A DNA stretch of 64,000 nt from Paenibacillus riograndensis SBR5. GTDB taxonomy: Bacteria > Bacillota > Bacilli > Paenibacillales > Paenibacillaceae. The stretch lies in contig NZ_LN831776.1 of assembly GCF_000981585.1 (NCBI RefSeq), positions 1,317,001-1,381,000 on the forward strand, in the 5' to 3' direction. The position numbers were made by a program, and so were the translations under genes. Positions 1 through 64,000 of the stretch are shown piece after piece. A model generated the notes under the pieces. It was not told the origin of the DNA and made no database searches. It worked only from the letters and a program-made list of their open reading frames with translations. Every line of letters starts with the position of its first letter. Position 1 is the stretch's first letter.

Positions 1-122
1 GAAATTACCCGCTGATGCACTGACTTAACACCCCCGGCGGGTTGAAAACTTTCTCTCGTGTTAAATATATTAAGATGACTTCTCATTCTCCATCATCAAA
101 TATAGACAGGGAGAGGATTCTA

Positions 123-791
123 TTGAAGAAAAAATGGCTGATTGCCGCCGTTGCCGCGGGCATGACGATAACCGGCTCGGCAGGTGTATATGCGGGAGCG
201 AAGCTGGAGCAGATCAAAGCCTATCTGAACCACAGCATCGGTGTGGTCGTGGATGGCACCCCTTATTGGCTGAAGGATGGCAACGGTAAAACATTAACGC
301 CTATCACCTACGAAGGCATCACCTATCTGCCGGTCCGTTCGGTCGCCGGTGCCCTGAAGGTGCCGATTACTTACGATGCCGCGAACTATAAAGTGAGAAT
401 TGGCAAAGGTTCGGAAACCGGCGGAACCCCGGGAACGGGTGCCGGGACTGCTGCCCCTCCGGTGGAGAGCACCGAACGGCCGGTTAATCTGCCGAAGGAT
501 TTTCCGATTCCGGCGGATGCCATCATTGCAACTACACTGGATACGGATGCAGATGGAGTGAAGAAGGCGGCCTTTACCTACTCCACACAGGAAGCTCTGG
601 AAACCATGGGGTTTGTGTACAGTGAATATGTGCGGATTAAGAGGCTGGACAATGCTTCTCAGACAGTGAGTGCCAGCACGGTCAAAATCTCCGGCCGGCT
701 GGGCGGGACAAGCCCGCTGTCCATCACCGGCAAGGCCTCAACCGCCCGTCCGGGCTTCAATATCTTCACCATAACGTTCTCGGAGAGCTGA
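123..791 (+). CDS. Secreted stalk-domain (copper amine oxidase N-like) protein
   Basis: A TTG start at 123 fits an upstream GGGAGAGG and begins a signal peptide (MKKKWLIAAVAAG, cleaved near VYAGA). An upstream in-frame ATG at 42 has no ribosome site. Residues ~45-105 carry the stalk-domain pattern (VDGTPYWL, then ITYEGITYLPVRSVAGAL, then a VxI strand) known from many Bacillales envelope proteins, where it acts as a structural module and not as an oxidase. A Gly/Pro/Thr-rich linker and a ~90-residue C-terminal domain that I do not recognise follow. The role is unknown; extracytoplasmic location is likely. The 122 bases before it show nothing clear. Confidence 0.7.
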   Translation: MKKKWLIAAVAAGMTITGSAGVYAGAKLEQIKAYLNHSIGVVVDGTPYWLKDGNGKTLTPITYEGITYLPVRSVAGALKVPITYDAANYKVRIGKGSETGGTPGTGAGTAAPPVESTERPVNLPKDFPIPADAIIATTLDTDADGVKKAAFTYSTQEALETMGFVYSEYVRIKRLDNASQTVSASTVKISGRLGGTSPLSITGKASTARPGFNIFTITFSES

Positions 792-807
792 TTCATCTAT
801 TTTTGGC

Positions 808-843
808 AAAAAAACAGCTGCGCCTTCTGAAGGCTGCAGCTGT
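808..843 (-). terminator. Rho-independent terminator of the minus-strand dioxygenase
   Basis: ACAGCTG arms pair across the stretch and, read on the minus strand, are followed by a run of seven T. It lies about 125 bases beyond the stop of the dioxygenase gene. On the plus strand it also follows the stalk-domain gene but lacks a good T-run there. Confidence 0.6.
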
Positions 844-968
844 CTTAAATTTTCACTGTTTTTACTGAGCGCAGTAACAGAAACTGCCTCTTGCTGAGGA
901 CAGCGAAGCCGATTTCGCTTGCACCAGGGTCATTGCTAGCCCCCGGCAAAGGATAGAGACAGAAGCTG

Positions 969-1952
969 TTATCCCTGCTGCCGGGTATCCAACGGCTTCA
1001 GGTGCGCCTCGATCTGCGGACGTTTATCCTCGAGGAAGGGCGGCAGGGCCAGGGATTCGCCCAGATGCTCAATATCCTCATCGGTGGCGAAGCCCGGACC
1101 GTCCGTAGCCAGCTCGAACAGGATTCCGCTTGGCTCGCGGAAGTATAGAGACCGGAAATAGAAACGGTCCACAAATCCCGAGTTCGGCAGTGAATAGCTG
1201 CTGATTCGCCCGATCCACTGCTTCAGCTCTTCTTCGTTGTCTACGCGGAAGGCGACATGATGCACACCGCCGCGTCCAAGCCGTTCCTGCGGCAGATCTG
1301 TGCGTTCTTCCAGATGGAGCTCCGCGCCGGAGCCGCCTTCGCCGGTTTCGAACACGATGACATCCGGCTGGCCTGCTACAAGGGAAGGATAGGTGCTTTT
1401 GCGGCGGAAGCCAAGCAGCTCCACAAGCACCTTGGCAGAAGACTCGGCAGCCGGAACGGTCAAATGGACCGGACCCAGTCCGAGGATGCCGTATGCCGCC
1501 GGAACCGGGCTTTTGTCCCAGGGCTTGCCGCCTGCGACACCCTGGTTGTGCTCATCCGATACAAGAATCAGGCGCTGTCCCTCATGATCCCGGAAAGCCA
1601 GCGTCTTGCGGCCGCCGCGGTCCTGAATCTCATCATGCTCCACCTGGAATTCCGCCAGCCGCTGTGTCCAGTACTCCAGCGCCTTGTCGTCAGGCACACG
1701 GAGCGACAGCGCGGAAATGCTGTTATTGCCGTCACGGTTGCGGCCTGCGTTCGGAATCTCGAAGAAGGTGACCTCAGTCCCGGGATTGCCTGCCTCGTCC
1801 CCATAGAACAGATGGTAGACGGAGACATCGTCCTGGTTCACTGTTTTTTTGATCAGCCGCAGTCCGAGCACCTCGGTGTAGAACTTGAAGTTCTCCGGGG
1901 CTCTGGCTGTAAGAGCCGATACATGGTGTAGTCCTTTTAATGTTAAACTCAT
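969..1952 (-). CDS. VOC-family ring-cleaving dioxygenase, MhqO-like
   Basis: This 327-aa protein contains two glyoxalase/VOC modules. The first begins LKGLHHVSALTARAPENFKFYTEVLGLRLIKKTVNQDD and the second contains GPVHLTVP and GGVHHVAFRV, with the metal-ligand His of each module. This is the arrangement of extradiol-type dioxygenases such as MhqO/MhqA of Bacillus, which are tied to quinone and catechol detoxification. The ATG at 1952 has a perfect AGGAGGAACT ribosome site; the longer frame starting at 1982 does not. It is transcribed divergently from the acetyltransferase gene, and the AT-rich gap between them holds a candidate operator. The assignment to the family is firm, the substrate is not. 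Confidence 0.85.
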   Translation of the reverse strand: MSLTLKGLHHVSALTARAPENFKFYTEVLGLRLIKKTVNQDDVSVYHLFYGDEAGNPGTEVTFFEIPNAGRNRDGNNSISALSLRVPDDKALEYWTQRLAEFQVEHDEIQDRGGRKTLAFRDHEGQRLILVSDEHNQGVAGGKPWDKSPVPAAYGILGLGPVHLTVPAAESSAKVLVELLGFRRKSTYPSLVAGQPDVIVFETGEGGSGAELHLEERTDLPQERLGRGGVHHVAFRVDNEEELKQWIGRISSYSLPNSGFVDRFYFRSLYFREPSGILFELATDGPGFATDEDIEHLGESLALPPFLEDKRPQIEAHLKPLDTRQQG

Positions 1953-2052
1953 AATAGTTCCTCCTTGAAGTTTGCTGTACACTGCTTCAGTAAGACTGCA
2001 TAAGACCGTAAATTATATTTAACATGATATCAAGTAAATAAATAATATTAAG

Positions 2053-2073
2053 TTACTTACATTTTAATAGTAA
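2053..2073. promoter_or_regulatory. Inverted repeat TTACT-N11-AGTAA, candidate MarR/DUF24 operator
   Basis: A 5-bp perfect inverted repeat lies in the AT-rich intergenic region between the divergent dioxygenase and acetyltransferase genes. Its form resembles the TTACT...AGTAA half-sites bound by YodB-type quinone-sensing regulators, which control such dioxygenases in Bacillus. An 8-bp palindrome TGATATCA lies just upstream. No regulator gene is adjacent, so this is inference. Confidence 0.3.
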
Positions 2074-2122
2074 TATATAAAATTGGCAAGCATGAATTTC
2101 ATTATCCGCAAAGGAGATTGAT

Positions 2123-2941
2123 ATGATACATACACAAGCAAGCTTAATGGAGCAGCTTAAGGGGATGGGGATTGATCCTCAGGGAACACTGCTGGTCCAT
2201 TCTTCGCTGAAAAGCATCGGCGAAGTCCAGGGAGGTGCAGACACGGTGCTGGATGCTCTGTCTGAATATATGAGACCAGGGCTGCTGGTCCTGCCGACAC
2301 ATACCTGGTCTTATATCGATGCGGATAATCCGCAGTTCTCCGTCCGGCAGTCTCCCTCCTGTGTCGGAATACTGCCGGAGCTGTTCCGTAAGCGGCCGGG
2401 GGTTATCCGCTCGTGGCATCCCACCCATTCCGTAGCTGCGCTGGGCAGGGATGCAGCGGAGTTCACCTCCGGCGACGAGCGGTGGGACACGCCCTGTGCC
2501 CGGGGATCCGTCTACGGCAAGCTGCTGGACCGTAAGGCCGACATACTTCTGCTCGGTGTAGATTTGCGGCGGAATACCTTCATCCACGGGATTGAAGAGT
2601 GGCTGGATATTCCCGGCAGAATGACCGATAGCCATGAGCAGCTGTATACGGAAACTCCCGGCGGAGAAATAATTTCAGTGCCGTCGCGCAGGCACTGCGG
2701 GCTCTCCTGGTCCCAGCATTTCTGGAAGGTGGAGCAGGTGCTGGAGACGGGCGGAGCGCTGCGCAGAGCCAGCTTTGGAGATGCGCCTGTGATGATCTGC
2801 GGGGCCGTGCAGACGACAGATATCCTGAGCCGGATGCTGCTGGCCGATCCGGAGCTGTTCTCGGACAACGAGCCGCTGGACGGCGGAGCGGTGCCTGAGC
2901 TGCTGCCCAGGACGAAGCGGGGAATACCGGAGAAGGGTTAA
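2123..2941 (+). CDS. AAC(3)-family N-acetyltransferase
   Basis: The 272-aa product matches the aminoglycoside 3-N-acetyltransferase fold: the N-terminal [11 protein letters not shown], then [20 protein letters not shown], and the family signature [13 protein letters not shown] with the conserved HPTHS. An acetyl-CoA dependent transfer to an amino group is expected. The chromosomal Bacillales members (YokD type) are not proven to give clinical resistance, and the true substrate is open. The ATG has AAAGGAG seven bases upstream. The gene ends 145 bases before ppaC with no terminator visible between, so some co-transcription is possible. Confidence 0.8.
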
Positions 2942-3086
2942 TAAGGTGGAGTCACGACCAAACCCAAAATCGAAAAATCTCCGGATATACGGGTTAATGA
3001 ATTCCGGACGCTTGTCCGCAATCTGGCGGGCTCCTATCAATGTATGGTATATTATTCTCACAAAAAACAAAGTAAGGAGATTGGAA

Positions 3087-4019
3087 ATGGAAAAAACTTT
3101 GATCTTTGGACACAAAAATCCGGATACGGATACAATCTGCTCGGCCATCGCCTATGCAGCGCTTAAGAAGGAGTTGGGCTGGGATGCTGAGCCGGTTCGT
3201 CTCGGGGAAATCAGCGGAGAAACCCAATATGCGCTTGACCACTTCGGCGTAAAGGCTCCGCGCCTGGTAGAGAACGTTGCAAGCGAAGCCAAACAAGTCA
3301 TTCTGGTTGACCATAATGAACGCCAGCAGAGTGCCAATGATATCGATCAGGTCCGCGTCGTGGAGGTTATCGACCACCACCGGATTGCTAATTTTGAAAC
3401 GGCTCATCCGCTCTACTACCGTGCAGAACCGGTAGGCTGCACAGCGACAATCCTGAATAAGCTGTACAAAGAGAACGGAGTGGCGATTCCGAAGGACATT
3501 GCCGGTCTGATGCTGTCCGCAATTATTTCTGACTCCCTGCTGTTCAAATCGCCGACCTGCACCGAGCAGGATGTGGCGGCTGCGCGCGAACTGGCTGGAA
3601 TTGCCGGTGTGGATGCAGACAGCTACGGGCTTGCCATGCTGAAGGCCGGTGCTGATCTTAGCGACAAAACGATCGCCCAGCTGATTTCCCTGGATGCCAA
3701 GGAATTCAAAATGGGTGAATACAAAGTGGAGATTGCCCAGGTAAATGCGGTGGATGTAAATGATGTGCTCTCCAAACAAGCCGAACTGGAAACGGCCCTG
3801 ACAGCCATCATCGATGACAAAGGTCTGGATCTCTTCCTGTTCGTCGTTACGGATATCTTGAACAATGACTCCGTAGGTTTGGCTCTGGGCCGCGTGGCAG
3901 GGGCTGTCGAGCAGGCCTACAATGTGAAGCTGGACGACAACAAAGCGCTCCTGAAAGGCGTCGTATCCCGCAAATCGCAAATTGTGCCGGTGCTGACCGA
4001 AACCATTGCCAAGCTGTAA
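3087..4019 (+). CDS. ppaC: Manganese-dependent inorganic pyrophosphatase
   Basis: The 310-aa product hydrolyses pyrophosphate to phosphate in the cytosol and so drives biosynthetic reactions. It is a family II (DHH) enzyme: GHKNPDTDT at residues 8-16, ILVDHNE near 75, and the DHH signature in [11 protein letters not shown] near 95. The C-terminal DHHA2 domain ends with the substrate-binding VSRKSQIVP. The length equals the usual 309-310 residues. ATG 3087 follows AAGGAGATTGGAA; the longer upstream frame has no support. A strong terminator follows, so it is the last gene of its unit. Confidence 0.95.
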
Positions 4020-4075
4020 CAAGCAGCTTCAGCACGTGGCAGTCATTTTGTTTTAATTAAATAAGACAGGTTCCA

Positions 4076-4119
4076 ACCGGCTGTGCGCTGTCTTTCGGGA
4101 GGCGCACAGCCGGTTTTTT
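4076..4119 (+). terminator. Rho-independent terminator after ppaC
   Basis: A GC-rich stem (ACCGGCTGTGCGC pairing with GCGCACAGCCGGT) with a 13-base loop is followed by TTTTTTA. Confidence 0.85.
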
Positions 4120-4208
4120 AGCATCCCCCGTTTTCATCTTACATAAGTGCAACTTATTCCCATTCGGGCGGTATAAATAAGCATGGACGATTCAGAGGGG
4201 GAGAACGA

Positions 4209-4781
4209 ATGAGAACAATAAAAAAGCTGATCTTCGCCACAATGTGCCTGATGATCATCTCGGGCGGGAGCCTGCTGTATGCGGCAACGGGCAAATCAGA
4301 CATTGCGGTCTATCTGAATAATGTGCTGTTGAAGAATACCGGCCTGGTCTCGGAAGGGGTACCTTACGTGTCCGTCGAGCAGCTGCCCGAAGGCCTGCAC
4401 GCGGTATTATCCTGGGATGAGACTGCCCAAGAGGTGCGGATTTACAAGCCCAATGTGAACATGGTGCTGCTGGACGACCAGGGGAAAATCTTTGGCAAGG
4501 TGAGAAGCGCGGCGAGCAATACTTTTTCCGTTCTCGTACAGGTGGATCATCTCAAAACTGATATTTCCGATCTGAAGATTACGATCACTGATCCTCAGAA
4601 CAAAACAGATGTCGTGGATAATCAGCAAATTAAAGAGAAGAAGGACAGCTTCTGGTTCAAGTCGGCGAATTACAGCTACACGTTTAATGAGAAAGGGAAT
4701 TATATGATTCAGGTCTACATAAAGGACAGCTCGTCCAAAAGCTGGTTCATCGTTTCCGAAATGCAGATTTCCACGATTTAA
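4209..4781 (+). CDS. Secreted stalk-domain-like protein with C-terminal beta domain
   Basis: This 190-aa protein has a signal peptide (residues 1-26, ending LLYAATG). A short stalk-like module follows (IAVYLNNVLLKNTGLVSEGVPYVSVEQL, then WDETAQEVRIYK), and then a beta-rich domain with ITDPQNK and YTFNEKGNYMIQVYI that resembles an Ig-like fold. GAGGGGGAGAACGA precedes the ATG. A TATAAA box at 4172 could belong to its promoter, but no good -35 was found. The function is unknown; it is probably exported. Confidence 0.6.
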   Translation: MRTIKKLIFATMCLMIISGGSLLYAATGKSDIAVYLNNVLLKNTGLVSEGVPYVSVEQLPEGLHAVLSWDETAQEVRIYKPNVNMVLLDDQGKIFGKVRSAASNTFSVLVQVDHLKTDISDLKITITDPQNKTDVVDNQQIKEKKDSFWFKSANYSYTFNEKGNYMIQVYIKDSSSKSWFIVSEMQISTI

Positions 4782-4805
4782 CCGGCAGCGCTGTGTTGAA
4801 TCCTT

Positions 4806-4834
4806 TTGCCAAAAACGGGCGGACGCCCTATACT
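4806..4834 (+). promoter_or_regulatory. Sigma-A promoter of the Rrf2 gene
   Basis: TTGCCA and TATACT are separated by exactly 17 bases, ending 37 bases before the start codon of the Rrf2-family regulator. Confidence 0.6.
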
Positions 4835-4871
4835 TAACCTTACATACATGGTGCAAAAGGAGCGGGGAAAC

Positions 4872-5312
4872 ATGACCAGAACACGAAACAGCGGAGCGCC
4901 TCCATATAAATCGTTTGTACTGGTGCTGCAGGCACTTATCATTATGGCCCGCAAAGAAGGCAATACCTGTTCCAGTTGTGAAATCGCCGGACATTTGTCG
5001 TCAGAACCGACAGTTCTGCGAAAAGCGCTGGCCAAGCTGACCAAGGAACAAATCCTGGTGACCCGTGAAGGGCGGGATGGCGGCTATATGCTGAACCGGT
5101 CCCCGGAAGAACTGACGCTGGCGGAAATATACCTCGCGATGGAGGTCGACGGGCTGCAGAGCAATGCGGTGATTGAGACTATGTACGGGAACACTTTTGG
5201 GGCGCAGATGAAGTCTGCGTGCGGAGGCATTCTCGAAGAAATGAACCAAAGTGCATTGGGTATTCTGCAAAAGTATACACTGGCGGATCTGGTGCGCCGG
5301 GCGGGATGTTGA
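4872..5312 (+). CDS. Rrf2-family transcriptional regulator
   Basis: The 146-aa product has an N-terminal winged helix (residues ~10-80) with the Rrf2 pattern: SCEIAGHLSSEPTVLRKALAKLTKEQILVTREGRDGGYMLNRSPEELTLAEIYLAME. Three Cys are visible (CSSC near residue 37, and SACGG near 117) but not the three-Cys cluster of iron-sulfur types, so it may sense through a thiol or a bound metabolite. AAAGGAGCGGGGAAAC precedes ATG 4872. The neighbouring nitroreductase gene has a palindrome inside its promoter, which suggests this regulator represses that gene. The family is certain, the signal is unknown. Confidence 0.85.
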   Translation: MTRTRNSGAPPYKSFVLVLQALIIMARKEGNTCSSCEIAGHLSSEPTVLRKALAKLTKEQILVTREGRDGGYMLNRSPEELTLAEIYLAMEVDGLQSNAVIETMYGNTFGAQMKSACGGILEEMNQSALGILQKYTLADLVRRAGC

Positions 5313-5357
5313 CAGGGGGCTTTTTTATGAATTATACTGTGCCTATTAAGACACAGT
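5309..5357 (+). promoter_or_regulatory. Nitroreductase promoter with overlapping operator-like palindrome
   Basis: A consensus -35 TTGACA (5309-5314) and TATACT (5333-5338) are spaced by 18 bases. The -10 box overlaps a perfect inverted repeat ACTGTG-N10-CACAGT (5336-5357). The placement from the -10 through the start site is typical of a repressor operator. The -35 overlaps the stop codon of the Rrf2 gene. Confidence 0.65.
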
Positions 5358-5402
5358 TAAACTCAGATACCCAATTTGGATAGGGAAGAGGAGGATTAAG
5401 TT

Positions 5403-6050
5403 ATGGCTTCAGAATTAAAAGTAGAACAGGAATTCAGCAAGGTGATCCGTGAACGGCGTTCGGTGCGGAAATATGATTCTTCCTGGAAAATTTCCGATGA
5501 GGAGATCAAGGAGATTCTTGCAGAGGCTATCCTCGCACCTTCTTCCTCCAATCTTCAGCCCTGGCGGTTCATCGTCATCACAGATCAGGAAATCAAGGCC
5601 AAGCTGCTTCCTATCGCGCACAACCAGGCACAGACCACCGAGTCCTCAGCAATGATTGCTGTACTTGGAGATACCGAAGCTTACAGCAATGCGGAGAAAA
5701 TCTATGGTCATGCCAGCGCTACGGGACTTATGCCCGAGGATGTTGCTGCAGCCATGGCCAAACGCAGCCGCGAAGGCTACTCCAGTCTGCCGAAGGAGAA
5801 GCTGGAAGACATTGCCCTGGTTGACGGCGGACTGGTGTCCATGCAGCTGATGCTGGCAGCCAAAGCGAGAGGATATGACACCGTACCTATGGGCGGTTAT
5901 GATGCTGCCGCGCTGAAGGAGCTGTTCCGGATCTCAGACCGTTACATCCCGGTAATGCTGATCGCGCTTGGCAAAGCTGCGGTCGAAGGACGGCCGACAA
6001 ACCGCTTGCCGCTGGAGGCCGTTGTGCACTGGAACGGATTCCAGGCGTAA
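5403..6050 (+). CDS. Nitroreductase-family FMN oxidoreductase
   Basis: The 215-aa product carries the nitroreductase signatures: FSKVIRERRSVRKYD (FMN phosphate/ribityl contacts), EAILAPSSSNLQPWRF, and near the C-terminus LAAKARGYDTVPMGGYD. Enzymes of this kind use NAD(P)H to reduce quinones or nitro compounds, and the closest Bacillus relatives (YodC, MhqN) belong to quinone/thiol stress regulons. GAGGAGG lies ten bases before the ATG. It is monocistronic: its own promoter lies upstream and a terminator follows at 6135. The real substrate cannot be told from sequence. Confidence 0.88.
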   Translation: MASELKVEQEFSKVIRERRSVRKYDSSWKISDEEIKEILAEAILAPSSSNLQPWRFIVITDQEIKAKLLPIAHNQAQTTESSAMIAVLGDTEAYSNAEKIYGHASATGLMPEDVAAAMAKRSREGYSSLPKEKLEDIALVDGGLVSMQLMLAAKARGYDTVPMGGYDAAALKELFRISDRYIPVMLIALGKAAVEGRPTNRLPLEAVVHWNGFQA

Positions 6051-6134
6051 GCCGGACATCCGTGCACTTATACTAACTTTAACCTGCCGGTGTCCCTGTC
6101 CTGAAGAGGACGGCGATGCCGGCTGTTCATTGAT

Positions 6135-6175
6135 AACAGGTACCTTCCTGAAGTTATGGAGGGTACCTGTTTCTT
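6135..6175 (+). terminator. Rho-independent terminator after the nitroreductase
   Basis: AACAGGTACC pairs with GGTACCTGTT around a ~17-base loop, followed by TTCTTGTT. The T-run is imperfect. Confidence 0.65.
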
Positions 6176-6282
6176 GTTGGCCGCAAGCTCAGCCCGGCAT
6201 CGCTTATTTCTGGTTTTCGGCGCTTTCTGCTACACTAGGAACTAGCTGGATTGATTCATGAATTTTCTCAGGAGGGGATTAC

Positions 6283-6984
6283 ATGATACAAGTATACCCG
6301 GCGGAATCCGCCCATCACTTTGACCATGGCTGGCTGAAAGGGATGCACAGCTTTTCGTTCGGTGATTATTATGATCCTGCCAATACGGCCTTTGGGCCAA
6401 TGCGTGTCTGCAATGATGATGTCATCGCTCCTGGAAGAGGTTTTGGTGCCCATCCGCACAGTGATATGGAGATTGTCTCCATCGTGCTGTCCGGCAGACT
6501 CCGGCATGAAGACAACCTTGGCAATGTGGCCGAAACGGCTTTTGGCGGCATCCAGCGGATGTCAGCAGGCACGGGAGCCATTCATACGGAGCATAATCCG
6601 TCGGAATCGGAACCGGTGCGGCTGCTGCAGCTGTGGTTCATGCCGCGCACCCGCGGCACGGCGCCTTCTTACGGTACAGGCAAATTTGATCCGGCGAAGC
6701 TTGAGGGGAGACTGCTGCCTGTAGTAGCGGCGGACGGCTCGGAAGAGGTTGTAGATATTGCTCAGGATATGACCATATACCTGGGCCGGATGAAAGCGGG
6801 AGAGCAGCTGAATTACCAGCAGCAGCCTGGACGGCGGATATTTGTCTACTTGATCGAGGGGCAGCTTGAGCTGAATGGGACACCGCTGCGCGACTCAGGT
6901 GACTCTGCACGGATCGAACAGGTTAGTGAACTGACCTTAGCTGCGGGTGAAGATGCTTTTGTAATGCTGATTGATTTGCCGTAA
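6283..6984 (+). CDS. Pirin-family (bicupin) protein
   Basis: The 233-aa protein has the pirin signature: HHFDHGWLKGMHSFSFGDYYDP at the start, FGAHPHSDMEIVSIVLSG with the metal-binding His pair, and MSAGTGAIHTEHN. The C-terminal half is a second cupin. Relatives such as YhhW show quercetin 2,3-dioxygenase activity in vitro; the physiological role is usually unclear. AGGAGGGGATTAC precedes the ATG. The next gene starts 33 bases after its stop, so the two are probably co-transcribed. Confidence 0.88.
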   Translation: MIQVYPAESAHHFDHGWLKGMHSFSFGDYYDPANTAFGPMRVCNDDVIAPGRGFGAHPHSDMEIVSIVLSGRLRHEDNLGNVAETAFGGIQRMSAGTGAIHTEHNPSESEPVRLLQLWFMPRTRGTAPSYGTGKFDPAKLEGRLLPVVAADGSEEVVDIAQDMTIYLGRMKAGEQLNYQQQPGRRIFVYLIEGQLELNGTPLRDSGDSARIEQVSELTLAAGEDAFVMLIDLP

Positions 6985-7017
6985 TATCCGTATATTTGCA
7001 CAAGGAGGGGAACCTGC

Positions 7018-7344
7018 ATGGCACAGGAGAGAGTTCTGGTTAAACATTCCGTTACTGGGCGCATGCTCGTCAGCAGCACCGAAGGGGTATCCTACAGCTT
7101 TGACCAGCAGGGCAGCCTGACTCTGATCACACTATGCGGAGTGTCTGCCGGCACAGGGCAGGCGGTGGAGCGGTTGAAGGCCGAGCTGAATGTTTTCCGT
7201 TTCGAAGAGCCGGAGGATGGCCCGGTCATCAAGCATTGGTATTATGTTGGTGACAATCCCGTCAGCTACGACAGCTCTACCGGCTGCTTGAAGATAACAG
7301 TGCAATCGGAAATTGAATACCGTCCGGATCAGTACTGGGAATAA
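7018..7344 (+). CDS. Hypothetical 108-aa protein
   Basis: AAGGAGGGGAACCTGC precedes the ATG, a strong ribosome site, and the gene follows the pirin gene by 33 bases. The product is cytosolic by appearance, acidic and beta-rich, with no signal peptide or cysteine motif (a single Cys at LCGVSAG and one at GCLKI). I do not recognise a family. Confidence 0.7.
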   Translation: MAQERVLVKHSVTGRMLVSSTEGVSYSFDQQGSLTLITLCGVSAGTGQAVERLKAELNVFRFEEPEDGPVIKHWYYVGDNPVSYDSSTGCLKITVQSEIEYRPDQYWE

Positions 7345-7451
7345 AGCTGACTCTATTTTCCGGCGCCCTTCAGCCTGACATTCGAGGTGAAGTCAATGTT
7401 GGATGTGAAGACGATTTGGGGATTATTATAGAATGAAAAGGACAAAATACC

Positions 7452-7480
7452 TTGACAATATTCTCTGGAAGTACTAGCTT
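7452..7480 (+). promoter_or_regulatory. Possible promoter of leucine dehydrogenase
   Basis: A perfect TTGACA (7452-7457) lies 73 bases upstream of the gene. The hexamer 17 bases downstream, TAGCTT, is a poor -10, so the call rests on the -35. Confidence 0.3.
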
Positions 7481-7530
7481 TGCTATGAAACGTAACATGT
7501 AAAAAAGTACAGACAGGAGAAATGAGACCT

Positions 7531-8625
7531 ATGGAATTGTTTGCAGCAATGGAGCGGGACGATTACGAGGAACTTTTGTTTTGTCAGGACAAGGCTTCAG
7601 GGCTAAAGGCCATCATCGCCATTCATGACACAACACTGGGTCCCGCACTGGGTGGAACAAGAATGTGGACCTATGCTTCGGAGGAGGACGCGATTGTAGA
7701 TGCACTCCGGCTGTCTAAAGGTATGACCTACAAAAATGCTGTAGCCGGGCTCAATCTGGGCGGCGGCAAAACAGTGATTATCGGCGATCCCAAAAAAGAT
7801 AAAAACGAGGCGATGTTCCGGGCCTTCGGCAGATACATACAAGGCTTGAACGGCCGCTACATTACAGCCGAGGATGTCGGCACCACAGAAGCGGACATGG
7901 ATATCATTCATCAGGAAACGGATTATGTGACCGGGATCTCGGCGACTTACGGTTCTTCGGGCAATCCGTCTCCGGCCACAGCCTTTGGCGTATACCAAGG
8001 GATGAAAGCGGCGGCGAAGGCAGCATTTGGCAGCGATTCACTGGAAGGCAGAAGAGTGGCAGTACAAGGTGTCGGCAATGTATCCTTTACCCTGTGCAAG
8101 TACTTGCACGAGGAAGGTGCGCAGCTGATCGTAACGGACATCAATAAGGATGCCGTAAAGCGGGCGGTGGAAGCCTATGGAGCCACAGCGGTTGATCCTG
8201 CCGACATTATCTCTGTTAAAAGCGATATATATGCGCCCTGCGCGCTCGGCGCCACAATCAATGATGATTCGCTGCCGCTCCTTCAGGCAAAAGTTATCGC
8301 CGGCGCAGCCAACAACCAGCTGAAAGAACCGCGCCATGGCGATGCTCTGCATAAGATGGGGATTGTATATGCACCGGATTATGTTATTAATTCGGGCGGG
8401 GTAATCAATGTGGCTGATGAATTGAACGGCTACAATAAGGATCGGGCCTACAAGCAGATTGCCAAAATCTATGACAGCATCACCCGCATCCTGGAAATTT
8501 CCGCTACTAGCGGAATTCCCGCCTATGCTGCTGCGGATCATCTTGCCCAGGAGCGTATTTCCCTGCTGAAGAACAGCCGCAGCACCTTCCTGCGCGATGG
8601 ACACCATGTTCTCAGCAGAAGATAA
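7531..8625 (+). CDS. bcd: Leucine dehydrogenase
   Basis: The 364-aa product reversibly deaminates leucine, valine and isoleucine to 2-oxo acids with NAD+. It contains [17 protein letters not shown], the catalytic-lysine segment [19 protein letters not shown], and the Rossmann motif [17 protein letters not shown], followed by [11 protein letters not shown] and AGAANNQL. Length and sequence agree with the Bacillus enzymes, which start MELF; I therefore use ATG 7531. The ATG at 7522 lies only two bases from AGGAG. It stands alone, not in a bkd operon, between its own promoter region and a strong terminator. Products could feed branched-chain fatty acid primers. Confidence 0.95.
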
Positions 8626-8653
8626 AGCTTAGGTTTGCGTATTGCCGGATACA

Positions 8654-8700
8654 GCAAAGGGCCTCTTCTCCACTCGGGAAAAGGGGCCCTTTGCTTTGTT
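8654..8700 (+). terminator. Rho-independent terminator after leucine dehydrogenase
   Basis: GCAAAGGGCC pairs with GGCCCTTTGC around a 21-base loop, followed by TTTGTT. Confidence 0.8.
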
Positions 8701-8737
8701 GCGTTTAAGAGTGTCGGCAAGTAAGCAACCTAACCGG

Positions 8738-9460
8738 CTACTGTACCTTTTCCGGTTCCGGGTAAGTGACGCCTAGCGTATCGACGGTAACCTTCTTCAT
8801 AACCGGAGGCTGATCCGGACGGTCTGAGCTGTCGCGCGGCAGGTTGACGATGGCATCTACCACATCCTGGCCTTCGGTAACCTTGCCGAAAGCGGCATAT
8901 TGGCCGTCGAGGCTAGGATAAGCCGCAGCCATAATGAAGAACTGCGAGCCGCCGGAGTTCATATCCTGGCTTCTGGCCATGGACAGAACACCTTGTGTGT
9001 GCTGCAGGTTGTTGGTGAAGCCGTTCGCGGTGAACTCACCGGCGATGCTGTAGCCCGGTCCGCCCATGCCTGTGCCATCGGGATCGCCGCCTTGAATCAT
9101 GAAGCCAGGAATGACACGGTGGAAGATCGTTCCGTCATAGAAGCCTTTTTGAATGAGAGAGATAAAATTATTGACGGTATTCGGAGCGACCTCAGGGTAC
9201 AGCTCGGCCTTGATGATGCCGCCGTTGTCCATCTCTATAGTAACCACCGGATGACTGGCGGTTGCCGAAGGCAACCCTTCCGTAGCTGCGGCAGCGCTCT
9301 CCTGGGGAGCAGGACTTGCCGCATTGCCCGCCGCATTGCTGCTTCCGTTACCTGCCGCATTATTGTTGTTCGCGGGTTTGTTGCCGCAGCCTGCGGCAAT
9401 GACCAGCAGGAAAGTCATCATCAGCAGCAAGATGACAGGTTTTTTTCTTGTACGCTTCAC
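8738..9460 (-). CDS. Cyclophilin-type peptidyl-prolyl isomerase lipoprotein
   Basis: The product (240 aa from GTG 9460, AAAGGAG eleven bases upstream) starts with a lipoprotein signal: basic MKRTRKKP, a hydrophobic stretch and lipobox VIAAGC. A low-complexity Asn/Ala/Ser linker of ~45 residues leads to a complete cyclophilin domain with FHRVIPGFMIQGGDPDGTGMGGPG, the active-site Arg of FHRV, and GSQFFI. It should catalyse proline isomerisation of secreted proteins at the outer face of the membrane. An in-frame TTG at 9493 is a weaker alternative start. Confidence 0.9.
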   Translation of the reverse strand: MKRTRKKPVILLLMMTFLLVIAAGCGNKPANNNNAAGNGSSNAAGNAASPAPQESAAAATEGLPSATASHPVVTIEMDNGGIIKAELYPEVAPNTVNNFISLIQKGFYDGTIFHRVIPGFMIQGGDPDGTGMGGPGYSIAGEFTANGFTNNLQHTQGVLSMARSQDMNSGGSQFFIMAAAYPSLDGQYAAFGKVTEGQDVVDAIVNLPRDSSDRPDQPPVMKKVTVDTLGVTYPEPEKVQ

Positions 9461-9633
9461 GTTCTCAATCGCTCCTTTGATCTTGAATATCAAATGCTCA
9501 CACCTTCAATCATACCCTGTTTGTACCGCCCGTTGCAAAGCCCGCAGCGCCGCCCGGCATTGGCACATCCCCGAAAGAAGGTTAGAATGAAAAGATGATG
9601 CTTCCAAGAATACACAGAAGGGGCGTGTGCAGC

Positions 9634-10873
9634 ATGCGTTTTTCATGGAAGCGGAACCTGATCGTGCTTTGGGTAGGGGTGTTCTTTTGCAGTACGGCAT
9701 ATTCGATCTCGATTCCGTTCCTCTCGATTTTTTTGAGTGACCAGCTTGGTGTTAAGAATCATTTGGAAATCTGGTCGGGGGTCAGCTTTGGCATTACCTT
9801 CCTGGCCAGTGCGCTGATATCGCCTTACTGGGGGTCGCTCGCCGACAAATACGGGCGCAAGCCCATGCTGATCCGGTCGGGCTTCAGCCTCGCGGCGCTC
9901 TATTTGATCAATTTTTTTGTACATGATCCATATGTTTTTATTATTGTGCGTATTTTTCAAGGTCTCCTGGCTGGTTTTGTGCCGGCAGCCATTGCTATGG
10001 TCGCCACCAACACACCGGAGGAGAAGACCGGTTATGCGCTCAGCATCATGTCTACGGCCGGGGCCACCGGGAGCATTATCGGCCCGCTGATCGGCGGTGT
10101 GGTCAGCTTTTATTCCAGCAACCGCAGCGCGTTTCTGTTCTCGGCGGTAATTGTGCTGGTATCCGCGCTGATCGCTACCTTTTTTGCCAAGGAGGAGAAT
10201 TATGACCGTTCGGCGCCGAGATCGCATGTGCGTGATGATATCCGGGAAGCGGCAGCAAATCCGGCGTTTATGACGCTGCTGATGCTGGCGGGGCTGGCCA
10301 CCTTTTCTGTAATGATATTGGAACCGCTGCTGCCAATTTATCTGCTCGATATGGGGATATCGCGGAACAGCGCTTCCCTAAGCTCGGGCATCGTTTTCTC
10401 CGCTGTGGGGATCGCCACGGTAATTATGGCTCCACAGTGGGGGAGGCTCGGCAGCCGCAAGGGCTTTGGCTTTATTTTGTTCATCGGCCTGGTCGGCGGG
10501 GGGATCGGAAATATTCTGCAGTATTTTGTATCGGGTTATGTAGAATTCGCTATCCTGCGTTTTGCTTACGGCTTGTTCTATGCCGGTGTGCTTCCGTCGG
10601 TAAATGCCATGATTGTGCAGGTCATTGATCCTGGCTTCCGCGGGCGGGCTTTCGGCCTAAATCAGGCGGCGACCCAGCTGGCAACCATGGCCGGGCCGAT
10701 TATCGGCGGACTGCTCGGAGCTTTGCATTCCGATCCGCTGGGTATTTGTCATTAACGGAGGGATGCTACTTGTGGCGGCTGTACTGGTAAAAACCCGCAA
10801 GCTGGAGGCAAAAGTGGAAGCTGTGGAAGCTGCCCATGCCCCGGGGCAGACGGTAACCCTGGAAAACCCGTAA
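9634..10873 (+). pseudogene. MFS multidrug efflux transporter, MdtG-like, with C-terminal frameshift
   Basis: The open frame encodes a DHA1-type MFS protein: helix 1 LIVLWVGVFFCSTAYSISIPFL, motif A GSLADKYGRKPMLIRSG after helix 2, and motif C TAGATGSIIGPLIGG in helix 5. It ends abruptly at 10755 after ALHSDPLGICH. The next frame continues without a break as WVFVINGGMLLVAAVLVKTRKL and stops at 10873, which restores helix 12 and ~413 residues. The total span is one base more than a multiple of three, so a one-base insertion (or two-base deletion) near 10735-10742 explains it. ATG 9634 is preferred over 9595. It may be a real lesion or an assembly error. Confidence 0.75.
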
Positions 10874-10890
10874 AAGAAACATGAAAGGCT

Positions 10891-10928
10891 GTCCGCTTGA
10901 AGGTTACTCTTCAGCGGACGTTTTTTTT
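10891..10928 (+). terminator. Rho-independent terminator after the MFS gene
   Basis: GTCCGCT-GAAG pairs with CTTC-AGCGGAC, followed by eight T on the plus strand. It overlaps the 3' end of the convergent CLC gene. Confidence 0.75.
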
Positions 10929-12235
10929 GTTGTGCGCAGCTGCTTGGCGGTTCCCAGCGTGGTGCCTTCGGGAATCCGGACCCACTCACTCTTGGAAATT
11001 CCGATCTGCTGAGAGGTGTAGATGCCCGAATGACCGGAGAACAGGTAGCTTATCAGACAAGCGATGAACATATAGACGGCTCCGCCCGACCCGAACAGTT
11101 CAATGCCCATAAGGAAGCAGGCAACCGGCGTATTGGTAGCACCGCAGAAGACGGCGATGAAGCCCAGCGAAGCCAGAAACGGCGCATGAAGATGAAGAAA
11201 ACTGGCCAGGCTGTTGCCCAGGGTTGCTCCGATGGCAAAGAGCGGAGTCACTTCTCCCCCCTGGAATCCGGTGCCCAGGGTGAATGAGGTGAAAATCAGC
11301 TTCCATAAGAATGCGAAGGGCGCCACATCGGTCTGAAAAGAGTCCTGAATCAGAGGGATGCCCAGACCGAGATAGTCCCGGGTGCCGGCAATATAGACCA
11401 GCGCAATTATAATGAAGCCGCCCAGCGCACTTTTGAGCATCGGATTCTTCACTAGCCGGGTAAAGGTTTTTTTCAGATAATGGGTAAGCTCACTGAAGAG
11501 GATACTGGCAAGCCCGAACAGCACAGAGGCCAGGATCACCTTTAGCAGTATGATGGCAGTTAGCGGAGGAAAAAGCTCCACATGATAATGGATGTGCTGG
11601 ACCTTCCACAAACGGGTAGCCACAATATCCCCGATGAAGCTGGCTGTGAAACAGGGGAGCAGGGCCTTGTGGCTGATCAGGCCGATAGCCACAACCTCCA
11701 GGCCGAACAGGGTTCCGGCCAATGGTGTTCCAAAAATCGAGCCAAAGCCGCCGCTGATCCCGCACATAAGCAATATTTGCCGGTCAAGGGAATTGATGCG
11801 GATCAGCCTGCCGAATCCTTCCGCGAGGCTGCCTCCCATTTGCACAGCTGTTCCTTCCCGTCCTGCGGAGCCTCCGAATAGATGGGTAACGAGTGTTCCG
11901 AACAGCACCAGGGGAGCCATCCGCATCGGAATGGTTTCATTCCCCTGCTGAATCTGTTCCAGGATCAGATTATTCCCTTTGGCACTGTTCTTGCCGTAGC
12001 GCATGTACAGGAAGCTCACCAGCGCTCCGCCCAGCGGCAGCAAGTACAGCAGCCAGGCATGATTCAGCCGTACCTCTGTCACAGCATCCAGGCTTTTCAG
12101 AAAAATGGCCGAGGCCGAGCCCGAAAGAATACCGACGCACCCCCCCAGCACAATCCATTTGATGAAGGTGCCCCACAGCGCCAGAAAATGGCTCCTTTCC
12201 ATAAGCTTCAGCCAATATGTATGTATTGCTCTCAT
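10904..12235 (-). CDS. CLC-family fluoride/proton antiporter (CLC-F type)
   Basis: The 443-aa polytopic membrane protein has the CLC gating motif GREGT at residues 125-129 with Glu127, plus FGTPLAGTLFGLEV and TGFQGGEVTPLFAIGATLGN. The usual GSGIP anion-site motif is replaced by GNNLI (87-91), so the conserved Ser of chloride CLCs is missing, as in fluoride-exporting members. The preceding fluoride riboswitch makes the substrate almost certain: export of toxic fluoride coupled to proton entry. ATG 12235 lies eight bases from GGAGG. An in-frame TTG at 12250 is unlikely. Confidence 0.92.
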   Translation of the reverse strand: MRAIHTYWLKLMERSHFLALWGTFIKWIVLGGCVGILSGSASAIFLKSLDAVTEVRLNHAWLLYLLPLGGALVSFLYMRYGKNSAKGNNLILEQIQQGNETIPMRMAPLVLFGTLVTHLFGGSAGREGTAVQMGGSLAEGFGRLIRINSLDRQILLMCGISGGFGSIFGTPLAGTLFGLEVVAIGLISHKALLPCFTASFIGDIVATRLWKVQHIHYHVELFPPLTAIILLKVILASVLFGLASILFSELTHYLKKTFTRLVKNPMLKSALGGFIIIALVYIAGTRDYLGLGIPLIQDSFQTDVAPFAFLWKLIFTSFTLGTGFQGGEVTPLFAIGATLGNSLASFLHLHAPFLASLGFIAVFCGATNTPVACFLMGIELFGSGGAVYMFIACLISYLFSGHSGIYTSQQIGISKSEWVRIPEGTTLGTAKQLRTTKKTSAEE

Positions 12236-12277
12236 CCTGCCAGCCTCCAATAGAATAATGCTGCTTCATTGATTCCC

Positions 12278-12366
12278 TAAAATCAAACAGACTCCTACCA
12301 GCAAAGTGACCGCTGGTAGGAGTCATTAGTCTCTAGGGACGGTTAATGGCGAACTCCATCGCCGTA
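12278..12366 (-). promoter_or_regulatory. Fluoride riboswitch (crcB motif) with terminator
   Basis: Read on the minus strand, the leader begins GGCGATGGAGTTCGCC, continues with ATTAACCG, and reaches TGACTCCTACCAGC, the invariant parts of the crcB-motif aptamer. The last segment (12312-12325) is also the left arm of a terminator whose right arm GCTGGTAGGAGTC (12290-12302) precedes a T-rich run. Fluoride binding would keep the TGACTCCTA segment in the pseudoknot and allow read-through into the CLC gene 43 bases downstream. This is a transcriptional ON switch by known precedent. Confidence 0.93.
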
Positions 12367-12380
12367 TTGAATTACAACCA

Positions 12381-12409
12381 ATACTAAGGATATCATGCTA
12401 AAAAGTCAA
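12381..12409 (-). promoter_or_regulatory. Sigma-A promoter of the fluoride riboswitch/CLC unit
   Basis: On the minus strand TTGACT and TAGTAT are separated by 17 bases. The expected start site falls about ten bases before the aptamer. Confidence 0.7.
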
Positions 12410-12426
12410 TGCGGAAATTAACAATG

Positions 12427-13029
12427 TTATTCTTCCTCACCGGTGGAGCCATTCAGCACATCCGTACCCGGCATGGCATCAATAGGCGGCGCGGCCGGAT
12501 CGATGGCAGTTCCGGGCTGGAGCTCGTCGGCATCGGGCACATCCTCCAGCGGAAGCTCTTCTTGATCCACAAGCTCTTCATCCCCGGCGTAGTCAATGGC
12601 ACCGCCGGCCAGTCCGGCCGCACCGGCAGCGAATATCGCATCGGACTCCAGCACTTCATCCCGTTCGGATGGCGGCGGGGAAGTCATGCTCCGCACTCTG
12701 TCGGCCCTGCGTCCAAGCGCCGGTTCAGGGGCATTCAGGCCGATATCGGCAGCGAGAATAGGATCGCCCGTCAAAGCCGGATCGGAGCCGTCATCTGCAA
12801 CGCCATCCCAATCGACAGGCCTTTCGTGGGCCGGATCATGGCTGGCCAGTGCGGATTCCATAGGCCTTAAGTCCGCTCCGGCAGTTTCATCATCGGGGTT
12901 GTGCCGCGTGATCGTCCCCAGCGGCCGCAGCTCCTCCAGGGGAATGTCCTGCTCCGGGGAAACATCCCCCAGCTTGTTGTACCGCTCATATACAAAATCG
13001 GCTTCAGTTTTGTTGAATTCATTACCCAT
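12427..13029 (-). CDS. Hypothetical acidic low-complexity protein
   Basis: The 200-aa product starts MGNEFNKTEADFVYERYNKLGDV behind AAAAGGAG and is strongly acidic and Pro/Ala/Asp-rich throughout, with no membrane segment or signal peptide. The N-terminal ~35 residues look ordered and the rest disordered. A short hydrophobic Ala/Gly patch (FAAGAAGLAGGAIDYAG) lies near residue 140. I do not recognise a family. It lies upstream of the CLC gene on the same strand, but the CLC unit has its own promoter. Confidence 0.6.
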   Translation of the reverse strand: MGNEFNKTEADFVYERYNKLGDVSPEQDIPLEELRPLGTITRHNPDDETAGADLRPMESALASHDPAHERPVDWDGVADDGSDPALTGDPILAADIGLNAPEPALGRRADRVRSMTSPPPSERDEVLESDAIFAAGAAGLAGGAIDYAGDEELVDQEELPLEDVPDADELQPGTAIDPAAPPIDAMPGTDVLNGSTGEEE

Positions 13030-13292
13030 AGCCGCTCAACTCCTTTTGGCTTAATTGCTTCTTGATTGCTTATAGTAATTCTATACCCTAATCTCAGATG
13101 GCGAATCTGTAACCTTTAGGCGGCCTATTCTTAATATAATCATTCTGCAGGAGGATTAACCATAAACTGCGGTATAACGTCTTTTTTCGAGATGGTTTGC
13201 AAATATGGGCAGGTAAAATGCGAACGTTGTCGAAAATTTTAGAGGTTAGATGTACTACATAAATCCAACTATAGACTTACTGAGGTGCGATA

Positions 13293-15191
13293 ATGAAGTT
13301 GCCATCAATGAAGGCGGCCGCAGCGATATTCATGCTGTTTCTGCTGATTTCCATAGTGCCTATCGGGATCGCAGTGCAATGGGGCGGCGGGGCAGGATTT
13401 TCTATACCGGACTGGGAAATGAAATGGGAGACTTCAGACGTATGCGATCCTGCGGCAGCAGCTGAAGCCCCTGACAGCGAATGGGTGCAAGCAGGCATGG
13501 ATTCAGTGCGGCCTGCGGCTCCGGCAGATGCTTCGGCAGTCTGGTTCCGTTTTCCCCTCCCGTTAACGGAAGAGCGCAACCCGGCCCTGTTGATTAATAA
13601 AGTCACCGGACATAACCTCAGGGCCTATGCGGATCATAAGCTTATCTATGAGTCGCAGGATTTGATGAATTATGATGAAAGAAAAGTGCTGATCCCCTTG
13701 TCCGGGACGGAGGGGCATTCCTGGTTATATCTATGGAGCAGCGGAGGCGGACAGGGCTTTGGAATTGAAGGGGAAATCACGGCAGGAAACTACGGGAAAC
13801 TGCTGGAGTTTTATGTAAAACAGAATTTGCCGGATATGGTGATTGGTGCGGCATTTCTATTTGTAGGTGCGGCACTTATGGGCTGTTTACTGTTTCTCAA
13901 GCTGGACTTTTTCAAAGGCGGTTTTTTCCTTGTCCTGGTTATAGTATCCTTCGGGGTTCTGTTTATCACCTATTCACCTTTTCTGCCAGTTATTTTGCAC
14001 ATCCCGGACCACTGGACCCAGATCGGCTTTGATCTGGCATTATTTACATTGCTGCCGTCGTTCACGATCTACTTTGAGCAGATTTTTGGCGCAGGCAAGC
14101 ACAGGGTAATCACGAAGCTGCGTAAATTCCAACTGGGCTATTCGTTATTCTGTCTGGTATTTCTCATCGTGAACGCTATGTTGTCTTACCGCCTGGACGG
14201 GCTGTATAGAATCGCTACCGTTGACTTTCTGGGCCTTCTGATGATGGCGCAGTTCATCTATTTACTGTTCGTGACGCTCGGAGCTGCGTTCAAAGGCAAT
14301 CGGGATGCCGTCATCTTTTCGGCCGGATTCTCTATATTTGCCTTATTGTCATTAACTGAGCTGATTCTCTACTACGCCAACAACAGCTACCACTTGCAGT
14401 GGTGGAAATGGGGAGTGATTGCGTTCGTGGCTTCGCTTATTCTCATTTTGGGCAGGAGATTTGCGGGCAATCATGAGCAGGTGCTCGAATATTCCCGTGA
14501 TCTGGAGAAATTCAATGACGACCTGCAGCGTTCTGAGAAAATGGAGATCATCAGCGAGCTTGCTGCTTCGGTGGCCCATGAGGTGCGCAATCCCCTGCAG
14601 GTGACCCGCGGATTCCTGCAGATCCTGGGGGAACGCTCTGATAAGAAGGAGAAGGAATACCTGCAGATGGCTATGGAGGAGCTTGACAGAGCCTCGCTCA
14701 TCATCACGGATTTTTTGACCTTTGCCAAGCCGGGGATGGATACGCTGGACAGATTTGAGGTGGAGGAGGAGCTGCGGCATGTCTCCGGCGTTCTGGTGCC
14801 GCTGGCTCATCTGCAAGGGGGGACCATTGAGCTTAACCTGGAGAGCGGGCTTCAGGTGCTCGGCAGCACCTCCAAGTTCAAACAGGCTTTTATCAATCTG
14901 ATCAAAAACGCTATTGAATCCCTGGAGGAAGATGGACAAATAACGGTTGCCGCCTGGAGATCGGGAGAGCACATCATCATCAGTGTCCGGGATAACGGGG
15001 AAGGGATGAAGATGAGCGAGCTGGCGCATCTGGGCGAACCTTACTATTCGAATAAAAAGAAGGGAACAGGCCTTGGACTTATGGTTACGTTCCGGATTAT
15101 TGAAGCAATGAACGGCTCCATTCAGTTTCAGAGCAGAAAGGGAGAAGGCACTGAGGTCATTGTGAAATTACCATCCGCCGCAAAAAAATAG
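13293..15191 (+). CDS. Sensor histidine kinase with extracellular domain and 7TM region (copy 1)
   Basis: The 632-aa kinase has an N-terminal signal/anchor helix and an extracellular beta-type domain (~35-170, with WVQAGM and VWFRFPLPL, as in 7TMR-DISM sensors). About seven membrane helices follow (~180-390), then HisKA with His429 in SVAHEVRNPLQVTRGFLQIL and an HATPase domain (NLIKNAIESL, DNGEGM, GTGLGLMV). The HEVRNPL type of H-box is that of KinB-like sporulation/phosphorelay kinases. No response regulator is adjacent. The next gene is a full-length paralogue. The start ATG has only a weak GAGGTG upstream. Confidence 0.88.
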   Translation: MKLPSMKAAAAIFMLFLLISIVPIGIAVQWGGGAGFSIPDWEMKWETSDVCDPAAAAEAPDSEWVQAGMDSVRPAAPADASAVWFRFPLPLTEERNPALLINKVTGHNLRAYADHKLIYESQDLMNYDERKVLIPLSGTEGHSWLYLWSSGGGQGFGIEGEITAGNYGKLLEFYVKQNLPDMVIGAAFLFVGAALMGCLLFLKLDFFKGGFFLVLVIVSFGVLFITYSPFLPVILHIPDHWTQIGFDLALFTLLPSFTIYFEQIFGAGKHRVITKLRKFQLGYSLFCLVFLIVNAMLSYRLDGLYRIATVDFLGLLMMAQFIYLLFVTLGAAFKGNRDAVIFSAGFSIFALLSLTELILYYANNSYHLQWWKWGVIAFVASLILILGRRFAGNHEQVLEYSRDLEKFNDDLQRSEKMEIISELAASVAHEVRNPLQVTRGFLQILGERSDKKEKEYLQMAMEELDRASLIITDFLTFAKPGMDTLDRFEVEEELRHVSGVLVPLAHLQGGTIELNLESGLQVLGSTSKFKQAFINLIKNAIESLEEDGQITVAAWRSGEHIIISVRDNGEGMKMSELAHLGEPYYSNKKKGTGLGLMVTFRIIEAMNGSIQFQSRKGEGTEVIVKLPSAAKK

Positions 15192-15298
15192 GAATTATTT
15201 TGTTTAATACCGTTTTTTTGAAGGGATGCGCTGTGACTGGAGCGAAGTACTACTAACAACAGAGCTAAGCTTCTGAAATTTTCTGCTGAGGTGCTTGC

Positions 15299-17215
15299 AT
15301 GCGCTTGTTCGCTAAAATTCTACATCTAACCATAGTTCTATTCGTACTTTGTACGGCCTGTGGCGCGTTCGAGGCCTCGGCAGCAGGCCGGCACGCCCCC
15401 CGGGAATTGACAAGCTGGCAGATGAGATGGGGAAGTCCGGACGGAGATACGGGGCAAGAGGTACCGCTTGGAGAGACTCAGGGCTGGATAAAGGTTGATG
15501 CCCGTCAGGGGACACCGGAGCTTCCCAAGGGAATATCCTCTGCATGGACGCGGATAACGCTGCCGGAGAGTCAATATACCTCGCCTGCGGTTTATATTAA
15601 GACGTTATATGCCCTGCATGTGAAGGTGTATGCGGGTGAACGTCTTATCTTTGAAGGCAGCCGCAGCTATATCCATGACAATTATTCATTGCTCATTCCG
15701 CTGAGTACCGAAGATCAGGGCACAACCCTATATATATGGACGGCAACCCTGCAGGACCGTATCGGGATTAAAGACAGAGTAGCCGTGGGCGAACACAGCA
15801 ATCTGCTTAAGGATTATTCGAAAAATGGACTTGCCGATATCGTTTTGGGCGGAGCCTTTCTGTTCGTGGCTCTCGTTTTGTTCGTATGCACCTTTTACCT
15901 GAGCAAGGAGTATTTCTCCATTGCGACCGCACTGTCCCTGGTGATAGCCTCCACGGGAGTCCTGTCCATCACCTATTCTCCTTTTACGTACACCTTCTTC
16001 AGTTATTTGGGTCCGCTTAGCGTCGTTTTTTTCGATCTGGCGCTGCTGTCGCTGCTCCCCGCATTAACCTTTTTGTTTGAGAAAATATTCGGCAGCGGCA
16101 AGTTCGCCATCATCCGGCGCTTCCGTAAATTCCAGGTAGCCTATTCATTGTTCTGCATAGCCTGTCTGATCGTGAACACCCTCTCAGGCAACCGGCTGGT
16201 GGAATTTTATTATGTCGTGTCCGCCACCATTGTCGGAGTCATTATGATTCTGCAATTCATCCTGCTGATTGCCTGTGTTATCCTCTTCTCGCTGCGTGGG
16301 AACAAGGATGCAATCACCTTTGCCATCGGTTTCGGAACTGCAGCTTTGACCGGAGCGGTTGAACTGGCCTGGTATTATTACCGCCAGGGCAATTATGATC
16401 TCATCTATTGGAAGTGGGCGCTGGTGGTGTTCATTCTGTCCTTGATCATCATACTGGGACGCCGTCTTGCCCATAACCATCAGCAGGTTGTCAAGTATTC
16501 ACGGGAACTGGAGCTCTTCAATAACGAACTGCAGCGTTCCGAAAAAATGGAAATCATCAGCGAGCTGGCCGCATCTGTTGCGCATGAGGTGCGCAATCCG
16601 CTTCAGGTGACAAGAGGGTTTCTGCAGCTGTTAAGCGAGAAGTCGAGCGGCGATGAGCGTAAATATTTGTCCATGGCCTTAAGCGAGCTGGACCGCGCAT
16701 CCAATATCATTACGGATTTTCTTACGTTCGCCAAACCTGAGTTCGAGAAGATCTCTCAGCTGAGCGTTCTGGATGAATGCAAGCATATCGAGAGCATTAT
16801 GCTCCCGCTGTGCCACTTGAACGGAGGCAAAATGGTGCTCGAGGTCACCGGGGATTTATGGGTAAAGGGCAATTCCTCCAAATTCAAGCAGGCTTTTATC
16901 AATATGATCAAGAACAGTATTGAGTCGCTCGGGGAGGATGGCAGCATTCATATTAAGGCATATGCCAAAGGAGATAAGGTGTTCATTCATATCAAGGATA
17001 ACGGGGCGGGTATGGACCCGGCAGTTCTGAGCAGGCTGGGTGAGCCTTATTTCTCTTCCAACAAAACAAAAGGTACAGGCCTTGGGCTGATGGTTACGTT
17101 CAGGATCATAGAGGCGATGGGGGGAGAGGTCCGCTTCATAAGCAGCAAAGGAGCCGGAACCGAGTCCATTACCATTCTGCCGTTGGCAGAAGCTCCGGAG
17201 GGTTCTGGCTCCTAA
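15299..17215 (+). CDS. Sensor histidine kinase with extracellular domain and 7TM region (copy 2)
   Basis: The 638-aa protein is a tandem paralogue of the preceding kinase: same order of N-terminal signal, extracellular domain (~30-170), seven helices, HisKA (SVAHEVRNPLQVTRGFLQLL) and HATPase (NMIKNSIESL, DNGAGM, GTGLGLMV). The kinase core is highly conserved between the copies, whereas the extracellular domain has diverged, which suggests different ligands feeding one phosphorelay. GAGGTG lies six bases before the ATG. It ends 21 bases from the 3' end of the convergent leader-peptide gene, with no terminator in between. Confidence 0.88.
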   Translation: MRLFAKILHLTIVLFVLCTACGAFEASAAGRHAPRELTSWQMRWGSPDGDTGQEVPLGETQGWIKVDARQGTPELPKGISSAWTRITLPESQYTSPAVYIKTLYALHVKVYAGERLIFEGSRSYIHDNYSLLIPLSTEDQGTTLYIWTATLQDRIGIKDRVAVGEHSNLLKDYSKNGLADIVLGGAFLFVALVLFVCTFYLSKEYFSIATALSLVIASTGVLSITYSPFTYTFFSYLGPLSVVFFDLALLSLLPALTFLFEKIFGSGKFAIIRRFRKFQVAYSLFCIACLIVNTLSGNRLVEFYYVVSATIVGVIMILQFILLIACVILFSLRGNKDAITFAIGFGTAALTGAVELAWYYYRQGNYDLIYWKWALVVFILSLIIILGRRLAHNHQQVVKYSRELELFNNELQRSEKMEIISELAASVAHEVRNPLQVTRGFLQLLSEKSSGDERKYLSMALSELDRASNIITDFLTFAKPEFEKISQLSVLDECKHIESIMLPLCHLNGGKMVLEVTGDLWVKGNSSKFKQAFINMIKNSIESLGEDGSIHIKAYAKGDKVFIHIKDNGAGMDPAVLSRLGEPYFSSNKTKGTGLGLMVTFRIIEAMGGEVRFISSKGAGTESITILPLAEAPEGSGS

Positions 17216-17236
17216 CGGGACAAAGCCTTATAGATT

Positions 17237-17476
17237 TTACCAGGTGCTGAGTGTGGTTAAGTCTGTCTTCATTACGCCTGATGCCGGACTGGGCGGGATA
17301 ACCAGATAGAACTCATTGGACGCTTCTTCAACAGTTCTGAGGGTAATATTGTCGGGAAGTTCAATGCCTAGCGCTTCTTGGAGGGCTGCCTTCGGATCTG
17401 TGAGTAATCTTTGCTTGAACCCCGGATCTTCCCATGCCTTTTGAATTACTTGATTTCGGAGAATTGCTTCTGACAA
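17237..17476 (-). CDS. NHLP-type leader peptide RiPP precursor with C-terminal Trp
   Basis: The 79-aa product starts at a TTG (17474-17476) six bases behind GGGAAGGGTG. Residues 13-32 (KAWEDPGFKQRLLTDPKAAL) match the nitrile-hydratase-like leader (NHLP) pattern known from RiPP precursors, as do GIELPDNITLRTVEE and the terminal FYLVIPP (56-62). A short tail SPASGVMKTDLTTLSTW follows and would be the core; cleavage after Ser-Gly (67) would leave twelve residues ending in Trp79. It has no Cys. It lies 83 bases downstream of an isoprenoid-synthase-fold gene on the same strand and has its own extended -10. The leader family is fairly sure, the modification is inferred. Confidence 0.8.
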   Translation of the reverse strand: MSEAILRNQVIQKAWEDPGFKQRLLTDPKAALQEALGIELPDNITLRTVEEASNEFYLVIPPSPASGVMKTDLTTLSTW

Positions 17477-17515
17477 AATAATCACCCTTCCCAAAATGGT
17501 TATATTTTCCTGATT

Positions 17516-17524
17516 AGTATAGCA
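17516..17524 (-). promoter_or_regulatory. Extended -10 promoter of the leader-peptide gene
   Basis: On the minus strand TGCTATACT forms an extended -10 about 40 bases before the TTG start. No strong -35 is present, as is usual for this class. Confidence 0.5.
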
Positions 17525-17559
17525 TAGCCCACTCTATTATTCTATATCCTATTTCCTAT

Positions 17560-18495
17560 TTACAGATTCATATGTTTGGACAACCAGTAACCCAGACCCC
17601 CGCCTTGCAAAAGCTGTTTTTCCGCTTCGATTGCTGCTGCCATCTGCTGCAGATTCCCGGCCATAAACTGATGGAAAGCGATGAGATGAGGGGCGTTCAG
17701 GCGGCAGTTTTCAAGCTTTTTGTGATTATCCAACGCCGTACCGGCATACGCAGCAAGCCCCCCTTTTGTAAAGATATAATCCTTGACCTGTGCTTTGGTA
17801 AGCGCAACCTGATCTATGCCTGTGTGGTGTCCGGCCAGGGACAGCAGGCAATTGTAGCTTCCTTCAGCAAGATCTTGCTCCCAATCCTCGTAGTCGTCCA
17901 GCATTTGCAGGGTAAGCAGTACGGTATGGAGAATATCTTCCGCTTCCGGAATCAGAGAAGCATTGCCGGTATGCAGCAGAATAGCTGTACTGGTAAGCTT
18001 CAGCGGACTGGCTTTGTGGGAGATTTTCAGCCGGTCATTCCTAAAATAATCTCCATGCGCCTCACCGGCCACACTCTCCGCCCACTCCAGAATATAGCGG
18101 TTAAAGCAGAGCCAGAAAAGGGACTCCGGCGGAAACAGCGGCCTGTACTTGTTCAGGAACTCAACATACAGCAGATTGGCCAGCGGCAGCATCCGGGATG
18201 CGCTGTTATCACTGTCCATCAGATCATCCTGAATGAAGAAATACAGCATGCAAAAAATATTGCCGGCCGACAGCCCGCGGGCTTCAGCCTCTGTCAGGCC
18301 GTAACCGTCCCTGAGCCAGAAGGGGAGCAGATAACTGATATAATTTTTGTGGCTTCCTGTGCTGAAAACGTTAAACTGTTCGAGATAGGCCATTCCTTGA
18401 ATGCGGAGAGAATCAGGAAATCCGGAAATCACACTGCTGCAGTCCTGAAATACCAAACGGAGCTCTTTGTCGTAATCATGCAGCCAATCCATCAT
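17560..18495 (-). CDS. Class I isoprenoid-synthase-fold enzyme, ComQ-like
   Basis: The 311-aa all-helical protein has both metal-binding motifs of class I prenyl/terpene synthases: DDLMD at 90-94 (context FFIQDDLMDSDNSA) and DDYEDWEQD at 200-208. Such enzymes bind a polyprenyl diphosphate through Mg2+. The length and the first motif resemble ComQ, which prenylates Trp in the ComX pheromone; unlike ComQ as I remember it, the second motif is complete. AGGAGG lies four bases before ATG 18495 (a second ATG follows directly). The next gene is a short peptide precursor ending in Trp, so a peptide prenyltransferase is plausible; a stand-alone terpene synthase is the alternative. Confidence 0.75.
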   Translation of the reverse strand: MMDWLHDYDKELRLVFQDCSSVISGFPDSLRIQGMAYLEQFNVFSTGSHKNYISYLLPFWLRDGYGLTEAEARGLSAGNIFCMLYFFIQDDLMDSDNSASRMLPLANLLYVEFLNKYRPLFPPESLFWLCFNRYILEWAESVAGEAHGDYFRNDRLKISHKASPLKLTSTAILLHTGNASLIPEAEDILHTVLLTLQMLDDYEDWEQDLAEGSYNCLLSLAGHHTGIDQVALTKAQVKDYIFTKGGLAAYAGTALDNHKKLENCRLNAPHLIAFHQFMAGNLQQMAAAIEAEKQLLQGGGLGYWLSKHMNL

Positions 18496-18623
18496 TTTGC
18501 CTCCTGTTTTCAATTTTTTTGATGCAGAGAGATATGTATTAGAATTAGGTAAATAATGGTTATCCGTGATGATTATAAGCTTCCTGGTCGTTGATTTCAA
18601 TCTTAATTCGGGGGAGATTCGAT

Positions 18624-18938
18624 ATGGAATGGTATACTTTTGGACAAATGCTGATGCATATCCGTCTAGGCCAAAAAGCTGCCACACCTGACGGGCGCAC
18701 AGTGCTGCGCACCTCTGCCGGATTACTCTGGCAAGGGGGCAGGCTGGACGGTGACTTTGTGCAAATTAAAGGTTATCTCTTCTCCGATATATGGCGGATT
18801 TTCGAGGATGAAGCGAGCCTGAAAGAAAGCCGTGGCCGGGATATTCATGAGCAAAAGGAACGTGAAATGCTGGCGAATCAATATGAAGAGCAGCGCTGGA
18901 ATGAGCTGGAGATTCGGAAAGCCCGGAGGGAAGACTGA
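18624..18938 (+). CDS. Hypothetical 104-aa protein
   Basis: ATG 18624 follows GGGGGAG and gives a protein starting MEWYTFGQMLMHIRLGQKA, with a basic/acidic helical C-terminus rich in Glu and Arg (residues ~65-104). The N-terminal half, TFGQMLMHIRLGQKA...WQGGRLDGDFVQIKGYLFSDIWRIFEDE, faintly recalls the small DUF2829 fold (TFGEAL...GKK...DW), but the key Trp-Asn-Gly is absent. It is divergent from the isoprenoid-synthase gene and precedes an oxidoreductase gene by 69 bases. No function is assigned. Confidence 0.55.
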   Translation: MEWYTFGQMLMHIRLGQKAATPDGRTVLRTSAGLLWQGGRLDGDFVQIKGYLFSDIWRIFEDEASLKESRGRDIHEQKEREMLANQYEEQRWNELEIRKARRED

Positions 18939-19007
18939 TTCTACACCTGGGACGAGCGCGGGAGAGGGTGCTGGAAGGGTAAGACTTATAGAGGAGGGGT
19001 CATCGGT

Positions 19008-20084
19008 ATGGAGAAGATTATTTTTGGACTGGTGGGCGGAGGCTGGCGGGCGGAGTTTTATCTGCGGATTGCGAGAGAGCTTCCGGAGCAATTTGCCGTT
19101 GGCGCCATGTTCGTCCGCAATAAGGACAAGGCTGAAGCATTGAGCAGAACCTGGGGAGTGCGGGTGTATACATCGATCGGGGATTTTATATCGGCAGCAT
19201 CCTATTCCTTTGCAGTAATAAGCTTGAAAAAGGATATCAGCACAGCATATGTGATCAGACTGGCCGAAGCCGGAATCCCGGTGCTGGCGGAAACGCCTCC
19301 CGCCCCGGATCTGGCCCGGCTGAAGGAGCTGTGGAACCGTGTGGGCGGTTCGGCGACGATCCAGATTGCCGAGCAGTACATGTTTCAGCCGATGCATGCG
19401 GCAAGGATTGCGCTTGCTGACTCGGGCAGGCTTGGAACTGTCAGCCAGGCGCAGATATCGGCTGCGCACGGCTACCACGGCATCAGTCTGATCCGCCGGC
19501 TGCTTGGCACCGGCTTCGGCAATGTCAGCATCCGTGCGCAGCAGTTCCGTTCAGCGATTATTGAAGGACCGCAGCGCAGCGGCCCCCCTTCCGCTGAAGC
19601 AAGGGTGCAGAGTGTCCAGACATTGGCTGTGCTGGACTTTGGTGATAAGCTGGGTGTATTCGATTTCACCGGCGACCAGTATTTTTCGTGGATTCGCGGC
19701 AGCCGGATTCTCGTGCGCGGGGACCGGGGAGAACTGATGAACGATGATGTCTCCTGGCTGCAGGCCTATGATACACCGCTATATGGCAAGCTGCGCCGGA
19801 TCGACGCCGGTCATGGCGGAAATCTGGAGGGCTTTTACCTCAAGGGGATCATGATGGACGGAGAGTGGTTATACCGGAATCCCTACGCACCAGCACGGCT
19901 CTCGGAGGATGAAATCGCGGTCGCGGAGAGCCTGGTCCGGATGCAGCGGCATGTCGGGGGCGGGCCATCCTTTTACAGCCTGGCCGAAGGCAGCCAGGAC
20001 CAGTATTTGGCGCTGCTGCTGGAGCAGGCCGCAGAGAGCGGCGAAACCGTAGTTTCGCAGCGCCAGCCTTGGGCAGCGGAGTAA
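19008..20084 (+). CDS. Gfo/Idh/MocA-family oxidoreductase
   Basis: The 358-aa product has an N-terminal Rossmann domain with the variant dinucleotide motif FGLVGGGWRAEFYLRIA, then AVISLKKD and PVLAETPPAPD in place of the usual EKP motif, so the conserved catalytic Lys is replaced. IQIAEQYMFQPMHAARIAL takes the position of the substrate-binding segment. The lower half is the beta-sheet domain of the family. Sugar or inositol derivatives are usual substrates. AGAGGAGGGG precedes the ATG. Its 3' side opens into a long repeat region. Confidence 0.8.
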   Translation: MEKIIFGLVGGGWRAEFYLRIARELPEQFAVGAMFVRNKDKAEALSRTWGVRVYTSIGDFISAASYSFAVISLKKDISTAYVIRLAEAGIPVLAETPPAPDLARLKELWNRVGGSATIQIAEQYMFQPMHAARIALADSGRLGTVSQAQISAAHGYHGISLIRRLLGTGFGNVSIRAQQFRSAIIEGPQRSGPPSAEARVQSVQTLAVLDFGDKLGVFDFTGDQYFSWIRGSRILVRGDRGELMNDDVSWLQAYDTPLYGKLRRIDAGHGGNLEGFYLKGIMMDGEWLYRNPYAPARLSEDEIAVAESLVRMQRHVGGGPSFYSLAEGSQDQYLALLLEQAAESGETVVSQRQPWAAE

Positions 20085-20102
20085 GCCTGCGGGCGCCGTG
20101 CG

Positions 20103-20306
20103 GGGAGAAACAACGGCAGGAATGCCGTTGTTGGGGCGCTGGTGGCGGGGGCAGGGAGAAACAACGGTAGGAATGCCGTTGCAGGGGCGCTGGTGGCGGG
20201 GGCAGGGAGAAACAACAGCAGGAATGCCGTTGCTGGGGCTCCGGTGGCGGGGGCAGGGAGAAACAACAGCAGGAATGCCGTTGCTGGGGCTCCAGTGGCG
20301 ACCTCG
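20103..20306. repeat. Tandem array 1: four 51-bp hairpin units
   Basis: Units start at 20103, 20154, 20205 and 20256. Each begins GGGAGAAA, carries CAACGGCA-GGAA-TGCCGTTG or a close variant (8-bp stem, 4-base loop) and ends with a G-rich TGGTGGCGGGGGCA type segment. Changes between units are few and mostly keep the pairing or create one wobble/mismatch. The frames open across it are by-products of the period being a multiple of three. Confidence 0.9.
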
Positions 20307-20363
20307 GGGTTTTGGCTGATCTTACTGTATGCCCCTCATTTCAGCCGGAGATCCATTTGCGGC

Positions 20364-21222
20364 GAAATGAGAGGTACTTATACCTCACATTTGCGCGATT
20401 GGCCAGTGTGGGGAGAAATGAGAGGTGCTTATACCTCAGATTTGAGCGATTGGTCAGTGTGGGGAGAAAAGAGAGGTATTTATACCTCGGATTTGCGCGA
20501 TTGGCCAGTTTGGTGAGAAATGAAAGGTACTTATACCTCAGATTTGCCTGATTGGCCAGTGTGGGGAGAAATAAGAGGTATATATACCTCACATTTGAGC
20601 GATTGGCCAGTGTGGGGAGAAATGAGAGGTACTTATACCTCACATTTGCGCGATTGGCCAGTTTGATGAGAAATAAGAGGTACTTATACCTCAGATTTGA
20701 GCGATTGGCCAGTGTGGGGAGAAATGAGAGGCACTTATACCTCACATTTGCGCGATTGGTCAGTTTGGTGAGAAATGAGAGGTATTTATACCTCACATTT
20801 GCGCGATTGGCCAGTGTGGGGAGAAATGAGAGGTATTTATACCCCACATTTTCCTGATTGGCCAGTGTGGGGAGAAATGAGAGGTACTTATACCTCACAT
20901 TTGCGCGATTGGCCAGTGTGGGGAGAAATGAGAGGCACTTATACCTCACATTTGCGCGATTGGCCAGTGTGGGGAGAAATGAGAGGTACTTATACCTCAC
21001 ATTTTCCTGATTGGCCAGTGTGGGGAGAAATGAGAGGTACTTATACCTCACATTTGCGCGATTGGCCAGTGTGGGGAGAAATGAGAGGTACTTATACCTC
21101 AGATTTGCGCGATTGGTCAGTTTGGTGAGAAATGAAAGGTACTTATACCTCAGATTTGCGCGATTGGTCAGTTTGGTGAGAAATGAGAGGTACTTATACC
21201 TCACATTTGCGCGATTGGTCAG
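20364..21222. repeat. Tandem array 2: seventeen 51-bp hairpin units
   Basis: Units begin every 51 bases (20364, 20415, 20466 and so on to 21180). The consensus has GAAATGAGAGGTACTTA followed by TACCTCACATTTGCGCG and ATTGGCCAGTGTGGGGA. The GAGGTA-CTTA-TACCTC hairpin is present in all units; loop changes (CTTA, TTTA, TATA) and single arm changes occur. Long open frames on both strands (for example LRYKYLSFLPTLANRAN on the minus strand) are artefacts of the 51-base period: no ribosome site and no family resemblance. Confidence 0.95.
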
Positions 21223-21304
21223 CACACTGTGATAGTAAGCGGAGTTCTACAAGAAACTCGATTTTTGACAGTTCAGGCTTCAGAATAAGGGGGGCCTAAT
21301 CGAA

Positions 21305-21425
21305 GAGCGCCGGCGGAGGCAACGGGATGAAACAACGGCAGAAATGCCGTTGTTAGGGCGCCCCGGAGGCAACGGGATGAAACAACGGCAAAAATGCCGT
21401 TGTTAGGGCGCCGGCGGAGGCAACG
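21305..21425. repeat. Tandem array 3: two 50/51-bp hairpin units plus a partial
   Basis: The segment GGAGGCAACGGGATGAAA recurs at about 21316 and 21366 and begins again at about 21417. Each full unit contains CAACGGCA-GAAA- or CAACGGCA-AAAA-TGCCGTTG, the same arms as array 1, followed by TTAGGGCGCC. Confidence 0.85.
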
Positions 21426-21426
21426 T

Positions 21427-21469
21427 GTAAAAGGCAGCCGCTCCGCAGAATACCTGCGGAACGGCTGCC
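21427..21469 (-). terminator. Rho-independent terminator after the GH20 gene
   Basis: On the minus strand GGCAGCCGTTCCGCAG pairs with CTGCGGAGCGGCTGCC around a 5-base loop and is followed by TTTTA. It lies 16 bases beyond the GH20 stop codon. Confidence 0.85.
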
Positions 21470-21484
21470 TTAATGCCCTTGCTG

Positions 21485-23416
21485 CTATAACGCCGCTGAA
21501 CCAGTCAGCTCGGCTGCCAGCCGGGTGTACTCGGCGCGCAGCCGGACCAGCTTCGAGACACTCTGTTCCAAGCCGCCGGGACGGTTGCGCTGAAGCCATA
21601 GCTGGCGGTAGTGATGGAGCAGAATGTCCAGGTCCTTGATCTGGCGGTGGATCAACTCAGGCTGAAGTGTGCCGGGCCCGTCAGCCAGCTGCTTTTTGAT
21701 CCGGGCCAGCTGCACGGCATGCTTCACAAAATGAATGCCGTTCCGGAGCTCTGCCACAACAAGTCCGGCATCGGCGCATTCCAGCTCCGGCTGGTCAAGC
21801 CGGGCTTCGATCTCCGCCAAATACTGCTCCAGTTGCTCGAAATGCTCAACCGTAAGCTTGCCGACAAGCTGCACCTGCTGCAGCGGAGTACGCAGCAGCA
21901 TGGACATTTCCGTATCATTCGGACGGACTATGCCGGACTCCAACTTATAGTAGTTGCCAAGATCCAGCAGCAGCTGTCCGATTTTGCCTGCACGGTCATG
22001 GAAAACGGATGTGTTCAGGTAAGCGGCGACATCTGCCTCCAGATTGTTCTCCACATTCCATGCGACCGCTGCACCGTAGGCGAATCCGGCATAGCTGATG
22101 GGCAGGTGCTGCCAGTGGCCGAAATCGCCCCAGTCGGTAATTAGGTAGCCGATGGCGCCGTTGTTTTTGCCGTGGATTGCCGCACTGCGCAGATTGGCCA
22201 TCATGTTGTCGCTGCGGCCTGTCAGGGAGTTCCAGGAGCTGGTTCCCGGACAGACGTAGAAAGGAATCCCCGCTTCGCGGAATTTCAGTGTATCCGCTTC
22301 GAACGGATGGGCTGCGCTGTAGCCCCATTCCATGGCAACGATATCTTTGGGGAGCCGGGGAATGAGCTCAGGATGCTGGATGATGATATCGCCCCAGAAC
22401 TGCATGGTTTTACCGCGCTCCAGGACCAGCCCATGAATTTTCTGCAGAAAAGACAAATACAGCTGGCCTTTGCCATCGGCGTCTGCCGCGGCTTTGTTTT
22501 TGCCGAGTCCCAGCTCATAGGTTTCGTCACAGCCTACATTAAAGTATTTTGACGTGAAGTAGGGAAGAAGGTCATCGTACATGGTGGCGAGCAGCTGCAG
22601 CACTTCAGGGTTTTCGGTATGGAAGGTTCCCGGGTGCATGAACAATCCTTCCGGATACATATCGCTGTCGTACATATTCTCAGGAAGCATGAAGCCTTCC
22701 GGAATCTCAGCGAGGGCATTGAACTCCGGACGGGTCAGCCATCCTTCCATATGCCCGAAGCTGTTTTGGTTCGGAACAAGCTCGATATAACGTTCCTGGC
22801 AGTAGGCATCAAGCTGCAGAATTTCCTCCCCGGTTATCGGGGTTTCAAGCTCCCAGACCTGGGGAAAGGATTCATAGGCAAAGGGAGAACCTTCTATATA
22901 TAATTGCAGCTGGTTCAGCTTAAGATCAGCCATGAAATCAACGATCCGGAACAGGGTTTCGAGCTTGGGGATTTTATTGCGGCTGATGTCGATCATCAGT
23001 CCTCTGGCCGCAAAGTCCGGCTGGTCGCTGATATGCACAAACGGAAGGCTCCTGCCGCATTGCTGCAGAATTTGTTTCAGTGTGGCAGCCGCATAGTAAG
23101 CCCCTTCGGGTGAACCGTAATTTACTGCGATTCCGTTCTCATCCACATGGATTTCATAGCCCTGGGCAGGCAGCAATGGACTATAACTAAAGTGGTAGAC
23201 GGAACGGACAGCCGGGCGTGTGCCTACAGACAGGGATAGGTTCAGTTGAAGGACCTGAGACAGGGTGAGCTGGAGCCTGCGCGCAGCAGGAAGAGCGGCG
23301 CGGTCCGCTTCTCCCGCAAGAACGATGCTTCCTTGCGCGGGAAGATGGAACCGGCCGTCAGAACATTCCAAGACCTTTGGCACCGGAAACAGCTGCAAAT
23401 AATGGTTTTCAGACAT
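21485..23416 (-). CDS. Family 20 glycoside hydrolase (beta-N-acetylhexosaminidase type)
   Basis: The 643-aa product has the GH20b-like N-domain (residues ~5-125), then a TIM barrel starting FAARGLMIDISRNKIPKLETLFRIVDFMADLKLNQLQLYIEG. The catalytic Asp-Glu pair is in YFNVGCDETYELG near 300, and further barrel segments (MQFWGDII, ITDWGDFGHWQ) follow. A helical C-terminal ~160 residues ends it. There is no signal peptide, so it probably acts in the cytosol on imported amino-sugar oligosaccharides. AAGAGGTG precedes the ATG. It is divergent from an AraC regulator 84 bases away, the likely controller. Confidence 0.88.
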   Translation of the reverse strand: MSENHYLQLFPVPKVLECSDGRFHLPAQGSIVLAGEADRAALPAARRLQLTLSQVLQLNLSLSVGTRPAVRSVYHFSYSPLLPAQGYEIHVDENGIAVNYGSPEGAYYAAATLKQILQQCGRSLPFVHISDQPDFAARGLMIDISRNKIPKLETLFRIVDFMADLKLNQLQLYIEGSPFAYESFPQVWELETPITGEEILQLDAYCQERYIELVPNQNSFGHMEGWLTRPEFNALAEIPEGFMLPENMYDSDMYPEGLFMHPGTFHTENPEVLQLLATMYDDLLPYFTSKYFNVGCDETYELGLGKNKAAADADGKGQLYLSFLQKIHGLVLERGKTMQFWGDIIIQHPELIPRLPKDIVAMEWGYSAAHPFEADTLKFREAGIPFYVCPGTSSWNSLTGRSDNMMANLRSAAIHGKNNGAIGYLITDWGDFGHWQHLPISYAGFAYGAAVAWNVENNLEADVAAYLNTSVFHDRAGKIGQLLLDLGNYYKLESGIVRPNDTEMSMLLRTPLQQVQLVGKLTVEHFEQLEQYLAEIEARLDQPELECADAGLVVAELRNGIHFVKHAVQLARIKKQLADGPGTLQPELIHRQIKDLDILLHHYRQLWLQRNRPGGLEQSVSKLVRLRAEYTRLAAELTGSAAL

Positions 23417-23500
23417 AGCGTGGACACCTCTTGTTCATGTAGAATATGATCATCTTCAGATTAACCATATCACTCCTGAACAAAGGGAGGAATGCACATC

Positions 23501-24355
23501 ATGTCCGAGGTCATGGATTATATGATCAGTCCGTACCCCGTACGGATTATTGATCCCAAGGTCGAGTCCTCCAGGCTTAGGCTGAAGGCCATCCGGATAG
23601 GCCAGGCGGGTCATCTGCCGGGAAGAATCTGGTTTCGGTCCAACGTTGTATTCGAACATTGGGCCCTTGTCTTTATATTATCCGGGAACGGCACATACAT
23701 GGAGAACGGCGGCAGGATTCAGCAGGTGCGGGCCGGGAGCCTGTTCTTTTTCCGGCCGGGCTGCAGCTACAGCTTTGGACCTGCTCCGGGGTGCAACTGG
23801 GATGAATACTATATCAACTTTAATGGAACCCGTGTGGCTGAATGGGTGGAGTCGGGACTCCTGGAGGGGGGAACCGTATTTGATGCCCATGCTTCTCAGG
23901 AGCTGGCATCTGTATTCGAACAGGTGCTGGCGCTGATGGAAGGCGGTGTCCCGGCGGATGCCGACCGGGCGGCAGCGATGCTGGAGGGGCTTCTGCTGGA
24001 GTGTTCCCTGATTACTGAGGGTCACCACCGCACCCGGCAGCCTGATCTCTTCCCGCTAATCCGTGAAGAGTTGAATGCCTGCATCTATGGATTACCTGAT
24101 CTGCAGGGGATTGCTGCCAAACACCATATTTCGATGTCCACGCTGCGCCGTCTTGTACGGCACAGCAGCGGTTACCCTCTGCATGAATATATCCACCGGC
24201 TCAAAATGGCGGAAGCGAAGCATCTGCTGCTCAATACTTCGCTGCAGGTTAAGGCGATAGCCGGAATGCTGCATTACGCGGATAGTTTTTATTTTTCGAG
24301 GTTATTCAAGAAATATATGGGAGTATCCCCGCTAATCTGCCGCAACAGCTTATAA
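23501..24355 (+). CDS. AraC-family transcriptional regulator
   Basis: An N-terminal cupin-type sensor domain (residues ~10-150, with VFEHWALVFILSGNGTYMENGG and FFRPGCSYSFGP) is joined to a C-terminal double helix-turn-helix: LQGIAAKHHISMSTLRRLVRHSSGYPLHEYIHRLKMAEAKHLLLNTSLQVKAIAGMLHYADSFYFSRLFKKYMGVSPLICRNS. This is the usual form of sugar-responsive activators. I take ATG 23501, ten bases after GGGAGG; the ATG at 23492 is too close to it. Divergence from the GH20 gene suggests it controls that enzyme. Repeat copy A begins two bases after its stop. Confidence 0.88.
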   Translation: MSEVMDYMISPYPVRIIDPKVESSRLRLKAIRIGQAGHLPGRIWFRSNVVFEHWALVFILSGNGTYMENGGRIQQVRAGSLFFFRPGCSYSFGPAPGCNWDEYYINFNGTRVAEWVESGLLEGGTVFDAHASQELASVFEQVLALMEGGVPADADRAAAMLEGLLLECSLITEGHHRTRQPDLFPLIREELNACIYGLPDLQGIAAKHHISMSTLRRLVRHSSGYPLHEYIHRLKMAEAKHLLLNTSLQVKAIAGMLHYADSFYFSRLFKKYMGVSPLICRNSL

Positions 24356-24357
24356 TT

Positions 24358-24571
24358 ATATAAACTGAACTTGAGATTTTTCGATTTTGGGATTGGATGA
24401 CTCCAGAGAATGTTTGGACTTCCGGCCGCTGTTGTCTGCAGATTTCTTGATTATAACCGCTGTTCACGGTTGAAATCCGCAGACAAAGGCGGACGCTACC
24501 GCTCCTCCAGTTCCAAACTTCTCCTCCGCCACTTTTCCCTTAATTCTAAATTTTCCAAGTTCAATCTATAT
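24358..24571. repeat. Dispersed intergenic repeat, copy A
   Basis: This 214-bp element starts ATATAAACTGAACTTG and ends CAAGTTCAATCTATAT, imperfect terminal inverted repeats of 16 bp. Its core holds GTCTGCAGATTTC pairing with GAAATCCGCAGAC, with an inner AACCG/CGGTT stem. It is closely similar to copy D at 55.7 kb and, reversed, to B, C and E. It has no coding capacity and begins just after the AraC stop codon. Confidence 0.85.
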
Positions 24572-24713
24572 GGCGACATATTTCTACCTAAACCGACGAA
24601 ATCATGTCGGAATTTGTGGTTTTTTATTGACATGGCCAAAAATGAAATGTTATTATTTAGGTAATATTAGCAGATTCACGATAGTTCTTATAGACTATGC
24701 CGGAGATGAAGCC

Positions 24714-24884
24714 ATGAGAGAATATTACTGCATCAGTTGCCGCAGTCTCCATAAGGTGGATACACAAAACCATTCTGTACGTATTTTGTCCACCGGGTAT
24801 CATATCGTTGGCGAACAGCGCTATCAGATTTGTATTTGTAATTCATCCAAGTTGCCTAAAACTCTGCCGACGGTGGCCGACTAG
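24714..24884 (+). CDS. Small cysteine-rich protein
   Basis: A 56-aa frame starts MREYYCISCRSLHKVD, with a GGAGATGAAGCC ribosome site. Cys6-x2-Cys9 and a later CIC pair form a plausible zinc-ribbon-like metal site. A terminator follows at 24938. The longer frame upstream runs into repeat copy A and is not credible. The function is unknown. Confidence 0.5.
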   Translation: MREYYCISCRSLHKVDTQNHSVRILSTGYHIVGEQRYQICICNSSKLPKTLPTVAD

Positions 24885-24937
24885 ACCTGCGGATGACCGG
24901 TATGACTTATGACAACCATAGATTATTGCTGCCGAAG

Positions 24938-24972
24938 CAGCCTGTCAGCGACTACGGACAGGCTGTTTCTTG
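24938..24972 (+). terminator. Rho-independent terminator
   Basis: CAGCCTGTC pairs with GACAGGCTG around a 10-base loop, followed by TTTCTTGT. Confidence 0.7.
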
Positions 24973-25108
24973 TGCGTCTAAAAATGTGGACTTTTTGTGA
25001 ATTCGCTATCATTTGAAAATATGGGCTTTTTCCAATAAAGTTTTGAAAAAAAAGCTGGAAATTATGCAACATTCATCATTTGTAAACGTTATCAATGAAA
25101 AGGGGAAC

Positions 25109-25137
25109 TTGTTATTGTGATTTTTCTCATGTATGAT
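25109..25137 (+). promoter_or_regulatory. Sigma-A promoter of the NarL-type two-component pair
   Basis: TTGTTA and TATGAT are separated by exactly 17 bases, 63 bases before the start of the kinase gene. The remaining ~315-base gap holds only the terminator at 24938 and AT-rich sequence. Confidence 0.65.
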
Positions 25138-25199
25138 GCTTTTAAACAAAGCTTAGAATAAGCTCGCATTTTCCACAAACTGGAGAATAGGGTGGTGGG

Positions 25200-26846
25200 A
25201 TGAATATCAAAGCAACCGCGGATGACAAAGTAATAACCATTTACAGAAACATATCTTTGTCCCTCACATCGCTGATGTACCTCTTGGACCATACGGGGCC
25301 TTCCGTCTTTTATAAATCCCTATTAATCATGGTGTTATTCTTATTTGCACAAGTGTTCACGATTTATTACCGGAGGTTGCGTAAATGGCCGCGTGTTCTT
25401 ATGCTTGCCGTAAGCATTGAGATGGCGGGGCTTATAGTACTCACATTGTTTACTGGCGGGTATGACAGCTCGTTCAAATTGTATGTCCTGAATCCTGTCC
25501 TCATCGCGGCAGGTTCCTTGTCTATTTATTTCAGCTGGAGCTTGTTATTCAGCTATTTTGGTATTATTTCCGTATTTTGTTATTTTTTCTTGAACTCTTC
25601 CGGAAAAACTTTCGCCGAAGCCGTGCTTGACAATGGTAACCTGTTTCTAGTCATGGTACTTACGGTTATAGTTATGCAGATGGTTAATCGGATCAAGCGG
25701 CAGCGGGAAGCGGCCAATGCACGGACGAATGAAACCATGGAGCATATTAAGTCGCTCTATCACATTGTGGAAACCTCAAGCCAGCATGATTTCATGAACA
25801 TCGGCCAGGTTATTACGGATTATGTGGTGAAGCTTACCAAGCTGGACAAAGCGTTGTTCTGGTTCGCCCAAAAGAGCGGCGAGCCCGCGCCACAGAGCCG
25901 GCAGACTGGCTGGCATCAGGAGGAGGAACGGTTTCTTTTTGCAGAGCTTGAGAAGCATGAGCATGAATGGCGGCTGCAGCGTGAACCGGTGTTCAAGAGC
26001 CTACCCGGACTCGGAGACTTTCTGCTTATGCCTGTAAGAATGAGTACGCGGTTTGTCGGTATGATCGGCGTAAAGCTGGAAGCATCGGAAGGCCTGGAAG
26101 GACGCAGGTGGTACATCCAGCAGCTGATGTTTCTCTCGGAGCTGAGCGCGATTATCCTTGAACGGCATGAACTTGGTGTCATTGAGAACCGGCTGATTAT
26201 CACGAACGAACAGAACCGGATTGCCGACGAGATGCACGACAGCGTATCGCAGAGCCTGTTCGGGATAGTCTATGCGACTCATTCGCTTAAGCAGACATGG
26301 CGGAAGATGTCCGAATCCGAGCTGGAGGAGCAAATTGAACTGATTCATGATTCAGCCACCAAGGTAGCTAAGGAATTGCGCATTACCATCTACAGCCTCA
26401 GCTCCAAAAAGAGCGGCGGCCCGACATGGCTGGGTATGGTCAGATCACATCTGAAAAGCTTGTCCAGGCTGAACGATGTAGAAATTGAGTTAAAAATAAC
26501 GGGGGATGATTTCAGTCTCCCTTATCCTTACCACAAGGCGCTCTTCCGGATTATATCCGAAGCGACAGGCAATGCCATTCGACATGGTGCTGCCAGCCGG
26601 GTGGATGTCGAACTGTCACTTAAGCCGAAATGGATCAGACTTTCGATAGTCGATGATGGTGTCGGTTTCGATACTGATCTGCTCTGGACCGAATCCGAGG
26701 ATAACACCGGCGGACTAGGCATGAAGAATATGCAATATTTGGCACAGTCTTTAGGCGGTGACTTCCAGTTGTCCAGCAGTGAGAATGCAGGCACCAGAAT
26801 TTTGATTTCGATACCTGTCGGCGTGGCTGAACTAAAAAATGCATAA
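25200..26846 (+). CDS. NarL/DegS-type sensor histidine kinase
   Basis: The 548-aa kinase has about five or six N-terminal membrane helices (residues ~15-165), a short coiled segment, a GAF-like domain (~185-325), a HisKA_3 dimerisation segment with the phospho-His in NRIADEMHDSVSQSLFGIVYATHSL, and an HATPase (ATGNAIRHG, VDDGVGFD, GGLGMKNM). The ligand is unknown. The adjacent LuxR-type regulator 23 bases downstream is the obvious partner. The pair lies directly before the exopolysaccharide locus and could control it, but no direct evidence is visible. Confidence 0.9.
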   Translation: MNIKATADDKVITIYRNISLSLTSLMYLLDHTGPSVFYKSLLIMVLFLFAQVFTIYYRRLRKWPRVLMLAVSIEMAGLIVLTLFTGGYDSSFKLYVLNPVLIAAGSLSIYFSWSLLFSYFGIISVFCYFFLNSSGKTFAEAVLDNGNLFLVMVLTVIVMQMVNRIKRQREAANARTNETMEHIKSLYHIVETSSQHDFMNIGQVITDYVVKLTKLDKALFWFAQKSGEPAPQSRQTGWHQEEERFLFAELEKHEHEWRLQREPVFKSLPGLGDFLLMPVRMSTRFVGMIGVKLEASEGLEGRRWYIQQLMFLSELSAIILERHELGVIENRLIITNEQNRIADEMHDSVSQSLFGIVYATHSLKQTWRKMSESELEEQIELIHDSATKVAKELRITIYSLSSKKSGGPTWLGMVRSHLKSLSRLNDVEIELKITGDDFSLPYPYHKALFRIISEATGNAIRHGAASRVDVELSLKPKWIRLSIVDDGVGFDTDLLWTESEDNTGGLGMKNMQYLAQSLGGDFQLSSSENAGTRILISIPVGVAELKNA

Positions 26847-26869
26847 ACTTTAGGCAGGAGGTCATTCTA

Positions 26870-27505
26870 GTGAAAATCGTCATCGTTGATGATCACCCAT
26901 TGGTTAGAAGAGGACTCGCGGCGGTCATTTCTATGCAGTCCAATCTGCATTTTGCCGGCGAAGCAACGAATGGCCAAGAAGCGCTTATGATCATTGAAGA
27001 GACGCAGCCTGATCTTGTGCTTATTGATCTTAAGCTGGCCGATGAATCAGGCCTGGATGTGATCAAAGCAGCGCGTTCGCGCGGACTCATCAGCAAGTTT
27101 ATCCTGCTGACCTCTTCGGCGAGCCGGGAGGATTTTTTGAAGGCGGAAGAAGTACTGGTTGATGGTTATGTGCTGAAAGAGGCGCTGCCGGAAGAACTGC
27201 TGTTTGCCATTCAACTCGTTCATAAGGGCCGCAAGTATTATGACCCCGGCTTGATGGAAGACAAGATGCGGATGAGCGGCAACAGTCCAACCGACGAATT
27301 GACTCCGAAAGAAAAGGAAGTACTGATCGAGCTTGGGCAGGGGGCCAGCAACCGCGAAATCGCCTCACGGCTGTTCATCAGTGAATTCACGGTCAAGAAG
27401 CATGTCAGCCAGATTCTGGCGAAGCTTCAGGTGGCAGACCGTACACAGGCCGCACTCTACGCCAACGCCGTAGGGCTCACAAAATACGAAATGTCATACG
27501 ATTAG
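26870..27505 (+). CDS. NarL/FixJ-family response regulator
   Basis: The 211-aa product starts at a GTG behind GGCAGGAGG. The receiver domain shows IVDDHPLVRRG with the acidic pair, the phospho-Asp in LVLIDLKLADESG, Thr/Ser in LLTSSAS, and Lys in YVLKEA. The C-terminal LuxR-type helix-turn-helix reads LTPKEKEVLIELGQGASNREIASRLFISEFTVKKHVSQILAKLQVADRTQAALYA. It is the partner of the preceding kinase and is followed by a strong terminator. Confidence 0.93.
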   Translation: MKIVIVDDHPLVRRGLAAVISMQSNLHFAGEATNGQEALMIIEETQPDLVLIDLKLADESGLDVIKAARSRGLISKFILLTSSASREDFLKAEEVLVDGYVLKEALPEELLFAIQLVHKGRKYYDPGLMEDKMRMSGNSPTDELTPKEKEVLIELGQGASNREIASRLFISEFTVKKHVSQILAKLQVADRTQAALYANAVGLTKYEMSYD

Positions 27506-27531
27506 TTTCCATTAATTTCAAAATATGTGAT

Positions 27532-27561
27532 AAACACGGACATTGATGTCCGTGTTTTTTT
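27532..27561 (+). terminator. Rho-independent terminator of the two-component operon
   Basis: AAACACGGACA pairs with TGTCCGTGTTT around a TTGA loop, followed by TTTT. Confidence 0.85.
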
Positions 27562-27897
27562 GCATACCTGAAGATATATTGGGGTCCCTGCAAAGTACCA
27601 TATGGATTACGACCCAAGATAGCAGACAGATCTGAACAAAATCTGAACAGCCTGGACCGCCGGAATTCCTGAGAATGTAGCGAATATTGCCACAGTCTGT
27701 CAGTATTTTCCGGTCATCTGGTACTAAAGTATACCATACACCTACACTTTAGAGGTAGTCTGCCTCACTCGAAAGTGAAGATTAAAGTGAAGGTATGACC
27801 CATGTGGTGATCCGCTGAGATTGATAGAATAAAAGCAAGATATCTGAAACTTTCATGATTGCTTTCAGAATGCAATGAATGCGGAAGGAGGGTTACT
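27562..27897 (+). promoter_or_regulatory. Leader region of the exopolysaccharide locus
   Basis: These 336 bases lie between the terminator and the first exopolysaccharide gene and must hold the locus promoter. I see an inverted repeat CTAAAGT-N15-ACTTTAG (27724-27752) around a TATACC box (27730) and a second possible hairpin CACTCGAAAGTG. No -35/-10 pair is convincing and no known riboswitch was recognised. Confidence 0.35.
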
Positions 27898-28638
27898 GTG
27901 GAAAAGACGATTTTGGATTACATTAACCTGATTAAGAAGAGGTTATGGTTAATCATTGTATTTGTATTAATCTCCTGCGCCACCACCTTCTATGTCAGCA
28001 AGAACTTCGTCATGCCTGTCTACTCAGCCTCCGGACAGCTGCTCGTCAACAACGCCGCGAATGTCCCCGAGAGCAACAACCTTAATAATCTGAACTTCAG
28101 TCTCAACCTCATCGAGAGCTATAAGGAAATTTTGAAGTCGCCAACGATTATGAAGAGTGTAGTAGCAGAGCACCCGGAATTCAATCTGACAGAACAGGCG
28201 CTGGCCGGCAAGCTGCAGATTAAATCTTCGGAGAAAAGCCAGGTCATCAACCTGAGCGTGCAGGACGAGAGCTACACCAAAGCGGCTACGATAGTAAACG
28301 CGGTATCGCAGACGTTCATCCGCAGCCTGCCGGCGCTGATGAATCTGGACAATGTAACGTTCCTGACGCCGGCTGATCCGGCAGATGCTCCTGGTCCTGT
28401 CAACAGCGGTTCCACAATGAACATTATCATCAGCTTTGTAGTTTCCCTGATGGCTGCGATCGGAATCATTCTGCTGCTGGAAACCTTGAACGGTACACTC
28501 CGGACAGAGAAGGAAGCGGAGTTCGATCTGGGGCTGCCGGTAATCGCCAGCATTCCTACGATCCGCAAACGGGACCTGGGCAAGTCGGCAAATGCCAATG
28601 CAAGAGTAGGGGAGGGCGCTTATGTTACGGCTGAATAA
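27898..28638 (+). CDS. Polysaccharide chain-length regulator / kinase modulator (Wzz/CapA type)
   Basis: The 246-aa product starts at a GTG five bases after GAAGGAGGG. It has one membrane helix at ~18-38, an extracellular region with the polysaccharide co-polymerase pattern (VYSASGQLLVNN, IMKSVVAEHPEF), a Pro-rich stretch PADPADAPGPVN, and a second helix at ~178-200. In Gram-positives this protein activates a separate cytoplasmic tyrosine kinase and sets polymer length. It overlaps the kinase gene by 17 bases. The upstream extension from 27859 is not supported. Confidence 0.85.
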   Translation: MEKTILDYINLIKKRLWLIIVFVLISCATTFYVSKNFVMPVYSASGQLLVNNAANVPESNNLNNLNFSLNLIESYKEILKSPTIMKSVVAEHPEFNLTEQALAGKLQIKSSEKSQVINLSVQDESYTKAATIVNAVSQTFIRSLPALMNLDNVTFLTPADPADAPGPVNSGSTMNIIISFVVSLMAAIGIILLLETLNGTLRTEKEAEFDLGLPVIASIPTIRKRDLGKSANANARVGEGAYVTAE

Positions 28639-29263
28639 AAGTCTGATCACGGACCTGAATCCTTCCTCGCATATCTCGGAATCCTTCCGCTCGCTGCGCA
28701 CCTACATCAGGCAGCTGGGGCTGCTGAAGGGCAGTGGAGGGCAGGCGCTCCTGTTCACCTCCGCAGAAGGCGGGGAAGGCAAAACGACGATTTTGTCGAA
28801 CCTTGCAGTATCCTTTGTCCAGGATGGCAAGAAGGTTGTCGTTGTAGACTGCAACCTTAGACATCCCGGTCTGCACAGCGTGTTTGAGGTAGAGGGCAGC
28901 CACGGCCTCGCCGCATACCTGGGAGGCAGGGAAGAGGTCAAGGATATCGCGGTTTACGGCAATCTGGCCAATCTGGCCGTCATTCCGGCCGGGATTACCA
29001 GCGTCAGTCCGCCGGATCTGCTTGGAAGCGACAAGATGGCCGCTCTGCTGGAGGAACTGAAGTCAAGCTTTGATCTGATCCTGCTGGATGCGCCGCAGGC
29101 GGTGGAATTTAGCGATGCACGCATCCTGGCTCCGTTGTCAGACGGCTTAATCATCGTTGCCAGACACGGCAAAACGAAACGCGAGTCGCTCAAAAAGCTG
29201 AAAGGCCTAATGGAGCAGACAGGTGTGAAGATTCTCGGAATTGCTATGAATCAGACCAGATAG
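28622..29263 (+). CDS. CpsD/CapB-family tyrosine-protein kinase-like ATPase
   Basis: The 213-aa product has Walker A in FTSAEGGEGKTTILSN, a Walker A' variant VVVVDCNLRHP (usual form DADLRRP) and Walker B in LILLDAP. It should be the cytoplasmic partner of the preceding membrane protein in export control. The usual C-terminal Tyr cluster, the site of autophosphorylation, is absent: the protein ends GIAMNQTR. The altered A' motif and missing cluster raise the question whether it is an active BY-kinase or only an ATPase switch. Confidence 0.85.
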   Translation: MLRLNKSLITDLNPSSHISESFRSLRTYIRQLGLLKGSGGQALLFTSAEGGEGKTTILSNLAVSFVQDGKKVVVVDCNLRHPGLHSVFEVEGSHGLAAYLGGREEVKDIAVYGNLANLAVIPAGITSVSPPDLLGSDKMAALLEELKSSFDLILLDAPQAVEFSDARILAPLSDGLIIVARHGKTKRESLKKLKGLMEQTGVKILGIAMNQTR

Positions 29264-29338
29264 TACTTCCAGCGGGTTTTGTTCTAAAGAGAAAATGAGT
29301 GGAGCCAATACTTACAAAACTTTCAGGAGGTATGTGCG

Positions 29339-30226
29339 ATGAAAAAAGTAAAGAAGGTAATCATCCCTGCAGCAGGACTAGGAACGCGCTTCCTTCCTGC
29401 CACGAAAGCAATGCCTAAGGAAATGCTACCGATCATCAACAAACCCACTATTCAGTATATCGTGGAAGAAGCGATCGCTTCCGGCATCGAGGATATCATT
29501 ATTGTTACAGGTAAAGGCAAACGGGCGATTGAGGATCACTTCGACAACGCTTTTGAACTGGAGTCCAGATTGCTGGAAGACGGTAAGCTGGAGCTGCTGA
29601 AAGAGGTTCAGCGGTCCTCGAAGGTTGAAATTCACTACATCCGGCAAAAAGAACCCAAAGGCCTCGGCCATGCGGTATGGTGCGCCAGACGTTTTATCGG
29701 AGACGAGCCCTTTGGCGTAATGCTCGGGGATGACATCGTAACCGGCAAGGTGCCCTGCCTGAAGCAGTTGATTGACCAATACGAGGAAACGCAGAATTCA
29801 GTAATCGGCGTACAGGAAATTCCCGATGAATTCACCAACCGCTACGGAATTATTGAACCCGACCTGCAGGACGGACGGTTGTACCGGGTTAATAATTTTG
29901 TCGAAAAACCGGCGATTGGCACAGCGCCTTCCAATCTGGCGATCATGGGACGTTATGTGTTTACTCCAAAGATCTTTAAGTACCTGGACCTTCAGGAAAA
30001 AGGCGCAGGCGGCGAAATTCAGCTCACCGATGCCATTCAGAAGCTGAACCAAAGCGAGCGCGTGTACGCTTATAACTTTGACGGTACCAGATACGATGTC
30101 GGCGAACGGCTGGGATATATTTTGACTACACTTGAATTCGCACTGGAAAGCGAAGATTTGCGGTATCCGGTGATGGATGCAATGGCGGAATATCTGAGCA
30201 AAGCGGGACAAACTCTGAATAGTTGA
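29339..30226 (+). CDS. galU: UTP-glucose-1-phosphate uridylyltransferase
   Basis: The 295-aa enzyme makes UDP-glucose, needed as a sugar donor and as substrate for ugd further down. It has the nucleotidyltransferase start [27 protein letters not shown], then [21 protein letters not shown] and VEKP. The length matches GtaB/GalU. AGGAGGTATGTGCG precedes the ATG. It belongs to the exopolysaccharide operon. Confidence 0.95.
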
Positions 30227-30317
30227 AAACCAAGTTTAGACTTTCGAGACGGGTTTTGGACTGTGGAGAGTCAGTAGGCACCCAGGCTTACACAATATTT
30301 AGGAGGAATGAGGAGAG

Positions 30318-31010
30318 ATGAGCATGCAAAAACTGCCGGAAGACTATGAGGCCGTCCTGCCGAAACTTTACATGCTACATGCCAAAGAAGGAAGCAAAGA
30401 AATGGATTCCTATCTGGTGATGAAGCGGATTATCGACATTTTTTTCTCCGCTCTTGGCCTTCTCGTACTGCTGCCGCTGTTCATCGTGGTGGCGATCCTG
30501 ATCAAGCTGGAAGATCCGAAAGGAAAGGTGTTCTTTCGTCAGAACCGGGTTGGCAAGGACGAGAAGCTGTTTCCGATGTACAAATTCAGATCCATGGTCT
30601 CCAATGCCGAGGAGCTGAAGGCAAACCTGATGGCCTACAATGAGGTCAGCGGCGCGATGTTCAAGATTAAGAATGATCCCCGCATCACACGTATCGGCAG
30701 ATTCCTGCGCAAGACCAGCATTGACGAATTGCCTCAGCTCTGGAATGTGCTGCTAGGGCATATGAGTCTGGTCGGCCCGCGCCCCCCGCTCGTGGAAGAG
30801 GTTGCGCAGTACACGGATTATGACAAACAACGGCTTATGGTTACACCAGGCTGCACCGGCTATTGGCAGGTGAATGCAAGAAACAGCGTCGGATTTGACG
30901 AAATGGTTCAGCTGGATCTGACCTACATTTCTATCCGCAGCACTATGCTGGATCTCAAAATCATCGCTAAAACCGGCCTTATGCTGCTTGGCTCCAAAGA
31001 TGCGTATTAA
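30318..31010 (+). CDS. Undecaprenyl-phosphate sugar-1-phosphate transferase
   Basis: The 230-aa protein is the short form of the bacterial sugar transferase family. A ~35-residue head is followed by KRIIDIFFSALGLLVLLPLFIVVAILIKLEDPKGKVFFRQNRVG, the single re-entrant membrane helix with the catalytic start, then MYKFRSM, KTSIDELPQLWNVLLGHMSLVGPRPPL, and PGCTGYWQVNARN. It loads the first sugar (probably Glc-1-P or Gal-1-P) on undecaprenyl phosphate and so starts the repeat unit. AGGAGGAATGAGGAG precedes the ATG. Confidence 0.92.
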   Translation: MSMQKLPEDYEAVLPKLYMLHAKEGSKEMDSYLVMKRIIDIFFSALGLLVLLPLFIVVAILIKLEDPKGKVFFRQNRVGKDEKLFPMYKFRSMVSNAEELKANLMAYNEVSGAMFKIKNDPRITRIGRFLRKTSIDELPQLWNVLLGHMSLVGPRPPLVEEVAQYTDYDKQRLMVTPGCTGYWQVNARNSVGFDEMVQLDLTYISIRSTMLDLKIIAKTGLMLLGSKDAY

Positions 31011-31029
31011 AAAAATGGAAATTGGGTGA

Positions 31030-31971
31030 ATGCCGATGCTTGTATACGGAGACGTTCCTAAGATTTCCATAATCATCTGTACCTACAACAGGTCAGCTTT
31101 GCTGCTTAAGACGCTTCAGTCGCTTTTGCCGCTGGAGAATCTGGATCAGGCCGAGGTCATTGTGGTGGATAACAGCTCCAAGGATGATACGGCGGCAGTG
31201 GTCAAGCGGTTTATAGAGGCTGAAGGTGCAAATATGGATATCCGTTACATTCTGGAGCCGGTGCAAGGGTTGTCGGCGGCCCGGAATACAGGGATTCTGG
31301 CTTCCAAATCGCCGCTCATCGCTTTTCTGGATGATGACGCGATTCCTTGCCGGAATTGGATTACAACAATTGTAAGTACCTTTGAACAAAAGCCCGAGGT
31401 TATGGCCATGGGCGGCAAAATCGCTCCGATCTTCGAAAGCAGGCGTCCGGATTGGCTGATCAAGCCGTTCGAGCTGCCTTATACCATCGTGGATCTGGGC
31501 AACCGCGTCAAAGAATATCCGAAACGGCTTCATCCCTGCGGCGCCAACATGGCGATGCGCAAGGTGGCCTTCGATATCAGCCTGTTTCCGCTGGAGCTTG
31601 GAAGAAAAGGAGATTCGCTTCTCTCCGGTGAAGAAACCTGGCTGTTTAATCAGATTGAAAGTCAAGGACATTCCATTCTCTATCATCCGCAGATGGCCGT
31701 CGATCATTTCGTACCGGCCAACCGGCTGACGGAGGATTGGATTATGAAAAGATATTACAGCCAAGGCATATCCAACGCGATGAAAAGCGAAGGTGTGAAG
31801 GGGAATCTGCTCCTGCTGGGAAAGACGGCCGCCAAGATCATGTATATTGCGGGTGACTCGATCCTCTCCCGGAGCCAGGGGAGAAAACTTTTGAACAAAT
31901 GCCGGCTGGAGAGTATTCGCGGAACTCTTCATATGATTTGGAACCGGAAGAGAGAATCCGCAGCGGGGTGA
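31030..31971 (+). CDS. Family 2 glycosyltransferase
   Basis: The 313-aa product begins ISIIICTYNRSALLLKTLQSLLPL, has VVDNSSKDDT, GLSAARNTGILAS and the DDD metal site in IAFLDDDAIPC, then a GEETWLFNQI acceptor-side motif. It is a GT-A fold enzyme expected to add one sugar to the lipid-linked repeat unit at the inner membrane face. It has no membrane helix. An ATG at 31036 with better ribosome spacing is an alternative start. The donor sugar is not predictable. Confidence 0.88.
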   Translation: MPMLVYGDVPKISIIICTYNRSALLLKTLQSLLPLENLDQAEVIVVDNSSKDDTAAVVKRFIEAEGANMDIRYILEPVQGLSAARNTGILASKSPLIAFLDDDAIPCRNWITTIVSTFEQKPEVMAMGGKIAPIFESRRPDWLIKPFELPYTIVDLGNRVKEYPKRLHPCGANMAMRKVAFDISLFPLELGRKGDSLLSGEETWLFNQIESQGHSILYHPQMAVDHFVPANRLTEDWIMKRYYSQGISNAMKSEGVKGNLLLLGKTAAKIMYIAGDSILSRSQGRKLLNKCRLESIRGTLHMIWNRKRESAAG

Positions 31972-31979
31972 GGGGGACA

Positions 31980-33326
31980 ATGATGAATTTTGAGTGGGGC
32001 TCCAAAATGAATGTTTTGCCATACGGAATGCTCTACCTCATGTCCGCGCTGTTCCTTGGAGCGGCGGTCATCTACCAGCCGGTAATAGCGGTAGCCATCG
32101 TGCTTCTGATTTTGCTGCTGGTTGTCTCTATCTCGCGTCCTGAACTCATCAGCTATTTCGTTCTGCTGACGACGGCGATCTCTATTAACTTTCTGTATCC
32201 CGGCAGCATGTTTGGCGTTGAGATTCTATCGCTCTACAAGCTGGTGATCCTGATGCTGCTGGTGCCCTGCATTCTGGTGAACGGATTGAAATTCCGCCTT
32301 AGCCCGCCGCTTTGGGCCATGGTGGGATTATTGTTCATCACCTTCGGCTCCTCGATCTGGCTGCCTGAAATGAGCGGTTCTATTGCGGTCAAAGCGTTTA
32401 TCGGCTTGTCCCTTCCTTTTGTTTTTCTCTTGATCAACTGGAAAAAGGAAGTGGCCGAGCGGCAGATCCGCATTATCACTATGCTTCCACTGGTAAGCGT
32501 GCTGGCCGGAATCGTGCTGCAGGTGGTGCATCTCCACTCTTTTCTCGATGTGGAATTCACCGGCGCTGTACGGGTTCAGGGAGCGAATATCCCGGCGCAT
32601 CTGGCGATGCTGGCCTTCATGGGCGTGGGAATTGCATTCATTGAGATCAAGCGCAGTACGCAGCATATCCGTTTTTTCTACACCATGCTGGCGCTGAACT
32701 TCCTGATTCTCATTGGAACAGGGACACGGGGGCCGATATTGGCACTGCTGTTAATGGTCCTGTACTACTTTTACGATATTTCGCGGCAATACTTGAAGGG
32801 CAGAACACAATATCTGATTCCGCTCCTGTGCTCGGTTATTCTGATCTTCTCGGCGGTATATCTGCAGCTCGACAATATTAAGAAGCGTTCCTTCGAACGC
32901 ACAACGGATACGGCAGTAGACTTGTCAGGCCGGGCAGAAGCCTGGGAGTACTTCCTGAACAAGGCGGCGGATTCTCCGTGGTCGGGCAGAGGACTTGGAG
33001 CAGTGACAGTGGCGAACGACGGGACCCTTTATAAAGGGTTCGTGGTTCCCCACAACGAGTATATCCGCTTTTACTTTGATGGAGGGTATATCGGAGCCAT
33101 TCTGCTGCTGATTTCATTATTGGCTGTGTTTATTCTGGTGTACAGAGCTTTGGCACCGCCGGTCAAACCGTATTATCTGCTCTTTATAGCAGGATTTATG
33201 ATTTATTCGTTTTCCGACAACACGCTGTCGACGGTCCAATCGATCATTCCGTTCTGTTGGTACCTGAACTGCCTGTATCGATCTTCACAGCCAACCGATT
33301 CCCCACAAAAAGAAGTGATACGATGA
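31980..33326 (+). CDS. Wzy-like O-antigen polymerase/ligase membrane protein (copy 1)
   Basis: The 448-aa protein has ten or more membrane helices and the Wzy_C region near residues 235-350: LIGTGTRGPILALLLMVLYYF, then a periplasm-side loop with RAEAWEYFLNKAADSPWSGRGLG and VVPHNEYIRFYFDGGYIG. Such proteins join repeat units at the outer membrane face or ligate chains. I take ATG 31980 behind GAGGGGGACA. It overlaps the next gene by ATGA. A second protein of the same class lies one gene further on. Confidence 0.82.
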   Translation: MMNFEWGSKMNVLPYGMLYLMSALFLGAAVIYQPVIAVAIVLLILLLVVSISRPELISYFVLLTTAISINFLYPGSMFGVEILSLYKLVILMLLVPCILVNGLKFRLSPPLWAMVGLLFITFGSSIWLPEMSGSIAVKAFIGLSLPFVFLLINWKKEVAERQIRIITMLPLVSVLAGIVLQVVHLHSFLDVEFTGAVRVQGANIPAHLAMLAFMGVGIAFIEIKRSTQHIRFFYTMLALNFLILIGTGTRGPILALLLMVLYYFYDISRQYLKGRTQYLIPLLCSVILIFSAVYLQLDNIKKRSFERTTDTAVDLSGRAEAWEYFLNKAADSPWSGRGLGAVTVANDGTLYKGFVVPHNEYIRFYFDGGYIGAILLLISLLAVFILVYRALAPPVKPYYLLFIAGFMIYSFSDNTLSTVQSIIPFCWYLNCLYRSSQPTDSPQKEVIR

Positions 33327-34096
33327 ACCAAGTGAACATGTTCGATGTCAATTTCGATAACTATGATTTCATGGACCTGCTTGATTATATTGATAAAACG
33401 ATTCAGGAACGGTCGCAATCGTACATCCTGACCTGCAACGTCGATCATGTCATCAAGCTCCGCAAGGACAAAGAGTTCCAGACCGTCTATTCCCAGGCGG
33501 GTGCTGTAGTGGCAGACGGAATGCCGCTGATCTGGGCTTCGAAAATGCTGGGTAAGCCGCTGAAGCAAAAGGTGTCGGGAGCAGATCTTTTCAGCCGTCT
33601 CGGCAATGCCTTTGAGCAAAGAAAGTACCGGCTGTTCTTTCTGGGCTCTGCGCAAGGCGTGCCGGAACAGGCTACCAAGAATCTTAAAGCGGCTTATCCC
33701 GGAATGAATATTGTCGGCTGCTATTCTCCTTCCTACGGCTTTGAGCACAACGATGAAGAGAACCAGCGTATTATCGAAATGCTGACGGAAAGTCAGCCGG
33801 ATATTGTGTTCGTAGGCGTGGGAGCGCCGAAGCAGGAGAAGTGGATTTACCGGCATTACAACTCGTACCGGGCGCCAATCTCGATTGGTGTGGGAGCCAC
33901 CTTTGACTTTTTGTCAGGCTCGGTGAAAAGGGCGCCGAATTTCATGCAGAAAACAGGCCTGGAATGGTTCTGGCGGCTCAGCCAGGAACCGGGCCGCCTC
34001 TGGAAAAGATATTTGGTCGATGACGCCCAATTCCTGGTCCTGCTGCTCAAGGAGCTCCGCAAACGGGATAAAGTAAAGGGAGGCAGGCCGGAATGA
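33323..34096 (+). CDS. WecG/TagA/CpsF-family glycosyltransferase (GT26)
   Basis: The 257-aa product carries the family pattern: LTCNVDHVIKLRKDKEF, VVADGMPLIWASKMLG, KVSGADLFSRL, FFLGSAQGVPEQA, and VFVGVGAPKQEKWI with IGVGATFDFLSGSVKRAP. Members transfer ManNAc, ManNAcA or glucose to lipid-linked acceptors. It starts in the ATGA overlap with the preceding polymerase gene and ends in an ATGA overlap with the next, so these three genes are translationally coupled. Confidence 0.9.
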   Translation: MNQVNMFDVNFDNYDFMDLLDYIDKTIQERSQSYILTCNVDHVIKLRKDKEFQTVYSQAGAVVADGMPLIWASKMLGKPLKQKVSGADLFSRLGNAFEQRKYRLFFLGSAQGVPEQATKNLKAAYPGMNIVGCYSPSYGFEHNDEENQRIIEMLTESQPDIVFVGVGAPKQEKWIYRHYNSYRAPISIGVGATFDFLSGSVKRAPNFMQKTGLEWFWRLSQEPGRLWKRYLVDDAQFLVLLLKELRKRDKVKGGRPE

Positions 34097-35559
34097 ATGT
34101 GAGTCTTCCATCCATGAAGTCAGCAGGAATGCTGCTGCTGATTTGCGGCATCTGTCTGGGCCTTCCGCTGATGATCGGTTTTGCCAGCGCGAAGCTCAGC
34201 TCATCCAATAGTCTTCAGGGCGCTATTCTGGCGGGCATTCTGTTTCCGGCCTTCCTGCTGGCTCTGCTGAAGCCGAAGGCGCTGATCGCCTACACCCTGC
34301 TGGTCTGGGCGGTCGCTCCGGAGCTGCGGCGCATCGCGGATTGGTCGGAAGGAGTCTACCATTCCGTATCCCTGCTGAGTCTGGCACCGCTGCTGACGGG
34401 GGCTACCCTGGCAATCCCGGTGCTGAAGGAGATTCACCGCATCCGCAAATCCTCCACCCGGATTATCCTGCTCTTCTCGGTGGCACTGGCTTACGGGGCA
34501 CTGATCGGGCTTGCGAAGAACGGCATTGGCTCCGTGTACGATCTGGCGAACTACATCGTACCCCTGCTGCTGATTCCGTTCTTCGCGGTAACGCGTTTTA
34601 AACCGAAGGATATTGACCGGTTGCTGTACGCTTTTGCCAATATCGCAGTTCTGGTAGCCATTTATGGGATTGTCCAGTATTTAACCGTCCCTCCGTGGGA
34701 TGCCTTCTGGATGAAGAATGCCGACATGATGTCCATTGGCACACCGTATCCTTTGGAAATCCGGGTGTTCTCTACTCTGAATTCCCCCGGGCCTGCGGCG
34801 ACCTTCCTGGTATTTGCTCTGGTACCGATGATTCTGGAGAAAAGATGGCAGGGAACGCTGCGCTGGATTGGTGTCATGCTCGTTGTCGTCTGCCTATTGA
34901 CCACGCTGGTTCGTTCAGCCTGGCTGGTGATGCTGGTGATGCTGCTCGTATACATCGCTTCCTCCCCGTCCAAGGGGAAGTGGAAGGCACTGCTCCAACT
35001 GGTATTTGTCGCTGCCGCTTTGTTCTGGATCGTCCCTAAGCTGCCGGGTGCAGAAGGCTTGGTGGCCCGTATGGAGACATTGACCTCCGTTCAGGAAGAC
35101 CATTCTTACAATGAACGCCTGAGCCTGTGGCAGAACATGCTGCCGATGGTAGCTGCAAATCCAATCGGGCAAGGGATAGGCAGTGTCGGCCAGGGGACGA
35201 AGATCGGCAACGGCGGCGAGCTTGGCGAATACGGAAACATGGATAACGGGGTTATCGCCCTGCTGCTTACCTTCGGAGTCCTGGGCGCTTTGTTCTTCTT
35301 CGGTGCCCTGGGCGCTGTAATTAAGCAAATTGTAGTCAGAGTCACCAGCAAAGACAGCCTTCAGCCCTATGCCCGGCTGTCGCTGGCAGCATGGATGGGG
35401 GCAGTGATCAGCCTGGTATCGGACAACGGGTTTCCCGGGCTCAAAGGCTACCTGGTCTGGATGCTGATTGGCCTGGGCCTCGGTGCCAAAGAGATTATTG
35501 AGAGCAGAAAGAAGGGAACACCACATGCAGCCATCGAACGCGAAATCACTTCCCACTAA
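34093..35559 (+). CDS. Wzy-like O-antigen polymerase/ligase membrane protein (copy 2)
   Basis: The 488-aa polytopic protein has about twelve helices and a Wzy_C signature near residues 255-370: TTLVRSAWLVMLVMLLVYIA, then VQEDHSYNERLSLWQNMLPMVAANPIGQGIGSVGQG. It resembles copy 1 in class but not closely in sequence. One of the two is probably the polymerase; the other may ligate or process the chain. It overlaps the flippase gene by 35 bases. Confidence 0.82.
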   Translation: MNVSLPSMKSAGMLLLICGICLGLPLMIGFASAKLSSSNSLQGAILAGILFPAFLLALLKPKALIAYTLLVWAVAPELRRIADWSEGVYHSVSLLSLAPLLTGATLAIPVLKEIHRIRKSSTRIILLFSVALAYGALIGLAKNGIGSVYDLANYIVPLLLIPFFAVTRFKPKDIDRLLYAFANIAVLVAIYGIVQYLTVPPWDAFWMKNADMMSIGTPYPLEIRVFSTLNSPGPAATFLVFALVPMILEKRWQGTLRWIGVMLVVVCLLTTLVRSAWLVMLVMLLVYIASSPSKGKWKALLQLVFVAAALFWIVPKLPGAEGLVARMETLTSVQEDHSYNERLSLWQNMLPMVAANPIGQGIGSVGQGTKIGNGGELGEYGNMDNGVIALLLTFGVLGALFFFGALGAVIKQIVVRVTSKDSLQPYARLSLAAWMGAVISLVSDNGFPGLKGYLVWMLIGLGLGAKEIIESRKKGTPHAAIEREITSH

Positions 35560-36910
35560 TACAGTCTGGTCTTCGCTCCGGCGGTTTACCAAGAGTAAGG
35601 ACAACAGTTCTGCCGCAGTGAAGACGATGTTCGTCAGCGTGCTGATCCTATTGGTTAATATGCTGACGGGTGTGCTGACCGCACGTTATCTGGGTCCTAC
35701 AGGACGCGGGGAGCAGACAGCGATGGTGAACTGGTCACAATTCCTGGCGTTCAGCATGAGCTTCGGTATTCCTTCGGCACTGATCTACAATGCCAAAAAG
35801 AATCCCGATGAGGCGGGCGTGCTCTACCGGATGGCCCTTCTAATCGCTTTGGCCTTCGGAACCTTGGCTATGATTGTCGGGATTGTGGTCCTTCCCTACT
35901 GGCTGAATTCATTCAGCCCGAATGTCGTACTGTTCGCGCAATGCTCGATGATCCTGTGTCCGCTGATTGTGGTGTCACAGATCAACAATGCGGCTTTTCA
36001 GTTCAGAGGCGACTACAAGACGTTCAACTGGCTGCGGTATCTGCTTCCGCTGCTGACGCTGGCGGCCATCGGAATTTTGATTCTGACCCGCTCGATCAAT
36101 CCGTTCACAACTGCCTTGGCGTATCTGGTGCCATCCGTTCCGGTCTTCATCTGGATGACGATCACACTGCTCCGCACCTACAGGGTGAAGATGAAAGACG
36201 CTTACCTGAATTTCAAAAGGCTGTTCACCTACGGGCTCGGCTCGTACGGAAATGACTTGCTCGGGCAGTTCTCTTACTATATCGACCAGATCGTTATCGC
36301 CGGCCTGCTGCGGCCAGCCGATCTGGGGCTGTATGCGGTAGCGGTCAGTCTCTCGCGGATGGTCAACTTCTTCTCGAACTCGATCACCGTGGTGCTGTTT
36401 CCGAAAGCCTCTGAGCTGTCGAAGGATCAGGCGATTGCCCTTACCTTCAAAGCCTTCCGGATCAGCACAACCTGTACCCTGCTGGGCTCGCTGTTCCTGA
36501 TGCTGGTGGCTCCCTTCGTGATTCCGCTGCTCTACGGCAAGGACTTCAACACTGCGCTCACGGTGTTCCGCCTGCTGCTGCTCGAAGTAACCATCAGCGG
36601 CGGCACATTGATTCTGGCTCAGGTGTTCATGGCGCTTGGCAAACCGAAGTTCGTATCGATCCTGCAGGGGGTCGGACTGATCCTGGTAATCCCGCTGCTG
36701 TTCCTGCTGGTGCCGAAGTTCGGATTGTTCGGGGCAGGGGTGGCAATGCTGTCTTCGGCGGTGCTTCGCTTCCTGTTCATTATTCTTAATATCAGATACA
36801 ACCTGAAGGTCAAACTGCCCCGCCTGCTGATTAACGGGGAGGACATTCAGTGGTTGAAGACAACGATGAATTCTTATATCCGCAAAAAACCTATGGATAC
36901 CAGCAGTTAA
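35525..36910 (+). CDS. Wzx-type polysaccharide flippase
   Basis: The 461-aa protein of the MOP superfamily has about fourteen helices. A cytosolic head of ~25 residues is followed by AAVKTMFVSVLILLVNMLTGVLTARYLGPTGRGEQTAMV (the typical first helix pair), then YGLGSYGNDLLGQFSYYIDQIVIAGLL, ADLGLYAVAVSLSRMV and FPKASEL. It moves the lipid-linked repeat unit across the membrane. ATG 35525 lies inside the end of the polymerase gene. Repeat copy B begins 56 bases after the stop. Confidence 0.9.
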   Translation: MQPSNAKSLPTNTVWSSLRRFTKSKDNSSAAVKTMFVSVLILLVNMLTGVLTARYLGPTGRGEQTAMVNWSQFLAFSMSFGIPSALIYNAKKNPDEAGVLYRMALLIALAFGTLAMIVGIVVLPYWLNSFSPNVVLFAQCSMILCPLIVVSQINNAAFQFRGDYKTFNWLRYLLPLLTLAAIGILILTRSINPFTTALAYLVPSVPVFIWMTITLLRTYRVKMKDAYLNFKRLFTYGLGSYGNDLLGQFSYYIDQIVIAGLLRPADLGLYAVAVSLSRMVNFFSNSITVVLFPKASELSKDQAIALTFKAFRISTTCTLLGSLFLMLVAPFVIPLLYGKDFNTALTVFRLLLLEVTISGGTLILAQVFMALGKPKFVSILQGVGLILVIPLLFLLVPKFGLFGAGVAMLSSAVLRFLFIILNIRYNLKVKLPRLLINGEDIQWLKTTMNSYIRKKPMDTSS

Positions 36911-36965
36911 GAAATTATGTATGCGAGCAGAGGACACGATGCGAGCACTTAGCTGCTAAATAACT

Positions 36966-37122
36966 AAGGGACGGTGTCTGGAGGAGCGGAGAGAAAGTTT
37001 GGAGCTGTAGAAGCGTTAGCGTTCGCCTTTGTCTTCTGATTTCAACCGCAGCCAGCGGTTCAATCAAGGAAATCAGAAGACAACAGCGATCGAAAGCCCA
37101 AACATTTCTCGGAGCAACGACA
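36966..37122. repeat. Dispersed intergenic repeat, copy B
   Basis: This copy is in reverse orientation to A. Its hairpin is perfect: GTCTTCTGATTTC (37031-37043) pairs with GAAATCAGAAGAC (37069-37081), with inner AACCGC/GCGGTT. Compared with copies A, C and D, two stem positions have changed on both arms, keeping the pairs. The terminal repeats are not recognisable. It separates the flippase gene from the second half of the exopolysaccharide operon. Confidence 0.8.
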
Positions 37123-37158
37123 CGCACCGGACCTACCCAAGCAAAGGAGGATACCTTC

Positions 37159-38013
37159 ATGGATTCAATGAAAAGCGTGCTTGGCGGCCCGGGAAGTTAC
37201 CCGATATCGGCCGTCATCATTGCTCAGGATGACGAAGTTCGAATATCCAAAGCAATTCAGTCCTGCCGGTTGTTCGCCGATGAGGTGGTTGTAATCGACG
37301 GGGGGAGCAAAGACGGGACGGTGCAACTTGCCGAAAGTTTGGACTGCCGGGTGTTCGTCAACCCCTGGCCGGGATATGCGAAGCAAAGGGAATTCGGAGT
37401 GGAACGCGCCGTCCATGATTGGGTCTTCCTGATTGATACCGACGAGGTGGTGAGTGAGGAGCTGGCGCAGGACATTCTGGACCGCAAGCCCGGTCTTACA
37501 GACAGGGCGGTAGCCTTTTCACTGTACCGGATCGGTGATTTCCTGGGCAGATGGCTGGATAAAGGGGAATACCTGGTTCGCCTCTATAACCGCAAGGAAT
37601 ACGGCATCCGCAACAGTCTGGTGCACGAAATGCCTGAGGTATCGGAGGAAAAAACGGTCAAATTGAACGGGATACTCTGGCATCAGGGATTCCGCAGCAT
37701 CAATGACCATGTCGCCCGCTTCAATAAATATACCGATCTGGAAGCGCAGACTGCCTATGCCAGCGGCAAGCCTTTTAAGATCAGCCATTTGCTGCTTCGC
37801 CCGCCGGCCCGTTTCTTACAGAAGTATTTCCTGCATGGCTTGTTCAAGAAAGGCATCTCAGGTTTTGCGGTATCCATTTTCTGGGTGATGTATGAATTCA
37901 TGGTCGGCTTCAAGCATTACGAACTGAACAGCTCCGGCAGGCTGGCCCGGCACAATTCAATGGGCCAGGCGGAAAAAGAGAAAAAAGGGGAGAGAAGCTA
38001 TGCCGTACAGTGA
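37159..38013 (+). CDS. Family 2 glycosyltransferase, WaaE/KdtX-like
   Basis: The 284-aa product starts behind AAAGGAGGATACCTTC. It shows PISAVIIAQDDEVRISKAIQSCRLFADEVVVIDGGSKDGTVQLAESLDCRVFVNPWPGYAKQREFGVERAVHDWVFLIDTDEVVSEEL, the hallmark of the WaaE-like branch with the DTDE metal site. A C-terminal amphipathic/hydrophobic region (HGLFKKGISGFAVSIFWVMYEFMVGF) could hold it to the membrane. It should add one residue to the repeat unit. It overlaps the next gene by 14 bases. Confidence 0.9.
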   Translation: MDSMKSVLGGPGSYPISAVIIAQDDEVRISKAIQSCRLFADEVVVIDGGSKDGTVQLAESLDCRVFVNPWPGYAKQREFGVERAVHDWVFLIDTDEVVSEELAQDILDRKPGLTDRAVAFSLYRIGDFLGRWLDKGEYLVRLYNRKEYGIRNSLVHEMPEVSEEKTVKLNGILWHQGFRSINDHVARFNKYTDLEAQTAYASGKPFKISHLLLRPPARFLQKYFLHGLFKKGISGFAVSIFWVMYEFMVGFKHYELNSSGRLARHNSMGQAEKEKKGERSYAVQ

Positions 38014-39193
38014 CGGGTTGAACATTATGACGACCGGCCTTAGCTGGCCCTCTTTACAGCCAGGCGGACTCAATACGTATTTCAAATCCGTGTGTGAGCA
38101 GCTTTCTTCGCGCAACAAAGTGCATGCGCTGATCTGCAGTCAGGAAACGCCATCCACGCCCAAAGAGCTGATTATCCATAACGCCGGTGATCCGAAGCAG
38201 TCGATCTGGAAGCGTAAGGATGCATTCCAGCGCAAGGCGGCGGACCTCATGGGGAATGGCAGCGGCCGGATCGATATTCTCTATTCCCACTTTGCGCCAT
38301 ACGGAATCGGCCCGGCGATTGAAGCCAAGAAACGCGGAATTCCGGTGGTGATGACCTTCCATGGCCCATGGAATGAAGAGATGAAGATCGAAGGCCAGGG
38401 CATCAAGCACCGGGTCAAAACAACCATTGCCAAATCCATTGAACATAAAGCCTACAAGCTTGCGGATAAATTCATCGTGCTCAGCGAATATTTCCGCGAT
38501 ATGCTGCACAGTCTGCACGGGGTGCCGCTGCACAAGATCATAGTCATTCCGGGGGCGGCGAATGTGGAACGGTTCGTACCCGCCGCCAACCGGCTGGCGA
38601 CCCGGCGGACGCTGAATCTTCCCGAGGGAGCGACTACGGTGCTGACGGTGCGGCGTCTGATGAACCGGATGGGGCTGCTGCAGCTGCTGGAAGCCTGGAA
38701 GCAGGTGTCCGAGCGGTTCCCGAATGCAATTCTGCTGATCGGGGGCAAAGGGCCGCTGCGCGGCGAGCTGGAAGAAAAAATCTCCGATTATGGACTCGCC
38801 AACAAAGTAAGGCTGCTGGGCTACATTCCCGATCATGAACTGGCGTCCTACTATCAGGCAGCGGACATGTTCGTGGTCCCCTCCCAGGCGCTGGAGGGCT
38901 TCGGATTGATTACGGTTGAGGCGCTCTCCTCCGGACTTCCGGTGATGGCAACGCCAGTGGGCGGCAACAAGGAAATTCTGCAGGGCTTCCGGCCGGAACT
39001 GCTGTTCAAAGGCTCAACCAGCGACGACATGGCGGAAGGCATGATCCACATGCTGGGCAACCGCAAGCTGCTGCCGGGCCGGGATGAATGCAGAAATCAT
39101 GTGCTGGAGAAATACACCTGGCAGCATGTAGGCGACCAAGTGGAATCCGTATTCCTTGAAACTTTGGGAAAGGGTGTGGCGGCAGGATGCTAA
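38000..39193 (+). CDS. Family 4 glycosyltransferase (1)
   Basis: The 397-aa GT-B enzyme has an N-terminal Rossmann domain with PGGLNTYFKSVCEQL and VVMTFHGPWNEEMK, IVLSEYFRDML at the domain border, and the GT4 donor-site motif AADMFVVPSQALEGFGLITVEALSSGLPVMATPVGGNKEIL (E-x7-E near residue 310). It adds one sugar with retention of anomeric configuration. It overlaps both neighbours (14 and 7 bases), so translation is coupled. Confidence 0.9.
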   Translation: MPYSDGLNIMTTGLSWPSLQPGGLNTYFKSVCEQLSSRNKVHALICSQETPSTPKELIIHNAGDPKQSIWKRKDAFQRKAADLMGNGSGRIDILYSHFAPYGIGPAIEAKKRGIPVVMTFHGPWNEEMKIEGQGIKHRVKTTIAKSIEHKAYKLADKFIVLSEYFRDMLHSLHGVPLHKIIVIPGAANVERFVPAANRLATRRTLNLPEGATTVLTVRRLMNRMGLLQLLEAWKQVSERFPNAILLIGGKGPLRGELEEKISDYGLANKVRLLGYIPDHELASYYQAADMFVVPSQALEGFGLITVEALSSGLPVMATPVGGNKEILQGFRPELLFKGSTSDDMAEGMIHMLGNRKLLPGRDECRNHVLEKYTWQHVGDQVESVFLETLGKGVAAGC

Positions 39194-40329
39194 AAGTTGC
39201 TTATATCGATCACACCGCCAAATGGAGCGGCGGAGAGGTAGCCTTGTTCAACATTCTTACCAACATCAGCAATCAGATCGAGCCGCTTGTGATCCTCGCT
39301 GAGGAAGGCGCATTGGCCGAACGCCTCCGGGAGAAGGGCATCGATGTCCGTGTCATTCCGCTGGATGAGAGCATCCGCAACCGCGGACGGAATACCGTCA
39401 ACCTGGGTGCTCCAGCCGCTGCGCTGGGACTGCTGGCTTACGGCCGCAGGCTGGCTCCTATTCTCAAGCAGGAGAAAGTGGATTGTGTGCATACCAATTC
39501 CCTGAAATCAGCATTCTACGGAGCCGTTGCCGCCAAAAAAGCAGGAGTGCCGCTAATCTGGCATATCCGGGATCATATCGGCGCCCCTTACCTTAAGCCG
39601 GTTGTCGCCAAGGCGATCCGGCTGCTGTCACGCCTGCTGCCGAATGGCGTCATTGCGAATTCGCATTCCACGCTGAATGCGCTGGAGCTGCCCCGCACCA
39701 AGAAAACGCTGGTCGTGTACTCCGCTTTTGCCAAAGCGATTGGTGAAGGAATCGGCAAACGGGAGCAGCAAAAAGACTTCAACGTCCTGCTGGTAGGCCG
39801 GCTGGCGCAGTGGAAAGGCCAGCATATTGTGCTGGAGGCCGCCAAGGCTTTTAAGAACGACAGCCGTGTGAAGTTCTGGCTGGCCGGGGATGCCCTGTTC
39901 GGAGAAGAGGCGTACAAAAACGAATTAATTCAGAAAATTCAGCAGGATGAGCTGACCAATGTCAGCCTGCTGGGTCATGTGGATGATATACAAGGCCTGA
40001 TGAGCAAAGCTGATTTGCTGATTCATACCTCGATAACGCCTGAACCGTTCGGCCAGGTGATTGTCGAAGGCATGGCGGCTGGACTGCCGGTGATTGCCTC
40101 CAATGAAGGCGGACCGGTAGAGATTGTGGTTCCCGGGGTAACGGGGCTGCTGATCCAGCCGGGAGACCCGGTTGTACTTGCAGACTCTATCACCTGGATG
40201 CTGAACCATCCGGAAGACCGGAAACGGATGGCGGACAGTGGAATGAAACGGGTGAAAGAGCATTTTGTCATCGAAAATACGGTCAAGGATATCGTTGATT
40301 ACTATAAAGGGCTGCTCGCGGCAACCTGA
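39187..40329 (+). CDS. Family 4 glycosyltransferase (2)
   Basis: The 380-aa GT-B enzyme begins MLKVAYIDHTAKWSGGEVALFNIL and contains VDCVHTNSLKSAFYGAVAAK, NVLLVGRLAQWKGQHIVLEAAKAF, and the donor-site HTSITPEPFGQVIVEGMAAGLPVIASNEGGPVEIV. The role is addition of one sugar to the lipid-linked unit; the donor is unknown. About 100 bases without features separate it from the next gene. Confidence 0.9.
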   Translation: MLKVAYIDHTAKWSGGEVALFNILTNISNQIEPLVILAEEGALAERLREKGIDVRVIPLDESIRNRGRNTVNLGAPAAALGLLAYGRRLAPILKQEKVDCVHTNSLKSAFYGAVAAKKAGVPLIWHIRDHIGAPYLKPVVAKAIRLLSRLLPNGVIANSHSTLNALELPRTKKTLVVYSAFAKAIGEGIGKREQQKDFNVLLVGRLAQWKGQHIVLEAAKAFKNDSRVKFWLAGDALFGEEAYKNELIQKIQQDELTNVSLLGHVDDIQGLMSKADLLIHTSITPEPFGQVIVEGMAAGLPVIASNEGGPVEIVVPGVTGLLIQPGDPVVLADSITWMLNHPEDRKRMADSGMKRVKEHFVIENTVKDIVDYYKGLLAAT

Positions 40330-40429
40330 TCGCAGGTAAGTCAAGAGCTTCAAGCCCAGTCAGGAACCAATATGTCCATACGTTCACTACTTGATGTTGC
40401 TGCTCCATAAAACTTTGAGGATGATTCAC

Positions 40430-41530
40430 ATGAAAATTGCGATAGCGCACGATTACTTAATCCAAATGGGCGGGGCGGAAAGAGTAGTGGAGGTATTCCA
40501 CCACATGTATCCGGATGCTCCGATCTTCACGACGGTATTTAACGGAAGCCGGTTGACCGACAACCTCAAAGATGCGGATATCCGGGCCTCCTGGCTGCAA
40601 AAAATCCCGGGAGTGAAGACCAACTTTAAAGGGGTGCTGCCGCTTTATCCCATGGCCATCCGTGATTTGGACTTTCGCGGGTATGATATCGTCCTGAGTT
40701 CCAGCAGTGCTTTCATGAAAAGCATACAGGTGCCCGAGTCTACATTTCATCTGTGCTACTGTCATACTCCGATGCGGTTCGCCTGGGATTATGACACCTA
40801 CATGGAGCGGCAATCGAATTCCGGATTGTTCAAAAGACTGCTTAAGGTCTACATGCAGCGGCTCAAGCACTGGGACCAGCGCACCTCCAAAAATGTTAAC
40901 CAATTCGTTGCCAACTCGTCCGTGGTCAAGACCCGGATTCAGAATTACTATCACCGGGATGCCGATGTGATTTTTCCGCCGATCAACACCGCACGCTTCA
41001 GCAGTTCGTCTTCCATAGGCGATTACTATCTGATCGTGTCCCGGCTGGTCTCTTACAAAAGGATTGATCTGGCGGTGGAAGCCTTCAACCGCAACGGGCT
41101 GAAGCTGTTTATCGTCGGCGACGGTCCGGACCGCAAACGTCTGGAGGGCATGGCCAAAGATAATGTATCGTTTCTGGGCCGGCTGGAGGATGCCGAGGTG
41201 ACGGGGCTGATGTCGAAGTGCCGGGCGTTTATTTTTCCCGGTGAAGAGGATTTTGGCATCACACCGCTTGAGGCCAATGCTGCAGGAAGACCGGTTATTG
41301 CCTATCAGGCCGGAGGGGCGCTGGATACCATCGTTCCTTATGTCAACGGCGTGTTCTTCCAGCGTCAGGAAGTTGATGATTTACTTAAGGCCATTTACGA
41401 AGTGGAGTCCTATGCGTGGGACATTGGGCAGATCATGAACCATGCGCGTAAATTCGATGAACAGGCGTTTATGGTTCAGTTCAAGCAATATGTGGAACAG
41501 GCCTACGTCAATTTTCTAAAAGGAGGATGA
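40430..41530 (+). CDS. Family 4 glycosyltransferase (3), mannosyltransferase-like
   Basis: The 366-aa enzyme starts MKIAIAHDYLIQMGGAERVVEVFHHMYPDAPIFTTVF, a start typical of a branch with proposed mannosyltransferases. It contains CYCHTPMRFAWDYDTYM, YYLIVSRLVSYKRIDLAVEAFN, FIVGDGPDRKRLE and FIFPGEEDFGITPLEANAAGRPVIAYQAGGALDT. I prefer ATG 40430 (TTTGAGGATGATTCAC upstream) to the longer frame at 40391. With manC nearby, GDP-mannose as donor is a reasonable inference. Confidence 0.88.
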   Translation: MKIAIAHDYLIQMGGAERVVEVFHHMYPDAPIFTTVFNGSRLTDNLKDADIRASWLQKIPGVKTNFKGVLPLYPMAIRDLDFRGYDIVLSSSSAFMKSIQVPESTFHLCYCHTPMRFAWDYDTYMERQSNSGLFKRLLKVYMQRLKHWDQRTSKNVNQFVANSSVVKTRIQNYYHRDADVIFPPINTARFSSSSSIGDYYLIVSRLVSYKRIDLAVEAFNRNGLKLFIVGDGPDRKRLEGMAKDNVSFLGRLEDAEVTGLMSKCRAFIFPGEEDFGITPLEANAAGRPVIAYQAGGALDTIVPYVNGVFFQRQEVDDLLKAIYEVESYAWDIGQIMNHARKFDEQAFMVQFKQYVEQAYVNFLKGG

Positions 41531-41534
41531 TTGT

Positions 41535-42875
41535 ATGAAACTGGCAGTAATCGGTACCGGCTATGTCGGTCTTGTCTCTGGCGTATGTTTTACACTGAAT
41601 GGAAATCATGTAATTTGCGTGGATAAGGATGAGGAAAAGATCAAAAAGCTCAGCCAGATGGAATCCCCCATCTATGAGCCGGGTATTGAGGCACTCATTG
41701 AAATGAATTTGCGTGAGGGCAGGTTATCCTTCTCCTCCGATCTTCATGAATCGGTACGCCGGTCTGATATCGTCATTCTCGCGGTAGGGACGCCTTCTCT
41801 TCCGGGCGGTGAAGCAGACCTGAGATATATTGAAGGGGCGGCTACGGAAATCGCCCAGGCGATGGAAGGCTACAAAATCATTATGACCAAGTCAACCGTT
41901 CCGGTGGGCACCAATGAAAAAATCCGCAAAATTATCGCCTCCCACACCAATCATCCCTTCGATATCGTCTCCGCTCCTGAATTCCTGCGTGAAGGCTCGG
42001 CGATTCAGGATACCCTCCATCCGGACCGGATTGTTATCGGACTGGATAACCCGGAGCTTGAGCCTGCGATGCGCCAGCTTCACCAGGGCTTCACGGAAAA
42101 TGTGTTCGTAACCGATATCCGCAGTGCGGAAATGATTAAATATGCATCGAATGCTTTTCTGGCGACGAAGATCTCCTTCATTAACGAAATTGCCAACATT
42201 TGTGAAAAAGTGGGAGCTGATGTAACCGAGGTAGCAGAAGGTATGGGGATGGACCGGCGGATCGGCTCAACCTTCCTGCAGGCCGGTATCGGTTATGGCG
42301 GCTCCTGTTTCCCGAAAGACACTAATGCGCTAATTCAAATTGCAGGCAATGTGGACTACGAGTTCAAGCTGCTGAAATCGGTGGTTGAGGTGAACAAAGA
42401 CCAGCGCTTCATGATCATCTCGAAGCTGCATGAGTCCCTTGGCAACCTGCGCGGTGCAGTCATCGGCATCTGGGGATTGGCCTTTAAGCCGAACACCGAC
42501 GATGTCCGCGAAGCCCCGGCCCGCGAAATTGTGGAGAGCCTGGTGGCCGAAGGCGCTACAGTGAAGCTGTATGATCCGATTGCTGCCGAGAACTTCAGAC
42601 AGCAATACGATCATCCGCAGCTGCGCTGGTGCGGCCTGCCGGAAGAAGCGGCGGAAGGCAGCGATGCGGTCTGCCTGCTGACCGACTGGAGCGTGTTCAA
42701 AGACATTGATCTGCACAAGCTTGCGGAGAGCATGCGCCGCCAGGTGCTGATCGACGGACGCAACGTCTTCTCCAAAGAGCAGATCGAGGGAACCGGCTTT
42801 GAATACCATTCTGTGGGACGCCCGCAGATGGGGGGCCTCAGCGGCTACTCCCCCAGCGTAGCCGGCGCGGTGTAA
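41535..42875 (+). CDS. ugd: UDP-glucose 6-dehydrogenase
   Basis: The 446-aa enzyme oxidises UDP-glucose twice with NAD+ to UDP-glucuronate. It has KLAVIGTGYVGLVSGVCFTLNGNHVICVDKD (Rossmann), VAEGMGMDRRIGSTFLQAGIGYGGSCFPKDTNALI with the catalytic Cys in GGSCFPKD, and AFKPNTDDVREAPAREI. AAAAGGAGGATGATT precedes the ATG, only five bases after the previous stop. It implies that the polymer contains glucuronic acid. Confidence 0.95.
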   Translation: MKLAVIGTGYVGLVSGVCFTLNGNHVICVDKDEEKIKKLSQMESPIYEPGIEALIEMNLREGRLSFSSDLHESVRRSDIVILAVGTPSLPGGEADLRYIEGAATEIAQAMEGYKIIMTKSTVPVGTNEKIRKIIASHTNHPFDIVSAPEFLREGSAIQDTLHPDRIVIGLDNPELEPAMRQLHQGFTENVFVTDIRSAEMIKYASNAFLATKISFINEIANICEKVGADVTEVAEGMGMDRRIGSTFLQAGIGYGGSCFPKDTNALIQIAGNVDYEFKLLKSVVEVNKDQRFMIISKLHESLGNLRGAVIGIWGLAFKPNTDDVREAPAREIVESLVAEGATVKLYDPIAAENFRQQYDHPQLRWCGLPEEAAEGSDAVCLLTDWSVFKDIDLHKLAESMRRQVLIDGRNVFSKEQIEGTGFEYHSVGRPQMGGLSGYSPSVAGAV

Positions 42876-43004
42876 GCTGTATCTGCCGCCAAACAAGCGG
42901 CCATGCCGGATCTTTAGCAGGGAGCTTCGCCTGCCGGGTGAAGTAGCTTGGGCGAACTAATTCCACTGGCTCGTTTTCCAGTGGAAATGCTGCCGGGGAA
43001 GCTG

Positions 43005-43153
43005 TTTAGGGAGGAACGGAGAGGAATTTTGGAACTGGAGGAGCGAATGCGTCCGCCTTTGTCTGCGGATTTCCACCGCGAACAGCGGTTTAAATCAAGA
43101 AATCTGCAGACAACAGCGGCCGGAAGTCCAAACATTCCTTGCAGAGACTCCCG
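43005..43153. repeat. Dispersed intergenic repeat, copy C
   Basis: Orientation is as in B. GTCTGCGGATTTC (43061-43073) pairs with GAAATCTGCAGAC (43099-43111), one pair being a G-T wobble, with inner ACCGC/GCGGT. It lies in the 417-base gap between ugd and manC. That gap also has a separate perfect 9-bp hairpin TTCCACTGG/CCAGTGGAA (42961-42986) without a T-run; no promoter was recognised. Confidence 0.82.
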
Positions 43154-43292
43154 TAACAGCTCAATCCGTAAGAATTTTTGCGCAGCCACAGCGCTACGAG
43201 AAGCATTCTATCTTTTGCGTTAGCCACCCAGCCGAAGCTCACAATAACAATCCGATATTTACGCGACAACACATAAATAGGAGGGTTCACTT

Positions 43293-44666
43293 ATGAAACT
43301 GGTACTTCTATCTGGCGGTTCTGGTAAACGGCTCTGGCCGTTGTCCAACGATTCCCGTTCCAAGCAATTTCTGAAGGTGCTGCAAAGCCCGGCGGGCGAA
43401 CCGGAATCCATGGTGCAGCGGGTATGGAGACAACTTCAGGAGACAGGCATGGCGGATTCCTCGTATTTGGCTACCGGCCGCAGCCAGGTCGAAATGATTC
43501 AGAGCCAGCTCGGCGCAGAGGTGCCAATCATTGTGGAGCCGGAGCGCCGCGATACCTTCCCGGCCATTGCTCTGACTGCAGCTTACCTGTATTCAATCGC
43601 AGGGGTGTCCCCAAGAGAGACCGTGGCTATTCTGCCCGTCGATCCGTATGTGGAGGCTTCATTTTTTGAAACCGTCGTCCAGCTTGAGGCCACGATACAG
43701 GAAAGCGGCGCGAATCTGGCGCTGATGGGTGTAGTCCCTGAGCTTGCCTCCGAGAAATACGGCTATATTATTCCTACCAGTGATGAGGCAGCGGCAAGCG
43801 GCTATATGCAGGTGAGCCATTTCCAGGAGAAGCCGGACCGCGCACAGGCTGAGGAGCTGATCAGCCGGGGGGCACTGTGGAACTGCGGAGTATTCGCTTT
43901 CCGCCTGGGCTATCTGCTGGATATTCTGCAGCGCAAAGGTCTGCCTTTGAACTATGAGGAACTGCAGAAGCAGTATAAACTGCTGTCGTCCATCAGCTTT
44001 GACTACGAAGTGGTGGAAAAAGAGGAGAATATCGTCGTTCAGCCGTACGCCGGGTTCTGGAAGGATCTTGGCACATGGAATACCCTCACCGAGGAAATGA
44101 GCAGCAACCACGTGGGCAAAGGCTTCGTGACCGCCGATTCCGAAGGGACCTGCCTGATCAATGAACTGGACATTCCGGTCACAGTAATCGGAGCAAAGGA
44201 CCTGATTATCGCAGCCAGCCCGGACGGCATTCTCGTGACCCACAAAACCGAAAGCCCGCGCATCAAGGAAGTGCTGAAGTCTTTTGAACAAAGACCGATG
44301 TACGAGGAGCGCCGCTGGGGCCACTATAAAGTCATTGATTATGTGAAGTACGATGAGGGCAATGAAGTGCTGACCAAGCGGATTTTTATCTCCGAAGGCA
44401 AAAATATCAGCTACCAGCTGCATCACAAACGCAGTGAAATCTGGACAATTGTCAGCGGCGAGGCAAGCATTGTGCTGAATGAGAAGATGCATAATGTGAA
44501 GGCAGGGGATGTAGTCCGCATACCGGAAGGGACAAAACATGCCATTCTGGCGCTGACAGATGTGGAGTTCATTGAAGTGCAGACCGGCTCGGAGCTGGTG
44601 GAAGAAGACAATATCCGCATTACACTGGAGTGGGAAGACATCGCTCTGCAGCAATTTATTTCGTAA
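43293..44666 (+). CDS. manC: Mannose-1-phosphate guanylyltransferase with C-terminal cupin
   Basis: The 457-aa product has the nucleotidyltransferase start KLVLLSGGSGKRLWPLSNDSRSKQFLKV, then EPERRDTFPAIALTAAYLY and FQEKPD. A C-terminal type II mannose-6-phosphate isomerase-like cupin (~335-457) shows RRWGHYKVIDY, ISYQLHHKRSEIWTIVSGEASIVL and GDVVRIPEGTKHAI. The N-domain makes GDP-mannose; isomerase activity of the cupin is possible, which would make the enzyme bifunctional. A separate manA is not seen in the window. AGGAGGGTTCACTT precedes the ATG. Confidence 0.93.
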   Translation: MKLVLLSGGSGKRLWPLSNDSRSKQFLKVLQSPAGEPESMVQRVWRQLQETGMADSSYLATGRSQVEMIQSQLGAEVPIIVEPERRDTFPAIALTAAYLYSIAGVSPRETVAILPVDPYVEASFFETVVQLEATIQESGANLALMGVVPELASEKYGYIIPTSDEAAASGYMQVSHFQEKPDRAQAEELISRGALWNCGVFAFRLGYLLDILQRKGLPLNYEELQKQYKLLSSISFDYEVVEKEENIVVQPYAGFWKDLGTWNTLTEEMSSNHVGKGFVTADSEGTCLINELDIPVTVIGAKDLIIAASPDGILVTHKTESPRIKEVLKSFEQRPMYEERRWGHYKVIDYVKYDEGNEVLTKRIFISEGKNISYQLHHKRSEIWTIVSGEASIVLNEKMHNVKAGDVVRIPEGTKHAILALTDVEFIEVQTGSELVEEDNIRITLEWEDIALQQFIS

Positions 44667-44822
44667 AATAATGCGCCGAAGGCGCTGTCGAATCCGGCGA
44701 AACCTTCCCGGGTCATGTCGATTTCAGGTTTCAAGCTAGGGCTAAATAATCTATTTACCCAATTGTTACAATTCCAAAACAGGTATTAAGAACCATTTAT
44801 TAAGAAAAGTTCATTAATGCTC

Positions 44823-44850
44823 TAAACTAAAAATTTAATAGAGACGATAC
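44823..44850 (+). promoter_or_regulatory. Sigma-D (sigma-28)-like promoter before the c-di-GMP riboswitch
   Basis: TAAA (44823-44826) and GACGATAC (44843-44850, six of eight bases of GCCGATAT) are spaced by 16 bases. The start site would fall about 20 bases before the aptamer. No convincing sigma-A promoter is visible in the gap. It is a short pattern and needs proof by start-site mapping. Confidence 0.4.
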
Positions 44851-44877
44851 TTACGGTAAGAGGGATAAATCCTTCCA

Positions 44878-44962
44878 CTACGACAAAGGCAAACCTAATC
44901 GAAAGATAGGGACGCAAAGCTATAGGGCCTCCGAAAGAGTGGCAGCCTGGCTACCGAAAGGA
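44878..44962 (+). promoter_or_regulatory. Cyclic-di-GMP-I (GEMM-I) riboswitch
   Basis: The conserved GEMM-I landmarks are present in order: AAGGCAAACC, a GAAA-tetraloop stem (CCTAATC GAAA GATAGG), GGACGCAAAGC, GGGCCTCC, and the second stem ending GGCAGCCTGGCTACC. It ends next to the ribosome site AAAGGAAG (44957-44964) of the GH26 gene. No terminator lies between aptamer and start codon. CTTCC at 44872-44876, upstream of the aptamer, could pair with GGAAG of the ribosome site, so control of translation is a reasonable inference. Confidence 0.92.
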
Positions 44963-44971
44963 AGATGAATT

Positions 44972-47443
44972 TTGACAACTTACCGTAAGTCGCGTCTGGT
45001 GTCCGTCATGTTAACTATTGCCCTGTTTCTGACTGCAGTGCCGTTTGGTCTGGGGGGTGCGCCTTCGGCGGCAGCTGCTGCCCCGAGTTCTTCAGCCCCG
45101 GTTAATCCCAATGCATCACCTGCTGCCGTCAAGCTGCTTGACGATCTAAACGCTATTTCAGGAAAAGGTATTATTACCGGCCAGCATGACTATCTGGAGA
45201 GCCCGGATGAATTCAGCAACAGGCTGAAGTGGACGAGCGGAAAGTACGCAGCCCTTCACGGCTACGAGCTTGGCTTAATCAGCGGCCAGTCGGAAAGCAC
45301 TGGAGCAGCACAGCGCAGAAATGTGGTGAACAGTGCGATCAGCTGGTACAAAAATGGCGGCATCGTCGCGATGACCTTCCATGAGCAGCTGCCCGGCACT
45401 TCGTACCAATGGGCGAATGTGCAGAGGACGCTTAGCCAAGCGGAATTCAACAAGTATGTAACACCGGGAACGGCTCAATACAAAAGCCTGATCGCCGATC
45501 TGGACAAAGTGGCCGTTTCGCTTAAGAGCTTGCGGGACGCTGGTGTTCCAGTCCTATGGAGACCCTACCATGAAATGAACGGCAACTGGTTCTGGTGGGG
45601 GAAGAAAAATAATTTTGCGGAACTTTGGAATATTATGTATGACCGTTTCGTAAACGTTCATCAATTAAACAACCTGCTGTGGGTGTGGAACCCCAATGCT
45701 CCAAATGCCTCGTCTGATCCTTATGAACTGACCTATCCGGGAGCAGACAAGGTAGACGTTCTCGCAGCAGATATATATAACAATGATTATATGAACAAAT
45801 ATCATGACAGCCTGCTGAGCCTCGCGGACGGCAAACCCATTGCCATTGGTGAAAATGGCGAAATGCCAAGCACCGCCAAGCTGCAGCTCTCCCAGAGACA
45901 ATGGGTCTATATGATGAACTGGGGAAAAATGCTCTATGAGAACAACAGCACCACTACGATCAAAAACTTTATGAATGACAGTTACACCGTCACACTGGAT
46001 CAATACAAAGCCGGGCTGGTGGAGACACCTGCGGCTCCAGCTACTCCGACGGCTACGCCGACACCAGTACCGACGGCTACGCCAACACCGGTGCCGACGG
46101 CTACACCGACACCAGTGCCGACGGCCACACCGACACCAGTGCCGACGGCCACGCCAACACCGGCGCCAACGGCTACACTATCCCCGGTTCCAACGGCTGC
46201 GCAGCCGGTAAAACCGACTGCCGCACCGGAACAATCTCCGGATGATGGTATGGTAATTATCCCTACTGTAAACGGTCTGCAGGGAGAATATTTCAAGAAT
46301 ATGACGCTCTCAGGAACTCCTGTACTTGTACGCAATGATGCAGTAGTCAATTTTAACTGGCGGCAGGCTGCACCGGTTAGCTCGCTTGGAGTGGATTCGT
46401 TCTCGATCCGCTGGACCGGACTGATCAAACCGTCATACAGCGAGACTTACACGATTTCCACGACTTCAGACGATGGTATCCGTGTCTGGATTGACGGTAC
46501 AGCCGTAATCAACAGCTGGACTAAGCAGAGCGGAACCGAACGTACCGGAAATATCACCTTGAAGGCAGGCCAGCTCTACGATATCAAAGTCGAGTATTAC
46601 GAAAATGCAGGTGATGCCAACATTCGCCTGATGTGGCAAAGCCCAAGCCAGACCAAAGCTACCGTTCCGGCTAGCGCGCTGTACGTTAATCCTTCAGCAG
46701 CCGGCTCAAGCAAAACTTCACTGGCCGTTGAGCCTACGCCGGTAGCAACCCCGGTAGCAACCCCGGCAGCAACTCAGGCGCCCACGCCGGTAGCAACTCA
46801 GGCGCCAACGCCGGTGGCGACCCCGGCAGCAACGCCGGTAGCAACCCCAGCGCCAACGCCGGTGGCGACCCCGGCAGCAACGCCGGTAGCAACCCCGGCG
46901 CCAACGCCGGTAGCAACCCCGGCGCCAACCCCGGCGCCAACGCCGGAACCTACACTGGCACCGACGCCGGAACCGGCGTCGGCTCCAGCGCCAGCAGCAG
47001 CGCCTGCTGATAACGGACTGCAGGCGGAATATTTCAGCAACATGCAGCTGTCTGGTGCTCCGGCAGTTGTACGCACCGATGCTGTGCTCGATTTCAACTG
47101 GCGGCTGGGTTCGCCGGATGCTGCAATCCCCACCGATTTCTTCTCGGTACGGTGGAGCGGCAAGATCAAACCGCTGTATAGCGAAACCTATCAGATCTAT
47201 ACAACATCAGATGATGGTGTCCGCGTTTGGGTCAATGGCACTCTTGTGATTGACAGCTGGATGAAGCAAAGCGGGACCGAACGCACAGGAAGCATAAGCC
47301 TGCAAGCCGGGCAATTATATGATATCAAAGTGGAGTATTACGAGAACCAAGGGGATGCAAGAGCGCGGCTGATGTGGGAAAGTCCAAGCCAAGTCAAAGA
47401 GACGGTTCCTGCCAGCGCCCTTTTCCTTCCTTCCGCTTCCTAA
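44972..47443 (+). CDS. Secreted GH26 endo-beta-mannanase-type enzyme with two PA14 domains
   Basis: The 823-aa product starts at a TTG eight bases after AAAGGAAG. It has a signal peptide (1-~36) and a GH26 barrel (~45-345) with the acid/base Glu201 in WRPYHEMNGNWFWWG and the nucleophile Glu294 in IAIGENGEMPS. A Thr/Pro linker (~358-410), a PA14 domain (~425-570, GLQGEYFKNMTLSG and TTSDDGIRVWIDG), a longer Ala/Thr/Pro linker, and a second PA14 domain (~685-820) follow. PA14 modules often bind carbohydrate. Beside the exopolysaccharide locus, and with c-di-GMP control, it probably trims the cell's own mannose-containing polymer. Confidence 0.92.
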   Translation: MTTYRKSRLVSVMLTIALFLTAVPFGLGGAPSAAAAAPSSSAPVNPNASPAAVKLLDDLNAISGKGIITGQHDYLESPDEFSNRLKWTSGKYAALHGYELGLISGQSESTGAAQRRNVVNSAISWYKNGGIVAMTFHEQLPGTSYQWANVQRTLSQAEFNKYVTPGTAQYKSLIADLDKVAVSLKSLRDAGVPVLWRPYHEMNGNWFWWGKKNNFAELWNIMYDRFVNVHQLNNLLWVWNPNAPNASSDPYELTYPGADKVDVLAADIYNNDYMNKYHDSLLSLADGKPIAIGENGEMPSTAKLQLSQRQWVYMMNWGKMLYENNSTTTIKNFMNDSYTVTLDQYKAGLVETPAAPATPTATPTPVPTATPTPVPTATPTPVPTATPTPVPTATPTPAPTATLSPVPTAAQPVKPTAAPEQSPDDGMVIIPTVNGLQGEYFKNMTLSGTPVLVRNDAVVNFNWRQAAPVSSLGVDSFSIRWTGLIKPSYSETYTISTTSDDGIRVWIDGTAVINSWTKQSGTERTGNITLKAGQLYDIKVEYYENAGDANIRLMWQSPSQTKATVPASALYVNPSAAGSSKTSLAVEPTPVATPVATPAATQAPTPVATQAPTPVATPAATPVATPAPTPVATPAATPVATPAPTPVATPAPTPAPTPEPTLAPTPEPASAPAPAAAPADNGLQAEYFSNMQLSGAPAVVRTDAVLDFNWRLGSPDAAIPTDFFSVRWSGKIKPLYSETYQIYTTSDDGVRVWVNGTLVIDSWMKQSGTERTGSISLQAGQLYDIKVEYYENQGDARARLMWESPSQVKETVPASALFLPSAS
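46049..46192 (+). repeat. 24-bp coding tandem repeat (Thr/Pro linker)
   Basis: Six 24-base units coding for TATPTPVP link the GH26 barrel and the first PA14 domain of the enzyme. Such repeats change length easily by slippage while keeping frame. Confidence 0.85.
46735..46990 (+). repeat. Degenerate coding repeat (Ala/Thr/Pro/Val linker)
   Basis: Imperfect units of the ATPVATPAATP and APTP type link the two PA14 domains. Unit length varies, always in multiples of three. Confidence 0.8.
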
Positions 47444-47516
47444 AGAAATACTGCTGAATTCATCCCGAACGCCGATACTGGTTAAGACGTTACAATATTA
47501 ATCCTAAAAGTCCAAT

Positions 47517-47538
47517 AGCCCTGCTTATCGGCAGGGCT
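47517..47538 (+). other. Hairpin after the first GH26 gene
   Basis: AGCCCTGC pairs perfectly with GCAGGGCT around a 6-base loop. No T-run follows, so it may protect the mRNA 3' end instead of ending transcription. Confidence 0.45.
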
Positions 47539-47634
47539 ACTAAGCTATAGTCCTTCTACGCTGCATACTGGTCAAACTTTAAGTTCACCCATGAGCGGAT
47601 GGAAGCCACCTACGGCTGGAGAGAGGAGATTACA

Positions 47635-49152
47635 TTGAACACTTACCGCAAGTACCGGCTTTTTATTACGATCCTGCCTATTATGTTTATTCTTTCCTTG
47701 CTGCCCTGGAGTGAGGCGCGCAGTCTCTCTGTTGAACGGAATGTGGTCATTCCCCCGGAGGCGGTCACACCGGTGAATCCATCGGCTTCTCAGGAAGCCG
47801 CCGATCTGCTGGACTATCTGGTTGATCTCGGGGGAAAGGGCATAATCTCCGGCCAGCATGACTATCTGGAGAGCCCGGACGAATTCAACAACAAGCTGAA
47901 GAATGCCGCAGGGGATTACGCGGTGCTGCACGGCTATGAGCTTGGAGCGATTAACAACCAGTCGAAAGGAACTATTGCCCGGCAGCGCCAGGCTGTTGTG
48001 GCCAGCGCGATTAAATGGCATGAGGGTGGAGGCATCGTGGCGATGACGTTTCATCAGAACCTGCCCGGAACCACCCCGGAGTGGGCCAACGTGCATATGA
48101 GCCTGAGCCAGGAGAAGTTCGATGCCTATGTTACACCGGGTACGCCGCAATACAAAAGCCTGCTTGCTTCACTTGACGAGATTGCCGTCTATTTGGGGGA
48201 GCTGCGGGATGCAGGAGTTCCTGTGCTGTGGCGTCCGTATCACGAGATGAACGGAAACTGGTTCTGGTGGGGGCAGAAGGATAACTTCTCCAGACTTTGG
48301 GATATTACGTACGACCGGCTGGTGAACCAGCATAAATTGAACAATTTGCTGTGGGTATGGAATCCGAATGCTCCGAATAAGTGGGCAGAGCCTTACAGTG
48401 CCTATTATCCTGGGGCGGCTAAGGTGGATGTACTGGCAGCGGATATCTACAATAATGATTACAAGCAGTCTTATTATGAAGGCCTGCTTGAATTGGCTAA
48501 TGGAAAGCCTATTGGCATAGGAGAGAGCGGAGAACTGCCAGACCCTGCTATATTGTCTCAAACCCAAAGTAAATGGGTATATACGATGACATGGGGGAAA
48601 ATGCTGACCGAAAATAACAACCTCCAGAAAATCCGGAGTTTTATGACCAATCAGCATACGGTATCCAGACAGGATTACGTTCAGGCGCTTAATGCCAAAA
48701 CGAACAATGGATCAGGCATCATTCCGAAGAATGGCTTGAAAGGACAGTATTTCAACAATGCCGAACTCTCAGGAGACCCTGTGCTCACCCGCAATGACAA
48801 GAAGATTGACTTTAACTGGCATGGAGATTCTCCGGCGGCAGGCGTGAACAAGGATTCCTTTTCCGTGCGCTGGACCGGGAAAATGAAGGCGGTCTACAGT
48901 GAGGAATATACGTTCACCGCTTCCTCAGATGATGGCGTCCGTGTATGGATCGGCGACAAGCTGATTATCGACAGCTGGAAGAAGCAAAGCGGTGTCAGCC
49001 GCGTGGGGAGCATTAAGCTCACAGCAGGAACCTCGTATAACCTGAAAGTAGAATATTACGAGAACCGCGGAGATGCAAGCATCCGCTTGATGTGGAAGAG
49101 TCCGAGCCAGAAGCCTGGGCTCATCCCCCAGAACGCCCTTACCCTTCCTTAA
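47635..49152 (+). CDS. Secreted GH26 enzyme with one PA14 domain
   Basis: The 505-aa product is a paralogue of the preceding enzyme. It also starts at a TTG (behind GAGAGGAG) with the related head MNTYRKYRLF, a signal peptide to ~29, and a GH26 barrel (~50-345) with Glu204 in WRPYHEMNGNWFWWG and Glu297 in IGIGESGELPD. One PA14 domain (~365-505) follows after a very short linker. No riboswitch precedes it; it could be read from the upstream GH26 transcript through the hairpin at 47517. It probably acts on the same polymer with different mode or range. Confidence 0.9.
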   Translation: MNTYRKYRLFITILPIMFILSLLPWSEARSLSVERNVVIPPEAVTPVNPSASQEAADLLDYLVDLGGKGIISGQHDYLESPDEFNNKLKNAAGDYAVLHGYELGAINNQSKGTIARQRQAVVASAIKWHEGGGIVAMTFHQNLPGTTPEWANVHMSLSQEKFDAYVTPGTPQYKSLLASLDEIAVYLGELRDAGVPVLWRPYHEMNGNWFWWGQKDNFSRLWDITYDRLVNQHKLNNLLWVWNPNAPNKWAEPYSAYYPGAAKVDVLAADIYNNDYKQSYYEGLLELANGKPIGIGESGELPDPAILSQTQSKWVYTMTWGKMLTENNNLQKIRSFMTNQHTVSRQDYVQALNAKTNNGSGIIPKNGLKGQYFNNAELSGDPVLTRNDKKIDFNWHGDSPAAGVNKDSFSVRWTGKMKAVYSEEYTFTASSDDGVRVWIGDKLIIDSWKKQSGVSRVGSIKLTAGTSYNLKVEYYENRGDASIRLMWKSPSQKPGLIPQNALTLP

Positions 49153-49218
49153 TGAATGAAGCAAAATCAGGCTTACAGAGCCTGGGCACACACCCCGGAA
49201 GAAAGCGAGGACATGGGA

Positions 49219-51903
49219 ATGAGAGCTAGGACTAAGAAAAAAACACGCAAACCCCTTCATCTTTTACTAAAATTCGCAGCACTTGCCATCTTGTTTCTGT
49301 TATCCATCTCTGTCTTCGGAGAGGACGGGACCAATAAAGGCAAAGTGGAGGTAGATATGTCTGAACTGTCCGCCGCCAATGATGCGGGACCCGAGCTGCC
49401 GGAGGGCACGACCCTCTGGCAGCTCGGACGGCATGATGGGTCCGATGCGGAATTTGCAGAAACCGGCGCCTCTGATGGAGACGAGGTGATTAATATTGCT
49501 TCTCCGGCTTTGAAAGCTTCAGCACTCCAATCCATTCCTTCCGGGCTCAGGGGCGATACCAACCCTGAACTGCGGATTAAGTATAAATTGGATGAGATCC
49601 CGGAGAACGGGGTCTTATTTCGCGTAAGCATCCTTGATGCTTACAAATCCGTTCCGCAGATGAGCGTCTTTTCCAACCGTCAGCTATCGGGAATTATACA
49701 GATCGCCGGTATCGCCGGAACGGACAGCAAATACAATTTCCGTAAAACCTATGAGCTGTATATTCCCAAAGAACAGCTGGTTGCCGGTATTAATGAACTG
49801 AAGCTCCGGACAACACGCGGAATGTATTCCTCAGATATGGAGGATAAATACAACTGGTGGACCTGGGATAATCTTAGTCTGGAGGCACTCAAGACGCCGA
49901 TCAAGGAGCCGATTCACGGCAGCTATACCCTGACCGGGACTATGGTCAACAATAAGCAGTTTTATTTTGACGAAGGTGCGGTTACGCATTTGCCCTATAT
50001 CATGAAGTGGCTTGGTGTAGCGTACAGCGGCAATATTATGCGTACCAGCTGTGCCAGCGATGTCGGACGCTCCTGTTCGAACATGGAAGAATACTACAAG
50101 GTGCTGAAGGATTACAATATGCAGGCTGTAGCCTTGTATCTGTACACTGGTGATATCAAACTTAATGAAGACGGCTCACTGCCGGAAACAGCAGAGAAGA
50201 AGCTGACGGATTATTTCGAGAAGTACAGCCCGTACTTCCAATATTATGAAGTGGACAATGAGCCGGGGCTGTTTAACCGCTCCAAGGCGGTTAATCTGGC
50301 AATTGCCGACTGGCTGAACAAGAAAGGCAAGACAATCGCCCCCCATCTGCAGACCGTGGCTCCAGGCTGGGCCTATTGGCCGGATTACAGCGATGATTCC
50401 TGCGGCAATCAGAAGGGCACGGTGCGCCAGTGCGGCGACCCGGACGGCTGGGAACGTGATCCGAAGCAGCGGGACGAGCTGGAGGAAGTGACCGACCTGA
50501 CCAATGGGCATTCCTACGGCGACTCTTATATTTTCAGCAACGGAGGCAGCTTTACCGAGAATCTGAAAACCTTCGGCGGAGCCGCGGACGGGCTTGGCAA
50601 AAAAATGCTGACGACCGAATTCGGAACCTCCGATTCTCATGTGGATGCTTACCAATACGGGGCCTCCGAACGGACGGCCGCGGTGTTCGACCGGATTATG
50701 CGTGCGCATATCGGCTATGCGGATATGTTTGTCCAGCATGCCGCTTTTTTCAAAAACTTCAGTCTGTTCAAGTATGGCTTTAATCTGGAAGACCATGATC
50801 CGGTAAAAACGGAGATTTATTATACCAAAAAAGGCGAGGATTCGCGTGTCAGCATCATGAGACGGCTGGATCTGGCTTATGCCACGCACGGAGCTCCGTT
50901 AAGCTACGAAATTACCAATAAGGATGCTCTGGCCGACAAGCTGGTGTATGTCCGTGCAGTCGATACCTCCACACTGGAGCCTTTGGCCGGAACCGGAGCC
51001 ACCTCGAACAAGGTATTGGTAAACTTCGTCAACTTCGAGGAAACACCGCAAACCGTCACTGTAAAAGTGAAGATGCCCAAGAAAACAGTGTATGAGGGTG
51101 AACGCTTCGGCAACGGGGACACATATGAAGAAGCCCGCAGCTATGTCTCGGGAAAAAGTGCTGCACCAACGCTTGAATTCAACGAAACACTCGCCCCCGG
51201 TGAGGCTGTACAGTATATTCTGGAGCCCTCCTCCGAGGTAGCGGATGTTGCACCCCAAGGTCTGAAGGCAGCAGCAGTCAAAGGACCCTCTGTTAAACTG
51301 AATTGGCTGGAGGCCCCCGGAGCAAGCTATGAAGTGCTCCGGGCCGACGGCTCCGGTAGTGATTTGAAGGTAATTGCCACCGGCATCAAGCAAACGGAAT
51401 ATACGGACGGCAAGCTGCAGGAGGGCACATTGTACACATATGCAGTTCGTACAGCAGGCTCAAGTGTAGTATCGGAGAAAACGCAGATCACAGCTACCGG
51501 ACTGGTTCCCCTAGACCGTTCGGAGTGGAAGGTATCATCCAATGTGAACACTCAGGCTTCAAATCCGGCAAATGCCATTGACGGAGACAGGCGGACACGC
51601 TGGGATACCGGCAAACACCAGGCGTCCGGGGAATATATCCAGATTGATCTGGGGGGTGTGCACTCAGTCGAAGCGATAGATTTGGACTATACCTTATCTT
51701 CTTATGATTATCCCCGGGGATATGAGCTATATATTTCGGATGATGCAAGAAGCTGGAACAAGATCGCTTCCGGTAAAGGAAAGCTGGAAATGACCAAAAT
51801 CGTATTCCCTGCAGTCAAAACAAGATACCTGCGGATTTTGCAGACCGGCTCGGGAGGGAATTACTGGTCCATTCAAGAAATGCAAGTCTATTCAAGAGAA
51901 TAA
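49219..51903 (+). CDS. Exported clan-A glycosidase-like protein with Fn3 and discoidin domains
   Basis: The 894-aa product from ATG 49219 (GCGAGG eight bases upstream) has a basic N-terminus and one hydrophobic helix (signal or anchor). A beta-sandwich (~60-230) is followed by a TIM-barrel-like domain with a probable acid/base Glu348 in YYEVDNEPGLFN and nucleophile Glu467 in LTTEFGTSDSH, as in clan GH-A (GH39/GH5-like). A C-terminal barrel sandwich, an Fn3 domain (~690-780) and an F5/8C discoidin domain (~775-893, ending QEMQVYSRE) complete it. I cannot name a GH family with confidence. It follows the GH26 genes at a short distance and ends with a terminator. Confidence 0.78.
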   Translation: MRARTKKKTRKPLHLLLKFAALAILFLLSISVFGEDGTNKGKVEVDMSELSAANDAGPELPEGTTLWQLGRHDGSDAEFAETGASDGDEVINIASPALKASALQSIPSGLRGDTNPELRIKYKLDEIPENGVLFRVSILDAYKSVPQMSVFSNRQLSGIIQIAGIAGTDSKYNFRKTYELYIPKEQLVAGINELKLRTTRGMYSSDMEDKYNWWTWDNLSLEALKTPIKEPIHGSYTLTGTMVNNKQFYFDEGAVTHLPYIMKWLGVAYSGNIMRTSCASDVGRSCSNMEEYYKVLKDYNMQAVALYLYTGDIKLNEDGSLPETAEKKLTDYFEKYSPYFQYYEVDNEPGLFNRSKAVNLAIADWLNKKGKTIAPHLQTVAPGWAYWPDYSDDSCGNQKGTVRQCGDPDGWERDPKQRDELEEVTDLTNGHSYGDSYIFSNGGSFTENLKTFGGAADGLGKKMLTTEFGTSDSHVDAYQYGASERTAAVFDRIMRAHIGYADMFVQHAAFFKNFSLFKYGFNLEDHDPVKTEIYYTKKGEDSRVSIMRRLDLAYATHGAPLSYEITNKDALADKLVYVRAVDTSTLEPLAGTGATSNKVLVNFVNFEETPQTVTVKVKMPKKTVYEGERFGNGDTYEEARSYVSGKSAAPTLEFNETLAPGEAVQYILEPSSEVADVAPQGLKAAAVKGPSVKLNWLEAPGASYEVLRADGSGSDLKVIATGIKQTEYTDGKLQEGTLYTYAVRTAGSSVVSEKTQITATGLVPLDRSEWKVSSNVNTQASNPANAIDGDRRTRWDTGKHQASGEYIQIDLGGVHSVEAIDLDYTLSSYDYPRGYELYISDDARSWNKIASGKGKLEMTKIVFPAVKTRYLRILQTGSGGNYWSIQEMQVYSRE

Positions 51904-51917
51904 GCTCATCCGAATGA

Positions 51918-51950
51918 CCTCCGTGGATTTACAGACCACTGGGGTTTTTT
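51918..51950 (+). terminator. Rho-independent terminator of the glycosidase operon
   Basis: CCTCCGTGG pairs with CCACTGGGG (one mismatch, one wobble), followed by TTTTTT, 15 bases after the stop codon. Confidence 0.7.
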
Positions 51951-52079
51951 ACTGTGAATTGGGAAAGCTGAAATAAGGGCAAGCGTTGCTTTGGGACTAG
52001 CGGGTATGGGGTAATAACGTACATATCAGACCAGCCTGGTGTGAAGGGCGTGACTTACAGGAAAGGCGGTACCTCAGAT

Positions 52080-53555
52080 ATGACTCATCTTGCGGACAAT
52101 ATTATTTTATTGCTGGCAGCGCTGCTGCTGGCCGGTGTGCTCTCTACCAAATTCTCCACGCGCTTTGGCATGCCCGCATTGGTGCTGTTCATCGCCGCGG
52201 GAATGGTGCTTAGCCGCTTTGTGTATTTTAACAATGCCTCGCTGACGCAGGTTGCCGGTATTTTTGCGCTGATTGTCATTTTGTTTGAGGGCGGCATGCA
52301 GACCAGCATCAAGGACATTCGGCCGATCATGGCCCCTGCACTTTCTTTGGCGACGGTGGGCGTGCTGCTGACAACAGCGATTGTAGGAGTTTTCGCAAGG
52401 TTTGTGCTGGATGTCCCATGGGCGGAAAGTCTGTTGTTCGGAGCCATTGTGGGCTCCACTGATGCGGCGGCGGTATTCTCTGTCCTCGGCGGCAAAAATA
52501 TTGACAAGCGTCTGACGTCTACGCTTGAGGCGGAGTCAGGCAGCAACGACCCGATGGCAGTGTTTCTGACCGTATCGCTGATTGAATGGATTCAGCATCC
52601 CGATACCGCCATCTGGAGCCTCCTGCTGTCTTTTGTATGGGAGATGGGGATAGGGCTGGTGATGGGAATAGCGGTCGGTAAGCTTGCCGTCTACCTGATC
52701 AACCGGATTAATCTCGATTCTACCGGGCTCTATCCGGTCATGGCGATTGGGTTCGCCGTGCTGACCTATGGGCTTGCAGCCATGGTCCATAGCAGCGGCC
52801 TGCTGGCGGTATATGTCATCGGCCTGACTTTGGGAAATTCCGAGCTGATGTATCACCGGACGATCATGAATTTTAACCACGGCTTCGCATGGATGATGCA
52901 GATTGCCATGTTCACACTGCTGGGGCTGCTTGTGTTTCCGAATGAATTGGCGGACATTGCCTGGGAGGGCCTTCTGCTGTCCGTTATTCTTATGCTGATT
53001 GCAAGGCCGGTGGGAGTGTTCCTGAGCCTGCTGTTTGCCAGATTCTCCACCCGGGAGAAAACATTGATCTCCTGGGCGGGCCTGCGCGGCGCGGTACCGA
53101 TTGTACTCGCGACTTACCCGCTGTTGGCGGGACTTCCGCAAGGGCGTTTATTCTTTAATGTTGTATTTTTTGTGGTATTGACCTCGGCGGTCATTCAGGG
53201 GACAACCATTTCTCCGCTGGCCTCCCGGTTAAGGCTTGTCGGAAAAGACGATGCCCAGCCTTCGCTTATGGAGCTGGTGGCACTCGGCAAAACGGATTCT
53301 GAATTCAATCATATTGCCATTGACAGGCATATGCCTATAGCCGGGATGCAAATCGCGCAGATAGGGCTTCCCGAGGATATTCTCTTCACCGCCATCATCC
53401 GTAATAAAAGTATTGTAACCCCGCATGGGAGCACAGTCATCGAACCGGGAGACACGGTATATGTGCTCAGTCCAAAATCAAAGCGTGACGAGATGCGGGC
53501 CTTCTTCCGCAGCGGTAAAGGAAAGGTGGCAGAATCCAATCTGCCGATAATGTAA
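52080..53555 (+). CDS. CPA1-type potassium/proton antiporter with TrkA-C domain
   Basis: The 491-aa membrane protein has about twelve helices of the Na+/H+ exchanger fold, with LFEGGMQTS, GAIVGSTDAAAVFSVLGG (conserved Asp of the ion path), LEAESGSNDPMAVFL (second Asp) and SWAGLRGAVPIVLA. A C-terminal RCK_C/TrkA-C domain (~395-480, GMQIAQIGLPEDILFTAIIRN and VIEPGDTVYVLSP) is a typical regulatory site for nucleotides such as c-di-AMP. The NhaP2/CvrA group exchanges K+ for H+. I use ATG 52080; GTG 52041 lacks a ribosome site. Confidence 0.88.
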   Translation: MTHLADNIILLLAALLLAGVLSTKFSTRFGMPALVLFIAAGMVLSRFVYFNNASLTQVAGIFALIVILFEGGMQTSIKDIRPIMAPALSLATVGVLLTTAIVGVFARFVLDVPWAESLLFGAIVGSTDAAAVFSVLGGKNIDKRLTSTLEAESGSNDPMAVFLTVSLIEWIQHPDTAIWSLLLSFVWEMGIGLVMGIAVGKLAVYLINRINLDSTGLYPVMAIGFAVLTYGLAAMVHSSGLLAVYVIGLTLGNSELMYHRTIMNFNHGFAWMMQIAMFTLLGLLVFPNELADIAWEGLLLSVILMLIARPVGVFLSLLFARFSTREKTLISWAGLRGAVPIVLATYPLLAGLPQGRLFFNVVFFVVLTSAVIQGTTISPLASRLRLVGKDDAQPSLMELVALGKTDSEFNHIAIDRHMPIAGMQIAQIGLPEDILFTAIIRNKSIVTPHGSTVIEPGDTVYVLSPKSKRDEMRAFFRSGKGKVAESNLPIM

Positions 53556-53701
53556 TCTTATCTGCCGCAATGGAGTAATTTATGTCAATTCGGCAGCATT
53601 TGGCTAAATGTGATGGAAATAATAGGTGCAGAAAGGGGAGTGTGCTAGAATTTGCAGCAGTTCCATGTCCTATGGATCGGACACCGTTATTTCAGGATAG
53701 C

Positions 53702-53757
53702 TTGCAAAACTCTAAGCGATATGTTAAATTGTATATAGATTTAGAATGAGTCTAAAT
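53702..53757 (+). promoter_or_regulatory. dps promoter with PerR-like box
   Basis: TTGCAA (53702-53707) and TAAATT (53725-53730) are spaced by 17 bases. Just downstream lies ATTTAGA-ATGAG-TCTAAAT (53739-53757), a perfect 7-bp inverted repeat matching the Per box form TTAnAATnAnTnTAA. It would cover the start site. PerR control of the Dps gene mrgA is established in Bacillus subtilis. Confidence 0.6.
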
Positions 53758-53795
53758 ACAAATAACAAATAAATAAGCCATAGGAGGTTATTCGA

Positions 53796-54251
53796 ATGAG
53801 TACACAAATCAAGAGTCATACTGAACTGCACACCGCCTTAAACCGTCAGACCGCAAATTGGACGCTGCTGGGAGTGAAGCTGCATCATTACCACTGGTAT
53901 GTGAGCGGGCCGCAATTCTTCACGCTCCACGCTAAATTTGAAGAGCTGTATACAGAAGCTGCCACATATGTGGATGATCTGGCTGAACGCCTTCTGGCCA
54001 TCGGAGGCCAACCGGCTTCAACGATGACACAATATCTGGCTCTCTCCGATCTTAAAGAAGCGACTGGAGGAGAAACCGCACAGGAAATGGTAGCCCAGCT
54101 GGTTAAGGACTTTGCTGTTGTGAGCGGGGAATTGAAGAGCACGATCTCGGCTGCGGAAGAACTGGGCGACCAGCCTACTGCCGACCTGCTGATTGGCATA
54201 AGAACCAGCGTGGAGAAATCCGCCTGGATGCTGAACGCATTTTTGGCTTAA
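53796..54251 (+). CDS. dps: Dps-family DNA-protecting ferritin
   Basis: The 151-aa product forms, by family precedent, a 12-subunit shell that oxidises and stores iron with peroxide and shields DNA. It shows NWTLLGVKLHHYHWYVSGPQFFTLHAKFEELYTEAATYVDDLAERLLAIGGQP, which contains the inter-subunit ferroxidase residues (His in HHYHW, Asp and Glu in VDDLAERLL). CATAGGAGG precedes the ATG. It is a single gene between its own promoter and a strong bidirectional terminator. Confidence 0.95.
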   Translation: MSTQIKSHTELHTALNRQTANWTLLGVKLHHYHWYVSGPQFFTLHAKFEELYTEAATYVDDLAERLLAIGGQPASTMTQYLALSDLKEATGGETAQEMVAQLVKDFAVVSGELKSTISAAEELGDQPTADLLIGIRTSVEKSAWMLNAFLA

Positions 54252-54271
54252 ATCCAAGCTGCAGCATCAAC

Positions 54272-54312
54272 AAAGAGCGCCGCGCGAAGAGTTCGCGCGG
54301 CGCTCTTTTACA
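54272..54312. terminator. Bidirectional terminator between dps and the AIM24 gene
   Basis: A 17-bp GC-rich perfect stem (AAAGAGCGCCGCGCGAA with TTCGCGCGGCGCTCTTT, 3-base loop) carries T/A runs on both sides and serves both convergent genes. Confidence 0.9.
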
Positions 54313-54331
54313 ATTGATAACCGATATCGGG

Positions 54332-55036
54332 TTACTTGATGAAGACCCCGCCAAAGGGCAGGGCTTCACGCAGAAAACGCTTGATAATGCCGTCCTCATT
54401 ATTGTCGCGTTCAAAGCGGCGGCTCTGGCGTCCGGCTTGAAACATTACCGGCCCGTGGCCGGTCATTTTCCAGTGATAGCTCATATGCTGGCTGGCTAAG
54501 TGATTGCCGTAGACGGTCAGCTCCAGCTTGGCGTTTTCGGGGTATGCAATGATACTGCCAGCGTCCACATACAGCGGATCAAAGGGGTGCAGCTCGGCTT
54601 CACATACGGTTCCCTCGGTCAGAATGCCGATGCTGCCCGGCCCCGAGAACTTAACCTTGATCACATCGCGTGTAACAAGCATGTTCTTCATGCTCAGGAC
54701 CCTGGTCTGCATAGTAATTCCTTTGCTGTAGAAGAACAGATGCCTGAAGTCATAGAGCAGGTCGCTTTTCCCGTCCAGCTGGAAGGTTTTGACCCTGTAT
54801 CCGGGAGGCAGGGCGGCGACGAAGCGGCAAGGGCCGGTCATATCCGAGCGGATCAGCTTGCGTTTGCGGTACATTCCCTTGACATCCATCAGCCTGTCCG
54901 CGCGGCCTGAAGAAGGGCCCTGATAGGCGATAATTTGCTGCGGATGCAGCACATGAATTTCTTCGTTTTCGTCAACAGTGAAGGCCACGGCTTGTCCGCT
55001 GCCGCTGTCACCTTCATCCTGGACATCGATGTTCAT
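54332..55036 (-). CDS. AIM24-family protein
   Basis: The 234-aa protein matches the AIM24/TIGR00266-like beta-solenoid family: VLHPQQIIAYQGPSSGRADRLMDVKGMYRKRKLIRSDMTGPCRFVAALPPGY, then SMKNMLVTRDVIKVKFSGPGSIGILTEGTVCEAELHPFDPLYVDAGSIIAYPENAKL. The molecular role in bacteria is not established. GGGAG lies eight bases before the ATG. It is 24 bases downstream of a coiled-coil membrane protein gene on the same strand, so the two are probably one operon. Confidence 0.82.
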   Translation of the reverse strand: MNIDVQDEGDSGSGQAVAFTVDENEEIHVLHPQQIIAYQGPSSGRADRLMDVKGMYRKRKLIRSDMTGPCRFVAALPPGYRVKTFQLDGKSDLLYDFRHLFFYSKGITMQTRVLSMKNMLVTRDVIKVKFSGPGSIGILTEGTVCEAELHPFDPLYVDAGSIIAYPENAKLELTVYGNHLASQHMSYHWKMTGHGPVMFQAGRQSRRFERDNNEDGIIKRFLREALPFGGVFIK

Positions 55037-55060
55037 AGTTTACACTCCCTCATGTACACA

Positions 55061-55528
55061 TTAACGCAGGCGGTCGCTTTTTCTGGACCGGTGGCGCATG
55101 CCCAGCCGCAGCAGCCGGATCAGCACGAAGTAACCGAGTATCAGTGCAAGTCCGGTAATGACGGTGATTTTAATCCGGTTATAGTAGTTCTCCCTCGCTG
55201 TACGGTCATTTTTCAGTTCATCCACCACTTGGCTGAGCTGGCGGTTCTGCTCCTGCAGGGCCGCGTTCTGGGCCTGATAATCCGCCATCTGCTGCAGGGT
55301 TTGCCCAAGCTGTTCCTTGGTCTGCTGCAGCTCCTCCGTAGTCTGCCTGTAGCTCTCCTGCAACTGGTTGACCTCACCGGGAAGCTCCGAGAAATTCTGC
55401 AATCCATTATATAAATCACTGAAATAATTAGCCTTTGCCGCAGAAGCGGGAAATATGACTGACAATCCCAGGAGCAGCATTACTGAACATAACAGCTTTG
55501 CATAAGTGTGTTTTACTTTGGGCTTCAT
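55061..55528 (-). CDS. Coiled-coil protein with signal sequence and C-terminal membrane helix
   Basis: The 155-aa product has a signal peptide (~1-31, LLLGLSVIFPASAAKA), a Gln/Glu-rich coiled coil (~45-110, LQESYRQTTEELQQTKEQLGQTLQQMADYQAQNAALQEQNRQLSQVVDELK), one membrane helix (~117-137) and a very basic tail (RHRSRKSDRLR). The coiled coil should lie outside the cell and the tail inside. The family is unknown. AGGTGGTG precedes the ATG. It is co-oriented with the AIM24 gene and probably linked to it in function. Confidence 0.7.
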   Translation of the reverse strand: MKPKVKHTYAKLLCSVMLLLGLSVIFPASAAKANYFSDLYNGLQNFSELPGEVNQLQESYRQTTEELQQTKEQLGQTLQQMADYQAQNAALQEQNRQLSQVVDELKNDRTARENYYNRIKITVITGLALILGYFVLIRLLRLGMRHRSRKSDRLR

Positions 55529-55652
55529 TTCTAAATCACCACCTGGTATAGACTGGCCTTCCTATTTATTTTAACATAGCAGAACTGGCTTGGCTTGGCA
55601 TCTGGTGCCGTAGTATGGCGTGATTTGACGGTTTGGGCGATATTTTGTCCCT

Positions 55653-55870
55653 ATATAAACTTAACTTGTGATTTTTCTATCTTGGGATTGGTCGTGACTC
55701 CAGAGAATGTTTGGACTTCCGGCCGCTGCCCATCTGCAGATTTCTTCAATTTATACCGCTGTTCGCGGTGGAAATCCGCAGACAAAGGCGGACGCTACCG
55801 CTCCTCCAGTTCCAAACTTCTCTTCCGTCACTTCTCCCTAAAAGTAATATTTTCAAGTTCAATTTTTATA
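55653..55870. repeat. Dispersed intergenic repeat, copy D
   Basis: This 218-bp element is in the same orientation as A, with ATATAAACTTAACTTG at the left end and CAAGTTCAATTTTTATA at the right. ATCTGCAGATTTC pairs with GAAATCCGCAGAC around an inner CCGC/GCGG stem. It lies in the 487-base gap between the divergent coiled-coil and metallopeptidase genes; the rest of the gap shows only a TATACT box at 55986. Confidence 0.85.
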
Positions 55871-56015
55871 GAAGAGTTTACAAGTTTTTACCCTGCGGCC
55901 CAGGGGGATAACCATATCTACAGGTAATACCGGATTCAGGCCATTAAGGTTTCTTTTTTGGCTACCGTTCCCGGCTGAATTCACGTATACTTTGTACGGA
56001 AAGGGGCTGCACGCT

Positions 56016-56702
56016 ATGAATAAATGGCTCAAAACCCTGCTGTTTCTTGCAGGTTCCGCTTTACTGACCCGGCTGATTCCATTTTCCTCCCTGTTCCGCA
56101 ATCTGGATACCATGTTTCATGAATTCGGCCATGCGCTGATCACGCTGCTGCTCTCGGGAAGTGTGCTGCGCATTGAATTGTATGCAGATCACAGCGGAGT
56201 AACCTACTCGGCTATAGAAGCGGGCGGGAAGGCGGTTCTGGTTTCACTGGCGGGTTATACGCTGGCGTCATTATTCTCACTTCTGCTGTTTTATTTGTAT
56301 AACAGGGGACGGTATAGATGGGGGCTGCTGCTGGCATCGGGTGTGGCGTTGGTGATGCTTGTCCTGTATGTACGGGGCGGTTTCGGAATGCTGTGGCTGG
56401 GCGGGTTCATCCTGCTGAATGCCGTCATGCTGTTCGTCTGGCCAAAGGCCGGCAAATATTATTATTTATTTCTCGCCTTCCTCACCCTTGAGGAATCTGT
56501 CATGAGTTCGCTGTTTCTGGTCTCGGCTGCAGCGGTTACCCCGGGACGTGCAGGAGACGCTGCGAATCTGGCACGGCTTACTCCGCTGCCTGCGATTGTC
56601 TGGGCGCTTTTGTTTTTGGTATTCTCGCTGTTGTGTGCAAAATGGGCGCTGGGATTTTTCTTCAAGGGAGAGCGGGGCAGACGCAGTACTGCAAGTTACT
56701 AA
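56016..56702 (+). CDS. M50-type membrane metallopeptidase-like protein
   Basis: The 228-aa protein has about six helices and the zinc-protease motif HEFGH in NLDTMFHEFGHALITLLLSGSVLRIEL near residue 40. It resembles small M50B-like membrane proteins of Bacillales; proteolytic activity and substrate are unproven. AAAGGGG lies nine bases before ATG 56016, preferable to an in-frame TTG at 55992. Confidence 0.8.
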   Translation: MNKWLKTLLFLAGSALLTRLIPFSSLFRNLDTMFHEFGHALITLLLSGSVLRIELYADHSGVTYSAIEAGGKAVLVSLAGYTLASLFSLLLFYLYNRGRYRWGLLLASGVALVMLVLYVRGGFGMLWLGGFILLNAVMLFVWPKAGKYYYLFLAFLTLEESVMSSLFLVSAAAVTPGRAGDAANLARLTPLPAIVWALLFLVFSLLCAKWALGFFFKGERGRRSTASY

Positions 56703-56886
56703 AATGAGTATTTATCGCCATGTTTCGACAAAAGAATGTTCATTCGCAAAGAGGCGTTCCCCTTTTAAAGGAGAGTGCCTCTTTTTTTGTCGATATTATA
56801 GGACCGAACATATATTCCATGACAAGGAGTTGTCCGCCAATATTGGTACATTAATAGAAGACCCAGAAAAAGAAAGAGGTGGAAAT

Positions 56887-57570
56887 ATGCAAGCAAGTTT
56901 TCAGCCCACATTTACGTGGAGCCAGGAACGGATTTTTGCAGCCGGTGCGCAGAATGTAATTCTGCTTATCGAGTGGAAGGGAATCTCTAGTCCTGAGGAA
57001 TCCCGCAAGCGGACCCGGAAGGTGGTGGCCCGCGAGATTGAACTTAGAGTCTGGCTGGAAGCACATGTAACCTTCAACAGATGTCATGGCTGCAACGCAG
57101 AAGCCGGGGAGGGGCGTTCTATCCTGCTTAAGCTTGGCAAACTATATTCCAAAGCGCGGAAATTCATCGCTTTGGAATTCACGATGGCAGCCAAACCGGC
57201 AGGCATTCACGAAGCCCTCTGGCTGCAATGGCAGTATAAACAGCCTCCGGTAGAACGGATCCGGGAGCTGCCTCTCAAAAAGCTCAGCCTGGAATATACA
57301 CATCATACAGATGTCCTGTCAGAGCGGTGCTGCTTCCATGTAGAGAAACACCTGGAACTCTTGAAGACAGAAAAACTGCTGGAAGAAGTAGCGGTGCAGC
57401 GCACCAAAGGCAACATCCAGACGGAGTTCGAGCATCTTCGGCGGCAGGCAGACGATTTGCTGCTGCTGGCCGCCAGATCCGGAGATATGGAGCTTGTGAA
57501 AGAAGCTGAAACAGTGTATAAACAGCTTGACGCTGAGAGTCAAGTCTGGCGGAGGACAGCAACAAGATAG
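56887..57570 (+). CDS. Hypothetical protein resembling the flanks of VWA proteins
   Basis: ATG 56887 follows GAAAGAGGTGGAAAT and gives 227 aa. The start QASFQPTFTWSQERIFAAGAQNVILLIEWKG and the second half with KFIALEFTMAAKPAG, LKKLSLEYTHHTDVLSER and a helical tail recall the regions before and after the von Willebrand A domain of bacterial VWA proteins, but the VWA domain with its DxSxS site is missing. Instead there is a short segment with a Cys pair (RCHGC). The long frame upstream of 56887 overlaps the previous gene and is spurious. No function is assigned. Confidence 0.6.
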   Translation: MQASFQPTFTWSQERIFAAGAQNVILLIEWKGISSPEESRKRTRKVVAREIELRVWLEAHVTFNRCHGCNAEAGEGRSILLKLGKLYSKARKFIALEFTMAAKPAGIHEALWLQWQYKQPPVERIRELPLKKLSLEYTHHTDVLSERCCFHVEKHLELLKTEKLLEEVAVQRTKGNIQTEFEHLRRQADDLLLLAARSGDMELVKEAETVYKQLDAESQVWRRTATR

Positions 57571-57802
57571 GGGGGGCTGCGGGAATTGGACGCGACCCTG
57601 CCAGTACATACATAAGCATATTCATTCATAATCTTTTGCAGGGATTAGGTAACAATTAACCGATTTATAAGTGTGGTAATGTAGTAAAATAGTTCTATTA
57701 TCTTTATTAATTTGGGTTATTACATCAATGGTTATAGATATATATAACTAATTTATTTAAAATAATGGGTCTATTTTACCATAAACTCAAGGGGAACTGA
57801 AT

Positions 57803-58768
57803 ATGACAGACCGATTAATCCGGCTAATGCGCATTATTACGCTAGTGCAAGCCAAACCGGGAATTTTGGCCCGCGAACTGGCGGAACGCTGCGGCAACAG
57901 CGAGAGAACGATATACCGGGATATGGATGCGCTCAGCGCCATGCACATCCCTATCATCCATTTGGGCCATGGGAAAGGATACGCCTTTATCGGTAATTTT
58001 GCATTATATCCTCTGGATTGGTCGGAAGAAGAATCGGCCGCATTTTCACAGCTGCGGGGCATTATGGATGACATCAAAAACATACTGCCTCCCAGCTTTG
58101 AGAGCGCCTATGAGAAAGTAATGGCCGCAGCCTACAAGCAGAAGGCGGAAAGGGAAGAAACGATGGAAACTGCCAAAAGAGAAGCTGGACAGCTATGGAT
58201 GGAAAGAAGCGGGTACCAGGATGACCCGCCGCTCTTTTTGACCGAGGTATTGACCGCCATTATGAAGCAAAACAGCATTCTGGCCGACTACAGCGAGAAT
58301 GCCTATGCTGAAAGAGGCATCCAGATTGATCCATACTGCCTTGTTCCCTTAGAGAATCGTTATCATCTAATCGGGTTTTGTCATCGTTTCGGGATTATCC
58401 GGACTTTTCATCTTCATGGGTTCTCGAATGTGAAGCCGACGAATCTTTGGTTTTCCAAAGAGCAATTTGATTTGCAGGCCTTTATGGAGCAGAAGTGGTC
58501 GCTCGACCGGGATAGTCTGCAGGTAGAGTTCAAGATCAGGTTTTCGGAGCAGATAATAGACCGGATCAAATACGAGGATATGTTCGTGAAACCCAGCAAG
58601 GTAGACCTCCAGACCAGGTGTCTGCATTTTAAAGTAGCCATAGAACAGGACATCGGCTTTGTCCGCTGGATTCTGAATTTTGAAGAAGAGGCTGAAATTA
58701 TGGAGCCGCTATATTACCGGGAGATGCTGAGACATCAGCTGGAGAAATGGCTGTCGCTATATAAATAG
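57803..58768 (+). CDS. YafY-type HTH/WYL transcriptional regulator
   Basis: The 321-aa product has an N-terminal helix-turn-helix (RLIRLMRIITLVQAKPGILARELAERCGNSERTIYRDMDALSAMHIPI), a linker, and a WYL domain (~150-225, with ILADYSENAYAERGIQIDPYCLVPLENRYHLIGFCHRFGIIRTFHLHGF, a variant of the W-Y-L core), then a WCX-like C-terminal domain. Such regulators sense nucleotides or other small ligands. The 232-base AT-rich gap before it holds no clear promoter. It precedes a peptide-transport operon with a palindrome in its leader and may control it. Confidence 0.85.
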   Translation: MTDRLIRLMRIITLVQAKPGILARELAERCGNSERTIYRDMDALSAMHIPIIHLGHGKGYAFIGNFALYPLDWSEEESAAFSQLRGIMDDIKNILPPSFESAYEKVMAAAYKQKAEREETMETAKREAGQLWMERSGYQDDPPLFLTEVLTAIMKQNSILADYSENAYAERGIQIDPYCLVPLENRYHLIGFCHRFGIIRTFHLHGFSNVKPTNLWFSKEQFDLQAFMEQKWSLDRDSLQVEFKIRFSEQIIDRIKYEDMFVKPSKVDLQTRCLHFKVAIEQDIGFVRWILNFEEEAEIMEPLYYREMLRHQLEKWLSLYK

Positions 58769-58874
58769 CACAGTTTTTTCTTTTATTGCGGACTGAATTA
58801 TTCCTATATAAACACTGGTGTTAGTTTTGTGTACAAAAACATCTTGTCTATCCAGGATTTATATAGTAGTGTTA

Positions 58875-58896
58875 TACATTAAATAACAATAATGTA
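58875..58896. promoter_or_regulatory. Palindrome TACATTA-N8-TAATGTA, candidate operator
   Basis: A perfect 7-bp inverted repeat of 22 bp overall lies in the 252-base AT-rich leader of the peptide ABC-transporter genes, downstream of the WYL regulator gene. The regulator is unknown. Confidence 0.4.
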
Positions 58897-59020
58897 GACT
58901 TATCCCCTTTTTCTATCGCTTTATGTAAGGTGTTAGTTATTCTTTATTTCTTCTTATGAGGCAGTTCACTATTCTTTCATTTGACCTTTGTTCAATTTCT
59001 AATAGAAGAGAGGGTTCATT

Positions 59021-60010
59021 GTGGTCCAGCCTATTCTGAAAGTTGAAGAATTGCACACCCATTTTTTTACTGAACACGGCGAAGTGCCGGCAGTGGACGG
59101 AGTGGATTTATACATCAATCCGGGAGAAGTTCTGGGTGTGGTGGGCGAATCGGGCTGCGGCAAAAGCGTCACTTCGCTATCCATTCTGAAGCTCGTTCCT
59201 AATCCGCCGGGCAAGATCGTGAGCGGGCGTATTTTGCTGAAAGGCCAGGATATCGTACCGCTGAAAGAAAAAGAAATGCGCAACATCCGCGGCGATGCCG
59301 TGTCGATGATTTTTCAGGAGCCGATGACTTCCCTGAATCCGCTGTTTACTGTCGGCCAGCAAATCATAGAAACCGTCCGGCTGCACCGTAGCCTGTCCAA
59401 GAAGGATGCCCGCACCCATGCGGTGGACATGCTCCGCAAGGTCGGCATTCCCCGGCCGGAGGCCATCATCGATGAATATCCGCATCAATTGTCGGGAGGC
59501 ATGCGGCAGCGGGTGATGATTGCGATGTCGGTCTCCTGCAGCCCCGAGCTGCTCATTGCCGATGAGCCGACAACGGCGCTCGATGTTACGATCCAGGCGC
59601 AGATTCTTGACCTGATCCGCAAACTGAACGAGGAGCAGGGAACTGCCGTTATGCTGATCACCCATGATCTTGGGGTGGTGGCGGAAATGTGCCAGCGGGT
59701 TGCCGTAATGTATGCGGGCAAGGTGGTGGAGGAGGGCAGTGTGCGCGATATTTTCAAGAATCCGCTGCATCCTTACACCCGGGGGCTGATCCAGTCGGTG
59801 CCGAGAATGGGTGAAACCAGGGAGCGGCTGTATTCTATTCCCGGCAGTGTGCCGATCCTGAGCACACAATTGCAGGGCTGCCGGTTCGCACCGCGCTGCT
59901 CCCATGTGATGGAGATCTGCCGGCAATCCCTTCCGCAGCTGAAGCTGCAGGAGGATAACCATAGCTGCAGATGCTGGCTGCATGATAGTCAACAGGAGGA
60001 TGCGGTATGA
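59021..60010 (+). CDS. dppD: Oligo/dipeptide ABC transporter ATP-binding protein DppD-like
   Basis: The 329-aa ATPase starts at a GTG behind AGAGAGGG. It has Walker [10 protein letters not shown], the Q-loop [12 protein letters not shown], signature LSGGMRQRV, Walker [13 protein letters not shown] and the H-loop ITHDLG. The C-terminal oligopeptide-transporter extension ([15 protein letters not shown]) contains the four-Cys pattern ([15 protein letters not shown]...CRC) typical of OppD/DppD. It energises peptide uptake together with the next ATPase, which starts in an ATGA overlap. Confidence 0.93.
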
Positions 60011-61020
60011 ATGATAACCTGCTGGAGGTCAGGAACCTCAAAAAATATTATCCGGTCAACAAGGGTTTTTTCAACAAAACTCAAGCTTATATCAAAGCGG
60101 TTGATGACATATCCTTTTCTGTCAGGAAGGGTGAAACCTTTGGGCTTGTTGGGGAGAGCGGCTGCGGCAAATCAACGACCGGCCGTTCATTGCTTCGTCT
60201 GATCGAGCCTACGGCGGGGGAAGTCTGGTTTGAAGGCCGGGATATCACGAAGCTGTCTATGGAGGACATGCGCAGGCAACGGCGGGAGATGCAGATTGTT
60301 TTCCAGGACCCGTTCTCTTCCCTCGACCCGCGGAATACCGTGCAGCGTATCCTGGAAGAGCCGATGATTGTGCATGGCGCAGGCAATGCGAAGGAGCGGC
60401 GGGCGGCTGTTGAACGGCTGGCCGATGTAGTCGGTCTGGCCAAGGCGCATCTTCAGCGGTACCCGCATCAATTCTCCGGCGGCCAGCGCCAGCGGATCGG
60501 GATTGCCAGAGCGCTGGCGCTCCAGCCGAAGCTGATTATCGCTGATGAGCCTGTGTCTGCCCTTGATGTGTCTATCCAGTCCCAGGTCATTAATCTGATG
60601 CAGGATTTACAAAAAGAATTCGGACTAACTTACATATTCATAGCTCATGACCTTAGTGTAGTGAAGCATATCTGCGACCGTGTTGCCGTGATGTACCTTG
60701 GGCGGATTGTGGAGATTACCGGTAAGAACAAGCTGTATGACCAGCCGCAGCATCCTTATACTCAAGCGCTGCTGTCAGCGGTTCCTGAACCAGATCCGGA
60801 TATCCGCAAGGAGCGGGTCATTCTGCAGGGGGAAGTGCCGAGTCCGGCGAATGCGCCGGTAGGCTGTGCTTTTAATACCCGCTGCCCCCGGGTGATGGAT
60901 GTCTGCCGCAGTACAAGACCTCCGCTGCTGGAAACCGGAGCCGGACATTTGACCGCATGTCATTTGTATGACGGAGAGGACCGTATCCATCTGTATAAGA
61001 TGAACTTAAAAAATTCATAA
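60007..61020 (+). CDS. dppF: Oligo/dipeptide ABC transporter ATP-binding protein DppF-like
   Basis: The 337-aa ATPase shows Walker [24 protein letters not shown], signature FSGGQRQRI, Walker B LIIADEPVSALD and the peptide-transporter extension QHPYTQALLSAVPEPDP with a three-Cys segment. The start of the insert after Walker A (KGFFNKTQAYIKAVDDISF) is typical of DppF/OppF. The last nine residues LYKMNLKNS and the stop lie inside the end of repeat copy E, so the natural C-terminus has probably been replaced there; the catalytic part is complete. Confidence 0.93.
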   Translation: MNDNLLEVRNLKKYYPVNKGFFNKTQAYIKAVDDISFSVRKGETFGLVGESGCGKSTTGRSLLRLIEPTAGEVWFEGRDITKLSMEDMRRQRREMQIVFQDPFSSLDPRNTVQRILEEPMIVHGAGNAKERRAAVERLADVVGLAKAHLQRYPHQFSGGQRQRIGIARALALQPKLIIADEPVSALDVSIQSQVINLMQDLQKEFGLTYIFIAHDLSVVKHICDRVAVMYLGRIVEITGKNKLYDQPQHPYTQALLSAVPEPDPDIRKERVILQGEVPSPANAPVGCAFNTRCPRVMDVCRSTRPPLLETGAGHLTACHLYDGEDRIHLYKMNLKNS

Positions 61021-61242
61021 GAGGGTAGAAGTGCGGAGGGGAAGTTTGGAACTGGAAGAGCGAATGCGACCGCCTGAAAGCTTTCCGTAGGAAAGCTCGC
61101 TTCGGAAACATAATCAGTCACCGGATTTCAACCGCGAAAGGCGGTTCAATCAAGAAATCTGGGGACAACAGCGGCTGGAAGTCCAAACATTCCCCGCAGT
61201 TACGACCATACCCCACAATGTAAAACTATAGTTCAATTTATC
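60993..61242. repeat. Dispersed intergenic repeat, copy E
   Basis: Orientation is as in B and C. The left end GTATAAGATGAACTTAAAAA matches the reversed right end of copy A and covers the last codons of dppF. The right end AGTTCAATTTATCT matches the reversed left end of A. The hairpin is GTCACCGGATTTC (61117-61129) with GAAATCTGGGGAC (61154-61166), inner AACCGC/GCGGTT. An extra hairpin GAAAGCTTTCC-GTA-GGAAAGC is inserted on the left side. It fills most of the 345-base gap before the binding-protein gene. Confidence 0.8.
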
Positions 61243-61365
61243 TGGCTTAGTGTGCAATGAGACTAATTCTGCAGGCAAACATTGGCCTTGGTATATGGCA
61301 GCGCTTTGGCGCGACTCCATATAGAAGTTTTAACACTTTAACGAAAGAAGGGAGTTTTTCTAAAG

Positions 61366-63033
61366 ATGAAGAAATGGAGCAGTCTTGCACTGGCAGTAAC
61401 GCTGGGGGCCGTTTTGACCTTAAGCGGTTGCGGAGGTAACAACAACAATGCCGGTACAGAAGCAAAAGGTTCGAATGCAGCGGCAACCGCCGCACCGGAA
61501 AGCTCACCTGAGGCGGCGGCACAGCAGGATACCTTGATCCTGGGACGCGGCGGCGACTCGGCCTCGCTGGACCCGGCTATTGTGACCGACGGCGAATCGC
61601 TTAAGATTGGCCATCAAGTGTTCGACTCTCTGCTGGAGTACAAACCCGGTACCTCCGAAGTACAAGCTTCACTTGCTGACAGCTGGGAAGTTTCTGCTGA
61701 CGGTTTGACCTATACCTTCAAGCTGCATCCGGGTGTGAAATTCCATGATGGAACGGATTTCAACGCCGAAGCGGTAGTGTTCAACTTCACCCGCTGGAGC
61801 GATCCGGCAAGTGAATTCAAATTTGAAGGGGACTCCTTTGATTATTATGATTCCATGTTTGGTCCGGAGGGCAGCCGTGTGATCAAGGAAGTGAAGGCTG
61901 TGGATGCCACAACCGTACAATTTACTTTGAACCAGCCGCAGGCGCCATTCCTGCAGAATATTGCGATGACCTCCTTTGGGATTGCCAGTCCTGCTGCCAT
62001 TAAGGAAAAGAAGGAAAACTTCAAGAATGAGCCTGTGGGCACCGGACCTTATGTGTTCAAGGAATGGAAGCACAACGATTCCATTACACTGGACAAGAAC
62101 CCTAACTATTGGAAAGAGGGACTTCCTAAGCTGAGCAAAATCATCGTTCGCTCAATTCCGGACAACTCGGCACGCTTCAACGCCCTGCAGAACGGCGAGA
62201 TTGATCTGATGGAGGATCTGAGCCCGGATGATCTGTCCACGCTTGAAGGCAACACTGGGCTGCAGAAGATTGAACGTCCGCCGTTCAATGTGTCTTACCT
62301 CGGCTTCAACCTCAAACAGAAACCTTTTGACAATGTAAAAGTAAGACAGGCGCTGAACTATGCTGTCAATAAACAAGCTATTATCGATGCCTTCTTCTCG
62401 GGCCAGGCCACTGCCGCTGTAAACCCGATGCCTCCATCACTGTGGGGCTACAACGATGCTGTGAAGGATTATGAATACGATCTGGATAAAGCCAAGGCAC
62501 TTCTGGCCGAAGCCGGATATCCTGAGGGTCTCCCGGACCCGGTAACCCTGTATGCCATGCCTGTATCCCGTCCTTACATGCCTGACGGCAAGAAGGTTGC
62601 TGAAGCGATCCAAGCGGATTGGGAAAAAATCGGCGTAAAAACCGTTATTGAATCGCCGGAATGGGCGACTTATCTCGATGATACCAAAGCCGGAGAAAAA
62701 GATGATATCTACATGCTCGGCTGGACGGGCGACAATGGAGATCCGGATAACTTCCTCTACACCCTCCTGGATAAGGATGCTATTCCGGGAAACAACCGCA
62801 GCTTCTACGTAAATGAAAAACTGCATACCCTCCTGATCAATGCCCAGAAGGAAACGGATCAGGCCAAGCGTTCCGATCTGTACAAGCAAGCCCAGGAAAT
62901 TATCAAAGCGGACGCGCCTTGGATTCCACTGGTGCACACTACTCCGCTGCTGGCTGCAAAAGCAAACCTGAAAGGGTATGTTCCAGGTCCGACAGGTACG
63001 GAATATTATAGCGAAATTTACTTCGAACAGTAG
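61366..63033 (+). CDS. Peptide ABC transporter substrate-binding lipoprotein
   Basis: The 555-aa product has a lipoprotein signal with lipobox LTLSGC (Cys ~23), an Asn/Ala-rich spacer, and the family 5 binding-protein signature ADSWEVSADGLTYTFKLHPGVKFHDGTDFNAEAVVFNFTRW near residues 105-145, then NPNYWKEGLP and IPDNSARFNALQNGEIDLMEDL. It captures peptides (or nickel/heme-like ligands in some members) for the transporter. GAAGGGAG lies upstream of the ATG. The order ATPases, binding protein, permease is unusual; OppABCDF is the common one. Confidence 0.93.
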   Translation: MKKWSSLALAVTLGAVLTLSGCGGNNNNAGTEAKGSNAAATAAPESSPEAAAQQDTLILGRGGDSASLDPAIVTDGESLKIGHQVFDSLLEYKPGTSEVQASLADSWEVSADGLTYTFKLHPGVKFHDGTDFNAEAVVFNFTRWSDPASEFKFEGDSFDYYDSMFGPEGSRVIKEVKAVDATTVQFTLNQPQAPFLQNIAMTSFGIASPAAIKEKKENFKNEPVGTGPYVFKEWKHNDSITLDKNPNYWKEGLPKLSKIIVRSIPDNSARFNALQNGEIDLMEDLSPDDLSTLEGNTGLQKIERPPFNVSYLGFNLKQKPFDNVKVRQALNYAVNKQAIIDAFFSGQATAAVNPMPPSLWGYNDAVKDYEYDLDKAKALLAEAGYPEGLPDPVTLYAMPVSRPYMPDGKKVAEAIQADWEKIGVKTVIESPEWATYLDDTKAGEKDDIYMLGWTGDNGDPDNFLYTLLDKDAIPGNNRSFYVNEKLHTLLINAQKETDQAKRSDLYKQAQEIIKADAPWIPLVHTTPLLAAKANLKGYVPGPTGTEYYSEIYFEQ

Positions 63034-63044
63034 GTGAGCCGAAT

Positions 63045-64000
63045 TTGAACTCCTACCTATTAAAACGCATCATGGTATTGGTCCCTGTGCTGATCGGGAT
63101 GACAATTATTGTTTTTTCCATTATTCATGCGATACCGGGTGATCCGGCAGAGACGATTCTGGGCCAAAAAGCTACAGAGCAGTCCAAGCAGGCGCTGCGG
63201 GAGCAGCTTGGACTGGACAAGCCATGGCTGCAGCAGTATTTCAATTATATGGGTGATTTGCTGCAAGGTGATCTGGGAACCTCAATCCGCACCAAAACGC
63301 CGATTGCCAAAGAAATAATGCCTTACCTTGCCGCGACTCTGGAGCTGACGGCAGCCGCTATGCTGTTTGCCGCGTTTGTAGGTGTCAATGCGGGGATTCT
63401 GAGCGCTTGGCGGCAAAATTCATGGTTCGACTATACGGCGATGATTATTGCACTTGTTGGCGTCTCCATGCCGATCTTCTGGCTGGGGCTGATGGAGCAG
63501 CTGCTGTTCGCGCTGAAGCTGCATTGGCTTCCATCCATAGGGAGGATGGACCAGCGCCATCCGGTGGAGAGCATTACCAATCTCTATGTGATTGATACGA
63601 TTATTGCTGGACAGTGGGGACAGTTGTGGACGGTAATCAAGCATTTAATCCTGCCAAGCATCGCGCTCGGAACCATCCCGATGGCGATTATTGCCCGGAT
63701 GACCCGTTCCAGCATGCTGGAGGTTATGAATTCCGACTATATCCGTACGGCAAAAGCCAAAGGCATGCCGCAATTCCTGGTCGTGTACAAACATGCGCTC
63801 AAGAACGCGCTGATTCCTGTACTGACGGTAGTGGGCTTGCAGACAGGCGCTCTTCTTGGCGGAGCCGTGCTGACTGAGACGATTTTTGCTTGGCCGGGCG
63901 TGGGGAGATATATATATGAAGCGATCAGTTCCCGTGACTACCCGGTGATCCAGACGGGGATTCTGATCATTGCCTTTATTTTTGTTGTGATCAATCTGCT
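63045..64000 (+). CDS. dppB: Peptide ABC transporter permease DppB-like, partial
   Basis: A TTG start (63045) seven bases after TAGGTGA opens a frame that runs off the right edge; 318 codons are present. It begins NSYLLKRIMVLVPVLIGMTIIVFSIIHAIPGDPAETILG, typical of DppB/OppB, and has about six helices. It carries the EAA-loop RTAKAKGMPQFLVVYKHALKNALIPVLTVVGLQTGALLGG and then ETIFAWPGVGRYIYEAISSRDYPVIQ. It forms half of the membrane channel; the DppC partner is expected beyond the window. Only a few residues of the C-terminus appear to be missing. Confidence 0.92.
   Translation, partial: MNSYLLKRIMVLVPVLIGMTIIVFSIIHAIPGDPAETILGQKATEQSKQALREQLGLDKPWLQQYFNYMGDLLQGDLGTSIRTKTPIAKEIMPYLAATLELTAAAMLFAAFVGVNAGILSAWRQNSWFDYTAMIIALVGVSMPIFWLGLMEQLLFALKLHWLPSIGRMDQRHPVESITNLYVIDTIIAGQWGQLWTVIKHLILPSIALGTIPMAIIARMTRSSMLEVMNSDYIRTAKAKGMPQFLVVYKHALKNALIPVLTVVGLQTGALLGGAVLTETIFAWPGVGRYIYEAISSRDYPVIQTGILIIAFIFVVINL

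Follow-up and report, generated by a model that had tools for sequence, protein, structure and literature searches.

What does a bacterium make when it encodes an enzyme of the isoprenoid-synthase type beside a short leader peptide ending in tryptophan, and what is the product for? The question is raised by a locus of Paenibacillus riograndensis SBR5, in a 64,000-nucleotide stretch of contig NZ_LN831776.1 (hereafter, the window). The original prediction, made from the sequence, was that a 311-aa enzyme with two Asp motifs and a same-strand 79-aa NHLP peptide ending in LSTW form a new leader/enzyme pairing. The coordinates, the motifs and a leader match of 68.7 bits to TIGR03793 agree with this description of the two genes. 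The pairing itself is not new, as the same one was published in 2023 for P. alvei, where the trio is described as the kinase PalP, the NHLP precursor PalX and the prenyltransferase PalQ (PMC10853753). The chemistry has thus been known since that report. Judged by its genes, by motifs that share their residue numbers with the published ones and by the peptide tail, the window locus is PalQXP, the P. alvei PalQ (K4ZRG6) being compared by its published description. We consider it likely that the locus, read as a whole, produces a lipidated peptide, which would act as a pheromone and may feed the sporulation phosphorelay.

The enzyme and its leader peptide

The palQ homologue (17560-18495, minus strand) encodes a protein of 311 aa, a predicted Trp prenyltransferase with a class I isoprenoid-synthase fold. 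Inspection of the sequence reveals the motifs D90-D91-L-M-D94 and D200-D201-Y-E-D204-W-E-Q-D208, and D94, Q197, D200, D201, D204 and D208 are invariant across relatives. The FARM, the SARM residues D200 and D204, and Q197 are kept; Q197, D200 and D204 are found in 83 out of 83 relatives. The predicted model (pLDDT 89.6) adopts what appears to be the all-helical trans-IDS fold, with polyprenyl synthases as its top structural matches. When compared with solved structures, the PalQ profile reaches farnesyl synthases at E 0.22 or worse, so the fold assignment rests on the model. No Pfam family scores above cut-off, the sole match being DUF5685 (14.8 bits, cut-off 26.7). The closest named relative is from Paenibacillus jilunlii, with an enzyme 93% identical, among the best 80 of 236 confirmed relatives, a list that may omit records very near the window genome. 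The PalQ match is split into two pieces in five genomes (G171, G365, G009, G019 and G087).

A sigma-A-like promoter, TTGAAA-17-TATAAT (18572-18600, minus strand), lies upstream of palQX, and a highly similar sequence is present upstream of palQ in L111 and L113-L115 (five rows, compared by eye). Spo0A boxes show no excess upstream of palQ, with 6 sites in 48 sequences against a mean of 5.0 after mononucleotide shuffling, and a Spo0A box at this position was dropped as a candidate. Further along the window (20103-21425), between the Gfo/Idh and GH20 genes, there are three tandem arrays of 50-51-bp units with 3.7, 16.8 and 2.4 copies, the largest of which (20364-21222) is open in several frames.

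Downstream of palQ on the same strand, after a gap of 83 bp, lies the palX homologue (17237-17476, minus strand), which encodes a 79-aa NHLP-leader precursor with a C-terminal Trp. Its start codon is TTG, preceded by GGAAGGGTG, and the protein ends in DLTTLSTW. Residues 6-73 match the TIGR03793 leader_NHLP model at E 3e-19, above the curated cut-off of 50.9 bits, and this is the sole match to the model in the whole 7,919,576-base genome.

Linkage of the trio and position of the tryptophan

The enzyme was found in 91 out of 150 relatives, and when 392 genomes sampled across the order were searched with a PalQ profile, 272 gave a match, representing 23 out of 49 genera. We compared 161 loci including that of the window; the count is of loci, as many genomes were entered twice (L031-L110 and L111-L190). 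An NHLP peptide is encoded at the enzyme in 159 of them, on the enzyme's strand in 158 (L092 is the exception), and a PalP-like kinase is present in 158, in 157 of these on the strand opposite to the enzyme. The two peptide-less loci are a contig end (L135) and an enzyme that stands alone within 6 kb (L155). A further 20 genomes from nine genera were selected for their weak enzyme hits in the 392-genome profile search. The peptide is encoded in 19 of these 20, the exception being L252, which lacks it within 1.5-kb flanks.

The original prediction had named homologues without a peptide gene, and a peptide unlinked to the enzyme in most genomes, as observations that would count against it. The former do exist but are rare: one of the 161 loci (L155) and one of the 20 weak-hit genomes (L252), the case of L135 being a contig end. 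As for the latter, the peptide is linked in nearly all loci of both samples. The two homologues that have neither palX nor palP nearby are L155:6001-6930 (P. nasutitermitis) and L252 (G357).

The tails were compared as well. Among the 115 distinct tails, Trp is the final residue in 90, is followed by a single residue in 19 and by two in 4, so that Trp is within the last three residues in 113 out of 113 tails readable to a stop. The remaining two are cut by a contig end (L168) or belong to a degraded leader fragment (L157), the latter being the sole Trp-less peptide-like reading frame. Trp-less tails in relatives, which the original prediction had named as evidence against it, were thus not found among the tails readable to a stop. 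The degraded fragment (L157:6930-7073) adjoins an intact palX. Other loci have additional copies: three palX genes accompany one palQ in L098, and P. endophyticus (L179) has a second palX plus a second kinase downstream.

In the 19 weak-hit genomes with a peptide, the Trp is located anywhere from the last position to the seventh from the end, and 7 of the 19 tails end in Trp. On a PalQ tree built from 90 distinct rows the position shifts repeatedly; the close neighbours P. oralis and P. macerans, for example, have one and two trailing residues. In vitro, P. alvei PalQ is reported to refuse C-terminal Ala extensions (PMC10853753). Given the many relatives with one to six residues after the Trp, such a strict terminal rule is unlikely to apply across the family, unless tails are trimmed beforehand. 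The varying position points to acceptance of an internal Trp by some of the natural PalQ relatives, a property that would broaden the use of these enzymes for peptide lipidation.

According to the published description, P. alvei PalQ attaches C5, C10 or C15 groups to PalX in vitro, the prenylated position, assigned by NMR on the core peptide, is C3 of the indole in the C-terminal Trp, and with substrate limiting the enzyme favours full-length PalX over the core (PMC10853753). A 2026 review describes PalQ as a Trp prenyltransferase of the trans-IDS-like kind (PMC13290415). The idea that an enzyme of the class I isoprenoid-synthase fold prenylates the Trp of its peptide neighbour, which was the core of the original prediction, is supported by the linkage, by the Trp in all 113 readable tails, by the predicted fold and by this in vitro counterpart. 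We regard prenylation of the PalX Trp by PalQ as very probable.

Cell lysate is described as cleaving P. alvei PalX at T72|D73 to give DNVRRFFW (PMC10853753). By analogy, we place the mature core of the window peptide after the T|D junction (KT|DLTTLSTW), which gives a predicted 8-residue core, DLTTLSTW, encoded with its stop at 17237-17263 (minus strand). T followed by D occupies the junction in 18 out of 104 distinct tails, and T, S or A followed by D, N or E in 52. A search for the P. alvei core pattern found no match in either of two overlapping samples of 392 and 394 genomes.

For the core, its export, sensing by PalP1 and output through the phosphorelay we infer the following course. PalQ would bind the NHLP leader of PalX and prenylate the C-terminal Trp of this precursor at indole C3 (with a C5-C15 group in P. 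alvei), creating a pyrroloindole. A cell protease would then release the short core, here predicted to be DLTTLSTW, and the lipidated peptide would leave the cell. It would be sensed by PalP1, a putative receptor kinase of the 7TM type, and the KinB-like half of PalP1 would in turn feed the Spo0F/Spo0B/Spo0A phosphorelay.

Two kinases and the candidate receptor

Two histidine kinases, absent from the original prediction, adjoin palX on the plus strand, convergent with palQX. The nearer one, palP1 (15299-17215), ends 21 bp from palX; the second, palP2 (13293-15191), is a paralog with 46% identity, relatives of which persist in genomes without palQX. PalP kinases carry HisKA (Pfam). Ahead of palP2 (12427-13029) lies a gene for a conserved protein of some 200 aa that has no Pfam match; this gene also precedes the kinase in a palQ-less genome (L234:3883-4545).

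The sensor half of PalP1 is predicted to comprise a jelly roll and a GPCR-like 7TM region. Its best Foldseek match is human WLS (E 1.3e-6, rmsd 15), a kinship that we did not accept; matches to GPCRs score close to the level at which unrelated helical bundles also match. Based on solved structures, the kinase halves of both PalP1 and PalP2 are closest to KinB (3d36), which is ahead by about 80 bits. When three other kinases of the genome were used as controls, two preferred ZraS and one KinB (L244). In the NCBIfam ranking, AtoS comes first for both kinases, while KinD takes second place with PalP1 and third place with PalP2, all below cut-off.

We evaluated whether the tails diverge together with the kinases, using partial Mantel tests, which are too liberal on trees. 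With kinase and PalQ distances removed, tail distance correlates with the PalP1 membrane region at r 0.48 (n = 23) and 0.40 (n = 45, a set overlapping the first), and at r 0.15 in a separate set (n = 68, p 0.005); the sets of 45 and 68 were freed of identical PalQ rows. In the window-group sets the values are lower for the PalP2 membrane region (0.07 and 0.16), and those for the PalP2 ectodomain are 0.25 and 0.26. For the PalP1 ectodomain we obtained 0.28 and 0.17 in the window's group and -0.02 in the separate set; in that set the highest correlation of the tail is with its own leader (0.30), above PalP1. This is a hint, drawn from sequence comparison, that tail divergence tracks the PalP1 membrane region, weakly so outside the window's group. 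We lean towards the inference that the peptide is a signal acting through PalP1.

NHLP leaders usually serve natural-product biosynthesis. This speaks for an alternative in which the locus makes a prenylated antimicrobial RiPP and PalP senses for immunity or stress rather than perceiving a pheromone, as does a report in which antimicrobial peptides prenylated with PalQ as a tool were most active when geranylated (C10), compared with the other prenyl lengths tested (PMC13290415). Among the neighbours listed and scanned, however, there is no immunity gene, dedicated transporter, peptidase or peptide exporter, in line with the original prediction, which had noted no adjacent dedicated peptidase or exporter. 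A C39 peptidase/transporter is a common, though not universal, companion of NHLP-leader RiPP precursors. The Peptidase_C39 model has 0 matches in the genome and is positive in 8 out of 14 control genomes, and export by this route was rejected. The constant partner is instead a kinase whose membrane region tracks the tail, and this favours a signal over an antibiotic. We consider the antimicrobial reading unlikely.

No more probable is a reading in which the peptide is sensed by PalP2 only, or by neither kinase, with the linkage reflecting an older shared role. In its favour, a PalP-like kinase is kept in 21 out of 23 palQ-less genomes (a subset of those without palQ in the 150-relative and 392-genome surveys), and the tail also correlates with the PalP2 ectodomain (r 0.26). 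Twenty of these palQ-less loci (the 21 minus G046) were examined and contain no NHLP peptide and no PalQ. As the kinases persist in such genomes, PalP need not serve only the PalX peptide. Against this reading, the PalP1 membrane region is the best-correlating kinase region (the PalP2 values are from the window-group sets), and within the window's group seven palQ-less genomes have a palP2 relative and none falls in the palP1 clade. The kinase tree places 0 palQ-less genomes in the palP1 clade of the window's group (26 rows) and 7 in the palP2 clade (30 rows); these 7 form one clade, so that a single loss or gain may account for them. The remaining 13 palQ-less rows lie in other clades, and 2 of them are from G004. 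The tree was built from reading frames of at least 550 aa and at least 150 bits (L092-L190) or at least 550 aa (L222-L241); split or cut second kinases (L118, L129 and L134) were counted as single, L241 was left out, and L222 has a masked stretch. The G004 genome (L222) encodes two palP-like kinases, each related to one of the pair found in a different species group, without palQ or palX, and is possibly a signal-blind or listening-only genome.

If PalP1 is the receptor, the output would run through the phosphorelay, an inference to which we give slightly less than even weight. Phosphorelay members are described as well conserved across 1,460 Paenibacillus genomes, 92% of which have a membrane-domain Spo0B (PMC12826061). 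In the window, no receiver domain was found at 11-25 kb, and no ComA-type response regulator adjoins the locus in that interval. The nearest regulator found is of the LuxR type (211 aa, 26870-27505), 8.4 kb upstream of palQ, and directly follows a HisKA_3 histidine kinase of 548 aa (pair, 25200-27505); the two genes being consecutive, the regulator has its own kinase. Receiver domains were matched in 20 out of 161 loci, a count that is too low since 91 loci extend less than 5.9 kb upstream, and in 12 of the 20 the receiver is 5.0-5.9 kb upstream of palQ. The recurrence of a LuxR-type pair 5-8 kb upstream of palQ makes another output possible and lowers our confidence in the phosphorelay. A similar kinase/regulator pair follows the kinase in the palQ-less L234.

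With the enzyme present in 272 of the 392 genomes, and nearly always accompanied by peptide and kinase where examined, a shared signal would bear on development across a large bacterial group.

Comparison with known systems

The window locus shares with the ComQXPA system of Bacillus subtilis (PMC4008528) an enzyme of the isoprenoid-synthase fold that acts on a peptide Trp and an adjacent membrane kinase, and differs in its NHLP leader, terminal Trp, convergent kinase, lack of an adjacent ComA-like regulator and predicted jelly-roll and 7TM sensor. That the system is, or works like, ComQXPA, with the distant LuxR-type regulator as output, would accord with the similar enzyme fold, the Trp-bearing peptide and the receptor kinase, with the regulator at 26870-27505 and with the receivers that 12 loci have 5.0-5.9 kb upstream of palQ. 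We nevertheless judge it very unlikely. The leader is of the NHLP type and the kinase convergent; the regulator directly follows its own HisKA_3 kinase, whereas PalP has HisKA; and PalQ is reported to cluster apart from ComQ, with identity of at most 25% (PMC10853753). Membership in ComQXPA proper, in which four genes share one strand, was rejected, as there is no adjacent receiver and the window kinases are on the opposite strand. Hardly credible at all is a reading of the enzyme as an ordinary synthase of isoprenyl diphosphates or terpenes, with an unrelated peptide as neighbour: both aspartate-rich motifs and the predicted polyprenyl-synthase fold would suit it, but no Pfam family scores above cut-off, Trp is present in all readable tails, the P. 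alvei counterpart prenylates its peptide (PMC10853753), and linkage in 159 out of 161 loci and 19 out of 20 weak-hit genomes excludes a chance pairing, so that this candidate was rejected.

The closest known system remains that of P. alvei. As far as its description goes, PalQ/PalX/PalP shares with the window locus the gene trio, the NHLP precursor of about 80 aa with a C-terminal Trp, the T|D junction before an 8-residue core, and Q197, D200 and D204 at equal numbers. The FARM numbering differs by one (D90/D94 here, D89/D93 in P. alvei PalQ), the core is DLTTLSTW here and DNVRRFFW there, and the window has two tandem kinases. PalP itself was not studied in the P. alvei work, to judge by the accessible part of that report (PMC10853753). 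Our literature search found no text on the role of PalX or the ligand of PalP, its coverage being partial, so that absence from print is not implied. Beyond the P. alvei description as known, the comparison adds the range of Trp positions across the family, a putative 7TM, KinB-like kinase without an adjacent regulator, and the tracking of the tail by the membrane region; it yields proposals for the mature peptide, the receptor, the receptor region and the output pathway.

The sporulation kinase KinB (3d36) provides the closest solved kinase domain, and the sensor half of the window kinase differs from it in its predicted jelly roll and 7TM region. In yeast, the a-factor pheromone carries a Cys farnesyl methyl ester and is perceived by a 7TM receptor coupled to a G protein. 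Its receptor offers an analogy only, as the window has a Trp and a histidine kinase and many GPCRs score nearly as high. We tentatively suggest, while holding it more doubtful than probable, that PalQXP corresponds in bacteria to the prenylated-pheromone system of yeast: a repurposed isoprenoid synthase would make the lipidated Trp peptide, and the GPCR-like 7TM receptor reading it would itself be a sporulation kinase resembling KinB, through which cell density would enter the Spo0A phosphorelay directly. Within the family, the register of the prenylated Trp would have drifted from the extreme C-terminus seen in P. alvei to a place seven residues inside, closer to the arrangement of ComX, and the family would thereby span the gap between PalQ and ComQ.
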